64,000 nucleotides of DNA from contig NZ_JAVDYJ010000001.1 of assembly GCF_031458395.1 (NCBI RefSeq), forward strand, positions 1,798,001 through 1,862,000, given 5' to 3'. Made by a program: the position numbers and the translations under genes. The notes under the pieces are model-generated. The model was not told the DNA's origin, made no database searches, and saw only the letters and a list, made by a program, of their open reading frames with translations. Below, one piece after another: positions 1-64,000 of this stretch. This stretch comes from Enteractinococcus fodinae (GTDB taxonomy: Bacteria > Actinomycetota > Actinomycetes > Actinomycetales > Micrococcaceae). The stretch's first letter is position 1, and each line of letters begins with the position of its first letter.

Positions 1-24
1 TCAAGCGGCGTCGGCCCAAAATTC

Positions 25-1713
25 CTACGCTTCAATGATGATCGGCACAATCATCGAGCGGCGACGCAGTTTGCGTGCCACCCAGGAACCCAAGGTGCGA
101 CGCATCATTTGTTGCAGCTGATGTTTGCTGTGTTCCTTCTCGGATGCGGCGGCATCTTCTAACGCTCTGACGAGCTTAGGTTTAATCGAATCAAAGACGC
201 CTTCATCCTCGGCCACGCCGCGAGAATGGATTTCCGGACCGGAGACCAGGGCGCCGGTTTGTCGATCGACCACTGCAATAACCGTGATGAACCCTTCTTC
301 ACCTAATACCTGGCGGTCTTTGAGGTCATCTTCGGTGACCTCTCCGATCGAACGACCATCAACGTAGACGTATTCGCACGGGATTTGACCAACTTGACGG
401 GCCACCCCGTCGACCAGGTCTATGACACCGCCGTCATTGGTGATGATGACGTTCTCTTCCGGTACACCAGTTGCTTCGGCTAGGCGTCCATTGGCGATCA
501 AATGGCGCATTTCGCCGTGCACCGGCAGCACGTTTTTTGGTTTAACGATGTTGTAGCAGTACAGCAGTTCGCCCTCAGAGGCGTGGCCTGACACGTGTAC
601 GTGGGCGTTACCTTTATGAATCACGTGGGCGCCCATGGACATCAGACCATTGATCACTCGTGTGACAGCATTCTCATTGCCGGGAATCATGGAAGATGCC
701 AAGATCACCAAATCGTCCTCTTGGATGGTGATTTGGCGGTGCTCATCATTGGCCATCCGAGACAGCGCCGCCATCGGTTCACCCTGGGACCCGGTGGACA
801 TCAGGACCACTTCATGATCTGCATAATCATTAACGTGTTTGAGATCGATGACCGTGTTGGCGGGAATGTTTAAATATCCCAGATCAGCGGCGATGCCCAT
901 GTTGTTGACCATCGACCGTCCAACAAAAGCGACCTTGCGACCGTGTTTTACCGCAGCATCCAAGACTTGCTGGACGCGGTGAATATGCGAAGCAAACGAC
1001 GCTACAATGACACGGCGTTGTGCTTTGCCAATGTAGTTTTCAATGACCGGCCCAATGTCCTTCTCGGTGGGGGTAAACCCGGGGACTTCGGAGTTGGTCG
1101 AGTCGGTCATAAACAGATCGACACCCTCTTCACCAAGTCGCGCAAAAGCACGCAAGTCGGTGATGCGCCCGTCGAGAGGCAGCTGGTCCATTTTGAAGTC
1201 TCCGGTGTGCAAAATGGTGCCGGCTTCGGTGCGGATTGCGATGGCCAGAGAATCCGGAATCGAGTGGTTGACGGCGACGAATTCCAGATCGAAAGGCCCC
1301 AGCTGTTCGCGGCCACCGTCTTGTGCCTCCAGTGTGAGCGGTTTGATGCGGTGCTGTTGGAGTTTCGATTCGACTAGGGCCAGGGTCAGCTGCGAACCGA
1401 TCAGTGGAATGTCGGGATTCAAGCGCAGCAGATACGGTACTGCCCCGATGTGGTCCTCGTGGCCGTGGGTTAGCACGATGGCTACCACGTCGTCGAGACG
1501 GTCTTTGATGTAATCAAAGTCCGGCAGGATCAAGTCGATGCCGGGTTGGACTTCTTCTGGGAAGAGGACACCGGCGTCGACGATCAGGAGCTTGCCGTTG
1601 AGCTCAAAGACCGTCATGTTTCGACCGATATCACCCAACCCGCCGAGCGGCACAATACGGCAGGTGCCGTTGCGGAGTTTAGGTGGATGGGAGATAACTT
1701 GGGTTTCGGTCAT
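25..1713 (-). CDS. rnj: Ribonuclease J
   Basis: This encodes a 562-residue metallo-beta-lactamase/beta-CASP nuclease of the RNase J family, which acts as a 5'-to-3' exonuclease and endonuclease in mRNA turnover and rRNA maturation in the cytoplasm. The metal-binding motif HGHEDH is at residues 83-88, followed by the GDFKMD and TDSTN elements, a beta-CASP region and a C-terminal domain with the VHGEMRH motif. The length is normal for the family. The frame stays open upstream into dapA, but the start chosen (ATG at 1713) follows a GGAGGA ribosome site and gives the usual short N-terminus. It follows dapA by 49 bases on the same strand, the dapA-rnj order usual in actinobacteria. Confidence 0.96.
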   Translation of the reverse strand: MTETQVISHPPKLRNGTCRIVPLGGLGDIGRNMTVFELNGKLLIVDAGVLFPEEVQPGIDLILPDFDYIKDRLDDVVAIVLTHGHEDHIGAVPYLLRLNPDIPLIGSQLTLALVESKLQQHRIKPLTLEAQDGGREQLGPFDLEFVAVNHSIPDSLAIAIRTEAGTILHTGDFKMDQLPLDGRITDLRAFARLGEEGVDLFMTDSTNSEVPGFTPTEKDIGPVIENYIGKAQRRVIVASFASHIHRVQQVLDAAVKHGRKVAFVGRSMVNNMGIAADLGYLNIPANTVIDLKHVNDYADHEVVLMSTGSQGEPMAALSRMANDEHRQITIQEDDLVILASSMIPGNENAVTRVINGLMSMGAHVIHKGNAHVHVSGHASEGELLYCYNIVKPKNVLPVHGEMRHLIANGRLAEATGVPEENVIITNDGGVIDLVDGVARQVGQIPCEYVYVDGRSIGEVTEDDLKDRQVLGEEGFITVIAVVDRQTGALVSGPEIHSRGVAEDEGVFDSIKPKLVRALEDAAASEKEHSKHQLQQMMRRTLGSWVARKLRRRSMIVPIIIEA

Positions 1714-1762
1714 GGTCGAGTGGTTCCTCCGATGAAGTTGAAAAAGTGTAGCGACTGGGCCG

Positions 1763-2695
1763 TTAGAGCGTGATGCCGCCTTCGGCGAGGTCAGTTTTGA
1801 TGAGTGCTGCTTCGTCGTCGGTGACACCGACGAGCGGGAGACGTACCCGGGCCGACGGAATGATGCCCTGCCAAGCAAGCACGGTCTTGGCTGCTACGGC
1901 CCCCTGGACGTGGGTCATGACCGCACGCTGGATCGGGTCGAGTTCGAAGTGTTTTTGCCGTGCGGTAGCGAAGTCGCCGGCATTTGCGGCATCAACAAGC
2001 TCACGGTAGGTGCGCGGCGCGACATGGCCGGTCACAGAGACCACGCCGACGGCTCCGGCTGCCATGAGTGGCAGGGTCAGCCCGTCATCGCCGGAGTAGA
2101 CGGTTAAATCGGTGTTGGCCAAGACTAACGTCGTGGACTGGTAGTCCGACTTGGCGTCTTTGAGCGCCACAATGTTGGGGTGTTTGGATAACGTCATGAG
2201 CGTGTCTGGCTCGATCGGCATCACGGATCGACCTGGAATGTCATACAGCATGATGGGCAGATCCGTGGCGGACGCGATGTGTTCGAAGTGCGCTTGGATC
2301 CCCGCTTGATTGGGCTTGTTATAGTACGGGGTGACCAGCAATAACCCGTCAACCCCAGCGGCTTGTGCACGCTGCGAGAGGTGAGCCGAGTGCGCGGTAT
2401 CATTCATCCCGGTTCCGGCCACAACTTTGGCGCGGCCCCCAACTGCTTCGACTACGGCTTCAAATACCTGGATGTTTTCGTCATCCGTTAAGGTGGACGT
2501 TTCACCGGTGGTGCCGGTCACGACCAGCCCGTCGGCTCCATTGGAAACCAGGTGCTCCGCCAGCGTCTGAGTTGCCTCGAGGTCCAGTTCGCCGTCATCG
2601 GTAAAGGGGGTGACCATGGCGGGGACCATGGTGCCAAAAATGGGTTCGGTCATCGATGCGTCACCATTATGTGTTGTTCGGGATGTCTGACTCAT
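1763..2695 (-). CDS. dapA: 4-hydroxy-tetrahydrodipicolinate synthase
   Basis: A 310-residue class I aldolase-fold enzyme that condenses pyruvate with aspartate semialdehyde, the first committed step of lysine and diaminopimelate synthesis. Visible hallmarks are GTTGE at residues 61-65, YYNKP near 124-128, the catalytic Tyr in YDIPGRS (Tyr151) and the Schiff-base Lys in VALKDAK (Lys179). The start could be the ATG at 2695 or an internal ATG at 2653. The first gives about 14 extra residues, and neither has a strong ribosome site. It is transcribed with rnj and lies divergently from the membrane protein gene at 2748, with 52 bases between them that must hold both promoters. The dapB gene lies nearby at 4446. 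Confidence 0.96.
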   Translation of the reverse strand: MSQTSRTTHNGDASMTEPIFGTMVPAMVTPFTDDGELDLEATQTLAEHLVSNGADGLVVTGTTGETSTLTDDENIQVFEAVVEAVGGRAKVVAGTGMNDTAHSAHLSQRAQAAGVDGLLLVTPYYNKPNQAGIQAHFEHIASATDLPIMLYDIPGRSVMPIEPDTLMTLSKHPNIVALKDAKSDYQSTTLVLANTDLTVYSGDDGLTLPLMAAGAVGVVSVTGHVAPRTYRELVDAANAGDFATARQKHFELDPIQRAVMTHVQGAVAAKTVLAWQGIIPSARVRLPLVGVTDDEAALIKTDLAEGGITL

Positions 2696-2731
2696 AGCTT
2701 CAAGCCTACCTGTGACAATGGAAGAAAACAG

Positions 2732-2737
2732 TATAGG
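2732..2737 (+). promoter_or_regulatory. Possible -10 box for the membrane protein gene
   Basis: TATAGG lies 10 bases before the ATG at 2748. No clear -35 is visible. It fits a short-leader or leaderless transcript, as seen for other + strand genes here. Confidence 0.35.
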
Positions 2738-2747
2738 TCGTCTGTAG

Positions 2748-4007
2748 ATGACTTATGTTGAAGGACTTCCACTAGAAAGTTGTCGTATGCCTGGTCTTGG
2801 TGGCTCCGGCCGCATCGTTGGATTGGATACTGCTCGGGGCGTGGCGATCTTCGGGATGATTGCTACCCACATTTACCCCTTGTTGACGGGTACCGGTGCC
2901 GGAGCCGTGACACCTACTTGGGTTGGCATGACATTCACCGGGGTGTCTTCTGCGCTGTTTGTGGTCTTAGCGGGCGTGGGGTTGAGCCTGTTGACGCGCA
3001 ACACCGCACACCCCGGCCGTTCGCGGGTGCAATTATCGATGCGTGCGCTCATTCTGATCTTTATCGGGCTGCTCTTGGGGCACGCAGGGTCCAACGTGGC
3101 TATCATTCTGGTGCATTACGGCGTGCTGTTTCTTGTGGCGATGTGGTTTATCACGATGTCACGCAAAGTGCTGACCATCACCGCCATCAGCTGGATCGTG
3201 GTGGCCCCTTGGGTGCACGGGTTATTCACTCGCTTTATGCACGTCCAAGCTGGTGGGACCAGCGTGTATGTCGAAAATTGGCGGTTGTGGACCTCCCCCA
3301 CCCTGTTGGATGTCCTGACCCAGCCCTTGTTGACGCTGTGGGATGTGCTCTTCACGGGGTACTATCCGGTGATTTCCTTTTTGGGTTACATCCTGGTGGG
3401 CATGGCCATTGGTCGGGCGAATCTGCGACGCCTGGTCACCGCGGCGGGACTGTTCGTCACCGGGGCGGTCATCTATGTGGCGTCTCGTGGATTGGGCGCA
3501 TGGTTCTTGAGCGATGACGCATTTGCGTATCGCGTTGCTCATGCGACCGGCTATGATGTTGCCGAGCTTGATGCGCTGGCGGCCACCGGGGCCCAGATCG
3601 ATACGAACCTGATCATGGGAGCACCACAGTGGTTCGGGCTAGCGGTCCCGCACTCTGGGGCTCCGTTAGATATGTATTCCACGGCTGGAGCCGCCCTAGC
3701 CGCGATCGGGTTGTTTCTCATGCTCACTCGCAGCACGGTCATGCAAGTAGTGCTGCTGCCAATTACTGCCACGGGCATGATCGCTTTGACTGCGTATACG
3801 GCCCATGTGATCCTCACCGGCCTCTGGCCGCGGACGTGGCCATCGATGGTTGTGATCGGCGACCCTGTATGGGACGACATCTGGTTGATGCTGATCGTGC
3901 ATTGGGTGCTGGTCGCAGTCCTCGGGATGGTCGTATATTTCCTCAAGGTGCGCGGCCCGTTGGAATCGTTGTTGCGGAATGCTTCGCGGGTGACCGCCAA
4001 AACTTAG
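2748..4007 (+). CDS. Multi-pass membrane protein, HGSNAT/DUF1624-DUF418-like
   Basis: A 419-residue integral membrane protein with about ten hydrophobic segments. The N-terminal signature RIVGLDTARGVAIFGM followed by a membrane His (ATHIYP) is typical of the heparan-alpha-glucosaminide N-acetyltransferase-like (DUF1624/DUF418) family of predicted membrane acyltransferases. The substrate cannot be told from the sequence. No good ribosome site precedes the ATG at 2748, but a TATAGG box at 2732-2737 would start transcription only a few bases before it, so the mRNA may be nearly leaderless. An alternative ATG lies at 2787. The gene stands alone on the + strand and its stop overlaps the end of the convergent gene at 4004 by four bases. 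Confidence 0.72.
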   Translation: MTYVEGLPLESCRMPGLGGSGRIVGLDTARGVAIFGMIATHIYPLLTGTGAGAVTPTWVGMTFTGVSSALFVVLAGVGLSLLTRNTAHPGRSRVQLSMRALILIFIGLLLGHAGSNVAIILVHYGVLFLVAMWFITMSRKVLTITAISWIVVAPWVHGLFTRFMHVQAGGTSVYVENWRLWTSPTLLDVLTQPLLTLWDVLFTGYYPVISFLGYILVGMAIGRANLRRLVTAAGLFVTGAVIYVASRGLGAWFLSDDAFAYRVAHATGYDVAELDALAATGAQIDTNLIMGAPQWFGLAVPHSGAPLDMYSTAGAALAAIGLFLMLTRSTVMQVVLLPITATGMIALTAYTAHVILTGLWPRTWPSMVVIGDPVWDDIWLMLIVHWVLVAVLGMVVYFLKVRGPLESLLRNASRVTAKT

Positions 4008-4441
4008 TTCTGACGGTACATCGTGATAGCGTCCCGTATCGCGGATCGGGCCCGTTTCCGATCGCCAGCCGCGTCGTAGGCTAGGCCTAACCGGTACCAG
4101 CTGCGCCAGTCATCGGGGGCAGCTTCGGTTTCGGCACGATATATTTCGAACTCTTTATCCGCGGCAGCACGATCAATTCGGCCGCGCACTCGCGGGAGGT
4201 TATCTTCGGGCAGGAACCCTTCCGCTTCAAGAATCCGGGCCAGTTTCTCGGTGCTGGCGCCAAACCGCAGTTCGCGCACCAACGCCCACATCCCCAAGAT
4301 CACAATGGCGATGACGCTGACTCCGATCGCCTTGGCGATCCAGTCATCCGTGCTCAGGAACGCGATGGCCGACCACACGGCAAGGACCGCAAATAGCAGG
4401 GTCAAAGCGGTGAGCAGGCCCACGGCTATTTTTGTTTTCAT
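4004..4441 (-). CDS. Small membrane-anchored protein with helical repeat tail
   Basis: A 145-residue protein with two N-terminal hydrophobic segments (about residues 4-30 and 35-55) and a soluble C-terminal part. The tail sequence WRSWYRLGLAYDAAGDRKRA resembles a single TPR-like helical pair, so the tail may be a protein-interaction module. The longer open frame upstream overlaps dapB in another frame, so I place the start at the ATG at 4441, four bases after the dapB stop, which suggests translational coupling. I recognise no characterised family. Conservation next to dapB would suggest an envelope role, but that is a guess. Confidence 0.75.
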   Translation of the reverse strand: MKTKIAVGLLTALTLLFAVLAVWSAIAFLSTDDWIAKAIGVSVIAIVILGMWALVRELRFGASTEKLARILEAEGFLPEDNLPRVRGRIDRAAADKEFEIYRAETEAAPDDWRSWYRLGLAYDAAGDRKRARSAIRDAITMYRQN

Positions 4442-4445
4442 CGCG

Positions 4446-5216
4446 TTAGTCCAAATCCAAGTATTCGTCGAGTCCGTAGGCCAGTCCAGGGCGAGAGGCC
4501 ACGGTGCGCAGTCCCAACAAGACGCCTGGCATGTATGAGGTGCGGTCGAAGGCATCGTGGCGCAAGACAAGTTGCTGTCCCGGCGTGCCCAGCAGGACTT
4601 CTTGATGCGCTTCGAGCCCTGCCAATCGGACGGCGTGGACGTGGACGCCGTCAACTTGTGCACCGCGAGCATGGTCGGGATCGTGCTTGGTGGCATCCGG
4701 GGACGCTCCGACACCGGCGTTGTGACGTGCTGTGGCAATCATCTCGGCGGTCCGCACGGCGGTCCCCGATGGGGCATCGAGTTTGTGGGGGTGATGCATT
4801 TCGATGATTTCCACCGAGTCGAAGTATGGGGCGGCTTGGGCTGCAAAACGGGTGGCTAGCACCGAACCGATCGAGAAGTTCGGAGCGATGAGCACCCCGA
4901 TTTCGGGGTGGTTAGCCAGCTGCGAGGCAAGCGCGGTGCGTTTGTCTTCGGTCCAACCGGAGGTACCCACCACGGTGTGGAGACCGTTGTCGACCGCAAA
5001 GGCTACAACGTCAGGGGAAATATCTGGCACGCTGAGATCTAGCACGTGCGTCGCTTGCGCTTCGGTGATGTCTTCCAACGGATTTTTGGATGACAGGGTC
5101 GCAACGAGGTCCATATCGTCGGCGTTGCTGATGGCGTCGATGGCGTAGCGGCCCATTTTGCCGGTGGCTCCGACCAGGGCTACGCGGATGGGTTGTGGTG
5201 TGGTAGCTGATGACAT
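4446..5216 (-). CDS. dapB: 4-hydroxy-tetrahydrodipicolinate reductase
   Basis: A 256-residue NAD(P)H-dependent reductase that converts 4-hydroxy-tetrahydrodipicolinate to tetrahydrodipicolinate in the lysine/DAP pathway. The nucleotide-binding loop VGATGKMGR is at residues 15-23, GTSGW near 84-88, and the signature MHHPHKLDAPSGTA at 140-153 includes the catalytic His and Lys residues (His141/His142, Lys145). Length is normal (E. coli DapB has 273 residues). A strong bidirectional hairpin separates it from pnp upstream, so it probably has its own promoter in the short gap before 5216. The small membrane protein gene follows after four bases. Confidence 0.96.
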   Translation of the reverse strand: MSSATTPQPIRVALVGATGKMGRYAIDAISNADDMDLVATLSSKNPLEDITEAQATHVLDLSVPDISPDVVAFAVDNGLHTVVGTSGWTEDKRTALASQLANHPEIGVLIAPNFSIGSVLATRFAAQAAPYFDSVEIIEMHHPHKLDAPSGTAVRTAEMIATARHNAGVGASPDATKHDPDHARGAQVDGVHVHAVRLAGLEAHQEVLLGTPGQQLVLRHDAFDRTSYMPGVLLGLRTVASRPGLAYGLDEYLDLD

Positions 5217-5251
5217 GTGTACTACTTTAGTCCGAGGGCAGGGTTGACATG

Positions 5252-5290
5252 AAAATGCCGGGCTGAACGTGGTGTTCAGCCCGGCATTTT
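5252..5290 (-). terminator. Rho-independent terminator after pnp
   Basis: A perfect 17-bp inverted repeat (5252-5268 with 5274-5290, loop of 5 bases) lies between pnp and dapB. It carries AAAA on one side and TTTT on the other, so it can work on both strands. It ends the pnp transcript, which runs leftward. Confidence 0.9.
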
Positions 5291-5305
5291 ACGGTTTAGC
5301 AGGGG

Positions 5306-7543
5306 TTAGTCGTCTTGACCTTCTTGGTCAGCTTGGCCGTCTTCAATGACGGGGACCAGCGACAGTTTGCCACGATCATCGACCTTGGCGATCTCGACCT
5401 GAATCTTGGACCCAACAGCAACGACATCGTCGACTTCGTCGACGCGTTTGCCGTCGTTGAGTTTGCGCAGTTCAGAGATGTGCAACAGGCCGTCTTTGCC
5501 CGGGGTCAAAGAGATGAAAGCACCAAAGCTGGTGGTCTTGACCACGGTGCCGAGGTAGCGTTCACCGACTTCTGGGACCTGTGGGTTGGCGATGGCGTTG
5601 ATGGTATCGCGTGCCTCTTCAGCTGCTTTACCTTCGGTGGAACCGATCAGGACCGTGCCATCGTCTTCGATGCTGATGTCTGCGCCAGTGTCTTCCTGGA
5701 TCTGGTTGATCATCTTGCCCTTGGGCCCAATGACCTCACCGATCTTGTCGACCGGGATCTTGACTGACAGGATGCGTGGAGCGGTCTCGCTCATTGCATC
5801 GGCTTCATCAATGACCGATTCCATGACCGACAGGATGTGCAGGCGAGCTTCGCGAGCTTGGGTGAGCGCAGCTGACAGGACGTCGGCTGGGAGCCCGTCG
5901 AGCTTGGTATCAAGCTGAATGGCGGTGATGAAATCCTTGGTGCCGGCAACTTTGAAGTCCATGTCACCCATGGCGTCTTCAGCGCCCAAGATGTCGGTCA
6001 GCGCGGCGTAACGGGTTTCGTTATCGACGGTGTCTGAAACGAGACCCATAGCGATCCCAGCAACGGAAGCGCGCAGTGGGACACCAGCGTTGTACAGCGA
6101 CAGCGTTGATGCACAGACCGAACCCATCGAGGTCGACCCGTTGGAACCCAACGCTTCGGATACCTGACGGATGGCGTATGGGAATTCTTCACGCGACGGC
6201 AGAACCGGAGCGATGGCACGTTCTGCCAGTGCACCGTGGCCGATTTCGCGACGTTTTGGTGAGCCAACGCGACCGGTTTCCCCGACCGAATACGGCGGGA
6301 AGTTGTAGTGGTGCATGTATCGCTTGGAGGTTTCTGGGCTCAAGGAGTCCAGGCTTTGTTCCATCCGGAGCATGTTCAGCGTGGTGACACCCATAATCTG
6401 GGTTTCGCCGCGTTCAAAGATTGCGGAACCGTGCACGCGTGGCAGCACTTCCACTTCGGCGGTGAGTTGACGGATGTCCGTGAGCCCGCGGCCGTCGATA
6501 CGTACCTGGTCGGTGAGGATCCGTTTGCGCACGATGTGTTTGGTGACAGCCCCGTAGGCCTTGACGATTTCGTCTTGGCGCTCTTCGAAAGGTTTGCCTT
6601 CGCCGGCCAGTGCTTCGATGACTTCTTTGTGGTATTCATCCGAAGCCGTTTCACGAGCCTGTTTGTCACCGATCGAGTAGATCTCGGTCAAGCGCTCGGC
6701 AGCGAATTCTTCAACCGCGTCGAAGGCGTCTTGTTCGTAGGCGCGGAACAGTGGAATTTCAACCGGCTCTTTGCTGGCCCGCTCGGCCAGATCTGCTTGA
6801 GCTTCACACAGCACGCGAATAAATGGCTTCGCAGCGTCCAAGCCGGCAGCAACGACATCTTCAGTCGGGGCGGCCACATTCTTGTCGTGAATCAGTGACC
6901 ACGCTTCGTCGGTGGCTTCTGCTTCGACCATCATCACGGCGATGTCGTCATCGGCGATACGCCCGGCAACGACCATGTTGAACACGGCGTTTTCTAGTTG
7001 AGAGTATTTCGGGAAAGCAACCCACTGGGTTTCGCCTTGATCATCGGCAATGAGTGCCATACGTACCGCACCGATTGGGCCGGCGAAATCCATCCCGGTC
7101 AGGGTCGTGGACATGGAGGCGGCGTTGATAGCCACGCTGTCGTACATCTCGTCTGGGCCCATTGAAGTGACGGTCACGACGACTTGCACTTCGTTGCGAA
7201 TGCCATCAGCAAAAGATGGGCGCAACGGCCGGTCGATGAGACGGGCGGTCAGAATAGCATCCGTCGGTGGGCGGCCTTCACGACGGAAGAATGATCCGGG
7301 GATCTTACCTGCGGCGTACTGACGTTCTTCAACATCAACGGTCAGCGGGAAGAAGTCAAAACCTTCACGCGGGCTCTTGCCCACGGTGGTGGTGGTCAGC
7401 ATCGAGGTGTCTTCGTCTAGCATGACGAAGGCGGAGCCGGTGGCTTGTTTGGCCAGGCGGCCGGTTTCGAATCGGACGGTACGAGTACCGTATGCGCCGT
7501 TATCAATGACGGCTTCTGCAAATTGAATTTCTGGACCTTCCAT
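5306..7543 (-). CDS. pnp: Polynucleotide phosphorylase
   Basis: A 745-residue PNPase, the phosphorolytic 3'-to-5' exoribonuclease of RNA decay. Two RNase PH-like domains are visible (first about residues 10-240; second about 330-560 with the FERGETQ and [11 protein letters not shown] motifs), followed by a KH domain ([16 protein letters not shown]) and an S1 domain ([18 protein letters not shown]). Start at 7543 follows an AAAGGAG ribosome site. The frame is open a little further upstream but lies in the leader. The leader forms a long nested hairpin, described separately. It follows rpsO on the same strand, the classical rpsO-pnp order. Confidence 0.97.
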
Positions 7544-7561
7544 AGGTCTCCTTTCAAATAT

Positions 7562-7661
7562 TTGCATCAAACCCATCATGTCGGTCTTCGATCGAAACCT
7601 CCGCAACGTGTGCTCCGGAGGTCACTGTCGAGGACCGGGAAACGGAACGGGTTTGATGCAA
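7562..7661 (-). promoter_or_regulatory. Structured 5' leader of pnp
   Basis: A perfect 13-bp inverted repeat (7562-7574 with 7649-7661) closes a roughly 74-base interior that contains a second stem (7598-7603 with 7616-7621). The outer stem ends about ten bases upstream of the pnp ribosome site. In E. coli, pnp represses itself through RNase III cleavage of a leader stem followed by PNPase digestion. A similar arrangement is inferred here. Confidence 0.6.
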
Positions 7662-7711
7662 TTTTTCTGGTGTGCCAGATGGCACTGTTATCTAGTGTAA
7701 TTAAACTTCAA

Positions 7712-7743
7712 GGCGGCGTCCGGCAATTCCCCGGAGCGCCGCC
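7712..7743 (-). terminator. Hairpin after rpsO
   Basis: A GC-rich stem of 12 paired bases with one bulged base (GGCGGCG-TCCGG against its complement) lies 18 bases past the rpsO stop. It lacks a strong U tract, so it may be a leaky terminator or a processing and stability element between rpsO and pnp. Confidence 0.55.
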
Positions 7744-7760
7744 CCAAACTTTGTCTCACC

Positions 7761-8030
7761 CTACTTGCGCAGGCCGATCCGTTCGATTAATGAACGGTAA
7801 CGTTCTACATCCTCGGAGTAGAGGTACTGCAGCATACGACGACGGCGACCGACCAGGGCCATCAGGCCGCGGCGGGTGTGGTGGTCGTGGGGGTGATCCT
7901 TGAGGTGTGCAGTCAGATTCGCGATACGACGGGACAGGACGGCGACCTGAACTTCTGGCGAGCCGGTGTCACCCTCATGGGTGGCGTATTCGGCAATAAG
8001 CTGCTGCTTTACTTCACGGGAAATTGACAT
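7761..8030 (-). CDS. rpsO: 30S ribosomal protein S15 (uS15)
   Basis: An 89-residue protein of exactly the usual length. The conserved segments [38 protein letters not shown] and [10 protein letters not shown] are those of uS15, which binds 16S rRNA helices 20-22 in the platform and contacts 23S rRNA. The start ATG at 8030 follows AAGGAG. It is followed by a hairpin and pnp and preceded by a methyltransferase gene about 106 bases away. Confidence 0.97.
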
Positions 8031-8136
8031 GTGAAACTCCTTGAGAGCTGTACCGCGATCAGAGAACACCGACATGTCGGCGGGTATCGCCACCGCGGAC
8101 CGCAGCGAACACCAGCCACCAACCTTACCACTTTGT

Positions 8137-8928
8137 TCAGTGACGACCCAATTGGCGCTTGTGCATCCGCCAAGCGGCCGTGACGTAGGGCAATTGGATG
8201 GTGTCATCTTCGGTGTAGCCCAGATGATCCAGCAGGTACCACTGAAGATTGTCATGCATGCGCGCCCGCTGTCGCGGGGTCGTGCGCAGATAGTAGGCCC
8301 TGCTCATCATGAGCTGATGAATTTGTTCAACATTCAAGCGTTGATGCCAGTGCCACCAGGCGCCCTCGGGTTCGGTGAACTGCTCAGTCACCTGTGGTGG
8401 TTTCTCAATGGGATGCACGTCGCCCGAGTGCATGATGCGGCACAGCCGCAATACCCAATCATGTGAGGTGTCGATTTGGTGGTGCACCACGGCGAAGGTT
8501 CCCTCTGCTGCTAAGAGCTCGGCGGCCTGGTGGCAGCCTTGAACCGTATCAATCCAGTGCCAGGCTTGAGCGCAGACGACTAGGTCTGCTTGGTTTTGCC
8601 ATGCCGTGGTGTCTAACTCTTCGACTGAGCTCACCACGGTGGTCACGTCAGGGTGATTCGCTGCGAGGATGTGCAGCATGTGTGCGGCCGGGTCGACTGC
8701 GACCACGTCCCACCCGGCTGCAACAAGTTGGTCGGTAAACAGTCCTGTGCCGGCCCCCAGATCAATGGCTAGGCCCGCAGAGCGTGAGGTGAGAAACGGC
8801 AGGATCTCGGCTTGGTAGCCGGGCCGGATGCTGTGGTAGAGCTCAGCTTGGTCGGTGTCGAAGGCTAGCTGGTAGCGTGTTCGTGCGTCCCGGTTCAGTG
8901 TCGTAGCTGAGGAGCGGCGAGCCGACAT
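8137..8928 (-). CDS. Class I SAM-dependent methyltransferase
   Basis: A 263-residue Rossmann-fold methyltransferase. The glycine-rich SAM loop [14 protein letters not shown] lies near residues 55-68, the acidic residue after beta-2 is in [11 protein letters not shown], and CAQAWHWID is the motif IV/V region of UbiE/COQ5-like (Methyltransf_11) enzymes. The substrate is unknown. The ATG at 8928 directly follows the ribF stop codon without a gap, so translation is probably coupled. It lies between ribF and rpsO, which are neighbours in many actinobacteria, and so may be an insertion into that order. Confidence 0.85.
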
Positions 8929-9918
8929 TTATTGAGCGCCTCGGGGCTGTGGAGCGTCAAGTTCTGGTGCTTCACCGGTGAGGATCGCTCTGGCATCGCT
9001 CACGTCGCGGTCCATTTGCGCGACGAGTTCATCAATACCGCTAAACGCCAGCATGCCTCGCAGCCGGGCGACGAATTCCACGGTGCAGTGCTGCCCGTAG
9101 AGGTTGAACTCTTCCAGCGCTTCGTCTTGCGGCCGGTCAAAAATATGGGCTTCCACGGTGCGGACAACATCGTTGAAGGTCGGGTTACTGCCCACCGAGA
9201 TTGCCGTGGGCAGACGTTGTCCGGTCGCGTCGGTGAACCAGCCGGCGTAGACGCCATCGGCGGGGATCATGCCCTGGGCGTCGGGTGCGAAGTTGGCCGT
9301 TGGGAAGCCGAGTTCGCGGCCTCTGGCATGACCGTGGACGATGTCACCTTCGACCGTGTGGTAGCGGCCCAGGATACGGCTGGCTTGAGCAACATTGCCA
9401 TGTGCTAGGGTCTCGCGCACCCAGGTGGAGGACCAACGTTCGGTTTCGCCCACGTCCTCAACTTCGACCACCTCAAAGTTGTGTACCTGGCCCAACTTTC
9501 GCAGGGTGTGAATGTCCCCGGTGTTGCCGGCTCCGAAACGCGTGTCAGCGCCGACGACCACGATTCGAGCGTTCAAGGCTTCGACGAGGATGTTCTCCAC
9601 GAAGGCCTGTGCGGATTGCGCCGCGAAATCCAGTGTGTAGTGGATGACCAGTGTAGCGTCGAGGTCGCAGGCTTCCAGCAGCCGAATTTTTTGTGGCAAC
9701 GACACGATGGGGACCAGGGGTTCTTCAGGCAGGTGGACCAACCGAGGGTGCGGGTCAAAGGTCACCGCGACCGAGGTCAGGTCGTGTTGGTGTGCGGTAT
9801 CTACAACGAGCTTCAACACGGCCTGGTGGCCGCGGTGGACGCCGTCGAAGTTTCCGAGTGTGACCACCGACGGCGGTGTTGGTTGCTGTATTGCAGCGGT
9901 ACCTGCCCAGTATTGCAC
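8929..9918 (-). CDS. ribF: Bifunctional riboflavin kinase / FAD synthetase
   Basis: A 329-residue RibF. The N-terminal nucleotidyltransferase (FMN adenylyltransferase) domain has GNFDGVHRGH at about residues 22-31 and the STWVRETLAHG region. The C-terminal riboflavin kinase domain has GHARGRELGFPTANF and VEFVARLRG. It makes FMN and then FAD from riboflavin. The start is a GTG at 9918, preceded only by a weak AAGAAG site. It lies downstream of truB and two small membrane protein genes and runs straight into the methyltransferase gene. Confidence 0.95.
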   Translation of the reverse strand: MQYWAGTAAIQQPTPPSVVTLGNFDGVHRGHQAVLKLVVDTAHQHDLTSVAVTFDPHPRLVHLPEEPLVPIVSLPQKIRLLEACDLDATLVIHYTLDFAAQSAQAFVENILVEALNARIVVVGADTRFGAGNTGDIHTLRKLGQVHNFEVVEVEDVGETERWSSTWVRETLAHGNVAQASRILGRYHTVEGDIVHGHARGRELGFPTANFAPDAQGMIPADGVYAGWFTDATGQRLPTAISVGSNPTFNDVVRTVEAHIFDRPQDEALEEFNLYGQHCTVEFVARLRGMLAFSGIDELVAQMDRDVSDARAILTGEAPELDAPQPRGAQ

Positions 9919-9951
9919 TTGGTATCTTCTTTCGTATCGCGGGAGATGAGT

Positions 9952-10383
9952 CTAGGCTAACGGTTTTGGCCGGTGTTTATATAACCAATACAAGCCGATC
10001 AGCGGCAGGATGAGCGGGATGAAGCCATAGCCGATACCAAAGCTAGACCAGACGGTGGATTCGGGGAACATCTGGGGGGCCAGCAGCGACCAGGTGCCAA
10101 CGGTCACCACGCCGATGAGTTCAAACCACACGGCAACCACTGCAACGCTCCACGCTTTGCGCCCCGGGGTCGCAAGGGCGATAGTGGCCACGATGTACAC
10201 GATCCCGGCCATCGCCGACAAGGTAAATGCCACGGGCGCTTCATCGAACTTGGTTAGGATCTGGAATCCCGAGCGCCAGGACGCCGCCAGCGCTAAGATC
10301 GCATACAGCATGACGATGATGCGGCCGACGCCGGTGGTGCGGCCGGTTGCTTGTGTTGGGGTACGGCTGGCAATTTTAGCCAT
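9952..10383 (-). CDS. Small four-helix membrane protein
   Basis: A 143-residue protein with a short basic, polar N-terminus and four predicted transmembrane segments (roughly residues 22-40, 53-72, 80-100 and 112-135). I do not recognise a named family. It overlaps the end of the preceding small membrane gene by eight bases, so the two are surely co-translated and may form a pair. Both sit in the truB-ribF interval, where related actinobacteria also carry small hypothetical membrane genes (general recollection, not a search result). Confidence 0.8.
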   Translation of the reverse strand: MAKIASRTPTQATGRTTGVGRIIVMLYAILALAASWRSGFQILTKFDEAPVAFTLSAMAGIVYIVATIALATPGRKAWSVAVVAVWFELIGVVTVGTWSLLAPQMFPESTVWSSFGIGYGFIPLILPLIGLYWLYKHRPKPLA

Positions 10384-10729
10384 GCCAGATCACCTGCAAT
10401 CTGTGAATCATGACCAATATGGTCGGCCCAATGGCGGCCATGACCAAATTGGACCAACGAGTTTTGTCCGTTATCCCCCAGAAGAACGCGATCGGGGGTA
10501 AGAGCATTGCCGTGATGATGTAGCCCCAAAATTCCCAGCCGGGACCATTAATAGGCACGGGTGACACCAGGGCGTAGATGGCGTAGACCCCCAGATACAG
10601 TTCAATGGCAGCCAGTGACAAGATCGACGAATCTGCCGGGTGGTCCCGAAAAATTGTCGCGGCAATACAAATGATCGCAGACAGGATGCCGATGACTGCC
10701 CCAGCGTAAAACCAGCCGTCGAGAATCAT
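10376..10729 (-). CDS. Small membrane protein downstream of truB
   Basis: A 117-residue protein with four hydrophobic segments. Its start overlaps the truB stop in an ATGA arrangement and its end overlaps the next membrane gene by eight bases, so truB and both membrane genes form one translationally coupled unit. The family is not recognised and no catalytic motif is visible. Confidence 0.8.
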   Translation of the reverse strand: MILDGWFYAGAVIGILSAIICIAATIFRDHPADSSILSLAAIELYLGVYAIYALVSPVPINGPGWEFWGYIITAMLLPPIAFFWGITDKTRWSNLVMAAIGPTILVMIHRLQVIWHG

Positions 10730-11646
10730 GCAGACGCCCCGGTCAGGTCTTCGAGCGTGGCAAACACGATCTCCGGCTTAGCTTCGATGGTGCCAGCACG
10801 TTCCACATCGGTGATCAACGCGACCAGCTGTCCATTCGCCAGCTGCGCTGCGTGCAGCTGGCTATCATCGGTCGGTTCGATGCGACGTCCATGGACGAGG
10901 TCTTGGGCCTGTGCAAGGCTCACGGTGCGGACCGGAAAGAGCTTTGCGGCCGCTTGGGAAATATCCGTGTATTGAAAGTCCTGGGCCAATTGTTCCAGGG
11001 TGGCGGCATTGGCGACGGTATAGGGGCCCACTGCGGTGCGGCGCAGGGCCGTGAGATAACCTCCGGTGTTGAGGTCCTCTCCCATATCGCGGGCCAGCGC
11101 GCGAATATAGGTGCCGGGCGTGCATTCGACCTCAACCTCGATGTCGATCGTCTTGCCGTCATCGGCACGGTTGATAGTTTCGACGTCGAACCGGTGGATG
11201 GTGACTTCGCGCGCCGGGATCTCGACGTCCTCGCCATCCCGGACCCGCTGGTACGCCCGTTTTCCATCAATCTTGATGGCGGATACTGACGAGGGTACCT
11301 GTTGAATCGTGCCGGTCAGTGCTGCGACAGCCCGCTGGATGTCTTCCGGGGTGACGGCATTCGCGAATCGAGTTTGAACGATCTCACCGTCGGCATCGTC
11401 AGTCGTGGTGGTGTGACCCAGTCGGATCGTCGCGCGATACGTTTTTGTGGTGTCGACGATGTAGGTCAGCAACCGGGTGGCCTTATTGAACCCGATGACC
11501 AGCAATCCGGTGGCCATCGGGTCCAATGTGCCTGCGTGGCCGACTTTTCGGGTTCCAGCGAGTTTGCGGGTACGAGACACCACATCGTGTGAAGTCCATC
11601 CCGCTGGTTTATCCACCAGAAGTAATCCCGAAGCGTCTGCCACCAT
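10726..11646 (-). CDS. truB: tRNA pseudouridine(55) synthase
   Basis: A 306-residue pseudouridine synthase that modifies U55 in the T-loop of tRNAs. The family motif HAGTLDPMATGLL contains the catalytic Asp (residue 42), and DKPAGWTSHDVV precedes it. The PUA-like C-terminal part is present. The start at 11646 follows an AAGGAA site; upstream in-frame codons overlap rbfA and are not used. It is four bases downstream of rbfA and overlaps the following small membrane gene by four bases. Confidence 0.96.
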   Translation of the reverse strand: MVADASGLLLVDKPAGWTSHDVVSRTRKLAGTRKVGHAGTLDPMATGLLVIGFNKATRLLTYIVDTTKTYRATIRLGHTTTTDDADGEIVQTRFANAVTPEDIQRAVAALTGTIQQVPSSVSAIKIDGKRAYQRVRDGEDVEIPAREVTIHRFDVETINRADDGKTIDIEVEVECTPGTYIRALARDMGEDLNTGGYLTALRRTAVGPYTVANAATLEQLAQDFQYTDISQAAAKLFPVRTVSLAQAQDLVHGRRIEPTDDSQLHAAQLANGQLVALITDVERAGTIEAKPEIVFATLEDLTGASA

Positions 11647-11650
11647 TGTG

Positions 11651-12064
11651 TTATTCCTTATAAGGGTCTTCGTCACCGGCATAGGTTGCTGATTCGCGCT
11701 GTGCGGCGAGTTCAGCATCCCGGGCTCGAGCGGCGCGCAGCACTTCTTCCAGTTGCGCGGCGGTCTCGGGAACGGTGTCGCGGATGAGCTCTAGTGTCGG
11801 AACCAACCGGATGTTGAGCCCGCGGCCCATTTCGCGACGTAAGAGTCCACGGTTTTCTTCCATTGCTTCGTGCGCTGCGGCTACGGTGTCGTCATCACCA
11901 AAGACGGTGTAGTACACAGTGGCTTGCTGTAGATCATTGGTGACGCGAGCTTCGGTAATCGTGACGTTGTCGACCCGGTCATCTTTGATCGTTTTTTGCA
12001 GAGCTTCAGCAAGAAGCACTTTGATTCGTTGTGCCAGTCGTGCGGCACGGTTGTGATCTGCCAT
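11651..12064 (-). CDS. rbfA: 30S ribosome-binding factor A
   Basis: A 137-residue RbfA, the KH-type factor needed for late 16S rRNA processing and cold adaptation. The segment ITEARVTNDLQQATVYYTVF and the LRREMGRGLNIRLVPTLEL core match the family. The start ATG at 12064 follows AGGAGAT at good distance. It lies 62 bases downstream of infB and four bases before truB, the standard infB-rbfA-truB order. A mildly acidic tail extends beyond the core domain. Confidence 0.96.
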   Translation of the reverse strand: MADHNRAARLAQRIKVLLAEALQKTIKDDRVDNVTITEARVTNDLQQATVYYTVFGDDDTVAAAHEAMEENRGLLRREMGRGLNIRLVPTLELIRDTVPETAAQLEEVLRAARARDAELAAQRESATYAGDEDPYKE

Positions 12065-12126
12065 GGTAGATCTCCTGAAATGGGGTGGATCCGCGGCGTC
12101 CGGTGTGGACGCCGCGGAGCTGCAAG

Positions 12127-14940
12127 CTATACGCGCGGTATCTCTCGCATTTCGTAGTTTTCGATGATGTCGCCTTCGCGGATATCGCTGAATTTACCCA
12201 GTCCGATACCGCATTCGAAGCCTTCGCGGACTTCGGTGACATCGTCGGTGAAACGACGCAACGAGCCGATCGAAAGATCGTCGGCCACCACGCGGTTATC
12301 ACGCAGTAGGCGTGCTGTGGCGTTGCGACGCATGATACCGGAGGCCACCATGGAACCGGCAATGGTGCCTGCTTTGGAGGAACGGAAGATTTCGCGGACT
12401 TCGGCGCGACCGAGCACCGCTTCTTCGTATTCCGGTTTCAGCATGCCCTTGAGCGCTTGTTCGATGTCGTCGATCACGTCGTAGATGACGGTGTAGAAGC
12501 GCATGTCGACGCCTTCTTCATCGGCCAGCTCGGTGACGCGTTCAGCCGGGCGAACGTTGAAGCCGATGATGACGGCATCGTCGACGGTTGCCAGGTTGAC
12601 GTCGTTCTGGGTGATGGCACCCACGCCACGGTGGATAACGCGCAATTGGACTTCGTCCTTGCCGCCCACATCGATCTGCATGAGTGAATCTTCCAGTGCT
12701 TCCACCGGACCGGATGCGTCACCTTTAATAATGAGGTTGAGCGTATCCAGTTTGCCTTCGGCAACAGCCTGATCGAACTCTTCCAGGGTGATGCGCTTGC
12801 GGCGACGTGCCAGCATAGCGTTGCGCTTTGCTGTTTCGCGTCGTTCAGCGATCTGGCGCGCGGTCCGTTCGTCGTCGGTGACCAAGAAGACGTCACCGGC
12901 GCGCGGCACGTTGGACAGACCAAGTACCTGAACCGGACGTGACGGCAAGGCCTCTTTGACAGGGTCGCCATACTCATCGAACATCGCACGGACACGACCG
13001 TGAGCATCGCCCACGACCATGTTATCGCCAACGTGCAGCGTACCGTTCTGGACCAGGACGGTGGCCACTGGGCCTCGACCGCGATCGAGGTTAGCCTCAA
13101 TGGCAACCCCACGGGCTTCACGTTCTGGGTTAGCGGTCAGTTCCAGCGCAGCATCGGCGGTTAGCAGGATCGATTCGAGCAATCCGTCGATGTTCTGCTT
13201 CTGCAAGGCAGAGATTTCTACGAACATGGTGTCGCCACCATATTCTTCTGGGACCAGGCCGTATTCGGACAATTCACCACGGATACGATCCGGGTTCGCG
13301 CCTTCCTTATCGACCTTGTTGATCGCAACCACGATCGGCACTTCAGCGGCTTTGGCGTGGTTGAGCGCTTCAACGGTCTGGGGCATGACGCCGTCATCAG
13401 CGGCGACGACCAGTACGGCAATGTCGGTGACCTTTGCACCGCGAGCACGCATGGCGGTGAACGCCTCGTGACCCGGGGTATCAATGAAGGTCAGCGTGCG
13501 CTGATTTCCGTCGTGTGGCACTTCGACCTGGTATGCACCGATGTGCTGGGTGATGCCGCCGGCTTCGGATTCACGGACCCGTGCAGAGCGGATGGCATCC
13601 AACGTGCGGGTTTTACCGTGGTCCACGTGACCCATAACGGTGACAACCGCCGGGCGGGCTTCCATGTCTTCTGCGGCTTCTTCTTCATCGAGGTCGATGT
13701 CGAAGGCGTCGAGGATTTCACGATCTTCTTCTTCTGGGGAGACGACTTGTACTTTATAGCCGATTTCCTCACCCAGGATAGCGAAGGTCTCTTCGTCCAA
13801 GGACTGGTTAGCCGTGGCCATTTCACCCAGGTGGAACAGGATGGTCACCAGTGCTGCCGGATCAGCTTTGATGCGCTCAGCGAGATCAGCAATCGAGGAG
13901 CCGCGACGCAACCGGATGACGGTATCGCCGTCACCCTTTGGTACCTTGACGCCGCCAATGACTGGAGCTTGCTGATGCTGCTCTTCGCGACGTTGACGCT
14001 TCTTGGAACGACGACGACCGGTTTGTGGTCCCCGACCGAAGGCACCCTGAGGTGAGCCACGGCCCGGGCCTCGACGCGGTCCGCCACCGGCGCCACGACG
14101 TGGTCCCCCACCGCGGCCTGGTTCGGCCGGTTTGGGCGGGGTGATCTGGCCGGGCATCATTGCCGGCGATGGGCGTGGACCTGAACCGCGTGGTGCTGCT
14201 GTTTCAGGCTTACCGCCTGGCTTTGCGCCAGGTTTTGGTGCGCCCTTGCGAGGAGCCGGCTTGGGTCCGCCACGACCCGGTACAGGGCGTGGACCGCCAC
14301 CACGTTCTTGGCGCATGCCTTGCTGCGGGGCGAACGGGTTGTTTCCTGGGCGTGGGCCACCACCGCGTGGTCCTGGACGAGGGGCGGTGGTGCCTTCCTT
14401 GGATTGGAAGGGGTTGTTACCCGGACGAGGCGCTGGTGCTTTCGGCCCTGGTTTTGGTGCCGCAGGCTTGTCCTGGCCAGGTTTTGCTACGTCTGGTTTT
14501 GCTGCGTCCGGTTTTGTTGCAGATTCTGGTTCTGCAACTGGCTCTGGCGCAGGCTTGGCTGCCGGTTTTGGAGTCTCGGCGGCAGGTGTTGGCGCGACCT
14601 CTGGCGGCGTGGGAGCCGGCTCTTGTGGGGTCGGAGCTTTCGGTCCTGGCTTCGGCGCTGCAGGCTTCGACTCTTTGGCCGGAGCTGCCGGCTCTTGTGC
14701 CTTTGGCGCGGCTGGTTTCTTGGCCGCAGGTTTCGGCGCGGCAGGCTTCTTGGCCGCGGGTGTTGGTTTTTCTGCCGGTGCGGCGTCAGCAAATTCTGCT
14801 TTCAAACGCTTCACTACCGGTGGTTCAATGGTTGAGGATGCTGAAGATACGAACTCGCCAATTTCTTCGAGTTTCTTCAGCGCCTCGCGGGATGTAATCC
14901 CAAGTTGCTTCGCAACTTCGTGGACGCGGAGTTTCGCCAC
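12127..14940 (-). CDS. infB: Translation initiation factor IF-2
   Basis: A 937-residue IF2. Residues 1-50 form the N-terminal IF2 subdomain ([20 protein letters not shown]). Residues 51-325 are low complexity: Ala/Pro/Lys-rich first, then Gly/Arg/Pro-rich, as in actinobacterial IF2. The G domain follows, with GHVDHGKT at 437-444, DTPGHEAF and NKVD, then the C-terminal domains that bind initiator tRNA. The start is GTG at 14940 after an AGGAG site. A TATAAT box at 15012-15017 and a hairpin lie upstream, so it may be transcribed separately from nusA-ylxR. Confidence 0.97.
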
Positions 14941-15011
14941 GATTCTCCTATTCTGGCTGAATCGTGGCTGCCACTAGAACTTAGTGCATTACCGCGATTC
15001 TGGCCGGTCGA

Positions 15012-15017
15012 ATTATA
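15012..15017 (-). promoter_or_regulatory. infB: Consensus -10 box upstream of infB
   Basis: A perfect TATAAT on the minus strand lies 71 bases upstream of the infB GTG. No good -35 is seen at 17 bases. It suggests an internal infB promoter within the nusA operon. Confidence 0.5.
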
Positions 15018-15028
15018 TGCTCTGTCAT

Positions 15029-15067
15029 CAACCGCATGACACCGTTTCCACGGTTGCTCATGCGTTG
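15029..15067 (-). terminator. Hairpin between ylxR and infB
   Basis: An inverted repeat (15029-15039 with 15058-15067, one bulge) encloses a second 5-bp stem with a TTCC loop (15041-15054). No U tract follows, so it could be an attenuator or processing element rather than a full terminator. Confidence 0.4.
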
Positions 15068-15123
15068 TGAGCTGACTGTGATATTCATCGTTGGGCACTC
15101 ATCGTGTGCTCACCGGGTATCCA

Positions 15124-15438
15124 TCAGATCTCTGACCCGCTTTCATCATTGTTATATGTGGTGGTGTCTGTCGTGTGCCATGCGCTCAGCGATTGTTCTA
15201 GCTGTGCGGTGTCGACCCGACCCCGAAAAGCCCGAGCAAAAGCGCGTTTGCGCAAAGCCGTGGACAAACACTTCGGGTCGCGGTGCAGCCAAGCACCACG
15301 TCCCGGTAGTACGTTGCGCTGATCTAAAACTAATGATCGGGAATCATTGGCTTCGTCGAACGCGACACGTACCAAACTGTCAATGGTTTCACGTGTGCGA
15401 CAGCCAATACATAACCGCATTGGTACATGCTTGGCCAT
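15124..15438 (-). CDS. ylxR: YlxR family RNA-binding protein
   Basis: A 104-residue YlxR/DUF448 protein. The signature MRLCIGCR near the N-terminus and the GRGAWLHRDPKCL motif in the middle are those of this family, a small nucleic-acid-binding protein encoded between nusA and infB in many Gram-positive bacteria. Recent work links YlxR to nucleoid association and to RNase P regulation. I use the ATG at 15438, which has GGAGG just three bases upstream. A TTG at 15468 and an ATG at 15450 would also be in frame. It lies 74 bases downstream of nusA. Confidence 0.88.
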   Translation of the reverse strand: MAKHVPMRLCIGCRTRETIDSLVRVAFDEANDSRSLVLDQRNVLPGRGAWLHRDPKCLSTALRKRAFARAFRGRVDTAQLEQSLSAWHTTDTTTYNNDESGSEI

Positions 15439-15512
15439 GGGCCTCCACATCTGCCACACTATCGTCAACCTTTAATAGTCTAACGCAAAGCGCCTGGTTG
15501 ACGCCAAAGGAG

Positions 15513-16517
15513 CTAAGCCTCTGGAGCCGCTTCAGCGCCTCTTTGCTGTTCGTAGACCGTCTCTCCCATGATGTCGATGCGCCATCCGGTCAGTTTTGCG
15601 GCCAGTCGGGCGTTCTGTCCTTCTTTGCCAATGGCAAGAGACAGTTGATAATCAGGTACGACAACGGAGGCTGAACGAGTTGCTTCATCCACTCCAAAGA
15701 CTTTGACGACCTTTGATGGGGATAGGGCTGCGGTGATAAACGCAGCGGGATCTTCTGAGTAGTCAACGATGTCGATCTTCTCGTCGTTGAGCTCGGTCAT
15801 GACCGCTCTGACACGGCTGCCCATTTCGCCAATGCAAGCACCTTTGGCGTTGATACCGGGTTCATTGGCTTTCACCGCGATCTTGGTGCGGTGTCCAGCT
15901 TCCCGAGCGATCGCGGCGATCTCGACACTGCCGTTGGCGATTTCTGGCACTTCGAACTCAAACAGTTTACGGACCAGTCCCGGGTGGGAACGCGACAAGG
16001 TGATGGACGGACCCTTATTGCCACGAGTCACGGACACAACGTAGGAACGCAACCGGGTGCCGTGTGAATAGTCTTCGCCAGGGACTTGTTCTGCCGGTGG
16101 AAGAACACCTTCGACACTGCCCAGATCTACCTGAATCATATGCGGGTTGTTACCCTGTTGGATCACGCCCGAGATGACCTGATCCTGTTTGTCCCGGAAC
16201 TCCCCCAGCACTTGATCATCTTCAGCATCGCGAAGGCGCTGCACAATCACCTGTCGGGCGGTCGAGGCAGCGATCCGGTCAAACCCTGATGGGGTGTCAT
16301 CGAATTCGCCAATCGGCTCGTCATTATCCCCGTATTCGACTGCCCAAATGGTGACTTTGCCAGTTTTGGTGTCTACTTCGGCTCGGGCTTGTGGGATCGC
16401 GCCGGGAGATTTATGGTAGGCCAGCAGCAGTGCTTGCTCGATTGTTGAGATCAGTTGATCCAACGGAAATTCATGTTCCGTCTCAAGCATGCGCAGCAGG
16501 GAAATATCGATATCCAC
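15513..16517 (-). CDS. nusA: Transcription termination/antitermination factor NusA
   Basis: A 334-residue NusA that binds RNA polymerase and nascent RNA. The N-terminal RNAP-binding domain (about 1-125), the S1 domain ([20 protein letters not shown]), and two KH domains ([18 protein letters not shown] and [20 protein letters not shown]) are visible. The C-terminal acidic repeats of E. coli NusA are absent, as usual for actinobacteria. I place the start at the GTG at 16517, seven bases after GGAGGA. An ATG seven codons upstream lacks any ribosome site. It follows rimP by 79 bases. Confidence 0.95.
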
Positions 16518-16596
16518 CAGGGGTCCTCCAGGGGTCATTCACTTGTGATTCTGTTATGTGGTGCAGTTATAGCTGACCGGGGCCAGAGTTTCTAGG

Positions 16597-17166
16597 CTAT
16601 TTTAGCTGAACTTGGACGATGGCATTCGACAGCCGCTCGTAGGAATAGTGCTCGGGCTTGGCGTACTTAGCGGGCATACCTTTTTTCGCACCCGGAGTGA
16701 TGATCGACAGCTCGACACCCTCAGCATCGACATCGTGAATTTTGGCGTCCGTGGCTTCCTGGTCATCAATTCGAACATTGACCACACGTCCGAGATTTTT
16801 CTCCCAGTGATGTTTGCGCACCAGTGGTCGGTCGGTACCGGGTGTTGTGACCTCCAGCGTGTACGATTGCGAGCCGAGTTCCGGGATCGCATCGCCTTCG
16901 GCATCAAGCGCGGCCGAAACTTCTTGGGTTATTACCCCGATGGTGTCAAGGCTGATGCCGTCCTGGTCGTCGATACGGTCTACGACGACAGAAAGGACTC
17001 GGTCCCCTGGCTGACCTCCCAGCACGACTTCTTCACACCAGAGCCCCTGGCCCTCCACCACGGCCCCGATCAGCGACTGGAGCTCAGACCGCTGGATCGG
17101 ATCTAACTCCGACACGGCGGGGCGTGATTCATGGACGTGTTGAGCGAAACTACGACGGTTGACCAT
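16597..17166 (-). CDS. rimP: Ribosome maturation factor RimP
   Basis: A 189-residue RimP, needed for 30S subunit maturation. The core pattern SYTLEVTTPGTDRPL is the family signature, and LDTIGVITQEVSAALD precedes it. The N-terminus carries about 20 extra residues before the core. A GGAG lies 14 bases upstream of the ATG at 17166, which is a rather long spacing. It is the first gene of the rimP-nusA-ylxR-infB set and is divergent from the membrane protein gene at 17268. Confidence 0.94.
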   Translation of the reverse strand: MVNRRSFAQHVHESRPAVSELDPIQRSELQSLIGAVVEGQGLWCEEVVLGGQPGDRVLSVVVDRIDDQDGISLDTIGVITQEVSAALDAEGDAIPELGSQSYTLEVTTPGTDRPLVRKHHWEKNLGRVVNVRIDDQEATDAKIHDVDAEGVELSIITPGAKKGMPAKYAKPEHYSYERLSNAIVQVQLK

Positions 17167-17267
17167 AGCGCGGTGATGTACTCCTAGCAGTGCGTTGTAT
17201 AGACATTTGTACCAACCTCGGCCCGGTCCGAGTGGTGTTCGGTGGAACTATGACACAATAACGTGAT

Positions 17268-17960
17268 GTGAAGTATGACGATTCGATCCGACAAGGTGTG
17301 GCACCCCGCCGTCCGATGTGGCCTGGGGTCATCACTGCAATCGTGCTTATTGCGCTTGTGGGACTCGGCACGTGGCTGGCCACCAGTCTGGTCCGAAGCA
17401 GCGATAGTGTCACCGAGGAATCCAGCGAGTTGACCGCTTCACAGCACATTGAACATCTCGTCAGAGTTCTGCGGATATCTGCTGCTTCTGCTACAACACC
17501 ACCGCATGTCCAAACTATTCCGGATGCCGTAGTCAGCAGTGAACCGGTCTCGTGTGGTTCGCGTTACGCCCAGGCATTGGAACATGCGACTATCCAGCTG
17601 CATGGGGTTGATTACTTTTCTACGGTCGCAGGAGCCCGAGTCGTCGATACGGCATTGTGGCGTGCCCAGCAATCGCAAGCCCACGATAGCGCACTAGCCC
17701 TCACGCGACTGTTCCCACCGGAGTGCGAACCGGGGGTGCCGGTGACCTTTGTGTTATCCGACACGTTACGCCGCGCCGACGGGATGAGCCTCGGCCATAT
17801 GGTGAAGGTCTCAGATAATTTGTTGGACGAGTGGTCCCAGCTGTACCTGTTAGCCGAGACCGCACCGGAACGTGAATTAGCCCTAGCCGGTTTATGGCAA
17901 GTGATCAGCTGGGAGGCCACTTGGCAGCCTGGCAAATCGCCTTTTACGTTTACCAGCTAA
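17268..17960 (+). CDS. Membrane-anchored protein of unknown function
   Basis: A 230-residue protein with one N-terminal transmembrane segment (about residues 18-42) and a predicted extracytoplasmic helical domain. The region SRYAQALEHATIQLHGVDYF and the LALAGLWQVISWE stretch have a look of the ferritin-like DUF4439 family that often lies by proS in actinobacteria, but this is only a weak resemblance. The start is a GTG at 17268 without a ribosome site. A CACAAT-like -10 at 17254-17259 would make the message leaderless. It is convergent with proS, with a hairpin between. Confidence 0.65.
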   Translation: MKYDDSIRQGVAPRRPMWPGVITAIVLIALVGLGTWLATSLVRSSDSVTEESSELTASQHIEHLVRVLRISAASATTPPHVQTIPDAVVSSEPVSCGSRYAQALEHATIQLHGVDYFSTVAGARVVDTALWRAQQSQAHDSALALTRLFPPECEPGVPVTFVLSDTLRRADGMSLGHMVKVSDNLLDEWSQLYLLAETAPERELALAGLWQVISWEATWQPGKSPFTFTS

Positions 17961-17973
17961 ACGTACCCTGATG

Positions 17974-17998
17974 GCCGGGCGAGTGGCCATCGCCCGGC
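17974..17998. terminator. Hairpin between convergent genes
   Basis: A 9-bp perfect GC-rich stem (17974-17982 with 17990-17998, loop of 7) lies between the + strand gene ending at 17960 and the minus-strand proS stop at 18014. It lacks a long U tract, but the position fits a shared terminator. Confidence 0.55.
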
Positions 17999-18013
17999 AA
18001 CCACAACGGGTAT

Positions 18014-19834
18014 CTAACGGTTCTGGTAGCTGTGCACGAGATTGGTCAAGTGCTCCAGTGCATCATCTACCGCAAGATCTTCGCGGGTAGCGGCGAACCG
18101 GTCTTTGAGTTCGACCGTGCCTTTGGCTAACCCTCGTCCCACGATGAGGTGGATGGGTACGCCGAGCAGTTCCGCATCGGAGAATTTTTCTCCCGCATGT
18201 GCTTTTCTGCGATCATCCAGTAATACCTCGATGCCTGCGGCTTCGAGTTTGGTGGCAAACTCTTCGGCGGTCTCAAAGATACTGTCGTCTTTACCGGTGG
18301 CCACAATGTGAACGTGGGCAGGTGCGACGTTGATTGGCCAAATCAAACCCTGTTCATCATGATGGGCTTCGGCCAGCGCTGCGACGGCACGCGAAATGCC
18401 GATACCGTAGGAGCCCATGGTCACGACGACTTGTTTCCCATTTTCGTCGAGCACTTTGAGTCCTAGTGCTTCAGCGTACTTACGGCCTAACTGGAAGATG
18501 TGGCCCATTTCCATACCCCGGCGGGTAGCTAGCGGTCCCGAACCATCTGGTGCCGGGTCGCCATCTTGGACCGCGGTGGCCTCCAGCACGCCGTCCCAGC
18601 TGAAGTCGCGTTCTGCGACCAATCCAAAGACGTGTTGTTGGTCATCGTTGGCTCCGGTGATCCACGTGCTCCCCGGAACGATCCGTGGGTCGACGAAAAA
18701 CGGGATCCCGGTCTGCGACTCGGTGCCCAGCATTTGCTGGACTTGTCCGGCGTTGAATGCCGTGGGGCCGATATAGCCTGGCACAAGTTGCGCGTGTTTG
18801 GCGATGTCGTCTTCGGTGGCCGGCTCTACTGACGGTTCACCGGTCACACCCAGTGCTTCACCAATGGAAGCTTCGAGGCGTTTGATGTCGACGTCACGGT
18901 CCCCGGGCACGGCTACGACAAATACTTGCCGTTCATCTCCGTCTAGCACCGCGGTCAGGACGACACATTTTAGTGTCTCGTGCGCCTGCCACTGACCCGT
19001 TTCTTTGGGTGCCAGGTCATTGGCTACTTCTACCAGCGCGGCAATCGTAGTGGAGGCGGGGGTGTCTTTGACTTCTGGAGCAGCTGCATCGGTGTAGTCG
19101 ATGGCGTCAGGAACCACCGTTGAGACGGCTTCGACATTGGCTCGGTAGCCGCCGGGTGATTCAACGAAGGTGTCCTCCCCTGCTGCGGAGGGGTGCAAGA
19201 ACTCTTCTGAACGGGACCCACCCATGGCACCGGCCATGGCTTCCACGGCAACCACGTCTAAACCGAGGCGCTCAAAGATGCGCACGTAGGCTTCGCGGTG
19301 TTTCTCGTAGGCTTCATCCAGGCCAGCATCGTCGATCGTGAAGGAATACGAGTCTTTCATGATGAATTCACGAACTCGCAGTAGACCAGCTCGCGGGCGG
19401 GCTTCGTCACGGTATTTCGTTTGGATCTGATAGAGATATACCGGCAGATCTTTATACGACGAGTAGTGGTCTTTGACTAACAAAGTGAAGAGTTCTTCGT
19501 GGGTGGGTGCCAGCAAGAAGTCCGCACCCGAGCGATCTTGTAGGCGGAAAATGCCGTCGCCGTAGTCTTCCCACCGCCCAGTGGCCTCGTAAGGTTCCTT
19601 GGGCAAAAGAGCTGGGAAGTGCACTTCCTGCCCGCCGATGGCGTTCATCTCTTCTCGAACAATGTTTTCCACCTTGTTTTTGACGCGCAGTCCAAGAGGT
19701 AACCAGGTGTAACCACCCGGTGCGGCTCGACGAATGTAACCGGCACGGACAAGCAGTTTGTGGCTGGCTACTTCGGCATCGGCCGGATCATCTCGCAGGG
19801 TGCGAAGAAATAGTGTGGACATGCGCAATGGCAC
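18014..19834 (-). CDS. proS: Prolyl-tRNA synthetase (bacterial type)
   Basis: A 606-residue class II aminoacyl-tRNA synthetase that charges tRNA-Pro. The N-terminus [20 protein letters not shown], motif 2 in [19 protein letters not shown], an inserted editing (INS) domain in the middle, and motif 3 in [14 protein letters not shown] identify the bacterial-type enzyme. The start is most likely the GTG at 19834 with GGAG eight bases upstream, four codons before the ATG at 19822. It is 50 bases downstream of a lipoprotein gene. Confidence 0.95.
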
Positions 19835-19884
19835 TGTGAGGGCTCCATTCAAGAAGGGTGGTCGGTGGTTATCTGGCAAGTATT

Positions 19885-20556
19885 CTACCGCAGCGTTTCT
19901 TCGAGCTGATCGATCAGAGTCAGCGCCAAGCCCACGTCTGTGGCCGGGGTCGAGGCAACTGCATAGACCCAGGTGGTGTTGCGAACCAGTACTACCGATG
20001 TGCTCGGTTCGTCGGCGGGGGTGACACGGATTTGAAATGCTTCATCGGTGTGGTGGGTCAGTGGCTGGATTTCGTACCCTTCGCAGGTTTGAGCGAAATC
20101 TTGGATTTCGTCCGTGAGCGCGGTGGCACGTTCGGGGGATTCAAAACCCAGGGCAGCTAGACCGGTCGTTTCCTCTTGGTCGTCTGCGGTGTCTTCGTCT
20201 TGGGCTGCGGCTAGACCGTAACCGGCAATCTCAGGTTGGGTTTCGAACGCCGCAGGACACGAGTTGGTGTCTTGCGCACCATCTGACTGGTCATCTTCGT
20301 CACCCTCTGCGGTGAGCACCGCGGATAATTCATCGAGGGCTGCAGCACCCTGGGGCAGCTGTGCTGGGTCGGAGGCGCCCATGACGGTGGCAATGGCATC
20401 AGTGAGCTCATCTTCCGAGGGCAACTGATCGGCGGGATCAGCTGTCACGGTTTCAGTCACCGTGGCAGTGGGTGCAGGTTCAGGTTCGACCGGTTGATCG
20501 GTACAAGCAGTCAGGCCCAACACGGCAAGGAGCAATAGCAGAGCGGCAGGTTTCAC
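19885..20556 (-). CDS. Predicted lipoprotein, acidic
   Basis: A 223-residue protein with a lipoprotein signal peptide (lipobox LTAC, Cys18) followed by a Pro/Glu/Thr-rich linker and a folded domain ending in IDQLEETL. The start is a GTG at 20556 that overlaps the stop of the gene upstream (GTGA). The C-terminal half resembles the neighbouring lipoprotein at 20553-21368 in layout (a [10 protein letters not shown] strand against FDSHVYWVTV, both near the C-terminus), so the two look like diverged tandem paralogues. It is similar in style to PknH-like sensor-type lipoproteins, but I cannot assign a function. Confidence 0.82.
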
Positions 20557-21368
20557 AGTTCGTCTTGCACCATTTCTACAACCTCGGCCAACATGGTGAT
20601 CGCTTCGTTCAGACGTTCTCCGGGCTCCACTGTGACCCAGTAGACGTGACTGTCAAAGCGTGCCACGACGGTGGCGTTGGTCACTGAGATGTGTTCAGGT
20701 TCGGGTTCTGGAATCTCATCGGGTGAGATGACGTAATCCGGCAGACCTCCGGGATTTGGAACCGTGGTATCTGAGGATTCAAACGCAGCCGATAATTCTC
20801 CAGCCGATGTTAGGACCATGTCTTGGTCTGCTTGAGTCATGATCTCGGGCACTGATAGGTCTGTGGTGTCGGCAAAGGTCGAGGCCTCGTAGTGCAAGGT
20901 GAGGACATTGGTGTCATCAATGGTCAGGTCGACCGAGGGACATTCCACCCAGGGATCGGTTCGTGCCCCAAAGTATGCGCTCGCGTCATCGGCGGTTTCA
21001 AGGTCGGCTGCGACGATGGTTTGGGCGCTATGCTGTGCGTCCTCGCCAGATTGTGAGTGAAATCCCATCGCCACCTCGGTGGTGGTGTAAAACTCTGGGT
21101 CAATGGTCCCCGCGCACTCAGCAGGTTCCGGTGCGTACTGGGCGATTTCGGCTGCCGCACTATTGAGAGCTTCGATGGCGGGCTGCCCGGTGGAGATGAT
21201 TGCCTCCTCGCCTAGGGCCGCTTGGATAGCCTCATAGAAGATGGTTTGAGTAGGCACTTCCACTTCCGGAGGCGGGGTGACGTCGACCGAGGAAGACTCG
21301 CGCGGCTGTGAACAGCCGGTCAATACCAGGGCTGTCACCGCACCGAGCACCAGAAGTTGCCTGCCCAT
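20553..21368 (-). CDS. Predicted lipoprotein
   Basis: A 271-residue exported protein: signal peptide with lipobox LTGC, then a short Pro/Glu linker and an all-alpha/beta extracellular domain. The ATG at 21368 follows a GGAAAGG site; the open frame further upstream overlaps the GNAT gene. It overlaps the next lipoprotein gene by four bases, so the two are co-translated. A domain layout like PknH/sensor-type lipoproteins is possible, but this is a low-certainty reading. No catalytic motif is visible. Confidence 0.82.
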   Translation of the reverse strand: MGRQLLVLGAVTALVLTGCSQPRESSSVDVTPPPEVEVPTQTIFYEAIQAALGEEAIISTGQPAIEALNSAAAEIAQYAPEPAECAGTIDPEFYTTTEVAMGFHSQSGEDAQHSAQTIVAADLETADDASAYFGARTDPWVECPSVDLTIDDTNVLTLHYEASTFADTTDLSVPEIMTQADQDMVLTSAGELSAAFESSDTTVPNPGGLPDYVISPDEIPEPEPEHISVTNATVVARFDSHVYWVTVEPGERLNEAITMLAEVVEMVQDEL

Positions 21369-21390
21369 GCCTGCCTTTCCTTCGTACTGT

Positions 21391-22308
21391 TTAGAATAAT
21401 ACGGTCGCGAAGCGATCGACGGTTTCAAATCCGACGCGTTGGTAGGTGCGGATGGCGGCCGTGTTGAAATCATTGACGTAGAGGCACACCACGGGAGCAA
21501 GGCCTAGTGCATGATTGACCACCGCTGCCATCGCTGGTGCAGCACGGCCTTGACCGCGAGCTGCCGGAGCCACCCAGACGCCTTGTATTTGCACTGCGGA
21601 ACGGGTGACAATGCCCAGGTCGGCCTTGAACGTGATATCTTCGGAGCCCGGTTCAATCAGAGTGTGGCCCTTGGCGATCAGTTGGCGAACTCGAAGACGG
21701 TAACCGCTTGAACCGTCGGCCAGAGGCGAATAGCCCAGTTCTTCCGTAAACATGGCCACCGAGGCGGGCAGGACTCGAGCATAGTCAGCTTCGGTGGCTA
21801 AGCGAACCTTGGGGTTTGCCACGACGTCTGGTTGGTCGGTGATCGTCATGAAGGGCTGATCTTTCCGGATGTCGCGGGCTGCTTGCCTGCCGTGGCGCAG
21901 CGCATCCCAGATACCTTCGACGGCGTGTTGGGGCCCGAAAATCGAACCGAAGTATTCTCTCAGGGCCCTCAGGGCCTGACCGAAGTACGCGCCGGCTTCA
22001 AAGTCGTCGGTCACCGGCACGATGTTGGCACCGGCCCAACAGGCGGCGATCAGCCTATCGGGTGCCCGGGGGTCAAAAATCCCCAGGAAAATACCGCGGG
22101 CGAATCCGCCGATAGGCCCAGCACGCCGACCGGTGTCCAGAATGGATTGCACATAGGCATTGGTGACGGGCTGTTGTTCAATGAGATGACGCAGGGCTGG
22201 GGTGTCCGAGTTGGCCAGAATGCGCACGGTATCACCGGTTGCCTGTGCCACGGTGTCTTCGGCATCAAGTAACCAACGAAGTGTACGGGTCAGGTGCCGC
22301 AACGTCAC
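21391..22308 (-). CDS. GNAT family acetyltransferase with N-terminal DUF4081-like domain
   Basis: A 305-residue protein in two parts. Residues 1-160 form a domain with a DUF4081-like pattern (LRHLIEQQPVTNAYVQSIL, GIFDPRAPDRLIAACWAGAN). Residues 170-305 are a GNAT domain with the acetyl-CoA loop VWVAPAARGQGRAAPAM and the NDFNTAAIRTYQRVGFE helix. Such proteins occur next to the M50 protease in many actinobacteria. The acyl acceptor is unknown. The start is taken as GTG at 22308; a TTG two codons later has better spacing from the AAAGG site. It begins eight bases after the M50 protease gene. Confidence 0.85.
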   Translation of the reverse strand: MTLRHLTRTLRWLLDAEDTVAQATGDTVRILANSDTPALRHLIEQQPVTNAYVQSILDTGRRAGPIGGFARGIFLGIFDPRAPDRLIAACWAGANIVPVTDDFEAGAYFGQALRALREYFGSIFGPQHAVEGIWDALRHGRQAARDIRKDQPFMTITDQPDVVANPKVRLATEADYARVLPASVAMFTEELGYSPLADGSSGYRLRVRQLIAKGHTLIEPGSEDITFKADLGIVTRSAVQIQGVWVAPAARGQGRAAPAMAAVVNHALGLAPVVCLYVNDFNTAAIRTYQRVGFETVDRFATVLF

Positions 22309-22316
22309 CCTTTCGT

Positions 22317-23651
22317 CTAGAACAGCGTTACCGGTTTGAAAATGTCTGCAACGATCAACAATACCCCCATCGTCAGCAATAGACCGAAGACGACGATGGT
22401 GAGCGGGAACATTTTAGCGATATCAAATGGTCCCGGGTCCGGTTTGCCTCGCAGTTTGGCCCAACCGCGCCGGAGGGCTTCCCACAACGCTCCCGCCACG
22501 TGTCCGCCGTCCAGGGGCAGCAGCGGGATGAGGTTGAATACCATCAAGGCTACATTGAGCCCGGCGATCAGCGATAGCAGCATCGCAGCACGATCCTCGA
22601 TGGGGATATCCTGCTGGGCGGCCGCTTCGCCAGCGATCCGTCCAACACCCACGACTGAGACGGGTCCGGTCGGGTCCCGCTCTCCGTCGGTCAGGAGCAC
22701 CTGAGCGGTTTCCCAAAGCTTGACCGGCAGGACGGTAATAACCGAGAACGTACCGGATATTTGGTCCCCCACCACGGTAAATGCGGCGCTTGCTGGCTGT
22801 TGTTGGTTTTCTACCATCGACGACATGCCAATGAAACCCACCGGTGCGGTTTCGAGCTGCCCTTTACTGTCAGTGACTGGTTGGTCAAACCGATCCAGGA
22901 CGGGGCGCTGAGTGAGTACCGGGGTGATGGTTTCGTTGATGACTTCGTCATCGCGGACGTAGGTGATGGTGGTATTGGTGTTCGCGCGCTGCCGGATGGC
23001 CGCCGAAAGGTCGTCCCAGCTGTCGACCGGTTGGTTATTGAAGTGGGTGATTTCATCGCCGGGTCGCAGTCCGGCTTCCCAGGCCGGAGATGGCTCATCG
23101 TCTGGGTCGCATTCGGCATCTAGTGCACTGGCATCGGTGGTTTCGGTCATGCACTCGAAGACATCGTGCACTTTGGTGGTGGGTGTGGCTACGCCAAATG
23201 TGGACACGAGGATGGCGGTGATCACGAGCGCGATCACGAGGTTCATGAAGGGGCCGCCCAGCATGATAATGATACGTTTCCACACGGGCAGGGAGATGAA
23301 CGTACGCCCGGAGTCGTGTTCGGTCAGTTGGGCGGCAGCGTCCTCGCGAGCCTGGTGAGCCATCGTCTGAAAATACTGTGCGCGAGCTTTGGATGGTTGT
23401 TGCCCGGGTTTGTTGGCCGGCAGCATCCCGATCATAGAGACGTATCCGCCCAAGGGGATGGCCTTGATGCCGTATTCGGTCTCACCTTTTTTCGTGGACC
23501 AAAGGGTCTTACCAAACCCAATCATGTATTGGGTAACACGAACATTGAAAAGTTTGGCCGGGACCAAATGTCCTATTTCGTGTAAGGCGATGGAGGCGGC
23601 GATTCCCACGACCATGATGAGAATGCCCAGCAGGGCGAGGACTAGCGTCAT
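22317..23651 (-). CDS. Site-2 intramembrane metalloprotease (RseP/Rip1-like)
   Basis: A 444-residue M50 zinc protease in the membrane. HEIGH at residues 24-28 is the metal-binding motif in the first transmembrane helix. A PDZ domain follows (EAGLRPGDEITHFNNQPVDS), and the third metal ligand lies in NLIPLLPLDGGHV. In mycobacteria the homologue Rip1 cleaves anti-sigma factors in regulated intramembrane proteolysis. A long loop before the PDZ domain is rich in acidic residues. It is eight bases downstream of the DivIVA-motif gene and eight before the GNAT gene, so this is one operon. Confidence 0.93.
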   Translation of the reverse strand: MTLVLALLGILIMVVGIAASIALHEIGHLVPAKLFNVRVTQYMIGFGKTLWSTKKGETEYGIKAIPLGGYVSMIGMLPANKPGQQPSKARAQYFQTMAHQAREDAAAQLTEHDSGRTFISLPVWKRIIIMLGGPFMNLVIALVITAILVSTFGVATPTTKVHDVFECMTETTDASALDAECDPDDEPSPAWEAGLRPGDEITHFNNQPVDSWDDLSAAIRQRANTNTTITYVRDDEVINETITPVLTQRPVLDRFDQPVTDSKGQLETAPVGFIGMSSMVENQQQPASAAFTVVGDQISGTFSVITVLPVKLWETAQVLLTDGERDPTGPVSVVGVGRIAGEAAAQQDIPIEDRAAMLLSLIAGLNVALMVFNLIPLLPLDGGHVAGALWEALRRGWAKLRGKPDPGPFDIAKMFPLTIVVFGLLLTMGVLLIVADIFKPVTLF

Positions 23652-23658
23652 ATGGTTC

Positions 23659-24222
23659 CTAGTCGAGCACGACTAGCAGTTCAATGACGGCTAGCAAGAA
23701 CGCATCGACTTGAGCTTCATCGTATCCATGAGGGCCTTTTTGTGCGCGAAAGGTGACGTTTCGAACGTCATCGATGCGAATGTGCTCTTCGTCTTGAAGG
23801 TGACCGGTGATTTTGGCCATGCACACTTCCACGTCTGCGACATGATATCCCTGGACGCTTGGGTCGGCGGGGCGGAACTTTTCTCCGCGCGGGCGCTGCA
23901 ATCGACCGTTGAGCTCTTCTAACCGATCCAGCAGTTGCAGATCCCAGGCCTGTTGACCATATGTGGCGATGAACTCATCGCGTTCTGCACGACGCAGTGC
24001 ATCTTCCAGCCGTTCTAAGACTTGATCCACTTGATCCGTGCGGTACCCACCGCGCACGAGGTCAAAGGTCTTTGCTTGCACGGTATCTGCGGTGATCCCG
24101 GACTCGGTTTCATAGGCCTCTCGTGCAGCGGTAATGAATTCATCCACTTGGCCGGTATGGTATCCGAATTCACGCTTCTGCACGGTTTGAAACGGTGATG
24201 CGGTTTGGGTTTGAGTCGACAC
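23659..24222 (-). CDS. DivIVA-motif repeat protein
   Basis: A 187-residue cytoplasmic protein made mostly of repeats of the short DivIVA-domain motif G-Y-x3-[QD]-V-[DE]-x3: GYHTGQVDEF near residue 20, GYRTDQVDQVL near 59, GYHVADVEVCM near 125 and GYDEAQVDAFL near 167. This motif normally occurs once at the N-terminus of DivIVA/Wag31, where it binds membranes. Here four copies occur without the long coiled-coil tail. The start is GTG at 24222 after AAAGGA. It lies between cdsA and the M50 protease, so a link to the cell envelope is plausible but not proven. Confidence 0.78.
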   Translation of the reverse strand: MSTQTQTASPFQTVQKREFGYHTGQVDEFITAAREAYETESGITADTVQAKTFDLVRGGYRTDQVDQVLERLEDALRRAERDEFIATYGQQAWDLQLLDRLEELNGRLQRPRGEKFRPADPSVQGYHVADVEVCMAKITGHLQDEEHIRIDDVRNVTFRAQKGPHGYDEAQVDAFLLAVIELLVVLD

Positions 24223-24239
24223 AATACTTCCTTTGAGAT

Positions 24240-25415
24240 CTAGCCCAAGATCAGTGGCAGCACGACCACGAACAGGGTGTACCCAACGGGTACGGCAAAC
24301 ACGATTGAGTCTAAGCGATCCATGACGCCCCCGTGACCAGGCAGTGTGGTGCCCATATCTTTGACACCAAAATCACGTTTGATCATAGACGCGGCAAAGT
24401 CACCGGCTGTGGCCGCAAGCATCAGCACGGTTCCGATGATGCTTCCGACCCACCACGGGTACTCGAGGAAGAAGTGAGTCACTAGCATTGAAATGCCCAC
24501 GGCACCCACCAGGGAACCAAAGAAACCTTCCCATGACTTCTTCGGCGAGATCTTCGGCGCCATGCGGTGTTTGCCCAGTGTAGCGCCAACGATATACCCG
24601 AAAGTATCACTGGCCACCACCGCGAGGACCGTGGTCATCAGCAAGAAACTCCCGTCGGGCTCCTGCAATAAGGTGATGCCGAACGATAGGAAGAACGGTA
24701 GCCATAGAATGGACAGTAAGGTGCTTGCCATCGAGGCGGCCGGCCGGTCCGGCTCCCCCACTGCAGTCCAAAATACGCTCAGCAGAATACTGCCAAATAG
24801 CGCAAAGACCATCGCATCGATACCACCGAACCAGGCCGCGGCGGGAATGCCAAGGCCAGCAACCCAGGCCGGTGTCAGTGCCAGATGGATGTTTTTGGTT
24901 TTGGTGACTTGAGCGAGTTCCCAAATTCCCAGGGTGACCAGTATCGCTACCAACAGCGCCAGGACGAGTGACGACCAAAAGATCCCCAGCGCCGCAGCAG
25001 CTAATAGCACCAGGCCAACCGTGATGGCTGCCGGTAGATTCCGCCCGGCCCGTGAGACGGGCTCTTCAGACGGCGCTGCGGGGAGCGGCTGTGAGGGAAC
25101 ATCGTCGTCAACCGCAACTTCTTTGACGGACAACACCGCGGCCTCTTCGGTGTCGAGGTCGGAGGATGGATCCGATCCTAAACCTAGATCCTCAGTCGTT
25201 TCATCCGGGATTCCGTTGGTCTGGTCTTGGGCTTGCTGCTGTCGGGCAGTGCGTCGGGCGCGCATCCGTTGTTGGGCAGCTTCAAGCGCCCGGCGTTCCC
25301 GGCGGGTCTGCGGCACGATCATGCCCGTCTCGGGGTCTCTGACTGGGTCAGGAAACCCATCGAGTTGGGTCACGACCGGAAACTGCTGTTCGGATTTTGG
25401 GTCTGGTGTGGACAT
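24240..25415 (-). CDS. cdsA: Phosphatidate cytidylyltransferase
   Basis: A 391-residue membrane enzyme that makes CDP-diacylglycerol from phosphatidic acid and CTP, the branch point of phospholipid synthesis. About eight transmembrane segments follow a long cytosolic N-terminus (about 125 residues) of charged and Glu/Asp/Ser-rich sequence. The signature KRDFGVKDMGTTLPGHGGVM with DRLDS near the C-terminus is diagnostic. The start ATG at 25415 has only a weak ribosome site, so part of the N-terminus is uncertain. It follows frr by 21 bases. Confidence 0.94.
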   Translation of the reverse strand: MSTPDPKSEQQFPVVTQLDGFPDPVRDPETGMIVPQTRRERRALEAAQQRMRARRTARQQQAQDQTNGIPDETTEDLGLGSDPSSDLDTEEAAVLSVKEVAVDDDVPSQPLPAAPSEEPVSRAGRNLPAAITVGLVLLAAAALGIFWSSLVLALLVAILVTLGIWELAQVTKTKNIHLALTPAWVAGLGIPAAAWFGGIDAMVFALFGSILLSVFWTAVGEPDRPAASMASTLLSILWLPFFLSFGITLLQEPDGSFLLMTTVLAVVASDTFGYIVGATLGKHRMAPKISPKKSWEGFFGSLVGAVGISMLVTHFFLEYPWWVGSIIGTVLMLAATAGDFAASMIKRDFGVKDMGTTLPGHGGVMDRLDSIVFAVPVGYTLFVVVLPLILG

Positions 25416-25436
25416 GCAAGCAAAGGCTGTTAGAGC

Positions 25437-25994
25437 CTAGACCTCCAATAGTTCTTCTTCTTTGTTCTTGGCCATCTCATCGATTTGGTCCACGTATTTA
25501 CGTGTCAGTTCATCGAGCTCTTTTTCGGCGCGGCGTCCATCATCTTCTCCGATGTCGCCATCGTCGACCATCTTGTCGATGGTTTCTTTCGCCGCGCGAC
25601 GAGCGTTGCGTACCGAGACCCGGTGGTCTTCGGCTTTCGATTTGATCAACTTCACGTATTCTTGACGGCGCTCTTTCGTTAGTTCCGGCATCACAACGCG
25701 GATGACCTTACCGTCGTTGGACGGGTTTGCACCCACTTCGGAAGATGACAGTGCTGTTTCGATCTCGCGCAGTGCGGTGACGTCGAATGGTGAGATCAAA
25801 ATGGTGCGGGCGTCTTGGACAGCGAATGAGGCCAATTGCTGGAGCGGAGTGGGGCTGCCGTAGTAGTCCACCAAGACTTTTGCGTATAGACCTGGGTTGG
25901 CGCGTCCGGTACGCACGGCTGCGAAGTCTTCGCGGGTTGCTTCTAGGGTTCGTTCCATCGCCTTTTTGGCGTCTGCTAATGCTGATGAGGTCAT
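25437..25994 (-). CDS. frr: Ribosome recycling factor
   Basis: A 185-residue RRF of the usual length. It splits post-termination ribosomes together with EF-G. The segments TREDFAAVRTGRANPGL, YYGSPTPLQQLA and the C-terminal helix LTRKYVDQIDEMAKNKEEELL are conserved. The ATG at 25994 follows AAGGAG. It is 62 bases downstream of pyrH and 21 bases before cdsA, the usual tsf-pyrH-frr-cdsA order. Confidence 0.97.
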   Translation of the reverse strand: MTSSALADAKKAMERTLEATREDFAAVRTGRANPGLYAKVLVDYYGSPTPLQQLASFAVQDARTILISPFDVTALREIETALSSSEVGANPSNDGKVIRVVMPELTKERRQEYVKLIKSKAEDHRVSVRNARRAAKETIDKMVDDGDIGEDDGRRAEKELDELTRKYVDQIDEMAKNKEEELLEV

Positions 25995-26056
25995 GGCTTC
26001 TCCTTCGTTGAATTCTGGGTGTGCCTTTAGTCTAAAACAGGCAGAGGTGTAGCAAT

Positions 26057-26833
26057 TTACGGTGTGACAACGGTGCCTATGGATTCACCCAGCAGAGCGC
26101 GAGTGACGTTTCCATCGCCTTCCATGCCAAAGACCAGCATGTCCAAGTTGTTATCTTTACACATGGTCATCGCTGTCAGGTCCATAACGCGGATGTTTTT
26201 GATGATCGCCTCATCATAAGTCAGATGGTCAAACTTCTTGGCTTCGGCATCGACTTTCGGATCGGACGTATAGACTCCGTCGACACCGGATTTCGCCATG
26301 AGGACTTGGTCGGCACGGATTTCTAATGCGCGTTGTGCCGCTACGGTATCGGTCGAGAAGTACGGTAATCCGGTACCTGCTCCAAAAATCACGACACGGC
26401 CCTTTTGCATGTGCCGAATTGCGCGCTGCGGGATATAGGGTTCTGCTACCTGGTGCATATTGATGGCGGATTGGACTCGTGTGTCGACCCCGGCCTGGGT
26501 CAGGAAATCTTGAAGTGCCAGCGCATTCATGACGGTCCCCAGCATGCCCATGTAATCTGCCCGCCGGCGATCCATGCCGTTGATGGACAGCTCTGCACCG
26601 CGGAAGAAGTTCCCGCCGCCGACGACGATGGCGATTTCTACATGAGCTGCAGCCTGGGCGATCTGCTCTGCTACGGCTCGCACCGTATTGGGATCTACCC
26701 CAATTGATCCGCCACCGAAAACTTCGCCTGAAAGTTTCAACAGGACGCGGCGACGGTGAACGGCGTCGAGTTTTGAGTTGCTTGGGCCATCTTGTAATCC
26801 GCCGGGAACGTTGATGGCGGGAGTATCTGACAC
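26057..26833 (-). CDS. pyrH: Uridylate kinase
   Basis: A 258-residue UMP kinase of the amino-acid-kinase fold that makes UDP from UMP. Conserved elements are [39 protein letters not shown] and the [21 protein letters not shown] nucleotide loop region. The frame is open further upstream, but the GTG at 26833 has AGGAG at eight bases and gives the usual length. A strong inverted repeat without a U tract lies between tsf and this gene. Confidence 0.96.
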
Positions 26834-26875
26834 GGTAAGGCTCCTGAGGGTCCGATGAAATCGTGGGGGCATGAG

Positions 26876-26911
26876 AAGGGGGTGATCACCGTGTGTGGTG
26901 ATCACCCCCTT
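26876..26911 (-). terminator. Perfect hairpin between tsf and pyrH
   Basis: A 15-bp perfect stem (26876-26890 with 26897-26911, six-base loop) with the TGATCA core follows the tsf stop by 67 bases and lies 43 bases before pyrH. It has no U tract on the minus strand, so partial termination, a stability element or a protein site are all possible. Confidence 0.5.
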
Positions 26912-26978
26912 GCTATAGGTAGTAACGCTGTTGTATTACCTAGACAATTCCAAACACTGCGGTGCGGTTAGAAACGCG

Positions 26979-27815
26979 TTAGGCTCCAACACGGAACCGG
27001 GCGAAAGCCAGCGCTTTCGTTCCTGCGTCTTCCAGCACGGCACCAACGGTGGTCTTGGTGTCTTTAGCAAATGGCTGGTCCAGCAGGGCAACTTCTTTGA
27101 AGTAACCGGTCAGGCGGCCTTCAATGATGTTCTGCATGGCACGCTCTGGCTTGCCTTCAGCACGCGCAGTCTCTTCGGCGATACGACGTTCGTTGGCGAC
27201 GGTCTCTTCCGGAACTTCGTCCCGAGAGAGGTAGGTTGGGCTCATTGCAGCAACGTGTACTGCAACATCGTGGGCTGCCGTCTGTGCGGCTTCGGAGTCA
27301 GCATCGACAGCCATGAGGACACCAACCTGAGCTGGCAGGTCAGCTGATGTCTTGTGCAGGTACGCATCGACGAATGCGCCTTCGACGCGGGCCAGTCGAC
27401 GTACTTCAACTTTCTCCCCCAGCAGGGCGCCTTCTTCTTTGACGAAATCGCCCAGTGGGTTGCCGTTGTAGTCAGCGGCCAGCAGGTCATCGACGTTATC
27501 GGCACCTGAGGCCACAGCGGTCTCTAGCACGGTGTTAGCCAGTTCGATGAACTTATCGGATTTGGCCACGAAGTCGGTTTCGGAGTTGATCTCGATCATG
27601 ACGCCAACGCCGTCTTTGACGGTGGCGGTGATGAGACCTTCAGCGGCGGCTCGACCTTCACGTTTGGAGGCACCTTGCAGACCTTTGACGCGGATGATTT
27701 CCATCGCCTTATCGACATCGCCTTCGGCTTCGTCGAGGGCCTTTTTGACGTCCATCATGCCGGCGCCAGTACGCTCACGTAGGGCCTGAATGTCTTTGAC
27801 TGTGTAATTCGCCAT
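26979..27815 (-). CDS. tsf: Elongation factor Ts
   Basis: A 278-residue EF-Ts, the nucleotide exchange factor of EF-Tu. The N-terminal segment VKDIQALRERTGAGMMDVKK and the core VGVMIEINSETDFVAKSD are conserved. The start ATG at 27815 has an AAGGAAT site at a somewhat long spacing. It follows rpsB by 73 bases in the standard rpsB-tsf order. A small internal hairpin lies in that gap. Confidence 0.97.
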   Translation of the reverse strand: MANYTVKDIQALRERTGAGMMDVKKALDEAEGDVDKAMEIIRVKGLQGASKREGRAAAEGLITATVKDGVGVMIEINSETDFVAKSDKFIELANTVLETAVASGADNVDDLLAADYNGNPLGDFVKEEGALLGEKVEVRRLARVEGAFVDAYLHKTSADLPAQVGVLMAVDADSEAAQTAAHDVAVHVAAMSPTYLSRDEVPEETVANERRIAEETARAEGKPERAMQNIIEGRLTGYFKEVALLDQPFAKDTKTTVGAVLEDAGTKALAFARFRVGA

Positions 27816-27888
27816 TACAGATATCCCATTCCTTGGATGTTCGTTGCGGTGTGGCCCGCAATTCTAAATCGAAACGTGGTGGTGTGGA

Positions 27889-28776
27889 TTAGTACTCTTC
27901 GGTTGCCACTGGCTGTTCGCCTTCGGGAGTGGCACCGACTTGTTCTGCGGTTTCTACAGTGGCTGCGTCTGCTGGAGCAGCAGTGGTGTCAGCGGCTCCT
28001 TCATCAGCACTCTCGGTCTGACCTGATTCCAACAGTTCACGTTCCCACTCGGCCATTGGTTCTGCACCGGTTTCGCCTTTGCCCTGGTTGCGGGCCATGA
28101 GACCATCGGCGACTGCATCAGCAATGACGCGAGTCAGCAAGGCTACGGAACGAATCGCATCGTCGTTGCCTGGGATGGGGTAAGTCACATCGTCGGGATC
28201 AGCGTTGGTATCCAGGATGGCAACCACAGGGATCCCAAGCTTCTTGGCTTCATCGACAGCAAGGTGTTCTTTTTTGGTGTCGATGACCCAGATAGCCGAT
28301 GGGGTGCGGGTCATATTGCGAATACCGCCGAGGTTCGCCTGCAGTTTTTGCAGTTCGCGTTCCAGCAGCAGGAGTTCTTTTTTGGTGTGACCCGAGCCGG
28401 CGACATCTTCGAAATCGATTTCTTCGAGTTCTTTCATGCGGTCAACGCGCTTCGATACCGTGGCAAAGTTGGTGAGCATACCGCCCAGCCAACGATGGTT
28501 GACGTATGGCATGCCAACTCGTGTGGCTTGCTCGGAGATCGCTTCTTGGGCCTGCTTTTTGGTTCCTACGAACAAAATGCTGCCGCCGTGTGCGACGGTT
28601 TCTTTCACAAACTCATATGCGCGGTCGATGAAAGACAGGGATTGCTGTAGGTCAATAATGTAAATGCCGTTGCGTTCTGTGAAGATGAAGCGCTTCATCT
28701 TTGGGTTCCAACGACGTGTCTGGTGGCCGAAGTGCACACCAGAATCCAGCATTTCACGCATGGTTACGACTGACAT
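27889..28776 (-). CDS. rpsB: 30S ribosomal protein S2 (uS2)
   Basis: A 295-residue uS2 on the 30S solvent face, needed for binding protein bS1 and for initiation. The segments [30 protein letters not shown] and [19 protein letters not shown] are classic. The C-terminal 50 residues form an acidic, Ala/Glu/Thr-rich tail found in actinobacterial S2. The start ATG at 28776 follows AAGGAG. A second copy lies 348 bases upstream. This copy keeps the canonical tail and adjoins tsf, so it is presumably the main one. Confidence 0.96.
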
Positions 28777-29123
28777 GGTCGCTCCTTCAAAGTTATCCCG
28801 CACGCGGAATAACCTTCTCGTTATCGGTTAGTGTATGCAGCTGATTTTCTCAGCTTCCTAGCGTGAGTACGAAACAGTTCGGGAAGCACCGCTGACCAGA
28901 TTCCTCTGGACCGACGGGTGTAACTGCAACGCTCTGGTTGCACACTCACGCGCGTAGTCAACTGAGCACCCACCAAGGTAGGCACACAATTGCTTTGTCA
29001 AGCATACCCTATAGCGCACACGAATTTTACCTAGGTGTGACGCTCCACACACGTCCGATGCCTCAGGTCAACCGGAGCATAATGCCGTCACGATTCCCCA
29101 AGGTTGGCTGTGGTGCCTCGGAG
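28777..29123 (-). promoter_or_regulatory. rpsB: rpsB 5' leader and promoter region
   Basis: No gene is visible in this 347-base gap between the two S2 genes. On the minus strand a TTGACA (28996-29001) is followed after 15 bases by TACCTT, a possible promoter. A 10-bp hairpin with a 2-base loop (28792-28813, one G-U pair) lies just upstream of the rpsB ribosome site. S2 represses its own synthesis in E. coli through the leader, so a similar role is inferred. Confidence 0.45.
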
Positions 29124-30296
29124 CTATTGTCGGTTCTCACCTGCAGCCGCGATCTTGAATTCGACCTCTTCGCCCTGGACATCTTTGAGTTCGACTTCCC
29201 AGTAGAGCGAACCGTCTTCCTCTTCGAGTTCGATGGACTCCAATGTTGCGCCTTGGTGTTGAGCAACGGCTTGGCGCAGTGCGTCACGCAGTGAGACCGT
29301 CACTTGCGAGGCGCGCTGAATATCTTCATCGTCTGAGTCGACCTCATCCACAGTAATCTCGCCGTCGGGAGTCACCTCAAGTTCGTAGAGCTGCTGTTCA
29401 TGGACGAGCTCAACCTCGTAGGATGCGCCGTCATCTTCTTGTTCGACTTCGACGAGAATGCAGTTTGGATACGCCGCTTCAGCAGCTTGCAGCACGGATA
29501 ACACCGGTTTCAGCTTATCGGTTGCTCCGGTTGGACCGCTCGAGGAATCGGTTTGCAGTAGTTCCCGTTCCCATTCGGCCATGGGTTCGACGTTGTCGCC
29601 CTGGCCGTGGCGGGCCATCAGGCCTTCGGCCACGGCATCAGCGATGACGCGAGTCAGTAAGGTCACGGAGCGAATGGAGTCGTCGTTGCCGGGAATCGGG
29701 TAGGTCACTCGATCCGGGTTGGCGTTGGTATCCAGTATGGCGATGACCGGGATGCCCAGTTTGTTTGCCTCGTCCACGGCCAGGTGTTCCTTTTCGGTGT
29801 CCACCACCCAGATGGCCGAGGGGGTGCGAGTCATATCGCGGATCCCGCCTAGGCTGGCCTGCAACTTGAGCAGTTCACGTTCCAGTAGCAGCAGCTCTTT
29901 CTTAGTGTGGCCGGAACCGGCAACGTCTTCGAAGTCGATCTCTTCGAGCTCTTTCATGCGGTCGACGCGTTTCGAAACCGTGGCGAAGTTGGTGAGCATG
30001 CCACCCAACCAACGATGGTTGACGTAAGGCATTCCGACTCGAGTGGCTTGCTCGGCGATGGCTTCCTGCGCCTGTTTTTTCGTCCCGGCAAAAAGAATGC
30101 TGCCGCCGTGAGCCACGGTTTCTTTGACGAACTCGTAAGCCTGGTCAATCAGTGTCAGGGATTGCTGCAGATCGATGATGTAAATACCGTTGCGTTCGGT
30201 GAAAATAAAACGCTTCATCTTCGGATTCCACCGACTGGTCTGGTGCCCAAAGTGCGCACCAGATTCTAATAGTTCACGCATCGTTACTACAGCCAT
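29124..30296 (-). CDS. Second uS2 paralogue fused to tandem PepSY repeats
   Basis: A 390-residue chimera. Residues 1-245 are a complete uS2, differing from the neighbouring rpsB product at only about 23 positions in the first 230 by my count by eye. After the WERELL sequence the usual acidic tail is replaced by a short linker and residues about 262-390 form two PepSY-like repeats (with [15 protein letters not shown] in the second). The same region aligns almost without gaps to the lipoprotein at 38941-39585. No signal peptide precedes it, so the PepSY part is cytosolic or ribosome-bound. The ATG at 30296 follows AAGGAG; frame upstream is not used. It is unknown whether it joins ribosomes. Confidence 0.9.
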
Positions 30297-30466
30297 GATT
30301 GCTCCTTCACCTTCACCGGCACGTTCGTTGTTGAAGTACTGGGCGATATGCATGTGCAGACATTCATTAGCATACTCTTTCCACAGCAGCTTGGTGGGAA
30401 TGGGAGATATCCCCACCCACGGTGGTTGCCCACCGCGCAGTGGAGAAACCGCCCACACTTAGCATT

Positions 30467-31081
30467 ATGTACGCCTTTTCATTGTTCGCCTCACCGCCGC
30501 CTCGTCCCCCGTCGGGCCTCTGTGCCGTGGTGGTTCTGCTGCTGAATGCCGTGCTCTTGCTGGCGTGGTGGGCCTCTGGGGCTGTCGCTTCAGATATCGC
30601 GCCAACAAGGGCGTCTACGACGGATCGCTGGGTACCGCCGATCGTCGACGCCAACGAAGCCGATATCGTCAATGGTTTCATCCATCCCCAGATGCCTTGG
30701 TCAGCGGCTCATCGGGGTCTTGACCTTCGGTCTGCCACCCCACAGGTCGTTGCACCTGCTGCGGGCGAGGTGACGTTTGTCGGCATGGTGGTTGATCGGC
30801 CGGTCCTCACGATCCGGCACGCCAACGGCCTCTTGTCATCCTTTGAACCTGTGGAATCTGAGCTTCAGGTCGGTGACACTGTAAGCCAAGGTCAACAGCT
30901 GGGCGAACTCTCCGAGGGGGTGAGCCATTGCGAGGTGCAGTGCGTGCACTGGGGCGTTCGAAAGCCGGATGCTTGGCGCATCGGTTCAACGACGCGCGAC
31001 TTATATATAGATCCCGCATTCCTTTTGGGTTGGACTGAACCCTCGATCCTGTGGCCGATTCACACTGAGCCGGCGCCATAA
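30467..31081 (+). CDS. Exported M23/LytM-like peptidase-family protein
   Basis: A 204-residue protein with an N-terminal hydrophobic signal (about residues 18-43, possible cleavage after AVAS) and an M23-type domain. HRGLDLR, the VVAPAAGEVTFVG strand, VGDTVSQGQQLGELS and CVHWGVR match LytM peptidase folds, with HxGxD and HWG as metal ligand motifs. Such a gene sits upstream of rpsB in many actinobacteria, which supports the view that the S2-PepSY gene was inserted or duplicated between them. The start ATG at 30467 has no ribosome site. In-frame GTG codons at 30422 and 30440 are alternatives. Confidence 0.78.
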   Translation: MYAFSLFASPPPRPPSGLCAVVVLLLNAVLLLAWWASGAVASDIAPTRASTTDRWVPPIVDANEADIVNGFIHPQMPWSAAHRGLDLRSATPQVVAPAAGEVTFVGMVVDRPVLTIRHANGLLSSFEPVESELQVGDTVSQGQQLGELSEGVSHCEVQCVHWGVRKPDAWRIGSTTRDLYIDPAFLLGWTEPSILWPIHTEPAP

Positions 31082-32196
31082 ACCGGCCCCCGAGTCCGGC
31101 GATGATGGATCGCATCGGCCAGGCGGAGCAGATCCCGAGCCGATTGGTCCCACCGAAACGACCTAGCCTGTTCGACCGCCCCTCGAGATGCTGCGGCGAA
31201 TGTGCTGTCATCTTCTAGTCGAAGCACCTGGGATGCGAATTGTCGGGCGGGGTTGCTGGCTTCGATATCGATAAACAACGCTCCCGGATTGTCCAGCCCG
31301 GCGATCTCTTCGAAGATTTCAAGATTCGAAAGTACCACGGGCGTGCCCTCTGCCATCGCTTCAGCAACGGGTAAGCCATACCCCTCAGAGCGCGTGGCGG
31401 TGACCAATGCGGTACAGCTTCGTAACAACTGGCGATACGTGTCATCAGCAATACCGTCGTGGAATACCAGTTGCCCGTCGGCGACACTGTAGCGTCGAGC
31501 CATGTCGAGTAGCTGGATCCGTCGGGTCTCTGGAATAGGAGAGCACAGATGTAACTGATATGCAGGCAGGTGTTGCATCGCTTGGATCAGCAGCTCAACA
31601 TTTTTATATTCCATAAAAGAGCCCATATACACCAGTGTTTTGGCACGCCGCTGGGCCGGATCACGCGGTGTTTCTACTTCAGGTGGTGCATTCGAGATCA
31701 CGTGGACCGGCCGTGAAGTGAGCCGGTGTTGACGGATAAGTCTCTGGGACGTTTTGGAGACGGTTGCAACGGCATCGGCACGGTTGAGCAACAGGCGTTG
31801 CGGCAAGTAGGTCAGATGATAGGCGTACCAGAGCCCTCGGATGAATTGCGGCAAGTTCTTGGGTGGCGTCCGGTGTTGATAGTAAATGAGATCATGCAGC
31901 GTCAAGATGAGGCCAAACGTGCGCCCAACAGAGCCGATAGTCTGCATAGGTGAAAACACCACGTCCGGCCGATAGGCGTTAAGACGTCGGGCCGCTAACG
32001 GTTCGAGCACCGACGTGGGCGATGACAGTTGCACCACTTCCACATTCTCGGGAAGCAGAGCACGCTGGGCAGGATCATGGATGATCACGATCGGCGGAGC
32101 TATACGTGCTACCGCATGAATCAGAGAGTGGCTGAACCGCGAGATTCCATCGTGATAATCAGTCCGGATGTAGCGACCGTCCATAAACAACCGCAT
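31060..32196 (-). CDS. GT4-family glycosyltransferase
   Basis: A 378-residue glycosyltransferase with the GT-B fold. The N-terminal domain begins MRLFMDGRYIRTDYHDGISR. The C-terminal domain has YMGSFMEYKNVELLIQAM and the donor-binding EGYGLPVAEAMAEGTPVV (a diagnostic GT4 E-x7-E). Substrates are unknown. I chose the ATG at 32196, with GGAG six bases upstream, over the GTG two codons earlier. The 3' end overlaps the convergent M23 gene by 22 bases. Base use resembles the neighbours. Confidence 0.88.
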   Translation of the reverse strand: MRLFMDGRYIRTDYHDGISRFSHSLIHAVARIAPPIVIIHDPAQRALLPENVEVVQLSSPTSVLEPLAARRLNAYRPDVVFSPMQTIGSVGRTFGLILTLHDLIYYQHRTPPKNLPQFIRGLWYAYHLTYLPQRLLLNRADAVATVSKTSQRLIRQHRLTSRPVHVISNAPPEVETPRDPAQRRAKTLVYMGSFMEYKNVELLIQAMQHLPAYQLHLCSPIPETRRIQLLDMARRYSVADGQLVFHDGIADDTYRQLLRSCTALVTATRSEGYGLPVAEAMAEGTPVVLSNLEIFEEIAGLDNPGALFIDIEASNPARQFASQVLRLEDDSTFAAASRGAVEQARSFRWDQSARDLLRLADAIHHRRTRGPVYGAGSV

Positions 32197-32217
32197 GCTC
32201 ACTCCATTCGTGAAAAG

Positions 32218-32291
32218 TAGGGCGTACCGGACTTGAACCGGTGACCAAAGGATTATGAGTCCTCTGCTCTAACCAACTGAGCTAACGCCCC
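32218..32291 (-). tRNA. tRNA with CAU anticodon (Met elongator or Ile2)
   Basis: A 74-base cloverleaf begins GGGGCGT at 32291, with TAGCTCAGTTGGTTAGAGC D-arm, anticodon loop CTCATAA (anticodon CAU) and GGTTCAAGTCC T-arm. The acceptor ends ACGCCCT with a G1-U72 pair and discriminator A. CCA is not encoded. It is not the initiator. Whether it is elongator Met or lysidine-modified Ile2 cannot be settled by eye. Confidence 0.92.
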
Positions 32292-32356
32292 TTGTGGTCA
32301 CCTGCGTGTTTGTCCGAGTCCTAGAAGGCGGACGACAGGCGGCACGATCACATAGT

Positions 32357-33574
32357 CTAGCGCAGGTTGGCTCCTGAAAGCATCCCCGCGACCTCGTCTG
32401 ACGTAGCCCCACGGTACATTTCTTCGACGATATCGATAACGTTGCCATATGCGTGTTTGGAGGCGAATCGGTGTGACGCTTCGCCCATCATGTGACGCTG
32501 TTGGGCTGAAGCTCCAATGACGTGATTGAGTTTTTCAGCCAAGTCTTGAGCATTATAGGGTTCGAAGAGATACCCGTTGACGCCTTCGGAGACTAAATGC
32601 GGCAACGCTAACGCGTTCGCCAGTACCACAGGGGTGGAAGCGCTCATGGCTTCTAGCGAGGCCAACGATTGGAGTTCTGCCGTGCACGGCTGGGTGAACA
32701 CGTCGGCCCGCAGGTAGGCTTCACGCAGCTCTTCGTCTGAGACTAGGCCACGGAAATGCACCCGGTCAGCGACTCCCAGATCCCTTGCGAGACGATGCAA
32801 GTAGTCACGTTGTTCGCCGTCGCCAATGATTTCAGCGTGGATTTCGAGAGTTGGGTCTGTCATGGTCAGTGCCTTCAGCAACACGTCAACATTCTTCTCG
32901 ACAGCCAAACGCCCGACAAATAACGCGGTCGGATACGGGTGCGGGGTGATGTGTTCATCAGCTTGGGCCTCATATTTTGCGACATCAATGCCGTTGGAGA
33001 CCGGGAGGACATAATCGAGCTGTGCATTCTCGCCCATGCTTTTTGCCGATAGTGGCGTTGGAGTGGTGACAATATTTGCTCTGCGCATGAGGCGTCCCAT
33101 GTCGTACCAGGAGCGTCGGGACACAATGTTTTTGAAAAATTGTGGCCCCGGGATGAACGGATCCAGGTTCTCCGGCATGAAATGGTTCGTACAAATCAGT
33201 CGAATGCGGCGACGGTCAGCGGACGCGATAGCTGCGTCACCAATCATGTAGTGACATTGGGCGTGCACGACATTTGGTGCAAGGTGCACGATCAGATCAT
33301 CGATTGTTCGATTGGCGTGCCAGGGCATTACGAGGCGATAGAACTCGTGTGTAGGTGCGGCATAAGATCTCAAGCGATGAATCGTGGCTTCCGGTTGGTA
33401 TTCCACGGTGTCGGGACCTGGGGTGTCACGCGGTGCCACCACATGGACGTCATATCCTCGAGCGGTGAGTTCGGTCGCCAGGCGAAAACATGACTGTGCC
33501 GCTCCGTTGACGTGTGGAGGGTAGGTGTCGGCGGCGATGAGCACACGGAACGGCGTGGCTGGGTTCTCGGGCAC
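32357..33574 (-). CDS. GT4-family glycosyltransferase
   Basis: A 405-residue GT-B enzyme. The N-terminal half opens VLIADTYPPHVNGAAQSCF with an Asn-Gly acceptor region of the PimB/MgtA-like type, and the C-terminal half has ALFVGRLAVEKNVDVLLKAL, IIGDGEQRDYL and ELQSLASLEAMSASTPVVLA (E-x7-E). Similar actinobacterial enzymes add mannose or glucose to glycolipids, but the acceptor here is unknown. The start is a GTG at 33574 with GAGGAG at 11 bases. It lies upstream of the CAU tRNA and the other GT4 gene. Confidence 0.88.
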   Translation of the reverse strand: MPENPATPFRVLIAADTYPPHVNGAAQSCFRLATELTARGYDVHVVAPRDTPGPDTVEYQPEATIHRLRSYAAPTHEFYRLVMPWHANRTIDDLIVHLAPNVVHAQCHYMIGDAAIASADRRRIRLICTNHFMPENLDPFIPGPQFFKNIVSRRSWYDMGRLMRRANIVTTPTPLSAKSMGENAQLDYVLPVSNGIDVAKYEAQADEHITPHPYPTALFVGRLAVEKNVDVLLKALTMTDPTLEIHAEIIGDGEQRDYLHRLARDLGVADRVHFRGLVSDEELREAYLRADVFTQPCTAELQSLASLEAMSASTPVVLANALALPHLVSEGVNGYLFEPYNAQDLAEKLNHVIGASAQQRHMMGEASHRFASKHAYGNVIDIVEEMYRGATSDEVAGMLSGANLR

Positions 33575-33709
33575 AGTTCTGATAGCTCCTCATTTTCTTT
33601 GGTTTCGTGTTGATCCTAGGGCACGTTCAGGTCACAGAACACTGTTTTGCTCCACCAAAAGGCGGAGTAGCGAGAATTCACTGCAAAGACAGTTGATGCA
33701 CTCAAAGAA

Positions 33710-34372
33710 TTAAACTGACTCCAGGAACGTGTCGCGGTCTGTTTTGTTGCGCGGATCGAGATTTGCTTTGCGCATCTTGCGCGCATTTTGGATCCCGTGG
33801 AAAAGGTAATCCATGCTTGCCAAGATATGACCGAGGGCCCCCACCGCAAGAATCACAATGGCTAGCGTGTGCCAGACTTGCGGGTCCTCCAAAAACGGCG
33901 CTTCAGCAAACAGTAAGAACGGCACCCCAACCATCAGGGCTGCCGTGCGGGCTTTGCCTAAGAGTGTGACTCGCATCTTTGGATTGCCGGCGTAAATGAC
34001 CGCCATGACCCCCGCCAAAAGCAGGTCTGGAACCACCAATGCAAAGATGAGCCACAACGGCGCCAACCCTGACAAGACAACCGTAATGACTACCACCCAT
34101 AGTGATAATCGGTCCGCCAGCGGGTCGAGCCACTGGCCGACTGTGGATCTCTGGTTGAGGATACGGGCAAGGAAGCCGTCGATCCAGTCCGTTGAGAACA
34201 GCACGATGAGTGTGATCAGTGCGATCCAATATTCATCGTGGAACATGAACCATACGAAGACTGGCACCAGCAAGAATCTCGCCAACGTGACCGCGTTGGG
34301 GATGGTCAGCCAGCTATTGGTGATGGTTGAATCACTGTTGCCTTCGGGTGGTTGGGCTGACCGCCCCTTCAT
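33710..34372 (-). CDS. CDP-alcohol phosphatidyltransferase family protein
   Basis: A 220-residue membrane enzyme with five or six transmembrane segments. The family motif D-x2-D-G-x2-A-R-x8-G-x3-D-x3-D is complete in DWIDGFLARILNQRSTVGQW followed by LDPLADR. Such enzymes move a phosphatidyl group from CDP-diacylglycerol to glycerol-phosphate, inositol or cardiolipin. The substrate is not fixed by sequence; PgsA-like or cardiolipin synthase-like activity is likely. The start ATG at 34372 has only an AGG upstream. The downstream GT4 gene may share its transcript. Confidence 0.88.
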   Translation of the reverse strand: MKGRSAQPPEGNSDSTITNSWLTIPNAVTLARFLLVPVFVWFMFHDEYWIALITLIVLFSTDWIDGFLARILNQRSTVGQWLDPLADRLSLWVVVITVVLSGLAPLWLIFALVVPDLLLAGVMAVIYAGNPKMRVTLLGKARTAALMVGVPFLLFAEAPFLEDPQVWHTLAIVILAVGALGHILASMDYLFHGIQNARKMRKANLDPRNKTDRDTFLESV

Positions 34373-34414
34373 AGAAACCTCGAAACGATGAGTAGCTCAC
34401 AGCGGATCAGGAGC

Positions 34415-35302
34415 CTAGCGACGGCGGAGCCGGCGCAACAATATCGCAGCGGTCGTCACTGAAGCGCCAAGAACGGTCAACGGTTGCCAACGATCTTTGA
34501 CGTATTCGACTCCATCGTTGACCTTCTCCCCTGCTCGGGCGGCAGAGTGATGAGCTGCAAGCGGGGAGGTTGCTTGTTCAACGTTGTCGGCGGGAACCTT
34601 GCCGGTGGCATGCCTTGTGAAGGTATTGAACTGAGCGCGCAAATCCGTCTTTTCATCCACGCCTGTACGAATATCACCCATGTGTTTACGACGAAGCTCC
34701 ATGCGATGGCGGATCTGAGCTTCTGTCGGTTCGGTTTGCGGAAGCGAATCTGCAGCCTCGCCACGTCGTACCGCACGCTTGTGTTCTTTCTTGGCACGTT
34801 TCGCTTGCTCTTGACGCCGCTGTTTTTCGACCTGGCGCTGGTGACGTCGTTCTTCTTCCAGGCGATCAAACTCTGCCGGGTTGAAAGCGTTGCCTTTTAA
34901 GATGTAACCGACATCGTGCTTCATACCCTGAATGATTTCAGGCGAAACCAGCGGGAAGCTGGAGCGAATGATGAAGAAGCCCACGCCTAGCAAGACAAGC
35001 ATGAGCACGAAGGCCCCAAGAGCCACCCACAGCGAGGTTTGCCACAGCGGTGCCTCGGTCATAAATGCGCCGATCAAAGCTACCACGAGAGCGATAAATG
35101 TTATTGCGCCAAAGACCAGGCCAAGGAGCGTTACGCCAACTCCGGCCCCAGTGCGGATCCCCTTAGATTTGAGTTGCCCGCTCACCAGCATCAGGTTGTC
35201 GCTGAGCTGCTTTGGGATTAGCCGGAAGATGGTCGCCAGCAAATCAAGCAGCGAACTCATCCGAGTTTTAGTCGTCACCTGACGTGCGCCATTGGTGGTC
35301 AT
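34415..35302 (-). CDS. Actinobacterial holin-X-like membrane protein
   Basis: A 295-residue protein. An N-terminal amphipathic segment is followed by two hydrophobic helices (about residues 52-82 and 88-112), a pattern of the putative actinobacterial holin-X (Phage_holin_3_6) family, which is common in chromosomes and not a sign of phage. The middle (about residues 145-185) is a highly charged Lys/Arg/Glu helix, probably a coiled coil, and the end has a third hydrophobic stretch and a basic RRLRRR tail. The start ATG at 35302 follows AAGGTA. Function unknown. Confidence 0.75.
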   Translation of the reverse strand: MTTNGARQVTTKTRMSSLLDLLATIFRLIPKQLSDNLMLVSGQLKSKGIRTGAGVGVTLLGLVFGAITFIALVVALIGAFMTEAPLWQTSLWVALGAFVLMLVLLGVGFFIIRSSFPLVSPEIIQGMKHDVGYILKGNAFNPAEFDRLEEERRHQRQVEKQRRQEQAKRAKKEHKRAVRRGEAADSLPQTEPTEAQIRHRMELRRKHMGDIRTGVDEKTDLRAQFNTFTRHATGKVPADNVEQATSPLAAHHSAARAGEKVNDGVEYVKDRWQPLTVLGASVTTAAILLRRLRRR

Positions 35303-35476
35303 TAGTCACTACCTTCATATGTGATGCGGTCAAATCTAAGATGCTCTGTCTGACCAGTATAAACCGGTGGACAACCATCTCATATACGTGCTCTATTTTA
35401 TTAGCCTGATGTTTTGTAGTGCCTGATGCAACCTTTGAATGCCGACAGACGCTAAAACTCGAATGTCTATTTGGAT

Positions 35477-35773
35477 TTAGAAGTCTGTGGACTGCACAAG
35501 GCGCATTTTGGAGGAGAGCAACTCAATTTCAGGACGCTGGGCTACCGCTTCTTCGACCCTCTGCAGAGTCTCTGCGATATGGTTTCTATCTCCGCTAACC
35601 AGAGAGACTCCAATGCGAGTGCGTTGATACAGTTCTGCGTCCTCGACTTCGGCGACAGAGATCTGAAAGCGTTTTCGAATTTCAGCCACGATAGGCCTCA
35701 CAACGGAACGCTTGGATTTCAGGGAGTGTACGTCGCCGAGCAAAATATCGAATTCATTCCAGCCAATCCACAT
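35477..35773 (-). CDS. DUF503 (YlxP-like) protein
   Basis: A 98-residue DUF503/YlxP protein. The motifs GDVHSLKSKRSVVRPI and VAEVEDAELYQRTRIGVSLV are conserved. YlxP is usually encoded by rbfA in Firmicutes and related bacteria, next to translation genes; here it stands alone 20 kb away. The start is taken as the ATG at 35773 after AAGGAAGG, which gives the normal length. A longer frame upstream would add 24 residues. RNA binding is a guess from the gene context in other genomes. Confidence 0.82.
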   Translation of the reverse strand: MWIGWNEFDILLGDVHSLKSKRSVVRPIVAEIRKRFQISVAEVEDAELYQRTRIGVSLVSGDRNHIAETLQRVEEAVAQRPEIELLSSKMRLVQSTDF

Positions 35774-36149
35774 GTCTCCAGCCTTCCTTACGCCAGGGCA
35801 CCCAAGCAATTGTCCTTCGACTGAGACTTTGCACTGACCATACACACCAAAAGAGGTGTGAAACGCGCCTACGCGCCATAGAGTTTTGTGTGAACTTTCT
35901 GAACAGGCACTGAATGGTTGACCAAGGTCATGAAGCCCCTAATTTTTCCTCCCCGACCCTCTCTGGGATCAGCTAAGACCCCCGTTGAGCCTGGGTGGTC
36001 CATGAGGGAATCTCGTCTTAGGTGAGGAGATAAAGCGGAAAAACGCTGAAGCCCCCGACGCCGGCCTTGCCTGCCATCGCAACGATCCATGCGTGCCGAG
36101 GGGATCTGGAAAAACAGAAGGCCCCGTCCTACTGGACGGGGCCTGTTCG
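35774..36149. other. Intergenic stretch before tRNA-Asn
   Basis: No gene is supported here. It includes the tRNA-Asn terminator (36111-36144) and a weak long-range inverted repeat (CTAAGAC at 35973-35979 with GTCTTAG at 36015-36021). It may hold the promoter of the DUF503 gene. Confidence 0.5.
36111..36144 (-). terminator. Terminator after tRNA-Asn
   Basis: A perfect 11-bp stem (36119-36129 with 36134-36144, loop of four) followed on the minus strand by TTTTT at 36115-36111. Confidence 0.9.
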
Positions 36150-36221
36150 CTCCCCCAACTGGATTCGAACCAGTAACCCCTCGATTAACAGTCGAGTGCT
36201 CTGCCGTTGAGCTATGGGGGA
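36150..36221 (-). tRNA. tRNA-Asn (GUU)
   Basis: A 72-base cloverleaf beginning TCCCCCA at 36221, with the anticodon loop CTGTTAA (anticodon GUU), a T-arm containing GGTTCGAATCC, and discriminator G. CCA is not encoded. A strong terminator follows five bases downstream. Confidence 0.95.
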
Positions 36222-36353
36222 AGGCAACAAATGAATACTATAGCAGACTCCTTTTCCAGATGTCGAATCGGGGGAATCCTGCCGTTTCCAGCAGGCCTCC
36301 ACATTGCAGGAGGGTGCAAAAAATGAGTGTGACCCGATAGACTTTTGGGCAGA

Positions 36354-36383
36354 TTGGACCTCTCGAGGACCATCGCTGAAAAC
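36354..36383 (+). promoter_or_regulatory. Predicted promoter of the acidic lipoprotein gene
   Basis: TTGGAC at 36354-36359 and GAAAAC at 36378-36383, 18 bases apart. The region is similar to the promoter before the PepSY lipoprotein (38872-38901), which has the same TTGGAC-N18 layout. This supports a common origin. Confidence 0.45.
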
Positions 36384-36426
36384 CACATACAACGGAAGAA
36401 CTGACAGAACGAAGGAGATAAACCCT

Positions 36427-36738
36427 GTGTTTAAGATAACCAATTCTAAACGTTCCAAGCTGTACGCCGGTTTCGCAGGAGTCGCTGCACTTGCGCTGTT
36501 TACCGCTTGTGCGGAGGACACCACCCCAGAAGAGGAGCCTGCTGAGCCAGGCATGCAAGAGGAACCCGCTCAGGATCCCAATATGGAGGATCCAGCAGAA
36601 GATCCGAACCAAGACCCAGCCGAGGATCCAATGCAAGAGGATCCCGCTGATGACGGCACTGATGTAGAAGGCGCTGGCGAGAGCAACGCCACTTCAACAG
36701 TTGGGCTGGTTGGTAACTCAGTCTCTTGGGCTCTTTAA
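36427..36738 (+). CDS. Short acidic lipoprotein (truncated-looking relative of the PepSY lipoprotein)
   Basis: A 103-residue lipoprotein. The first 28 residues, ending in the lipobox FTAC with Cys28, align without gaps to the first 28 of the lipoprotein at 38941. The rest is a low-complexity Asp/Glu/Pro stretch with repeated EDPA-like units, followed by a short hydrophobic tail (VGLVGNSVSWAL). There is no PepSY domain. The GTG at 36427 follows AAGGAG at nine bases. It is either a small lipoprotein in its own right or a paralogue that lost its C-terminal domain. Confidence 0.65.
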   Translation: MFKITNSKRSKLYAGFAGVAALALFTACAEDTTPEEEPAEPGMQEEPAQDPNMEDPAEDPNQDPAEDPMQEDPADDGTDVEGAGESNATSTVGLVGNSVSWAL

Positions 36739-36832
36739 CCGCGACTCCACAACCCCTATAACTTCACACCCTTGAGGTCCTGCCGAAATTCAATTTTGGC
36801 TTTCACCACGGCGTTTTCTGCCCCGATGATTA

Positions 36833-38698
36833 CTAGTCAATTGGGCGCAGGAAACGCCGTTGGTTTTCGAGTTCGACTAGGCGCTGTTGGATGGCCTGGA
36901 ATCCTTCGGGGTCCTCTTGCGAATTCCACCGCTGAAGCCTACCGATTAGCTCTGCTTTTTGCTCGGTAATCTGCATTTCGAGTAGACGATTCATGATGTC
37001 ACGCGAATACCGAATCACCTCTTCTTCGGATGATGCCGGCAGGGGTGCTACCGCAAGCTCCGTGACGAATGAGTAGAGGGCTTCAGGCGCTTCAGCAGTG
37101 ACGTGTTGGACCCAATTGGTTGTATCTTGAGCGTTCCGTGCCGCAGCCAATACCGCCGTCTGGATCGCGTTATAGACCGGTACTTTAAATGAAGAGCTGT
37201 ACAGAGCTTTCCATTGTTCCTGGGACAACGTTTCAGGACGTTGCAAAATAACTTCCAACGCCTCTTTTTCCATCCTGGCAACTGGGTCACGCAAGTCCGG
37301 CCGGAACAGCTGAGACCCGGCTGCACTCTGCTGCGGCTCAGATGGTTCCGCGGGTTTCCGAGCGCTGGTCGCTTTTGTGGCGCGTTGAACTGCTTGATGG
37401 ACAACATCCACGTCCATGCCCAGCCAACCGGCCAATTCGCGAATGTACCCATCGCGCATGATTGGGTCTCGAATTTCTTTGACGATCGGGGCTGCATAAT
37501 GCAGCGCACCTGTTCGTCCTTCCACGGAATCAAGATTGTATTCTTTGAGCCGTGTTCGAATAGCGAACTCAAAAAGTGGAGTTCGGCCTTTGATGAGTTC
37601 CCGGACGGCTTCGTCACCATAGTGTTGACGCAAATCGTTGGGGTCTTGTCCCGCAGGAGCTACCGCGACAAAAGTCTGTGCCACGATTTGGTTATCAAAT
37701 TCGAAGGCACGCATCGCAGCCTTCTGCCCCGCTTCGTCGCCGTCGAACGTGAAAATGATTTCCCCGCCAGAGCCGTCATCGGTGATGAGCCGCCGTGCGA
37801 TCCTGACGTGGCCTTCACCGAATGCCGTCCCGCAAGTTGCCACGGCTGTCTGAATGCCGGCAAGATGTGCTGCCATGACATCGGTGTATCCTTCGACGAC
37901 CACCAGCTGGCGTTCCCGCGCGATGTGTTTTTTGGCCATGTTGAGGCCGTAGAGCACTTGAGATTTCTTATACAGCGGAGTTTCAGGCGTGTTGAGGTAC
38001 TTCGGACCTTTGTCGTTTTCATCAAGCTGGCGAGCGCCGTAGCCGATTGTATTGTCGGTCATGTCTTTGATCGGCCACATCAACCGGTTCCGGAAGCGGT
38101 CATAGAGTCCCCGGCGGCCTTCGGAAAACAGCCCGGTCTCCGTGAGCTCCTCTAGGGTAAACCCACGCTGTTGTAAATGTGACAGCAGCTCGTTCCACCC
38201 GTCTGGGGCATATCCCACCCCGAATAACTCGGCGTCTTGTTGCGTGAAGCCTTTCTCGTGGAGGAAGGCCCGGGCGTGGGAGGCCGCCGGAGAGGTCAGC
38301 GCCTGCTGATAAAATTCGTCGGCGATTTGGTGCGCTTGTAACAAGCGTTGTCGGGGTGCCACTGTCTGCTGTTCAGGAGCGCCACCTTCCTCGTACTCCA
38401 GACTGATATTGGTTCGTGCCGCCAGCAGCTCGACAGTTTCGGAAAACGAGGTGTGTTCGGTTTCCATGATGAACTTGATTGCGTCGCCGGATTCTTGGCA
38501 ACCGAAGCAGTGGTAGAAGCCCTTGGACGGCGTGACATGAAAAGATGGGGAGCGTTCATCATGAAAAGGGCACAGCCCCTTATACGAGCCGATACCGGCA
38601 GTGCGAAGTGAGACGTGTTCTTCAACAACTGTTTTCAAGTCTGTTGCTTCTAGTACCTTATCGATGGATTCCCGAGTGATGCGTCCTGCCATGTCCAT
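36833..38698 (-). CDS. dnaG: DNA primase
   Basis: A 621-residue DnaG. The CHC2 zinc-binding domain has CPFHDE near residue 43 and CFGC near 65. The TOPRIM catalytic core follows with VVEGYTDVMAAHLAG and FTFDGDEAGQKA. A C-terminal helicase-binding domain occupies the last 150 residues. It makes RNA primers for replication. The ATG at 38698 has no strong ribosome site; a second ATG two codons downstream is the alternative. It stands alone between the two lipoprotein genes. Confidence 0.96.
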   Translation of the reverse strand: MDMAGRITRESIDKVLEATDLKTVVEEHVSLRTAGIGSYKGLCPFHDERSPSFHVTPSKGFYHCFGCQESGDAIKFIMETEHTSFSETVELLAARTNISLEYEEGGAPEQQTVAPRQRLLQAHQIADEFYQQALTSPAASHARAFLHEKGFTQQDAELFGVGYAPDGWNELLSHLQQRGFTLEELTETGLFSEGRRGLYDRFRNRLMWPIKDMTDNTIGYGARQLDENDKGPKYLNTPETPLYKKSQVLYGLNMAKKHIARERQLVVVEGYTDVMAAHLAGIQTAVATCGTAFGEGHVRIARRLITDDGSGGEIIFTFDGDEAGQKAAMRAFEFDNQIVAQTFVAVAPAGQDPNDLRQHYGDEAVRELIKGRTPLFEFAIRTRLKEYNLDSVEGRTGALHYAAPIVKEIRDPIMRDGYIRELAGWLGMDVDVVHQAVQRATKATSARKPAEPSEPQQSAAGSQLFRPDLRDPVARMEKEALEVILQRPETLSQEQWKALYSSSFKVPVYNAIQTAVLAAARNAQDTTNWVQHVTAEAPEALYSFVTELAVAPLPASSEEEVIRYSRDIMNRLLEMQITEQKAELIGRLQRWNSQEDPEGFQAIQQRLVELENQRRFLRPID

Positions 38699-38871
38699 AG
38701 TCTATGTCGAGGAGGTCTGGACAACCCAACAGCGGCGTGATCTCTGTGGATAAGACCAGCAATGGTCCCGGACGTGCCGGCGTATTTGAAGCCGTCATGA
38801 TCGGGTAGGCACAAATCAGTGGGCAGTGATGTCTCGAACCTGAAAGTACTCGTGGTTACACTGGGAATTAG

Positions 38872-38901
38872 TTGGACCTTTTCAGGCCCATCTTCGATAA
38901 A
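38872..38901 (+). promoter_or_regulatory. Predicted promoter of the PepSY lipoprotein gene
   Basis: TTGGAC at 38872-38877 and GATAAA at 38896-38901 with an 18-base spacer, 39 bases before the ATG. It resembles the region before the lipoprotein at 36427. Confidence 0.5.
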
Positions 38902-38940
38902 TAACATGAAATGAAAATTCCACCGAAGGTTAGGAGTTTT

Positions 38941-39585
38941 ATGCTGACGAATACCAACGCTCGCCAATCGAGACTATTCATCGGGATCGCTGGAGCGGCC
39001 GCTCTGGGCTTGATGACTGCCTGTACTACCGATGACGCTGGCGAACAGCAACCGCCAGATCAGGAAGTCGAAACAGTCGACCCTAATGAGACGGAACAGG
39101 GCGCCACTGACGGTGAGCAGCAAGATGCCACCGACGATGCCGCCACAGCCGAGGAGACTACTCCTGGCGACACTACTGCGGAGGCCGAGGATGTAGAGCC
39201 ACTGGGTGGAGATCCGGTGTTTGATGTCGTAACGGCTGTAGAAGCAGAATACGCCGATGGTTTCATCGTCAGTATTGACCGTGATGATGACGACACCGCG
39301 CAGTATGAAGTCGAGATCGTGGTCGAGAGCGAACTTCAGGAACTCGACGTCACCGCCGGCGGCGAGATTACTGAAGACGACAGTGACACCGATGACGACA
39401 AGATTGCCAAGGCCGAGCAGGCTACTGTTACGGTGACCGCAGCATTGAATGAATCGTTCGATGCTCACCCAGAAGCCACGTTTGAACAGATCGAACTCGA
39501 CGAGGACGGCGACGAACTACGCTGGGAGGTCGAGCTTGAATCCGCCGAGGGCTCGGACATCGACTTCGAACTTCCTGCACGATAA
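38941..39585 (+). CDS. PepSY-domain lipoprotein
   Basis: A 214-residue lipoprotein. The signal peptide ends in the lipobox MTAC (Cys28). Residues 30-90 are an acidic, Thr/Glu/Asp-rich linker. Residues 91-214 carry two PepSY-like repeats (first about 92-148, second about 164-212). PepSY domains are often small extracytoplasmic modules found in proteins that inhibit or regulate peptidases. The last 120 residues are homologous to the tail of the uS2 fusion at 29124-30296, down to WEVEL. The ATG at 38941 follows AGGAG; a strong terminator follows the gene. Confidence 0.85.
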   Translation: MLTNTNARQSRLFIGIAGAAALGLMTACTTDDAGEQQPPDQEVETVDPNETEQGATDGEQQDATDDAATAEETTPGDTTAEAEDVEPLGGDPVFDVVTAVEAEYADGFIVSIDRDDDDTAQYEVEIVVESELQELDVTAGGEITEDDSDTDDDKIAKAEQATVTVTAALNESFDAHPEATFEQIELDEDGDELRWEVELESAEGSDIDFELPAR

Positions 39586-39620
39586 CAACCAGTCTGAAGT
39601 CATCTCTGGCTGACTATTCC

Positions 39621-39670
39621 GGCGCCTGCTGTTCCGTAACCCGGCTACAGCAGGCGCCGCTGGTTTTCTT
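39621..39670 (+). terminator. Terminator after the PepSY lipoprotein
   Basis: A perfect 12-bp stem (39621-39632 with 39647-39658, loop of 14) followed by GCTGGTTTTCTT. Confidence 0.85.
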
Positions 39671-39723
39671 GGCCCTACCCGGGCTCCCTGCCGAAGCTGG
39701 TGTTCACTTTCGGTGCTGACCTA

Positions 39724-39729
39724 CAGTGG
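39724..39729 (+). promoter_or_regulatory. -10 box of the sirtuin pair
   Basis: TACAGT lies five bases before the ATG at 39735, consistent with a leaderless transcript. No convincing -35 is visible. Confidence 0.35.
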
Positions 39730-39734
39730 TGGGT

Positions 39735-40535
39735 ATGAGGACAGTGTCAGACGGCGCGATGCGCGAAGCTCAAGAGATTATTGAGGGTGCTCAACGAGTA
39801 GCGGTCCTGACAGGGGCCGGCATGTCTGCTGAATCGGGGGTCCCCACCTTTCGTGACGCCCAAACAGGACTGTGGGAAAAATACAGCCCCGAGCAACTCG
39901 CTACACCAGAAGCGATGGCAAACCAACCCGATTTGGTTTGGTCCTGGATGCTACATCAGGCCCGGGTCATGCGGGCAGTGGCCCCTCATGAAGGACATAT
40001 TGCCCTTGGCACATGGCAAAAACAGTTGCACGCCCGCGGCGGAGCCCTGGATATTATCACGCAGAATATTGATGATTTGCACGAACGTGCCGATGCGGAA
40101 GTGCTGGCTCATTTACACGGCACAACGTTCACTTTTCGGTGCTTCGAATGCGATGCTCCAGCGGACTACGCACTAGAGAGGGCAACCGAAGAGCAGTTAC
40201 AGGCGCGGCCTGACCTGGACCAATTAACACTGGACGAACCTCCAGCGTGTACGCGGTGTGACCACGGATTTCTTCGCCCCAATATTGTGATGTTCGGAGA
40301 GATGCTGCCACAAGGCGCTATGGATGAGGCCTTGGATGCAGTTCGTTCGGCAGACGTGGCGCTCGTGGTGGGGACATCAAATATTGTCCAGCCGGCAGCT
40401 TCACTGCCCATTGCCGCCTCAGCAGCCGGAGCCAAGGTCATCGAGGTCAATCCCAATATGACGCCCCTGTCCGAGGAAGCAGACGTGTATCTGAAGGGCA
40501 CAGCTCGCGACATTCTTCCGGAGCTTTACTCATGA
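39735..40535 (+). CDS. Sirtuin (NAD-dependent protein deacylase), divergent member
   Basis: A 266-residue sirtuin. GAGMSAESGVPTFR at residues 27-40 binds NAD, TQNIDDLHER follows, the catalytic His is His128 in HLHG, and the zinc cysteines are in CFEC (136-139) and CTRC. At the substrate-selecting site it has Met72 and Gln75 where SIRT5/CobB-type enzymes have Tyr and Arg, so it may not prefer acidic acyl groups. The start is taken as ATG at 39735. TACAGT at 39724-39729 would make the mRNA leaderless, though a GTG three codons earlier is possible. The stop overlaps the next sirtuin by four bases. Confidence 0.92.
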   Translation: MRTVSDGAMREAQEIIEGAQRVAVLTGAGMSAESGVPTFRDAQTGLWEKYSPEQLATPEAMANQPDLVWSWMLHQARVMRAVAPHEGHIALGTWQKQLHARGGALDIITQNIDDLHERADAEVLAHLHGTTFTFRCFECDAPADYALERATEEQLQARPDLDQLTLDEPPACTRCDHGFLRPNIVMFGEMLPQGAMDEALDAVRSADVALVVGTSNIVQPAASLPIAASAAGAKVIEVNPNMTPLSEEADVYLKGTARDILPELYS

Positions 40536-41320
40536 CATCTGACATGCAACGCGCAACGTTCCTGGTTCAGGATGCTCGCTCGGTGGTGGTGCTCTCCGGC
40601 GCGGGGATGTCTGCGGAGTCTGGCGTGCCGACGTTTCGTGATGCCCAGACAGGCCTGTGGGAGCGTTTTGCACCCGAAGAATTGGCAACCGAAGCGGCAT
40701 TCCGCGCCAACCCCTCGACAGTGTGGTCGTGGTACGTGTGGCGGGCGATGCTCGTGCGTAGCGTCAACCCCAACGATGGTCACCGAAAGATTGGCGCTTG
40801 GCAGCGGCACTTGGCCACCCAAGACGGGGCTTTGACGGTAGCAACACAAAATGTCGATGACCTCCATGAACGCGGTGGAGCACAAGAAGTCTTGCACTTA
40901 CACGGATCGTTACATGCATATCGTTGTCTGGACTGCGGAACCCCGGCGACTTTCGATCCGGCTTCGACTGGTGTGCGAGCTGACCAAGACTTCGGCAACC
41001 ACGATATTGTGCCCACGGTGGCCTGTAGCCACTGTGAACTGGGCGTTTTACGTCCCGGGGTGGTCTGGTTTGGGGAGATGCTTCCAGAGGACGCCTTTGG
41101 TGCAGCTGTCGCAGCGTTGCAGGAAGCTGACTTGGTGGTCGTGGTGGGGTCCTCGGGGCTGGTACAGCCAGCGGCGTCGTTACCATTACTAGGTCGCGAT
41201 GCCGGCGCTAAGATCATTGAGATCAACCCTGCTGCCACGGAACTGTCCAAGATGGCAGACGTTTATCTGCCCTCGACGGCAGCTGTGGCGTTACCCGAGA
41301 TGCTTTCGGGTGTGGTGTAG
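40532..41320 (+). CDS. Sirtuin (NAD-dependent protein deacylase), SIRT5/CobB-type signature
   Basis: A 262-residue sirtuin, the second of a tandem pair, starting in an ATGA overlap with the first. GAGMSAESGVPTFRD binds NAD, TQNVDDLHER follows, and catalytic His124 is in HLHG. CLDC (132-135) and CSHC are the zinc sites. Tyr68 and Arg71 (in the WYVWR sequence) match the Tyr-x-x-Arg of SIRT5 and CobB, which binds succinyl, malonyl and glutaryl lysine. Desuccinylase-type activity is therefore likely. It ends right against the convergent dNTPase gene. Confidence 0.93.
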   Translation: MTSDMQRATFLVQDARSVVVLSGAGMSAESGVPTFRDAQTGLWERFAPEELATEAAFRANPSTVWSWYVWRAMLVRSVNPNDGHRKIGAWQRHLATQDGALTVATQNVDDLHERGGAQEVLHLHGSLHAYRCLDCGTPATFDPASTGVRADQDFGNHDIVPTVACSHCELGVLRPGVVWFGEMLPEDAFGAAVAALQEADLVVVVGSSGLVQPAASLPLLGRDAGAKIIEINPAATELSKMADVYLPSTAAVALPEMLSGVV

Positions 41321-42721
41321 TTAGTTGTGGAGTCCCACAGGCAGCTCGGTAGGTTCTGCCTGTCCACGCACTAAGTTTCCGTGCCATAGCAATGCTGAGG
41401 TATCCGTCAAGGATGCCACCTGGTCGATGACAGCGCGCTTGCGACTTGCATCGTCTGGCGCCTCTTGCCAATCTTGTGCGTACATCGGTTCCAGGTAGTG
41501 ATCCTCGCTAGAGGTGAGCAGCTCGACCAGTTCGAACAAGACCTCACGCTGGGCTTCATACAGGGGCTGGCGACGCTTCGAAGACATCACAAAGTGTGCG
41601 GCAATGCCCTTTAGGGTAGCGATCTCTATTGCCGTGTCTTCCGGGACGATGACATCGGCGGTGTGGCGTGTGAGAGGGTCGTTGCCGTAGGCATCCCGGG
41701 TCGCTTCAAATGCGGCAGTGGTGAATCGCCCAATAAGCTGGGACGTCATATCCTTGAGCGCAGCGTGGGCATGCCGTGCCCCGTCAGCGTTTGAAACCCA
41801 TGTGGGCGTGGCCTCGAGTCGAGCTAATGCCTCATCTACCACCTCTGGTGCGGTATCAGGGAGGTACCACTCCCGGGTGGTTTCAATAGCACGCTGACGA
41901 CGGTTGGGATTCGTCAACCACCCCAACTGAAACATCCCCGACACGATGCCGTCTTCGACATCGTGGACACAATAGGAGATGTCATCCGCCAAATCCATGA
42001 CCTGGGCTTCCATCGAAAGACGATCGGATGTGATGCCTTTCCGAAACCACTTAAAGACCTCAACATCGTCATCATAGACGCCAAATTTCCTTGTGGGCTT
42101 CCCATTGGCTTTCAGGGGTGCATCAGCCTTGCGCCACGGATATTTCGTGGCAGCATCAAGCGTGGCTCGAGTGAGGTTAAGGCCCGCCGGGTGGCCGTCT
42201 TCCGTGAACTTTTTGGGTTCCAGACGAGACAGCAAACGAAGTGTTTGCGCGTTGCCTTCAAAACCACCAATCGCTGCCGCGGCCTCATTGAGTGCCTTTT
42301 CACCGTTGTGACCGAAGGGCGGATGTCCTAAATCGTGGGACAAACACGCAGCATCCACCACGTCGGGATCGCACCCCAGCGATCTGCCAAATTCCCGGCC
42401 CACCTGGGCAACTTCCAACGAATGGGTGAGTCGATTTCGGATGAAGTCGTGATCCCCTGGGGACACGACCTGGGTTTTTGCAGCCAGTCGTCGTAACGCT
42501 GCCGAGTGCAAAATGCGAGCGCGGTCCCGCTCAAAATCCGAACGATACGTAGATTTGGCCGGTTCGGGCACCCAGCGGGCCATATCCCACACGTCGTATC
42601 CTGGTGTTTGGGTTGCTTCGCCGGCGTAAGGCGGGCGGTACTGCGGCCAGAAGAGACTCGGCTGTTGCGTGGTTCGTGGGGGCTGGGGGTGCTGGCCGTT
42701 CACGGCTTCACTACTGGTCAC
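41321..42721 (-). CDS. dgt: Deoxyguanosinetriphosphate triphosphohydrolase-like protein
   Basis: A 466-residue HD-domain enzyme of the dGTPase family, which cleaves dNTPs to deoxynucleosides and triphosphate. The metal motif is visible in RLTHSLEV and LSHDLGHPPFGHNGE. The N-terminus (about 60 residues) is Pro/Gln-rich. The GTG at 42721 follows AGGAGG nine bases upstream. It begins three bases after the dusB stop, so the two are co-transcribed, as in other actinobacteria. Confidence 0.93.
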   Translation of the reverse strand: MTSSEAVNGQHPQPPRTTQQPSLFWPQYRPPYAGEATQTPGYDVWDMARWVPEPAKSTYRSDFERDRARILHSAALRRLAAKTQVVSPGDHDFIRNRLTHSLEVAQVGREFGRSLGCDPDVVDAACLSHDLGHPPFGHNGEKALNEAAAAIGGFEGNAQTLRLLSRLEPKKFTEDGHPAGLNLTRATLDAATKYPWRKADAPLKANGKPTRKFGVYDDDVEVFKWFRKGITSDRLSMEAQVMDLADDISYCVHDVEDGIVSGMFQLGWLTNPNRRQRAIETTREWYLPDTAPEVVDEALARLEATPTWVSNADGARHAHAALKDMTSQLIGRFTTAAFEATRDAYGNDPLTRHTADVIVPEDTAIEIATLKGIAAHFVMSSKRRQPLYEAQREVLFELVELLTSSEDHYLEPMYAQDWQEAPDDASRKRAVIDQVASLTDTSALLWHGNLVRGQAEPTELPVGLHN

Positions 42722-42724
42722 GGT

Positions 42725-43981
42725 TTAGCCTCCTGAAATGTCCAGTTCGGCTTCGTGGATTTGGGCTCGGTGTTCATCGGTGATGTCTTGGGATTCGAGC
42801 CAGCCTTCTGGCAGGTGCGGTTTCTTAGGTGCCCCTGCACGGCCACGTGGGCCTTCGGCATCAGCTCCGGGATAGGGGACGCTGCGGTCCACGGTATCCA
42901 GCAGTTGCCGCAATTGAGCCAGAGTCTCGACCGCGGTCAACGCCCGGCGCATCTCCCCGCCGACCGGGTAGCCTTTGAAATACCAGGAAACGTGTTTGCG
43001 AATGTCTCGTAGAGCTTTGTCTTCGTTGCCACCGAAAGTATCGACCAGCAATTCAGCATGGCGGTACAGCACATCGGCTACGGTGCCTTGATCTGGATGG
43101 AAGCGTTCCTGTGAGCCGCTGAATGCGTTCTGGACGTCACCGAATAGCCAGGGGCGTCCTTGGCAGCCGCGACCGATCACCACCCCATCGGCCCCGGTGT
43201 ATTCAATCATGGCCATCGCGTCTTCTGCCGACCAGATATCCCCGTTGCCCAACACCGGTACTTCGGTGATGGCGTCTTTCAACGCTGCAATCGAGTCCCA
43301 GTTGGCTTGGCCTGAATAGTGCTGCCGCATGGTGCGCCCGTGGAGTGCTACCGCTGAGACGCCGACATCAACAGCACGTCGGGCTGCTTCAAGATAGGTC
43401 AGGTGGTCTTCATCGATACCCCGACGCATCTTGATAGTCACCGGGATGTTGGCGCGTTCTGCTTCTTTGACAGCGCCGGCGACGATCGCGGTGAACAGAT
43501 CCAGCTTCCAAGGAAGCGCGGAACCGCCACCATTTCGGGTGACTTTCGGGACCGGGCAACCGAAGTTGAGGTCAATATGATCGGCTCGATCTTCTTCCAC
43601 GATCATGCGTACCGCCTTGCGGGTATACACCGGATCGACCGAATAGAGCTGCACGGAGCGTGGGACTTCGTCGGGATCGTGTTCGATAATGCGCATCGAT
43701 TCCGGGTGGCGTTCTACCAGAGCCCGAGCTGTAACCATCTCAGACACATACAAGCCGCCGCCGTATTCTCGACACAGCCGTCTGAACGCTTTGTTGGTAA
43801 TCCCGGCCATCGGAGCAAGCACGACTGGCACGTCGAGTGTGATGTTGCCGATGCTCAACGGTGGCATCTGCATGGCAGGCGCCGACGGAGCCGGGTGTGG
43901 TGCGCCCTGGTCTCCTATGCCGCGTTCTCGCGTGGAGAATGCTGGTCCGGGAGTGGCTGTCTTTGATGAAACGCTAGTCAT
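42725..43981 (-). CDS. dusB: tRNA-dihydrouridine synthase
   Basis: A 418-residue FMN enzyme that reduces uridines in tRNA D-loops. The FMN-binding VVLAPMAGITNKAFRRL and the catalytic cysteine motif DLNFGCPVPKVTRNGGGSA are typical, with IGRGCQGRPW later. The N-terminal 45 residues are a poorly conserved Ser/Pro-rich extension. The ATG at 43981 lacks a good ribosome site, so a start nearer the core cannot be ruled out. It precedes dgt by three bases. Confidence 0.93.
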   Translation of the reverse strand: MTSVSSKTATPGPAFSTRERGIGDQGAPHPAPSAPAMQMPPLSIGNITLDVPVVLAPMAGITNKAFRRLCREYGGGLYVSEMVTARALVERHPESMRIIEHDPDEVPRSVQLYSVDPVYTRKAVRMIVEEDRADHIDLNFGCPVPKVTRNGGGSALPWKLDLFTAIVAGAVKEAERANIPVTIKMRRGIDEDHLTYLEAARRAVDVGVSAVALHGRTMRQHYSGQANWDSIAALKDAITEVPVLGNGDIWSAEDAMAMIEYTGADGVVIGRGCQGRPWLFGDVQNAFSGSQERFHPDQGTVADVLYRHAELLVDTFGGNEDKALRDIRKHVSWYFKGYPVGGEMRRALTAVETLAQLRQLLDTVDRSVPYPGADAEGPRGRAGAPKKPHLPEGWLESQDITDEHRAQIHEAELDISGG

Positions 43982-44185
43982 AACATGACAAGTATCCCAG
44001 ATTCCAGCTGAAACACCCAGCGGAGCCCTGAGCCTGTGGAGAAATCTCACCAGGGGCAACACGTTGGCTCAGAAGTTATGATGCAGCTATTGCGGTGCCC
44101 AGGTGCTTGCAATACCAACGTAGCCTCCAGACGAGAGCGCCATCACAAGTGGAATACGGGTCTTGTCTGGCGCGTTCCGTCAGGT

Positions 44186-45208
44186 ATGACGAAGAAAATT
44201 GGGTTCTTGAACTTTGGACATTTCGGGTATGACCGCGTCAGCGGCTCGGTGGACCCGAAAGCAGCACTTGATGACCAGCTCGCCATGACGGTGGCGGCAG
44301 AACAGGAAGGTCTCGACGGCGCCTGGATCCGGGTGCATCATTTTCAATGGATGTTGTCGGCACCATTTCCGACACTTGCCGCAATGGCCGCCCAGACCAG
44401 CACGATTGAACTGGGTACCGGTGTCATTGATCTACGATACGAGAACCCACTGTATTTCGCTGAAGAAGCCGCCACGACGGATCTCATCGCCGATGGGCGC
44501 TTGCAGCTCGGGATCTCGCGTGGCTCTCCTGAGGCTGCAGTCGACGGGCAAGAACAGTTCGGGTATACGTTAACGCCTGGTCAGACCTGGCATGATGTGG
44601 CCCAAGAACGCGGCCAACGTATTCGTGCTGCCATCGGAGGGGAACCGGTGGCCACCGGCGATCCGCACTCCCCGTGGTCTCCTGGTGGTGCAACGGACCT
44701 GGTGACACAACCACAATCACCGGGTTTAGTGCATCGTCTGTGGTGGGGCTCGGGGTCTACCAGCTCGGGGATTGTCGCAGGGCAACAAGGCTACAACCTT
44801 TTATCCTCGACGCTGCTGCTCCAAGATGACGGCCGGCCATTTCATCTCCAACAAGCCGACCAACTCCGGCGCTACCAGGACGCTTATGCCAACTCAGGAT
44901 ATGAGACCGGTGGCAAGACAGCAGTAACGCGGTCGATGTTTGCATTGCGCTCCGTGCAGGATGAACGCATGTTTGGTCACGCCGGTAGTCAGCGCGATCA
45001 GGCTGGCCAGTTGGAAGGCGGCCCCGCCCGTTCTGGACCGACCTACGTCGGAACCATAGAACAACTGGCTGAGACACTTTCGCACGACGAGGCAATGGTC
45101 GAAGCGGATTACATTCTATTCGCGAATCCGGCTCAGCTGGGTCCCGAACGAAACCGAGAGATCTTCGCCGGCTGGATGGAAGTGTTCAGAATGCTTGGCT
45201 GGAAATAA
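44186..45208 (+). CDS. Luciferase-like flavin monooxygenase
   Basis: A 340-residue member of the bacterial luciferase-like (LLM) family, a TIM-barrel flavoprotein. GFLNFGHF begins the barrel, FPTLAAMAAQTSTIELGTGV and ATTDLIADGRLQLGISRG are family motifs. Substrate unknown; LLM enzymes act on alkanes, sulfonates and other small molecules. The longer open frame upstream lacks a start signal, so I use the ATG at 44186. It is divergent from dusB, with a 204-base gap, and stands before a pair of CoA ligase-type genes. Confidence 0.87.
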   Translation: MTKKIGFLNFGHFGYDRVSGSVDPKAALDDQLAMTVAAEQEGLDGAWIRVHHFQWMLSAPFPTLAAMAAQTSTIELGTGVIDLRYENPLYFAEEAATTDLIADGRLQLGISRGSPEAAVDGQEQFGYTLTPGQTWHDVAQERGQRIRAAIGGEPVATGDPHSPWSPGGATDLVTQPQSPGLVHRLWWGSGSTSSGIVAGQQGYNLLSSTLLLQDDGRPFHLQQADQLRRYQDAYANSGYETGGKTAVTRSMFALRSVQDERMFGHAGSQRDQAGQLEGGPARSGPTYVGTIEQLAETLSHDEAMVEADYILFANPAQLGPERNREIFAGWMEVFRMLGWK

Positions 45209-45283
45209 ACCCCTCATCCCGAGAACTCGTGAGCGGGTTGATTAGACTATCGATGTTGAACATGCTCGGCGTTAGGATCTTCA

Positions 45284-47050
45284 TTGACTGTGACTGAACA
45301 ATATCGTGCCGCCCGTGACCGTCTCATGGCGCTCAGCCCCACCGAGGTCGCTGAGGAATTCACTTGGCCTGAGTTCAAGCACTTCAATTTCGGACTGGAC
45401 TGGTTCGATGCCTTGGGTCAAGACCCCGCGCGAGCCGATCAGCCCGCACTCATCGTGACCGGAGATAGCGGCACGCAGCAATTGACGTTTGCCGAGCTTT
45501 CGGCCCGTTCCACCCAAGTAGCCGGTTGGTTTCAAGCCCAGGGAGTCACTCGGGGCGATAAATTCATGATGATGCTCGATAACGAAGTCGAGCTATGGGA
45601 AGCAATGCTTGCCGCCATCAAGATTGGCGCAGTGATCCTCCCGACGACCGCGATGCTCGACGCTCAGGCGTTAGCCTCACGAATTCGGCGCGCCGGAGTC
45701 GACTGGGTACTAACGAACCAAGACAACATTCACAAATTCGAAGAACTGGCAGCGCACGGAGTAGACACCGAGCAGCTGGGAATTTTCGTCACCGGTCAGA
45801 CACGGGTCAATGGCACGTACCACTTTGCTGATGCTTATACCTCGACCTCCGCGTTTACGGTCGACGGCCCCACTCCGGCCGATGCTGAGATGCTGGTCTA
45901 CTTTACTTCCGGTACCACCAGCGAACCCAAGATGGTACTCCACACGCAAGCCTCTTATTCCGTAGGCCACTTCTCCACGCTCTACTGGTTGGGTTTGACC
46001 GCAAACGACGTACATCTTAATATCTCTTCCCCGGGTTGGGGCAAACACGCATGGTCATCCTTCTTTGCACCCTGGATAGCTGAGTCGACCATCCTGGCGG
46101 TCAACTACGCTCGGTTTGATGCCGAAAAGATGTTGGAAGTGATGGAAGAGTTCGCTGTCACCAGCTTGTGTGCACCTCCCACGGTGTGGCGCATGCTGAT
46201 TCATGCTGATATGGCTCAACTCCCCCACCCGCCAACCAATGCGGTGTCCGCTGGCGAGCCACTCAATCTGTCAACGCTGCAACAAGTGCGTGACGCTTGG
46301 GGAGTCACGATTCGTGACGGCTACGGCCAGACAGAGACGACCTTACAAATCGCGACCACCCCGGGCCTCGAGGTCCCGGCAGGGGCGCTCGGGATACCCT
46401 TGCCGGGGTTCCACATTGAACTCGTAGACGAACAGACCGAGCAAATCATCACCGGCGCCGGTTCCGGACAAGTCGCCATACGGCTCGATCCCAAACCCGT
46501 TGGGCTCACCCCAGGCTATTACCTGGATGAGGAACGTAACCTGCAGGCATTCGGTCAGGGTCTCTATCTCACCGGGGACCTGATGGCCCGCGATACTAAC
46601 GGGGTGTATTCGTATATCGGTCGAGCCGACGATCTTTTCAAAGCCGCCGACTATAAGCTATCCCCATTTGAACTAGAAAATGGGCTCATGGGGTATCCGT
46701 CAATCTCAGAAGTCGCTGTGGTCCCTAGCCCAGATCCGATCCGAACCGCCGTACCGAAAGCATACGTGGTCCTGTCACCGGGTTACTCCCCCACGGCCGA
46801 AACTGCCAAGGACATCTTTGCGCACGCCCGGACCGCGCTGCCGCCCTATGCACGCCTGCGGCGGCTTGAATTTGTCACGGCCTTACCTAAAACAGTCTCT
46901 GGTAAAACCCGTCGCGTGGCGCTTCGCCAAGAAGAGATTGACACGCATGGTGAGTACGGCCAGTACACCAAGGAAGCTTTGGCGGCCCGTACTTCCACCG
47001 AAGGTTTCGGACACGAATACACTGACGCCCAGTTCCGGGCCTCCTCCTAA
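45284..47050 (+). CDS. Acyl-CoA synthetase (AMP-forming), ACSM-like
   Basis: A 588-residue ANL-superfamily enzyme. It activates a carboxylic acid as acyl-AMP and then acyl-CoA. The P-loop is FTSGTTSEPKMV, YGQTETT precedes the adenylate-binding part, the A8 hinge is LTGDLMARDTNGVYSYIGRA and the catalytic Lys is in KTVSGKTRR. It looks like the medium-chain/ACSM group, acting on medium-chain, branched or aromatic acids. The start is the TTG at 45284 with AGGA seven bases upstream, or the GTG at 45290. The gene at 52190 is a clear paralogue. Confidence 0.9.
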   Translation: MTVTEQYRAARDRLMALSPTEVAEEFTWPEFKHFNFGLDWFDALGQDPARADQPALIVTGDSGTQQLTFAELSARSTQVAGWFQAQGVTRGDKFMMMLDNEVELWEAMLAAIKIGAVILPTTAMLDAQALASRIRRAGVDWVLTNQDNIHKFEELAAHGVDTEQLGIFVTGQTRVNGTYHFADAYTSTSAFTVDGPTPADAEMLVYFTSGTTSEPKMVLHTQASYSVGHFSTLYWLGLTANDVHLNISSPGWGKHAWSSFFAPWIAESTILAVNYARFDAEKMLEVMEEFAVTSLCAPPTVWRMLIHADMAQLPHPPTNAVSAGEPLNLSTLQQVRDAWGVTIRDGYGQTETTLQIATTPGLEVPAGALGIPLPGFHIELVDEQTEQIITGAGSGQVAIRLDPKPVGLTPGYYLDEERNLQAFGQGLYLTGDLMARDTNGVYSYIGRADDLFKAADYKLSPFELENGLMGYPSISEVAVVPSPDPIRTAVPKAYVVLSPGYSPTAETAKDIFAHARTALPPYARLRRLEFVTALPKTVSGKTRRVALRQEEIDTHGEYGQYTKEALAARTSTEGFGHEYTDAQFRASS

Positions 47051-47085
47051 GGGAACCGGCATAGACCCTGGGGTTTGCTGAAACT

Positions 47086-48156
47086 ATGAGCAGCATCGAA
47101 CGGGCCCTTCACGAACAGACCCTGGCATTCTGGGCCACTGTCGGGTCCTTTGTACTCGGAGCCGGCACTGCGACCATCGTATTTTGGGATCAGGTGCGGC
47201 CTTTTGCAGGTGAGGGGTCCGTCATCGGTCCGATGGCACTCATTAGCGCAGGCATTGCTGTGTTGGCATTCGTGCTGAGCTCATTTCTGCACCGGCACGG
47301 CGAAACACAATTTATGCCCGCGTGGCAATTGTGGGTCTCGAACCTGTCATTTATCGCTTTGACCGTTGCCTTTGGTGGCGTCACAGGGCTCAGTGTTTTA
47401 TTGGCCGGACAGCTATTAGAGGCGGGCTTACCAGGACTGCAGCTGGGAGCTGTTGGCGGTGGCCTTCTGACGGGAGTGGCGGCTGCCTTGGGTGGCCGGT
47501 TGTCGTTCCAAGCCGGGATAGATCTCAGTACCCGAGACCTCGCTGCGTTGCTGTTCACATTCCTTATTGTCGGGACAGTTTTCGCCATGCTCACCGAAGT
47601 CGACTCCACCTGGTGGGAACGCAACTATTCGCAACTGGGCATCGGCGCTGGCGCCTGGGCTTTCAATGGCACCTTGATTATGGCCGGGTTGTTAGTAGCA
47701 ACTATCGGGTCGTATATCGGACGGGATCTGCATCGTTTACTCAACGACGCGGCCATCCCTAGGATCACTGTAGTGGTGGTCTTCTGGCTGGTGACGGGAT
47801 TGGCTCTGGCGGCTGTGGGCTGGTTCCCGCTGGACACCCGCCCCGTTTCCCATACCACCGCCGCCTTTGCTGCCTTGGTGTTATTAGTGTGCACAGCTGG
47901 GTTCACACTATATGTCCTACCGATCCGCCCATTTGTGCTGCAGGCTGTGACTGTCCTCCTGCTGGGATTAGTGGCAGTCGCGGTGGTGGTGACTTTCGTC
48001 TTTCCGCTCTTGTCGGTCACCGCACTAGAAAGCATCGTGGTAGGTCTGGCCTTGTTATGGATGACGACGTTTGTCCGCGTGCTAAGTATCCTGACGCCGA
48101 ATCGTTCGGTCGCTTCCCAACGCCGCCACTTGCTGCAACGCCAATCGGCGCGCTAG
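47086..48156 (+). CDS. Multi-pass membrane protein of unknown function
   Basis: A 356-residue protein with about nine hydrophobic segments and a long Trp/Ser-containing loop (about residues 175-185). It has no ATP-binding or clear transporter motif. It follows the acyl-CoA synthetase by 36 bases and could share its transcript. I do not recognise a family; membership of a DUF998-like group is conceivable. It ends two bases before the convergent ligase gene. Confidence 0.7.
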   Translation: MSSIERALHEQTLAFWATVGSFVLGAGTATIVFWDQVRPFAGEGSVIGPMALISAGIAVLAFVLSSFLHRHGETQFMPAWQLWVSNLSFIALTVAFGGVTGLSVLLAGQLLEAGLPGLQLGAVGGGLLTGVAAALGGRLSFQAGIDLSTRDLAALLFTFLIVGTVFAMLTEVDSTWWERNYSQLGIGAGAWAFNGTLIMAGLLVATIGSYIGRDLHRLLNDAAIPRITVVVVFWLVTGLALAAVGWFPLDTRPVSHTTAAFAALVLLVCTAGFTLYVLPIRPFVLQAVTVLLLGLVAVAVVVTFVFPLLSVTALESIVVGLALLWMTTFVRVLSILTPNRSVASQRRHLLQRQSAR

Positions 48157-48158
48157 GA

Positions 48159-49721
48159 CTATTTCAGTTCACGTTTGAGGAGTTTGCCGGACTGGTTGCG
48201 CGGAAGTTCCGTGACGAATTCAATGTGACCGGGGACTTTATGGCGTGCCAGGTATTTTCTTGTCAGGTCTCGAATGTCCTCGTCGGTGACGTGATCATAC
48301 CCGTCTTTGAGCACCACAACAGCAGTGACTTGTTCGATCCATTTTTCGTGGGGGCGCCCGACGACGGCCACTTCGGCTACCGCTTCATGGCGATAAATGG
48401 CGTCCTCAACTTCACGGGATGCTACGAGCACGCCACCGGTGTTGATCACGTCTTTGATCCGATCGACCACTTCGATATAACCCTCTTCATCGATCACCAC
48501 CAGGTCGCCGGAACGGAACCACCCGTCCATAAATGCTTCGCGCGTCTGATCGGGCTTATTCCAATACCCGGAGAACAGTTGTGGTGACCGGTATTGCACT
48601 TCGCCAGGCACTCCTGGGGCAACGTCTCGGCCGGTTTCTGGGTCCACGACGCGCATCTGAACTGTACCCACTGCTCGACCAGCGGATGCTGGACGCGCAT
48701 CATGTTCTTCTGGTCGCAAGACCGTACAGAGCGGCGCCATCTCACTTTGTCCAAAACAGTTATAGAACCCGATCTCCGGATACTGGTCACGAAGACGCTG
48801 CAAGACCGTCACGGGCATGATCGATGCCCCATATTGAACTTTCGTCAGGGTCGACAGATCGCGGGAGCCAAGGTCGGGGTGTTGTGACAGCGGGACCCAA
48901 ACAGTGGGAGCCAAAAACAGCGAGCCAATGTGTTCAGCTTCAATACGCTCCAGAATCTCAGCGATATCGGGCACCCGAATTAACCGGATGGTGGCGCCGA
49001 GGAACAGATACGGGATAGCAAAGACATGCATTGCTGCCGAGTGATACAACGGCATGGCGATCAACGGGTTGTCATCACGGGTGAAATCCAACGCAGGAAT
49101 CACACCGTTATAGTGCGCAAGCAGTGCACGGTGCGTCAACATCGCACCTTTGGGAGCCGAGGTCGTCCCTGAGGTGTACAGCAGCTGGGCAAGGTCCGAT
49201 TCTTCTGCGGCATCGAAATCGTGTGTCGTCACGAGCTCCGCTACCGACTCCCCGGTTTCCAACCCGGTCTCAATGTGGTGCAACATCTCCGACATCCGGA
49301 CCACATGTTTCAACTGCGCTGTCTGCTCGATATCATCGACGGTGTCAGCGTATTCGTCATCCACGATCAACACCGCCGCGTCGCTATCGGTGACCAAGTA
49401 CTCAAGTTCGGGTCCCGTGAGTGCGAAGTTGATCGGGACATGTACCAACCCAGCCCGTGACGCAGCAAGGAACAAGATCAAAAAGGTGTCCGAGTTTTTG
49501 CCCATCACTGCGACCCGGTCACCCGGTTGCAATTGCAGGTCTCGAAGCTGGGCGGCAGCGACCGTGACGGCCTGATCGAGTTGCCGATACGTCCACGTCC
49601 TGTCTTGGTACTTCAACGCGGTGGTATCGCGCTGAGTCGCAGCGACTCGGGCGAAGTGTAACGAGACAGAGCTTCGTTGGCTTACACGGATCTGCTCATC
49701 AAGGGTGGGTGTCGAGGTCAT
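48159..49721 (-). CDS. Fatty-acid/acyl-CoA ligase (FadD-type)
   Basis: A 520-residue ANL enzyme. The P-loop LLYTSGTTSAPKGAMLTHRA, the A5 motif NCFGQSEMAPLC, the hinge SGDLVVIDEEGYIEVVDRIKD and catalytic Lys in NQSGKLLKRELK are all intact. It is of the long/medium-chain acyl-CoA ligase type, distinct from the two ACSM-like genes. The ATG at 49721 follows AGGAG nine bases upstream. The thiolase and SDR genes lie upstream on the same strand, so this may be part of a beta-oxidation or isoleucine/valine catabolic set. Confidence 0.92.
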   Translation of the reverse strand: MTSTPTLDEQIRVSQRSSVSLHFARVAATQRDTTALKYQDRTWTYRQLDQAVTVAAAQLRDLQLQPGDRVAVMGKNSDTFLILFLAASRAGLVHVPINFALTGPELEYLVTDSDAAVLIVDDEYADTVDDIEQTAQLKHVVRMSEMLHHIETGLETGESVAELVTTHDFDAAEESDLAQLLYTSGTTSAPKGAMLTHRALLAHYNGVIPALDFTRDDNPLIAMPLYHSAAMHVFAIPYLFLGATIRLIRVPDIAEILERIEAEHIGSLFLAPTVWVPLSQHPDLGSRDLSTLTKVQYGASIMPVTVLQRLRDQYPEIGFYNCFGQSEMAPLCTVLRPEEHDARPASAGRAVGTVQMRVVDPETGRDVAPGVPGEVQYRSPQLFSGYWNKPDQTREAFMDGWFRSGDLVVIDEEGYIEVVDRIKDVINTGGVLVASREVEDAIYRHEAVAEVAVVGRPHEKWIEQVTAVVVLKDGYDHVTDEDIRDLTRKYLARHKVPGHIEFVTELPRNQSGKLLKRELK

Positions 49722-49798
49722 AGGTTAGGCTCCTGCGTACTATCGGGGCATCTCTTGGGTCGTCGCGCGTAACGCGTAGGCAGTTCTGACAGTTCTAT

Positions 49799-50953
49799 TT
49801 AGGAATCGAGACGTTCGATGATCGTGACGTTGGCTTGGCCGCCACCTTCACACATGGTTTGCAACCCATAACGCCCATCATTGTTCTCCAAGGTATGCAG
49901 CAAGGTGGTCATCAGGCGCGCACCGGTTGCGCCGATGGGGTGGCCCAGTGCAATCGCACCGCCGTGAATGTTCACTTTAGCCATGTCCGGGCGGAGTTCT
50001 TTTTCCCAGGAGAGGACCACGGAGGCGAATGCTTCGTTGATCTCGATGGCATCGAAGTCTTCGATCTCCATGCCCGTACGTTCTAGAGCATGACGGGTCG
50101 CACGAATCGGGGCCGACAGCATCATGACCGGATCGTCAGCGCGGGCCGAGATATGATGGATCCGCGCTCGCGGGACTAGACCGTATTCTTTGACAGCACG
50201 TTCCGAGGCGATCGTCAGAACAGCGGCAGCATCACTAATTTGTGAGGCTGTGGCAGCGGTGTGGATGCCGTGTGGGCGCAACGTCTGCAGCTCACGCATC
50301 TTGGCCCGGTTTGGTGTACGCGGCCCTTCGTCATCGCGCAGCCCTCCCAAGGGCATAATCTCTTCCGCGAAGAAACCGGCTTCTTGAGCGGCAATCGCCC
50401 GACGGTGTGATTCGGCAGCAAACGCTTCAGCCTGCTCTCGGGTAATCCCCCACCGGTTGGCCATCATTTCGGCACCGTGAAATTGTGAAATCGTTTGGTC
50501 ACCGTACCGATCAGCCCAGGCCTTCGAACCAGCAAACGGGTTGGGATAGCCCTGATCTTTCATGATCGAATTGGCGGTTCCCAGCGGGACGGTGGACATA
50601 TTCTGCACACCGCCTGCCACGACCAGATCTGCTGTCCCAGACATTACAGCCTGAGCCGCATAGTGAATGGCCTGCTGTCCAGAACCACACTGACGGTCGA
50701 TCGTTGTACCGGGAACGGCTTCAGAGCCTCCAGCAGCCAGCCACGCAGTCCGAGCGATATCAAAAGACTGCGGGCCGATTTGGTCGATACAGCCTAAGAT
50801 GATTTCGTCGTATTCGGTGGTGTCTACACCGACGCGGTCGAGCATGGCCGACAGTGGAACCGCGGCGAGATCTGCAGAATGAATATCAGCCAATGCGCCA
50901 TTGCGGCGCCCAACAGGTGTGCGAAGCGCGTCGACTATGTATGCTTCCGACAT
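49799..50953 (-). CDS. Acetyl-CoA acyltransferase (thiolase)
   Basis: A 384-residue thiolase (FadA-like). The nucleophilic Cys is Cys89 in DRQCGSGQQAI, and GHPIGATG and the C-terminal CEGGGQANV cysteine are present. It cleaves 3-ketoacyl-CoA to acetyl-CoA and a shortened acyl-CoA, or in isoleucine breakdown to propionyl-CoA and acetyl-CoA. The ATG at 50953 follows GAGGAGG. It lies 48 bases downstream of the SDR gene and 77 before the ligase gene. Confidence 0.94.
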   Translation of the reverse strand: MSEAYIVDALRTPVGRRNGALADIHSADLAAVPLSAMLDRVGVDTTEYDEIILGCIDQIGPQSFDIARTAWLAAGGSEAVPGTTIDRQCGSGQQAIHYAAQAVMSGTADLVVAGGVQNMSTVPLGTANSIMKDQGYPNPFAGSKAWADRYGDQTISQFHGAEMMANRWGITREQAEAFAAESHRRAIAAQEAGFFAEEIMPLGGLRDDEGPRTPNRAKMRELQTLRPHGIHTAATASQISDAAAVLTIASERAVKEYGLVPRARIHHISARADDPVMMLSAPIRATRHALERTGMEIEDFDAIEINEAFASVVLSWEKELRPDMAKVNIHGGAIALGHPIGATGARLMTTLLHTLENNDGRYGLQTMCEGGGQANVTIIERLDS

Positions 50954-51001
50954 CGGTTTCCTCCTCAGGGAGTCAATCTGTAGTGGTGCGGTGTTGTGCG
51001 T

Positions 51002-51763
51002 CTACCGGGGGCCCATTCGCAACGCCCCATCCATCCGGAGGGTGTGCCCGTTGAGGTAGTCATGGCGAATGAGATCCAGCACGAGCTCGGCATATTCATC
51101 TGGGCGTGCCAGGCGCGATGGAAATGGCACCGATGCTTCGAGGCCCTGGCGGAACTCCGGGGTAATTCCCGCCATCATGGGCGTTTCAACGATGCCAGGG
51201 GCGACCGTATTGACCCGAATGCCATGTGAGGCCAGGTCGCGAGCTGCTGAGATGGTCAATGAGTGCACCCCACCTTTTGAAGCGGCGTAGGCTGCTTGCC
51301 CTATTTGTCCCTCAAATGCTGCCACGGAGGCCGTGTTGATCACAATACCGCGCTGTCCGTCATCGTCGACGGGCTCTTGTTTGGCGATGAGTTCGGCACC
51401 AAGTGTCATGACGTTGAATGTTCCCAGTAAGTTCACATTGACCACGTTGGCGAACTGGTCAAGATCATGCGGGCCCTTGCGAGACAGGATTCGTCCCGGA
51501 GTGCCGATACCGGCGCAGTTGATGACCGCACGCAGCGGTGCATCCCCGTGCTCCACGATCGAGATGGCGTTTCGGATGGACCCGTGGTCGGTGACATTGA
51601 CTTCCATATACTCCACGTTGTCAATGCGATCGGCTTTTTCGATTCCGGCGGCTAAATCAAAGGCATAGACTTTGGCGCCCTTGGCAGCTAATGCTCGTGC
51701 AGTGGCTGCGCCCAAGCCCGAGGCTCCTCCGGTGACGATGGCCGCCTGACCCTGAATGTCCAT
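51002..51763 (-). CDS. Short-chain dehydrogenase (HSD17B10-like 3-hydroxyacyl-CoA dehydrogenase)
   Basis: A 253-residue SDR. The cofactor loop TGGASGLGAATA and NAG-like NCAGIG, catalytic Tyr and Lys in YAASKGG, and Ser in NTASVAAFEGQIGQ are present. FEGQIGQAAYAASKGG is very close to the human type-10 17-beta-HSD, which oxidises 2-methyl-3-hydroxybutyryl-CoA in isoleucine catabolism. The ATG at 51763 follows AGAGGAAC. It precedes the thiolase gene, which would do the next step. The frame is open further upstream but lacks a start signal. Confidence 0.92.
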   Translation of the reverse strand: MDIQGQAAIVTGGASGLGAATARALAAKGAKVYAFDLAAGIEKADRIDNVEYMEVNVTDHGSIRNAISIVEHGDAPLRAVINCAGIGTPGRILSRKGPHDLDQFANVVNVNLLGTFNVMTLGAELIAKQEPVDDDGQRGIVINTASVAAFEGQIGQAAYAASKGGVHSLTISAARDLASHGIRVNTVAPGIVETPMMAGITPEFRQGLEASVPFPSRLARPDEYAELVLDLIRHDYLNGHTLRMDGALRMGPR

Positions 51764-52189
51764 GATGTTCCTCTCTATCCAGCAGACATACTCGCTAGAT
51801 GCCTGTGCTGGTCGGTGAGTGCGTGGTGAGTTGTCTTCTTCAGTATGTATGACTTCGGCAACGTTGAGAATCTTTGCTATCTCGCGTCGGAACGACGAAC
51901 GCAAAGCTCTACTGAGTCCCTCGTCACATCCTAGTCATTGCACAAGCGTACAGTGAAGCACCCCACACCGAAAGTTCTTTTTACCTACCTCGGCAATCAC
52001 CGCACATGGCCTGTGCAGCAATGACCACCGTGGCATTATCGAGCATGTTCTGGCCCCCTGCCATCAGACCAAACTGCCGGCTCGTGGATGTCATGTACGA
52101 CTCTGCGCGGCAAAAACGCTCTTGGACCACAGCGGATCGATGTACGCTGGATCACACTCAATGTTCGTCACACGGCTCAAAGGAGACCC
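51764..52189. other. Divergent intergenic region between the SDR and ACSM-like genes
   Basis: A 426-base region with no convincing gene. It must contain promoters for both flanking genes, including leader of the thiolase unit. An AAAGGAG ribosome site lies just before 52190. No clear operator palindrome was found by eye. Confidence 0.5.
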
Positions 52190-53947
52190 ATGTCAGTAAC
52201 GGATGACTACCGGCAGGCACGCGATCTTTTATTAGCACACCGGACCGACCTGCAAAGCGCACACGAGAAGTTCTCGTGGCCACGATTCGAACAGTTTAAT
52301 TTCGCGCTGGATTGGTTTGATCAGGTAGCAGCCAGTCAGGAGCGCGCTCAGCAGGACGCTCTGGTAATTCTGGAAGAAGACGGCTCTCGGTATAGCGCCA
52401 CCTATGCGGACCTGTCGCGACGTTCCGCCCAGGTAGCCAACTGGCTTCGCGGTTTAGGCGTCAAGCGCGGCGATGGTGTCATTGTGATGTTGGATAATCA
52501 ATTCGAATTGTGGGAGACCATGCTGGCGGGGCTCAAGCTTGGGGCGGTGTTGTTACCCACTACGGTGATGTTGGCGCCAGAACAGCTCCAAGAGCGACTT
52601 GATCGATCGGATGCCCGTTGGGTCGTCACCAACCCCGCCAATACCCAGAAGTTCGATGCGGTGACCGGTCACTTCAGTGTGATTACTACCTCGACCGACC
52701 AACTGCCCGATGACGCGGTCCATCCACAGTATCGCTATACGGATTCGTATCAAGCCGCAGAGAACTTTGAAGCAATGGAACCCACCCCGGCTGATGATAC
52801 CGCGTTGATCTATTTCACGTCGGGGACGACCTCGCGTTCAAAAATGGTAGCCCACACCCATGTGTCGTATCCCGTGGGTCATTTGTCTACGCTGTATTGG
52901 ATCGGCCTGGAACCCGGCGATAAACATCTCAATGTTGCCTCGCCGGGCTGGGCCAAGCATGCTTGGTCAAACTTTTTTGCGCCACTGATTGCTGAAGCCA
53001 CCATCTTCATTTTCAATTACGCGCGCTTTGATGCTGAACAGCTCATGCGGGTTATGGACGCCGAGGGGGTTACCTCGATCTGTGCACCACCCACCGTATG
53101 GCGAATGATGATTCAAGCTGATCTGACCAAGATGACGAAGCCTCCCACAAAGGTTCTCGCAGCCGGCGAGCCGTTGAATCCCGTGGTGATCGAAGCGGTA
53201 AACACCGCATGGAGTGCTGATATCAGAGACGGTTTCGGACAGACCGAGACAACACTGCAGATCGCCAACACCCCCGGACAGAACGTCAAACCAGGGTCCT
53301 TGGGACGGGTGCTGCCAGGTTATGAGGTGGTCCTGATCGATCCAGCAACAGATCAGCTGATCGAAGGGCCCGGTGAAGGGGAAGTCTGTCTGGTCACCGA
53401 CCCCAGACCGGTTGGCCTGATGGCTGGCTACCACAAAGATCCCGAGAAGACTGAGGCAGCCTTCTTCGGGGGCTACTATCGGACCGGAGACATTATGGAA
53501 CGAGATGCCGATGGTATCTTCACCTATGTGGGCCGGGCCGACGACGTGTTCAAAGCATCGGACTATAAACTGTCACCGTTCGAATTGGAGTCAGTCATCA
53601 TTGAGCACCCAGCGGTCTCGGAAGCTGCGGTGGTCCCCTCCCCTGATCCGATCCGTCTGTCGGTGCCCAAAGCATACGTGGTGCTAGCTGAGGGTTATAC
53701 TCCGGAGCCTTCCACTGCTAAGGACATACTTGATTTCACGGCTCGGAAACTCCCGCCATACGCCAAGATTCGACGTTTGGAATTTGCTGAATTGCCGAAA
53801 ACTATTTCGGGCAAGATCCGTCGCGTGGAGCTGCGCAAAAAAGAGATAGCCTTTCATGGAGCCGATGGGGAGCTGACGGCCCAAGCCTTAGCCAGCAGAA
53901 GCACCACCGGCGGTTATGACCACGAGTACTCGGCCGCAGAGTTTTAA
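52190..53947 (+). CDS. Acyl-CoA synthetase (AMP-forming), ACSM-like paralogue
   Basis: A 585-residue ANL enzyme similar along its whole length to the product of 45284-47050 (both open with a DYRQAR/QYRAAR helix and share NFALDWFD/NFGLDWFD). P-loop YFTSGTTSRSKM, FGQTETT, RTGDIMERDADGIFTYVGRA and catalytic Lys in KTISGKIRR are intact. The ATG at 52190 follows AAAGGAG. The 14-codon and longer frame upstream is not used. It may have a different acid preference from the first copy. A strong terminator follows. Confidence 0.91.
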   Translation: MSVTDDYRQARDLLLAHRTDLQSAHEKFSWPRFEQFNFALDWFDQVAASQERAQQDALVILEEDGSRYSATYADLSRRSAQVANWLRGLGVKRGDGVIVMLDNQFELWETMLAGLKLGAVLLPTTVMLAPEQLQERLDRSDARWVVTNPANTQKFDAVTGHFSVITTSTDQLPDDAVHPQYRYTDSYQAAENFEAMEPTPADDTALIYFTSGTTSRSKMVAHTHVSYPVGHLSTLYWIGLEPGDKHLNVASPGWAKHAWSNFFAPLIAEATIFIFNYARFDAEQLMRVMDAEGVTSICAPPTVWRMMIQADLTKMTKPPTKVLAAGEPLNPVVIEAVNTAWSADIRDGFGQTETTLQIANTPGQNVKPGSLGRVLPGYEVVLIDPATDQLIEGPGEGEVCLVTDPRPVGLMAGYHKDPEKTEAAFFGGYYRTGDIMERDADGIFTYVGRADDVFKASDYKLSPFELESVIIEHPAVSEAAVVPSPDPIRLSVPKAYVVLAEGYTPEPSTAKDILDFTARKLPPYAKIRRLEFAELPKTISGKIRRVELRKKEIAFHGADGELTAQALASRSTTGGYDHEYSAAEF

Positions 53948-53959
53948 CAACTCCAAAAA

Positions 53960-54003
53960 CGCCTGAGGTCACCAAACAAACTTTCGTTTGGTGACCTCAG
54001 GCG
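53960..54003 (+). terminator. Terminator after the acyl-CoA synthetase
   Basis: A perfect 18-bp stem (53960-53977 with 53986-54003, loop of eight), 12 bases after the stop at 53947. Confidence 0.92.
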
Positions 54004-54017
54004 TCGAATGGTTAAAC

Positions 54018-54058
54018 CACGACGGAGTGAGCCGATAATTGTGGCTGACTCCGTCGTG
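54018..54058 (-). terminator. Terminator after the valine-catabolism operon
   Basis: A long stem (11 bp plus four after one mismatch; 54018-54033 with 54043-54058) lies 18 bases beyond the stop of the enoyl-CoA hydratase gene, next to the terminator of the convergent gene. Confidence 0.85.
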
Positions 54059-54076
54059 CTAGTTCAACGGCTAGGC

Positions 54077-54850
54077 TTAGCAGTCTTTGAACTGGGCCTT
54101 GCGTTTATTGGCGAAAGCATCCATACCTTCTTTTTGATCCTCAAGGGCAAAGAGCGGATGGAAGGTCCGGCGCTCAAACAGCACACCTTGTGACAACGTC
54201 GTTTCAAACGCCGCATCCACGGCCTCTTTAGCAACCATCACCACTGGGCGAGACTTGGCTGCAATGGTCTGCGCTATTTCCATCGCGGTGTCAAAGACTT
54301 TATCGTCTTCAACCAGACGAGCGACCAAACCGGCGCGTTCAGCCTCTTCACCGTCCATCATGCGACCGGTGAGCACCATATCCATAGCTTTGGCTTTGCC
54401 AACGGCTCGGGTCAGGCGCTGGGAGCCACCCCAACCCGGGATGACACCCAAATTGATCTCAGGCTGTCCAAATTGCGTCTTCGGTCCAGCGACCATGATG
54501 TCTGCCATCATCGCTAACTCGCAGCCGCCACCCAGCGCATAGCCATTGACTGCAGCAATGATAGGCAACCGTATCGCGGTAAAGCGATCCCAGCGAGCCG
54601 ACCAGTCGGCCATATGCATCTCGACGAACGATTTATCGGCCATTTCTTTGATATCAGCGCCTGCGGCGAACGCCTTCTCATTGCCGGTGACGACAATAGC
54701 CATGATGTTCGGGTCAGCTTGGAAAGTCTCTGCGGCCTCAACGAGCGCGGTGATGACCTCAACATTGAGTGCGTTGAGAGCTTTGGGACGATTGAGCCGG
54801 ATGATACCGACACGATCAACGGTTTCGGTCAAAATAACGTGGTCTGACAA
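54077..54850 (-). CDS. Enoyl-CoA hydratase
   Basis: A 257-residue crotonase-fold hydratase. Both catalytic glutamates are present: Glu111 in GGGCELAMMAD and Glu131 in FGQPEINLGVIPGWGG. It adds water to 2-enoyl-CoA, e.g. methacrylyl-CoA to 3-hydroxyisobutyryl-CoA. The start is a TTG at 54850, with AAGAAAGG nine bases upstream, two bases after the mmsB stop. It is last in the operon with mmsB, the hydrolase and mmsA; the next hydrolase would take its product. Confidence 0.93.
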   Translation of the reverse strand: MSDHVILTETVDRVGIIRLNRPKALNALNVEVITALVEAAETFQADPNIMAIVVTGNEKAFAAGADIKEMADKSFVEMHMADWSARWDRFTAIRLPIIAAVNGYALGGGCELAMMADIMVAGPKTQFGQPEINLGVIPGWGGSQRLTRAVGKAKAMDMVLTGRMMDGEEAERAGLVARLVEDDKVFDTAMEIAQTIAAKSRPVVMVAKEAVDAAFETTLSQGVLFERRTFHPLFALEDQKEGMDAFANKRKAQFKDC

Positions 54851-54852
54851 CG

Positions 54853-55731
54853 TTAGCCTTTCTTCTTGGTGGCAATGATGGCGGAAAAGTCTTTACCTGC
54901 ATTATCTTCAGTGTTGAACTCAGTGTACGCCTGAAACGCAGCCAGTCCGAAGTCTGCTGGTGTGCCGGTCGCTTCGATAGCTGACTTCGCAAGATTGAGA
55001 TCTTTTGCCATCAGAGCGGTTGCAAAGCCAGGCCGGTAGTCATTGGAGGAGGGAGCTTCTGGTACTGGACCCGGAACTGGACAGTTCGTACTGACTGCCC
55101 ACGACTGTGCCGCTGAGGTAGACATAACGTCATAGAGTGTCTGATGACTGAGTCCCAGATTTTCACCCAGACTGAACGCTTCAGCTGCCCCGATGGTATT
55201 AATCGCCAGCGCCATGTTGTTGACGATTTTTGCAGCTTGGCCGGTTCCGGATTCTCCGGTGTGCACAATTTTTCGCCCCATGACTTCGAATAATGGTTTG
55301 GCTTGCTCAAAGTCAGCTTGGTCGCCTCCGACCATAAAGGTCAGGGTACCCTGATCGGCACCTTTTGTACCGCCAGAAACAGGAGCATCCAGTGCTCGGT
55401 GGCCTGCTTCGCGCGCCAGTTCGGCTGCACGTCGTGCATCATCAACTGCAATAGTGGAAGAGTCGATGAATAACGTGTCAGGCTGAGCGGCCGCCAACAG
55501 CTCGTTTTGATACGCCTCCAACACATGCTTGCCGGCCGGGAACATTGTAATGACCACATTCGCGCCCTCTACAGCAGCACGAGCCGTGTCGGCAGGCGTT
55601 ACGTTGTGTTCGGCAATGGCCTGCGTGGCTGACTCCACCACATCGTAACCAGTCACGTCGTATCCGGCGTTGGCAAGGTTTCGTGCCATAGGGAAACCCA
55701 TGTTTCCAAGGCCGAGAAAAGCTATTTTCAT
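54853..55731 (-). CDS. mmsB: 3-hydroxyisobutyrate dehydrogenase
   Basis: A 292-residue NAD-dependent dehydrogenase that oxidises 3-hydroxyisobutyrate to methylmalonate semialdehyde. GLGNMGFPMARNL binds NAD, APVSGGTKGADQGTLTFMVGG is a substrate-binding signature, and the catalytic Lys is in GTGQAAKIVNNM. The ATG at 55731 follows TAAGGA. It lies nine bases after the hydrolase gene and two bases before the hydratase gene. Related hydroxyacid dehydrogenases exist, but the operon fixes the role. Confidence 0.94.
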   Translation of the reverse strand: MKIAFLGLGNMGFPMARNLANAGYDVTGYDVVESATQAIAEHNVTPADTARAAVEGANVVITMFPAGKHVLEAYQNELLAAAQPDTLFIDSSTIAVDDARRAAELAREAGHRALDAPVSGGTKGADQGTLTFMVGGDQADFEQAKPLFEVMGRKIVHTGESGTGQAAKIVNNMALAINTIGAAEAFSLGENLGLSHQTLYDVMSTSAAQSWAVSTNCPVPGPVPEAPSSNDYRPGFATALMAKDLNLAKSAIEATGTPADFGLAAFQAYTEFNTEDNAGKDFSAIIATKKKG

Positions 55732-55740
55732 TCTTTGTCC

Positions 55741-56802
55741 TTACGATTCGATGACAAGATCGTCGATACCCTCGACGGGCTGAAAGAAGGCTTCGACGAG
55801 TTCATCGGTGACCTCTTCTAAGGTGGCCGGGGACCACTGAGGGTTCCGGTCTTTGTCGATGAGCTGTGCACGAATGCCTTCGGCGAGGTCGGGACCAGCT
55901 ACAGCATGCATCGTGGTGCGAAGATCTTGCGTCAGGGTTTCGGCTAGGGTCTGTGTTTTCGCCCGCCGGATTGCTTCCAATGCGACTTTCATCCCGGTGG
56001 GTGAGTTTCGTTGCAGAGCTTTGAGCGCTTTGTGGGCCACTTCGTTGCCTTGCTCTGCTGTTTCTCGGACCGCCGCGATAATATCTTCGACGCTGTCCTG
56101 ACCGAAAGCCGTTTCTATCCAGTGGGCCTCGGTTTCCAGCGCCGAGGGTGTCGGCTGGTTGAATTCGGCCAAGATGTTGTCCACCTCGTTGGCTGCCTGA
56201 ACGTCTTCGAGGCGTTCGATGAGCTCGTCGAGGCGCGCATCGGGTATCAGCACGTCAGCCATGCCCGCGTAGACGGCATCAGCGCCGGAAATGTGCGTTC
56301 CGGTCAGGGCCATATAGTTGCCGATATTGCACGGTGCGTTGGCCAAATAGTACGGGCCGCCTACGTCGGGACTGAAGCCGATCCCGACCTCAGGCATGCC
56401 CAGCCTGGTCGAGTCGGTGACCACTCGATGTGAACCCGAGACTGCAATACCGACTCCCCCGCCCAGTACTAGCCCGTTCATGATGGCGATATAGGGTTTG
56501 GAGTACGCGTAGATGCGATGGTCCAGTGTGTACTCATCGCGGAAGAAGGGCACGATTCCGGCGAGATCGTTTTTCGCTGCGCTGTCGTGCAAGGAGACAA
56601 CATCGCCGCCGGAGCATAAGCCACGGTCGCCAGATCCTTGGATCAGGACAGCGTGGATCGCGTCGTTCGTTTCGAATGACGTGAGCGCTTCGTCGAGTAG
56701 CCCAATCATGTTGTAGGATAGCGCGTTGACCGCTTGGGGACGGTTGAGCGTGATGACGCCCAGACCGCCCCGGACGGATGTTAGAACTTCGTCGTGTGAC
56801 AT
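55741..56802 (-). CDS. 3-hydroxyisobutyryl-CoA hydrolase
   Basis: A 353-residue crotonase-fold hydrolase of the HIBCH family that releases 3-hydroxyisobutyrate from its CoA ester. The CoA-binding NRPQAVNALSYNM and SGGDV sites, GLVLGGGVGIAVSG, and RLGMPEVGIGFSPDVGG with the family's Glu/Asp pair are visible. The longer HIBCH C-terminal extension is present. The ATG at 56802 follows AAAGGA. It is eight bases downstream of mmsA and nine before mmsB, so the four form one tight operon. Confidence 0.93.
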   Translation of the reverse strand: MSHDEVLTSVRGGLGVITLNRPQAVNALSYNMIGLLDEALTSFETNDAIHAVLIQGSGDRGLCSGGDVVSLHDSAAKNDLAGIVPFFRDEYTLDHRIYAYSKPYIAIMNGLVLGGGVGIAVSGSHRVVTDSTRLGMPEVGIGFSPDVGGPYYLANAPCNIGNYMALTGTHISGADAVYAGMADVLIPDARLDELIERLEDVQAANEVDNILAEFNQPTPSALETEAHWIETAFGQDSVEDIIAAVRETAEQGNEVAHKALKALQRNSPTGMKVALEAIRRAKTQTLAETLTQDLRTTMHAVAGPDLAEGIRAQLIDKDRNPQWSPATLEEVTDELVEAFFQPVEGIDDLVIES

Positions 56803-56810
56803 GTATTCCT

Positions 56811-58322
56811 TTACTGAATCGGCATGATAAAGCTGGCGTCTTCCTTCACGCCGGATGGCCAGCGCGAGGTGACGGTCTTGGTGCGGGTTACGAATTTGAA
56901 CGCGTCGGCACCGTGCTGGTTGAGGTCTCCGAAGCCGGAGGCTTTCCATCCACCGAAGGTGTAGTAGGCAATCGGGACGGGGATGGGCACGTTGACCCCA
57001 ACCATGCCAACATTGACCCGGCGGGTGAACTCTCGAGCGGTGTCACCATCGCGGGTGAAGATTGCCACCCCGTTGCCGTATTTGTGGTCCGATGGCAGCG
57101 CGAGGGCCTCTTCGAAGTCAGCGGCTCGGACAATGGTCAGTACCGGCCCAAAGATTTCATCGGTGTAGATCGTCATGTCTTTGGTGGCACGGTCGAAGAT
57201 GGTCGCTCCGACATAGAACCCGTTTTCGTGACCTTCTACCTTCACACCGCGGCCGTCCAATACCAGTTCGGCGCCTTCTTCGACACCTGTGGCGATGGCC
57301 TGTTCAATGCGGGCTTTGGCTTCAGCAGTTACGACCGGACCGAAGTCTGAAGTGGGATCCAGCGACGGGCCGACTTTGAGGTTCTTGGCTTTTTCTGCAA
57401 GCTTTGCGACCAAGGCATCAGCGGTTTCTTGGCCCACTGGGACTGCGACGGAAAGCGCCATACACCGTTCTCCGGCTGCACCAAAAGCGGCTCCGATCAG
57501 GGCGTCTGCGGCTTGATCTAGGTCAGCATCAGGCATGATAATGGCGTGGTTTTTTGCACCTCCGAAGCACTGTGCGCGTTTGCCGTTGGCGGCTGCTGTG
57601 GTGTAGATCGATTGGGCAATCGGCGTGGAACCGACGAAACCCACTGCTTCGACATCCGGGTGATCTAGCAGCGCATCGACGGCGGTCTTGTCACCGTTGA
57701 GCACTTGGAAGACGCCATCTGGCATACCGGCCTGTTTGAAGAGATCAGCCAGCATCAACGGTACCGAAGGATCCCGTTCGGAAGGCTTCAGGATGAAAGC
57801 GTTTCCAGCAGCAAGGGATGGGCCCGCCTGCCACAGTGGAATCATCGCTGGGAAGTTAAACGGTGAAATGCCAGCGGTGACGCCCAGTGGTTGACGCATC
57901 GAGTAGGTGTCAATGCCGGTACCGGTCTGGTCAGAAAATTCGCCCTTGAGCAGGTGCGGTGCCGCCATGCAGAATTCAATGACTTCCAGCCCGCGCTGGA
58001 CATCGCCTTTAGCGTCATCGAATGTTTTCCCGTGCTCATTGGACAGAGCCGTGGCCAGCTCATCCATATTCTCGTGGGCTAGATCTACGAAACGTCCAAG
58101 AATCCGTGCGCGTCGTTGATGGTTGAGTTGCGCCCATCCGATCTGTGCCTGCTTCGCGATCTCGATTGCCTCGTGCACTTCTTCTGCCGTAGCCAGGGGT
58201 ACTTGAGCAGCTACTTCGCCGGTGGCTGGGTGATAGACATCAGCAAAGCGCCCCGATTTCCCTTCGACGGCCTGGCCGTTGATGTAGTGGCTCAGGGTTT
58301 GTTGCGTCAGTGTCTGTGTCAT
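56811..58322 (-). CDS. mmsA: Methylmalonate-semialdehyde dehydrogenase (acylating)
   Basis: A 503-residue aldehyde dehydrogenase that converts methylmalonate semialdehyde to propionyl-CoA. ISPFNFPAMIPLWQ, AVGFVGSTPIAQSIY, FGGAKNHAIIMPDADL and the catalytic Cys287 in GERCMAL are typical. It lacks the Glu of hydrolytic ALDHs, as expected for an acylating enzyme. The ATG at 58322 follows AAAGGG. It heads the operon, with an upstream region full of dyad symmetries (separate entry). Confidence 0.95.
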   Translation of the reverse strand: MTQTLTQQTLSHYINGQAVEGKSGRFADVYHPATGEVAAQVPLATAEEVHEAIEIAKQAQIGWAQLNHQRRARILGRFVDLAHENMDELATALSNEHGKTFDDAKGDVQRGLEVIEFCMAAPHLLKGEFSDQTGTGIDTYSMRQPLGVTAGISPFNFPAMIPLWQAGPSLAAGNAFILKPSERDPSVPLMLADLFKQAGMPDGVFQVLNGDKTAVDALLDHPDVEAVGFVGSTPIAQSIYTTAAANGKRAQCFGGAKNHAIIMPDADLDQAADALIGAAFGAAGERCMALSVAVPVGQETADALVAKLAEKAKNLKVGPSLDPTSDFGPVVTAEAKARIEQAIATGVEEGAELVLDGRGVKVEGHENGFYVGATIFDRATKDMTIYTDEIFGPVLTIVRAADFEEALALPSDHKYGNGVAIFTRDGDTAREFTRRVNVGMVGVNVPIPVPIAYYTFGGWKASGFGDLNQHGADAFKFVTRTKTVTSRWPSGVKEDASFIMPIQ

Positions 58323-58673
58323 CGTGTCCCTTTCGACATGAACGGCACCGCAGGAAAGTCCCCCTGCGGTGCGCTAATGATGCTCGTGCCGCAACAGCAT
58401 GTTCTGTTGCGTGCGTTATGTCTAATATGCCACTTATTCGGTGGTGTACGCCACAGTTACAGCTTGAAAACCGCTGACCAATACCTCACAGCTGATGTGC
58501 ATGCATGCACAATGCTGCTGCCAGACTGTGCATAAATCGATGGATGAGCTTGAGCCTCACCCTGGTTGTTCATGCGCCCCGTGAGCTCCGATGTGAACCC
58601 ACAAGGAGTCCGCGAATCTTGCCGAACGTGGAATACGGCACTCGGTCACAGGAGGCACTCCTACAATGGGCAT
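58323..58673. promoter_or_regulatory. mmsA: Regulatory region upstream of mmsA with multiple dyads
   Basis: This 351-base gap between divergent mmsA and a methyltransferase gene holds no gene. Dyads seen: a 10-bp hairpin (58345-58354 with 58363-58372) just above the mmsA ribosome site, a 7-bp hairpin (58391-58410), an imperfect dyad GTGGTGTACGCCAC (58441-58454) and a perfect 14-bp palindrome GTGCATGCATGCAC (58497-58510). The last two could be operators for a regulator of valine catabolism. Confidence 0.5.
58662..58667 (+). promoter_or_regulatory. -10 box of a leaderless methyltransferase gene
   Basis: TACAAT lies six bases before the ATG at 58674, so the transcript would start at or next to the start codon. 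Confidence 0.5.
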
Positions 58674-59378
58674 ATGTCTCACGAGGAATTTCTTTCGACC
58701 CCCGACTCCGCTCACACCTTTTCGCTCTCTGCCACTCCGAAATCAGCGGCCGATCAGCCAGCCGAGCCCAAGCGTGAACTGAATAAGTGGCGTCAGGCAA
58801 TGCAGGATCCGACGCATTCAGAACGCTATGCCCAACGATGGGAACGCCTGGAAGCTGCCGGCAATGACATCGATGGTGAAGCACGAGCCATCGATGCGCT
58901 CGCCTCGCGAGGTTCCACCATCTTGGATGCCGGTTGCGGGAACGGACGGGTCGCCGGTTATCTGGCATCAGCTGGCCATCACGTCACAGGCATCGATTTG
59001 GACCCTCATCTGATCAAAATCGCCACGGAGAAATACCCTCAGGCGCATTTTGAGGTAGCAGACCTCGCCAACTTTGCGGTGCGGGACGATTCTGACGACA
59101 TCATAACCTTCGACATCATTGTATCGGCGGGCAACGTCCAGACGTTCTTAGCAGACTGGGAGCGCATCCCGGCCCTGGTCAATGTGGCACAGCATATGCA
59201 CGCCAGTTCCCGTTTCATTACCGGGTTTCAATTGGCGCGCGGTTACTCCAACCAACAGTTCACCTCGGATGCTGCACAAGCCGGTTTAGAGGTCTACCAA
59301 CGCTTCGGATCCTGGCAATTTGAGCCATTCGATGAAGACGGCGAGTTTCTCATGGCCGTGCTGCGACTCAAGCCATAG
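58674..59378 (+). CDS. Class I SAM-dependent methyltransferase
   Basis: A 234-residue Rossmann-fold methyltransferase. ILDAGCGNGRVAGYLAS is the SAM loop, VTGIDLDPHLI carries the acidic ribose-binding residue, and FDIIVSAGNVQ is motif IV. The N-terminal 45 residues are low complexity. The substrate is unknown. No ribosome site fits the ATG at 58674, but TACAAT six bases upstream predicts a leaderless mRNA; the AGGAGG at 58649 is too far away. It is divergent from mmsA and lies 40 bases before the MFS gene. Confidence 0.85.
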   Translation: MSHEEFLSTPDSAHTFSLSATPKSAADQPAEPKRELNKWRQAMQDPTHSERYAQRWERLEAAGNDIDGEARAIDALASRGSTILDAGCGNGRVAGYLASAGHHVTGIDLDPHLIKIATEKYPQAHFEVADLANFAVRDDSDDIITFDIIVSAGNVQTFLADWERIPALVNVAQHMHASSRFITGFQLARGYSNQQFTSDAAQAGLEVYQRFGSWQFEPFDEDGEFLMAVLRLKP

Positions 59379-59418
59379 TTCACCTGACCTACTCAGACCA
59401 TGCTCTATGGTCAGGAGT

Positions 59419-60606
59419 ATGCGCCTGCCCACTTCCGCTGAACAGCCCACACCGCACCGGACGCTGACCCCAGCATTACTCGGAGTGATGTGGATGGCGC
59501 TGTTTGGTTTCGGCACGTTTTTCCTCAATTACTCCACCCTGGTCAGCATCGGTGAAAGTCTGGGATTAACGGCGGTCACCGCCGGGTCCGTCTTGACCAC
59601 CATGATGATTGCGGTGGTGGTCGTCCAGCCGGCCGTTCCCGCCCTTAATACGCGGCTGGGTGCGCGTTATACGTTCTTAGCCGCCATCGGTCTCCAAGCG
59701 CTAGGGCACCTGTGCACAGTGGTCATCCCGGAGCCGTTTGTCGCGCTGCTGATCGGCAGTGTCGTGTCCGGGCTCGGGTTTGGCACACTCGTAGTGATTG
59801 GTACGGCAGTGGTGCCATCGACCGTATCCCCGGACCGTCTCGGCAGAGCCCTTGGCTTCTTTGGCGCAACCACAGCAACCGCCACCGCGATCGGTGCGCC
59901 GCTTGGGCTCTGGCTTATCACGATGATGTCCAGCTCCGGGGTGAAATGGTTGAGCTTTGCCCTCTTACTCCTAGCGGTACCTGCCATCGCGGCCGTGCCC
60001 TCGAAACACGTCACCGAACAGGCCGGACCCCGCGCCGCAGCGCAAGACCATGACCAGCCAGTACGCCGAATGCACATTATCGGTCTGGTCGCAGTGTTAT
60101 TGCCAACGGCTATCGTCTTGACCGTACTAGGTTTAGTGCTTGCCTTCGGCCCGGCAGCAGTTGATGCCTCCCCGGTGTGGTACATCGCGGTCATGCAGGG
60201 GTTAGTTATCGGCGGACGCTTCCTCGGCAGCGCAATGTTGGACCGTCATGCAGCTAGCGGAGTTATGACCATCGGCTTGGCGATCACGCTGCTCGGGTTG
60301 GTGTCTGCCGCGGTGTTACCCGCCGGGTGGGTTCTGCTGCTGGCCATGGGGGTGCTTGGTTTCGGCACTGGAAGTGTGCAAGCAGCCAGCCTGTTCTTAG
60401 CGTTCCAACAGGCTGGAAGTCCAAGCCGAGGCAGTGTTGCCTGGAACATGACTTTCGATATTGGTCTAGCGTTTGCGGGTCTGGTCGGTGGGGTCGGTTT
60501 TACCGTTTGGGGTGGTCAACTGACCTATCTGGCGTGTGCGGCAGTCTTGCTTGCAGCAAGTGTGGCATTCACCTGGTATTTTCGAGCCAGACGACAGGCT
60601 CAGTGA
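59419..60606 (+). CDS. MFS transporter
   Basis: A 395-residue protein with 12 predicted transmembrane helices of the major facilitator superfamily. Sequence such as LGARYTFLAAIGLQALGHL (motif A region) and RLGRALGFFGATTATATAIG fit an MFS efflux or import protein. Substrate is unknown. The start could be ATG at 59419 (with TATGGT seven bases before, leaderless) or ATG at 59407. It overlaps the convergent YibE/F-like gene by seven bases. Confidence 0.85.
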   Translation: MRLPTSAEQPTPHRTLTPALLGVMWMALFGFGTFFLNYSTLVSIGESLGLTAVTAGSVLTTMMIAVVVVQPAVPALNTRLGARYTFLAAIGLQALGHLCTVVIPEPFVALLIGSVVSGLGFGTLVVIGTAVVPSTVSPDRLGRALGFFGATTATATAIGAPLGLWLITMMSSSGVKWLSFALLLLAVPAIAAVPSKHVTEQAGPRAAAQDHDQPVRRMHIIGLVAVLLPTAIVLTVLGLVLAFGPAAVDASPVWYIAVMQGLVIGGRFLGSAMLDRHAASGVMTIGLAITLLGLVSAAVLPAGWVLLLAMGVLGFGTGSVQAASLFLAFQQAGSPSRGSVAWNMTFDIGLAFAGLVGGVGFTVWGGQLTYLACAAVLLAASVAFTWYFRARRQAQ

Positions 60607-61820
60607 GTGGTGACGACCGCTGGGTGACGGCGTTGTTCAGTGGGTTCAGCTACCGCATTGGCCACCGCAACGGCTATGCCTGTGGTGATGGGAATCGCTA
60701 GCACCAGGCCGACGGACCCAACCAGGATGCGCACTACTTCTTCCACCATTTCCGCAGACATGATGGTGTCCATCATGGAGCGGTCATATAACGATACGAC
60801 CATCAGCATCGGCAGGGCTGCTCCCGCGTAGGCAAACGCGATCGTATAAACGGTCGAGGCGATATGGTCACGACCAATGCGCATCCCTGCTGCAAAGAGA
60901 TTACGCGCAGAAATCGTGGGTTGGGCTGCTTTGATCTCCCAGACGGCTGAAGACTGAGTGATGGTTACATCATTGAGCACACCTAAACCAGCCACCAGCA
61001 GACCGGTCAGGACAATTCCGGATAAGCGGATTTCGGGGACAACGGAAGTCAGAATGTACGAGTACTCTTCACCCAATCCGATGAGATACGCCGTATCGGA
61101 GGCCCAGGCCGCTAATCCGGCCGTCAACAACAATCCGATAAAGGTGCCAAGCAGCGCAGTCGTGGTGCGTAACGAGACACCATGGGCAAAGTAGAGGACC
61201 ACAAGCATGATCAGCATACTGCCGATCAGTCCAACCCAAAATGGCGGGCCACCTTCTAGCAGTGCCGGAATCATGAACCCGAATAACACCACAAAGGATA
61301 AGATGAGCCCACCGATGGCCCGCACCCCGCGCCAGCGAGCGACGAGGACGACCACCAGGGCATACAGGGCGGCCAACAGGACAACCGGAACGGTACGTTC
61401 AAAGTCGACAAAAACCCCCGCCTCAGCGAGGTCCTCACCGATCAGGATCTTGACGTTATCGCCCCGCACGACCTCGGTGGAGGCCGATACCTGGACGGGA
61501 ATATCGACCTCATAGCTACCCCGGTCGGTGGCAACCTGGGCGGTTTGGCATTTTAAGTCCTGCTGCACCTGCGTGGGGCTGCCCGTCTCGGCGCCACCGT
61601 CACAGCGCGTACTGGACACCGATGAAACCGAACCGGATACCACTGAGAAGCTTTCCGTGGTGCCATAAGGGTCATCAAGCGACAGGTCTTGATGGGTCCC
61701 AGATGGCCATAACCAAAGCATCGCACCAAACAGCGCGATACCCAGCGGGACCAGGATGGCAAACATCCAGATGGTGACCCTGCGTCGGGTGGCAGGAATG
61801 GTTGACGGGACGTTATGCAT
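60600..61820 (-). CDS. YibE/F-like multi-pass membrane protein
   Basis: A 406-residue membrane protein of the YibE/F family (PF07907). One helix near the N-terminus is followed by a soluble extracytoplasmic region with a possible disulfide pair (the CDGGAETG and LKCQTAQVA cysteines) and then about eight transmembrane helices, with the motif GGLILSFVVLFGFMIPALLEG. Function is unknown. The ATG at 61820 overlaps the end of the GNAT gene by eight bases, so the glyS-GNAT-YibE/F order forms a translationally coupled operon. Confidence 0.85.
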   Translation of the reverse strand: MHNVPSTIPATRRRVTIWMFAILVPLGIALFGAMLWLWPSGTHQDLSLDDPYGTTESFSVVSGSVSSVSSTRCDGGAETGSPTQVQQDLKCQTAQVATDRGSYEVDIPVQVSASTEVVRGDNVKILIGEDLAEAGVFVDFERTVPVVLLAALYALVVVLVARWRGVRAIGGLILSFVVLFGFMIPALLEGGPPFWVGLIGSMLIMLVVLYFAHGVSLRTTTALLGTFIGLLLTAGLAAWASDTAYLIGLGEEYSYILTSVVPEIRLSGIVLTGLLVAGLGVLNDVTITQSSAVWEIKAAQPTISARNLFAAGMRIGRDHIASTVYTIAFAYAGAALPMLMVVSLYDRSMMDTIMSAEMVEEVVRILVGSVGLVLAIPITTGIAVAVANAVAEPTEQRRHPAVVTTH

Positions 61821-62679
61821 CGGTGGAGGCGTCGGTCGCCCAGATTACAGACTCGTGTTCTACCAAGGCGGTATCAGCGTTGATCGCTTGGACTAACAGT
61901 GCATTGAGTGCCGTGGTGGAGTTATCAATCTCAATAGCAAGGCTGCGATGTTCACCAGCCACCGCCACCAAGGCTCTTAGGTGGTCAGCAGGCTCGTCAT
62001 GCTGCGGGTCATGTCCGACGAACAGATCCACAACATTGGCCACAGGGCCCGGATACGCGATGGCAAAGGCCACGATGCGACCCTGGTGCCGCGTGACGAA
62101 GGCCTGCTGAGCCCCGGATTGCGGTGCTAGTAACAGTTGCTGGGCTTGTGTGATGCTGAGACTCGATGGATCCCAGTGGTGCGTGGCGTTGTAGTATTCG
62201 GCAGCGACCTTCGATAATTCCACTGAGCCGGTGGCCAGTTGTTCGACCTCGATATCAGGGGCCTCGAAGGTGCCGGCGGCAACAATAACCCGCTGAGAGC
62301 GCTGTATCTGGCCGAACCCATGGGCCTGGAGCCACGCAGCGGTAGCATCGTCACCGGCCACCGAGCGTGCTTTCAGCGCGGTATCAGTTGGTATGCGTTC
62401 CACAAGCTGGGCCAACAGTGCACTGCCGAACCCCCGGCGTCGTTGCAGCGGAGCGGTCTCGATAAAACACCACATCCGCATTGGATGGATGGCTTGTGCT
62501 CGAATCGCTCCGGCTGCAACTGGGACGCCGTCGTCTTCAGCGACGAGACACACACCAGAAGGGTCTTGCGTTGAAGGCCCTAACATGGTGCGGTCGTAGT
62601 GGTGTTGTGCGCTTGCTGGATCACCGAAAATCTCCAGTAACCGCAGATCGTCGCCTTCTTGCCATTCACGGATGTGCAC
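61813..62679 (-). CDS. Double-GNAT acetyltransferase family protein
   Basis: A 288-residue protein with two GNAT-like halves, the first (about residues 1-140) with the acetyl-CoA loop PLQRRRGFGSALLAQL, the second (about 150-288) more degenerate. This resembles actinobacterial mycothiol synthase-like double GNAT proteins, but the substrate is not clear. The start is a GTG at 62679, immediately after the glyS stop, with no ribosome site of its own, so translation should depend on glyS. Confidence 0.82.
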   Translation of the reverse strand: MHIREWQEGDDLRLLEIFGDPASAQHHYDRTMLGPSTQDPSGVCLVAEDDGVPVAAGAIRAQAIHPMRMWCFIETAPLQRRRGFGSALLAQLVERIPTDTALKARSVAGDDATAAWLQAHGFGQIQRSQRVIVAAGTFEAPDIEVEQLATGSVELSKVAAEYYNATHHWDPSSLSITQAQQLLLAPQSGAQQAFVTRHQGRIVAFAIAYPGPVANVVDLFVGHDPQHDEPADHLRALVAVAGEHRSLAIEIDNSTTALNALLVQAINADTALVEHESVIWATDASTDA

Positions 62680-64000
62680 TTAGAGTCCTAAGCGCTCTGC
62701 CAGGTAGTGCTCGACCTGATCCAAGGACACGCGTTCTTGAGCCATCGAGTCGCGATCACGAACAGTGACGGCGTTGTCCTCCAGCGAGTCGAAGTCAAAG
62801 GTGACACAGTAGGGCGTGCCGATTTCGTCGTGACGACGGTAGCGACGCCCGATGGCACCGGCATCGTCATAATCGATGTTCCAACGTTTGCGCAGCTGAT
62901 CCGCCAGCTGGTTTGCAGGTTCTGCCAACTCAGCTTTCTTCGATAGCGGCAGGACAGCCGCTTTGAAGGGTGCCAAACGTGGATCTAGGCGCAGCACCGT
63001 GCGCTTATCGACGCCACCTTTTGCATTGGGAGCCTCATCTTCGGCATAGGCGTCGACGAGGAATGCCATCAGTGACCGGGTCAGGCCCCATGATGGCTCA
63101 ATGACGTACGGGGTGTAGTGCTCTTCGGTGGCTTGGTCGAAGTATTGCATCTTCGTGCCGGAACCCTTGGTGTGATTCGATAAGTCGAAGTCTCCACGGT
63201 TGGCGATACCCATCAGTTCGCCCCAGTCACTGCCGGCGAATCCGAATTTGTATTCCAGGTCGATGGTCACCGATGAATAGTGGGCCCGTTCGCCGTCTGG
63301 CACATTGTATTGGCGCAGATTATCGGGGTTCAGGCCCAGGTCGAAGAACCAGTCCTGGGCGAGGTTTACCCAGGTGTCGAACCACTGATCGGCTTGGGTC
63401 GGTGGGACGAAGTACTGGATTTCCATTTGTTCAAATTCGCGGGTGCGGAAGATGAAGTTGCCCGGTGTGATCTCGTTGCGGAACGCTTTACCGATCTGGC
63501 CCATCCCAAACGGTGGTTTTTTGCGGGCTGTGTTGACCACATTGAGGAAGTTCAGGTACATACCCTGGGCGGTTTCTGGGCGAAGGTAGTGCAGCCCTTC
63601 GTCATCAGCCACTGGGCCCAGGAAGGTCCGGATCAAACCCGAGAAGGTGCGTGCTTCGGTCATTTGTCCGCGAGTGCCACAATTTGGGCAGACCAATTCT
63701 TCACGTTCTGGGGTGCGACCGTGTTTGGCTTCGAAGGCCTCAATGAGGTGATCATCGCGGTGGCGGTGGTTACACGCCATGCATTCGGCCAGCGGATCCA
63801 CAAACGTTTCGACGTGGCCGGAAGCCTCCCACACTTGGCGTGGCAGGATAATGGAAGAGTCCAACCCGACCATGTCGCCGCGTCCTCGAACGAAGGTATT
63901 CCACCACTGAGATTTAATGTTTTCTTTCAGTTCAACGCCGAGTGGACCATAGTCCCATGCAGAGCGTGAACCGCCATAAATCTCACCGGCCTGGAAGACA
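62680..64000 (-). CDS. glyS: Glycyl-tRNA synthetase (alpha2 type), 5' part outside window
   Basis: The window shows the last 439 residues of a class II glycyl-tRNA synthetase. The visible N-terminal part contains [19 protein letters not shown] (the family start is some 15-25 residues further upstream). Motif 2 is in [26 protein letters not shown], two Cys-x2-Cys sites (CMAC and CPNC) bind zinc, and the C-terminal anticodon-binding domain is complete, ending in HYLAERLGL. The start codon lies beyond base 64000. The GNAT gene follows immediately. Confidence 0.96.

Follow-up and report, generated by a model that had tools for sequence, protein, structure and literature searches.

A second ribosomal protein uS2 with a C-terminal tandem PepSY module in Enteractinococcus and Yaniella

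The fusion gene and its domains

The window analysed here, a 64,000-nucleotide stretch of Enteractinococcus fodinae DNA, carries two neighbouring genes for ribosomal protein uS2 (Table 1). One is canonical rpsB; the other, immediately upstream, encodes a uS2 core that continues into a C-terminal pair of PepSY domains, and its reading frame is unbroken from the ATG at 30296 to the stop at 29124. The genome is assembled as one contig of 2,932,870 bases, in which these two S2 genes are the only matches to the Pfam family Ribosomal_S2 (PF00318).

Table 1. Positions of the fusion gene, its parts and the associated features within the window.
Feature	Position	Strand	Basis or remark
Fusion gene (390 aa): paralogue of uS2 ending in two PepSY domains	29124..30296	-	ORF, Pfam
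uS2 core, residues 1-247	29556..30296	-	Pfam Ribosomal_S2 at residues 9-225
PepSY domain 1, about residues 262-320	29337..29513	-	Pfam; AF2: helix and four strands
PepSY domain 2, about residues 324-385	29142..29327	-	AF2; best Pfam stretch 334-384
Codon 21 (R21S)	30234..30236	-	Ser in 4/4 full fusions, Arg in 34/34 canonical rows
Codon 168 (K168E)	29793..29795	-	Glu in 4/4 full fusions, Lys in 34/34 canonical rows
Shine-Dalgarno sequence of the fusion, GAAGGAGC	30301..30308	-	GGAGC kept in 4/4 full fusions
170-bp interval between the fusion and the divergent M23 gene, upstream of both	30297..30466	-	Lacks the rpsB leader
Canonical rpsB (295 aa), heading rpsB-tsf	27889..28776	-	
Structured leader of canonical rpsB, ~210 nt	28777..28987	-	Conserved in 9/9 genus genomes; absent from the fusion
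Divergent putative M23-family peptidase gene	30467..31081	+	Flanks the insertion site; ATG start
Double-PepSY lipoprotein, family of the tail donor	38911..39585	+	ORF can start at 38911; alignment, tree

The S2 half gives the whole protein a score of 314.9 bits against PF00318 (cut-off 26.1; E 2.6e-94) and 333 bits against TIGR01011 (cut-off 76.3), so that by the latter curated model it is a bacterial S2. Aligned with the product of the adjacent rpsB, 220 of 251 residues are identical (88%), with two gaps; the first-pass annotation of the window, made from the letters alone, had put the differences in the first 230 residues of this full-length uS2 at about 23, and the count is exactly that. 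Its reading of the extension as two PepSY-like repeats is borne out by Pfam PepSY (PF03413), which scores 37.7 bits (gathering cut-off 24; E 2.5e-9) with two passing stretches, and the near gap-free alignment it had seen between this tail and the lipoprotein spans 122 residues with one gap and 44% identity (E 2e-24). The same annotation held that the usual acidic tail of S2 had been lost. The original tail has indeed been replaced, but the new segment is also acidic, with a net charge of -21 to -31 over 142–145 residues in the five fusions described below, and we conclude that the exchange has kept and enlarged the acidic C-terminus.

On reading the translation, no lipobox or signal sequence is found ahead of the PepSY pair, the N-terminus being that of the S2 core. 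Because the protein begins directly with this core, with no signal sequence, it should stay in the cytosol; the exported or membrane location that is typical, if not defining, of PepSY proteins would not be shared by the fusion.

An AF2 model of the whole fusion has a mean pLDDT of 68.3, with ten-residue blocks at 45–83 in the S2 half and at 79–93 in the tail, its last ten residues excepted. The weakness of the S2 half is attributable to a shallow alignment (11 rows), and a fold search with the whole model places ribosomal S2 chains among the best 50 matches. Modelled alone, the tail reaches a pLDDT of 91.8 and a pTM of 0.85, and consists of a helix and strands, repeated twice. When a profile of the window lipoprotein together with the five tails is compared with solved structures, it picks out a single relative at E 2e-5, namely 9vy3, which bears the name of a PepSY protein (8 entries). 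The sole Foldseek match of the tail below E 0.001 is 4exr, a putative lipoprotein (E 8.1e-5, with modest TM values of 0.50/0.46). Most of the other Foldseek rows listed are PCNA-type clamps, which we regard as fold-level noise.

It is exceedingly improbable that the gene is an artefact of assembly error, a collapsed repeat or a frameshift. Besides the one-contig genome, the same gene is present in the assemblies of four other genomes (one of them partial), and the fusion and rpsB of any one genome are separated by a synonymous distance (dS) of 1.06–1.71, too much for the two copies to be confused; nothing was found in the window that favours an artefact. One artefact of this kind does occur elsewhere: in one relative, two contig ends overlap exactly over 4,555 bp, and the second fusion copy that results (G001-C2) was left uncounted. 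The same within-genome distances, taken over the S2 core as a whole, do not support recent gene conversion between the two S2 genes. The fusion is confirmed as a ribosomal-protein paralogue with a captured sensor-type domain, and as real, conserved and unusual.

Distribution, origin and constraint

The fusion is not peculiar to this genome. It is found in five of the nine genomes of the genus: complete in the window genome (G000), E. coprophilus DSM 24083 (G001), E. helveticum UASWS1574 (G006) and the Yaniella MAG 38_S52 (G008), and partial in the Enteractinococcus MAG bin101 (G007), where a contig end cuts the gene and residues 186–388 remain. In the four complete cases it lies between the divergent M23 gene and rpsB; in G007 it is directly upstream of rpsB and reaches the contig end. 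All five carriers therefore have rpsB immediately downstream of the fusion, followed in the window genome by tsf. The M23–rpsB neighbourhood, which the annotation had proposed to check, is also present in the four genomes that have no fusion (G002–G005), where the M23 match starts just 461–499 bp upstream of rpsB and the interval holds no similarity to the tail at E 1e-4. Since four of the nine genomes do not have the gene, the genus can live without it.

On a species tree built from six neighbouring genes, in which the G007 row is just 42% filled, the pattern of presence and absence needs at least two changes of state, and G008 groups with two fusion-free genomes, G002 and G005. The S2 cores of the four full fusions form one clade within the genus (support 88/86; the partial G007 fusion, the duplicate G001-C2 and L031, which has no recognised start, were omitted from this tree). 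The five tails likewise form one clade (100/98), which sits with the lipoproteins of the genus inside a clade of 99/98 support. Profiles built from four tails find the fifth at 153–205 bits and the genus lipoproteins at 106–140 bits. As a lipoprotein-type match is present in all nine genus genomes, the fusion tail is a copy and not a relocation. Core and tail trees alike place G008 on the deepest branch, a pattern consistent with a gene that was ancestral in the genus and was later lost in places; transfer of the fusion into G008 is possible. The first-pass annotation had proposed that a tandem rpsB duplicate captured a PepSY module, and the core and tail trees agree, identifying the donor as the genus's own double-PepSY lipoprotein. 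Duplication, capture, a single origin for each half, retention under constraint and absence of the rpsB leader are all supported.

Searches beyond the genus have found no further fusion among the matches listed in family and order samples, nor in a phylum sample. Across 395 family genomes (32 genera), only G000, G001, G006 and G008 are covered from residue 1 to at least residue 384 among the matches listed, and the longest listed match from outside the genus (G252) ends at residue 315 after reading through two stops. In 297 order genomes (95 genera), none of the matches listed from outside the window genome extends past model position 319 of 395. In both surveys, a fusion whose S2 half scored poorly could lie outside the matches listed. 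A search with the tail alone gives matches in 19 of 51 family genomes, at one place in each except the window genome, which has two; in 296 phylum genomes, no tail match outside the window genome reaches E 1e-9. Two short tail patterns, which reach close relatives only, were scanned over 84,980 species and yielded seven related loci from 80 stretches, of which five are the present fusions, one assembly appearing twice; the other two, which match the tail weakly, come from Geomicrobium and Tessaracoccus. No link to mobile elements or defence is indicated: there is no PADLOC match, none of 59 plasmid and 13 phage records with matches covers 80% of the fusion query, and the best eight listed matches of each kind all fall within residues 1–249.

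Substitution rates were estimated by NG86 for the same species pairs in the fusion and in rpsB, the partial G007 gene being left out for the S2 core. The fusion S2 cores have dN of 0.030–0.117 and dS of 1.05–2.41, a ratio of about 0.03–0.065, whereas dN in rpsB is 0.015–0.035; the fusion core is thus under strong constraint, yet changes two to five times faster (in dN) than rpsB. Synonymous distances between fusion copies are near saturation. In the tail, dN is 0.16–0.53, with dS of 1.66–3.3 in the three of ten pairs for which it could be computed. The corresponding dN for the lipoprotein domain, which represents the donor family, is 0.05–0.33, a somewhat slower rate of change than that of the tail. 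Both halves of the fusion are constrained.

From 34 canonical S2 rows (26 distinct, with some genomes represented twice), 175 invariant columns were defined. The full fusions change 8, 10, 12 and 16 of these, with G007 again omitted, while the nine rpsB products of the genus, each left out in turn, change none; the rpsB orthologues keep every invariant residue, and the fusion does not. Two changes are common to all four full fusions, R21S and K168E. The first converts QTRRWNPK to QTSRWNPK, a form seen in none of the 34 canonical rows. The Yaniella MAG fusion (G008; L052 8196-9377, minus strand) accounts for the highest count, 16 of 175. This copy has N93D in the NHRWLGG motif, which is invariant in all 34 canonical rows.

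The changes spare the coiled-coil, a region taken from the helices of the model and from its published role in binding 16S helices h35–h37. Within residues 94–156, 44 of 45 canonical-invariant columns are unchanged in all four fusions, compared with 106 of 130 elsewhere (changes in 1/45 versus 24/130, Fisher p 0.0057, for a region picked after seeing the data). Columns invariant within the genus give the same picture, with 2 of 54 changed in the coiled-coil and 41 of 159 elsewhere (p 0.00017, the region again being chosen post hoc). In known ribosomes the coiled-coil of uS2 binds the 16S head helices h35–h37, and a stabilising effect of the protein on the Shine-Dalgarno helix is assumed (PMC10931766). 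Because the coiled-coil is almost wholly conserved, docking of the fusion on the 30S subunit is plausible.

Substitutions near the position of R21S have been described in Listeria, where RpsB R22S and R22H are reported to compensate for loss of RpsU (PMC11006974). The Listeria site is the neighbouring residue 22 and not the same one, the agreement in residue numbering being deduced from match ranges with the Listeria chain 7nhn. The window genome, moreover, has no match to the bS21 family (PF01165), which is matched in 6 of 14 control genomes. We rejected a direct equivalence, and a bS21 connection of R21S is a lead only.

Expression signals and the rpsB leader

A strong Shine-Dalgarno region, GAAGGAGCAATC, precedes the ATG of the fusion in the window. 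No sigma-70-type promoter could be recognised upstream of the gene by consensus, which says little for an actinobacterium. The codon adaptation index of the fusion, 0.589, is the tenth highest of 52 window genes picked from the ORF list; rpsB has a higher value (0.666), and among 23 translation reference genes, whose mean is 0.71, the fusion would stand about level with the lowest (0.59). Core and tail are similar in this respect (0.593 and 0.581), and the lipoprotein gene has a value of 0.514.

It is the neighbouring rpsB, and not the fusion, that heads the tsf operon with a conserved leader. This leader ends in a hairpin just before the Shine-Dalgarno sequence and is conserved in the four fusion-free genomes as well. 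In the nine genus sequences, 9 of 52 pairs are changed on both sides in at least one sequence, a number that 1 shuffle in 500 attains, and pairing holds in 96.2% of cells; structures slid along the alignment give one to three two-sided changes. Because these nine related sequences also served to derive the structure, the comparisons are tilted towards it, and the window leader by itself folds only modestly better than shuffles (z -1.98). With no match in Rfam, it is a candidate actinobacterial rpsB leader element. Upstream of the fusion, no similarity to this leader is credited beyond the Shine-Dalgarno region; the short matches obtained (25 bp in G008 at E 0.087, the others at E 0.3–3.7) were ignored.

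A TGTG-N8-CACA palindrome, resembling a Crp/GlxR-type site, lies at 29036-29051, upstream of the rpsB leader. It occurs at the same distance from rpsB in eight of the nine genus genomes, the ninth having CGTG; about 1.6 chance occurrences of the pattern alone are expected per window.

Possible roles of the fusion protein

We tentatively prefer the reading that the fusion protein acts as an alternative uS2 in some 30S subunits, displaying near the mRNA exit an acidic tandem PepSY that binds a ligand, perhaps a cation. On this reading rpsB would have been duplicated upstream of itself near the base of the Enteractinococcus/Yaniella genus, and the acidic tail of the copy exchanged for the tandem PepSY of the genus's own lipoprotein. 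Having no rpsB leader, the fusion would escape any control that acts through it. Its product would take the place of uS2 in part of the 30S population, held there by the nearly unchanged coiled-coil, and expose the PepSY pair near the mRNA exit, where binding of a ligand would change translation by the fusion-bearing ribosomes or mark them. Only some PepSY proteins are known to bind metals. Also weighing against this reading are the 8–16 changes at canonical-invariant columns (R21S among them), a dN two to five times that of rpsB, codon adaptation lower than in rpsB, the four genomes that do without the gene, the weak S2 half of the AF2 model, the single modest Foldseek match of the tail and the lack of a consensus sigma-70-type promoter. 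A cation or a protein ligand is our best guess because UipA and LanPepSY bind metals and a PepSY protein regulates a sensor kinase, metal cations being, by analogy, the best-precedented ligand for an acidic tandem PepSY. We are doubtful of the more specific version in which a UipA-like sensor of metal or peptide, carried by the uS2 isoform on a subset of 30S subunits, sits next to the mRNA exit and the anti-Shine-Dalgarno region and its ligand tunes the choice of mRNA; were it true, we would know of no earlier case in which a core ribosomal protein had acquired a sensor-type domain of the extracytoplasmic kind.

The main alternative, which we consider unlikely, is that the protein works off the ribosome, its S2 domain binding the rpsB leader as a repressor or anti-repressor and its PepSY pair serving as a ligand switch. 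Autogenous repression of rpsB-tsf by uS2 through the 5' UTR is described for E. coli (PMC10931766), and the conserved leader with its compensatory changes, together with a leaderless fusion gene directly upstream of rpsB in every carrier, would suit such a circuit. Binding of S2 by this particular leader, with no Rfam match, is however a supposition by analogy; the leader is conserved equally where there is no fusion, and the part of the protein that has been preserved is the head-binding coiled-coil, most changes falling in the rest. Quite unlikely, in our judgement, is a carrier role, in which the S2 part would bring a cytosolic PepSY to ribosomes or keep it soluble, the PepSY acting for example as a clamp of chaperone type or by inhibiting a protease, and the target being a nascent or mature protein and not a small ligand. 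PepSY domains have been linked to the inhibition of proteases, and one PepSY protein, DbfQ, has a sensor kinase as its binding partner (PMC12714742). The putative M23 peptidase gene next to the fusion might seem to point the same way, but M23 adjoins rpsB in the four fusion-free genomes too, and its adjacency therefore says nothing.

The least probable of the roles weighed here is none at all, that is, an old and dispensable duplicate on its way out, with a weak dosage benefit and no specific use for its PepSY pair. Absence from four of nine genus genomes, with at least two changes of state, and protein evolution faster than that of rpsB are what such a gene would leave behind. The four full copies are nevertheless all intact, with strong purifying selection on the core, constraint on the tail and a conserved Shine-Dalgarno core, and codon adaptation is fairly high in the window; with dS near saturation, these argue against decay.

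Returning to the preferred reading of an alternative uS2, we know of no captured domain in ribosomal-protein paralogue pairs of the bL31A/bL31B type. Those pairs resemble the S2 pair in that one genome holds two versions of one ribosomal protein (PMC7363858). Compared with canonical uS2 (PF00318, TIGR01011), the fusion has in common the full-length core with its preserved coiled-coil, and differs in its own upstream region and in the PepSY pair that replaces the short acidic tail. The NCBIfam model 30S_S2_sunset (NF051451) is, by its name, a curated precedent for an S2 with an added C-terminal domain. Against this model the fusion scores 466.6 (cut-off 710) and matches only positions 1-280 of 382, similar to canonical S2 (489.4, positions 1-294); since the two score alike, the added sunset domain is not shared by the fusion. 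Among the matches listed, the titles and abstract beginnings of the open-licence literature contain no description of an S2–PepSY fusion, and the same literature yields nothing on a sunset domain together with a ribosomal protein.

For the tail, the closest likenesses are UipA and LanPepSY, and like them the fusion has two acidic PepSY domains. UipA reportedly also binds iron, to go by the title of the original paper on it. UipA of Microbacterium is described as a single-pass membrane protein with two negatively charged PepSY domains, whose negatively charged face binds uranium as uranyl; the likeness is one of description, the fusion carrying its PepSY pair on a paralogue of a cytosolic ribosomal protein (PMC8963506). 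LanPepSY of Methylobacillus binds lanthanides (PMC11845868) and likewise has two PepSY domains with acidic metal-binding residues, but is periplasmic and without S2 (PMC11845868, PMC12482762).

Whether bacteria have specialised ribosomes is under debate, and in many of the candidate paralogues the differences from the partner are slight. Here an S2 isoform is tagged by a folded, ligand-type domain that is under selection in much of a genus, a domain of a surface lipoprotein having been brought into the cytosol by its joining to a core protein of translation. Isoform-specific ribosomes could be tagged, purified and profiled in the cultivable E. coprophilus DSM 24083.

The donor family itself is more widespread, tail-like matches being present in 12 of the 32 family genera sampled. 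We read 25 lipoprotein-type matches, 9 from the genus and 16 from other genera, in stop-to-stop frames of 197–315 residues; all but L096 contain a lipobox-like motif, by a loose pattern. The double-PepSY lipoprotein may be a UipA-like metal-binding surface protein. In the window it is adjoined by two overlapping genes on the forward strand (39726-40535 and 40532-41320), whose similar products both contain GAGMSAESGVPTFRDAQTGLWE and which we take, by eye, to be a tandem pair of sirtuin-type deacetylases.
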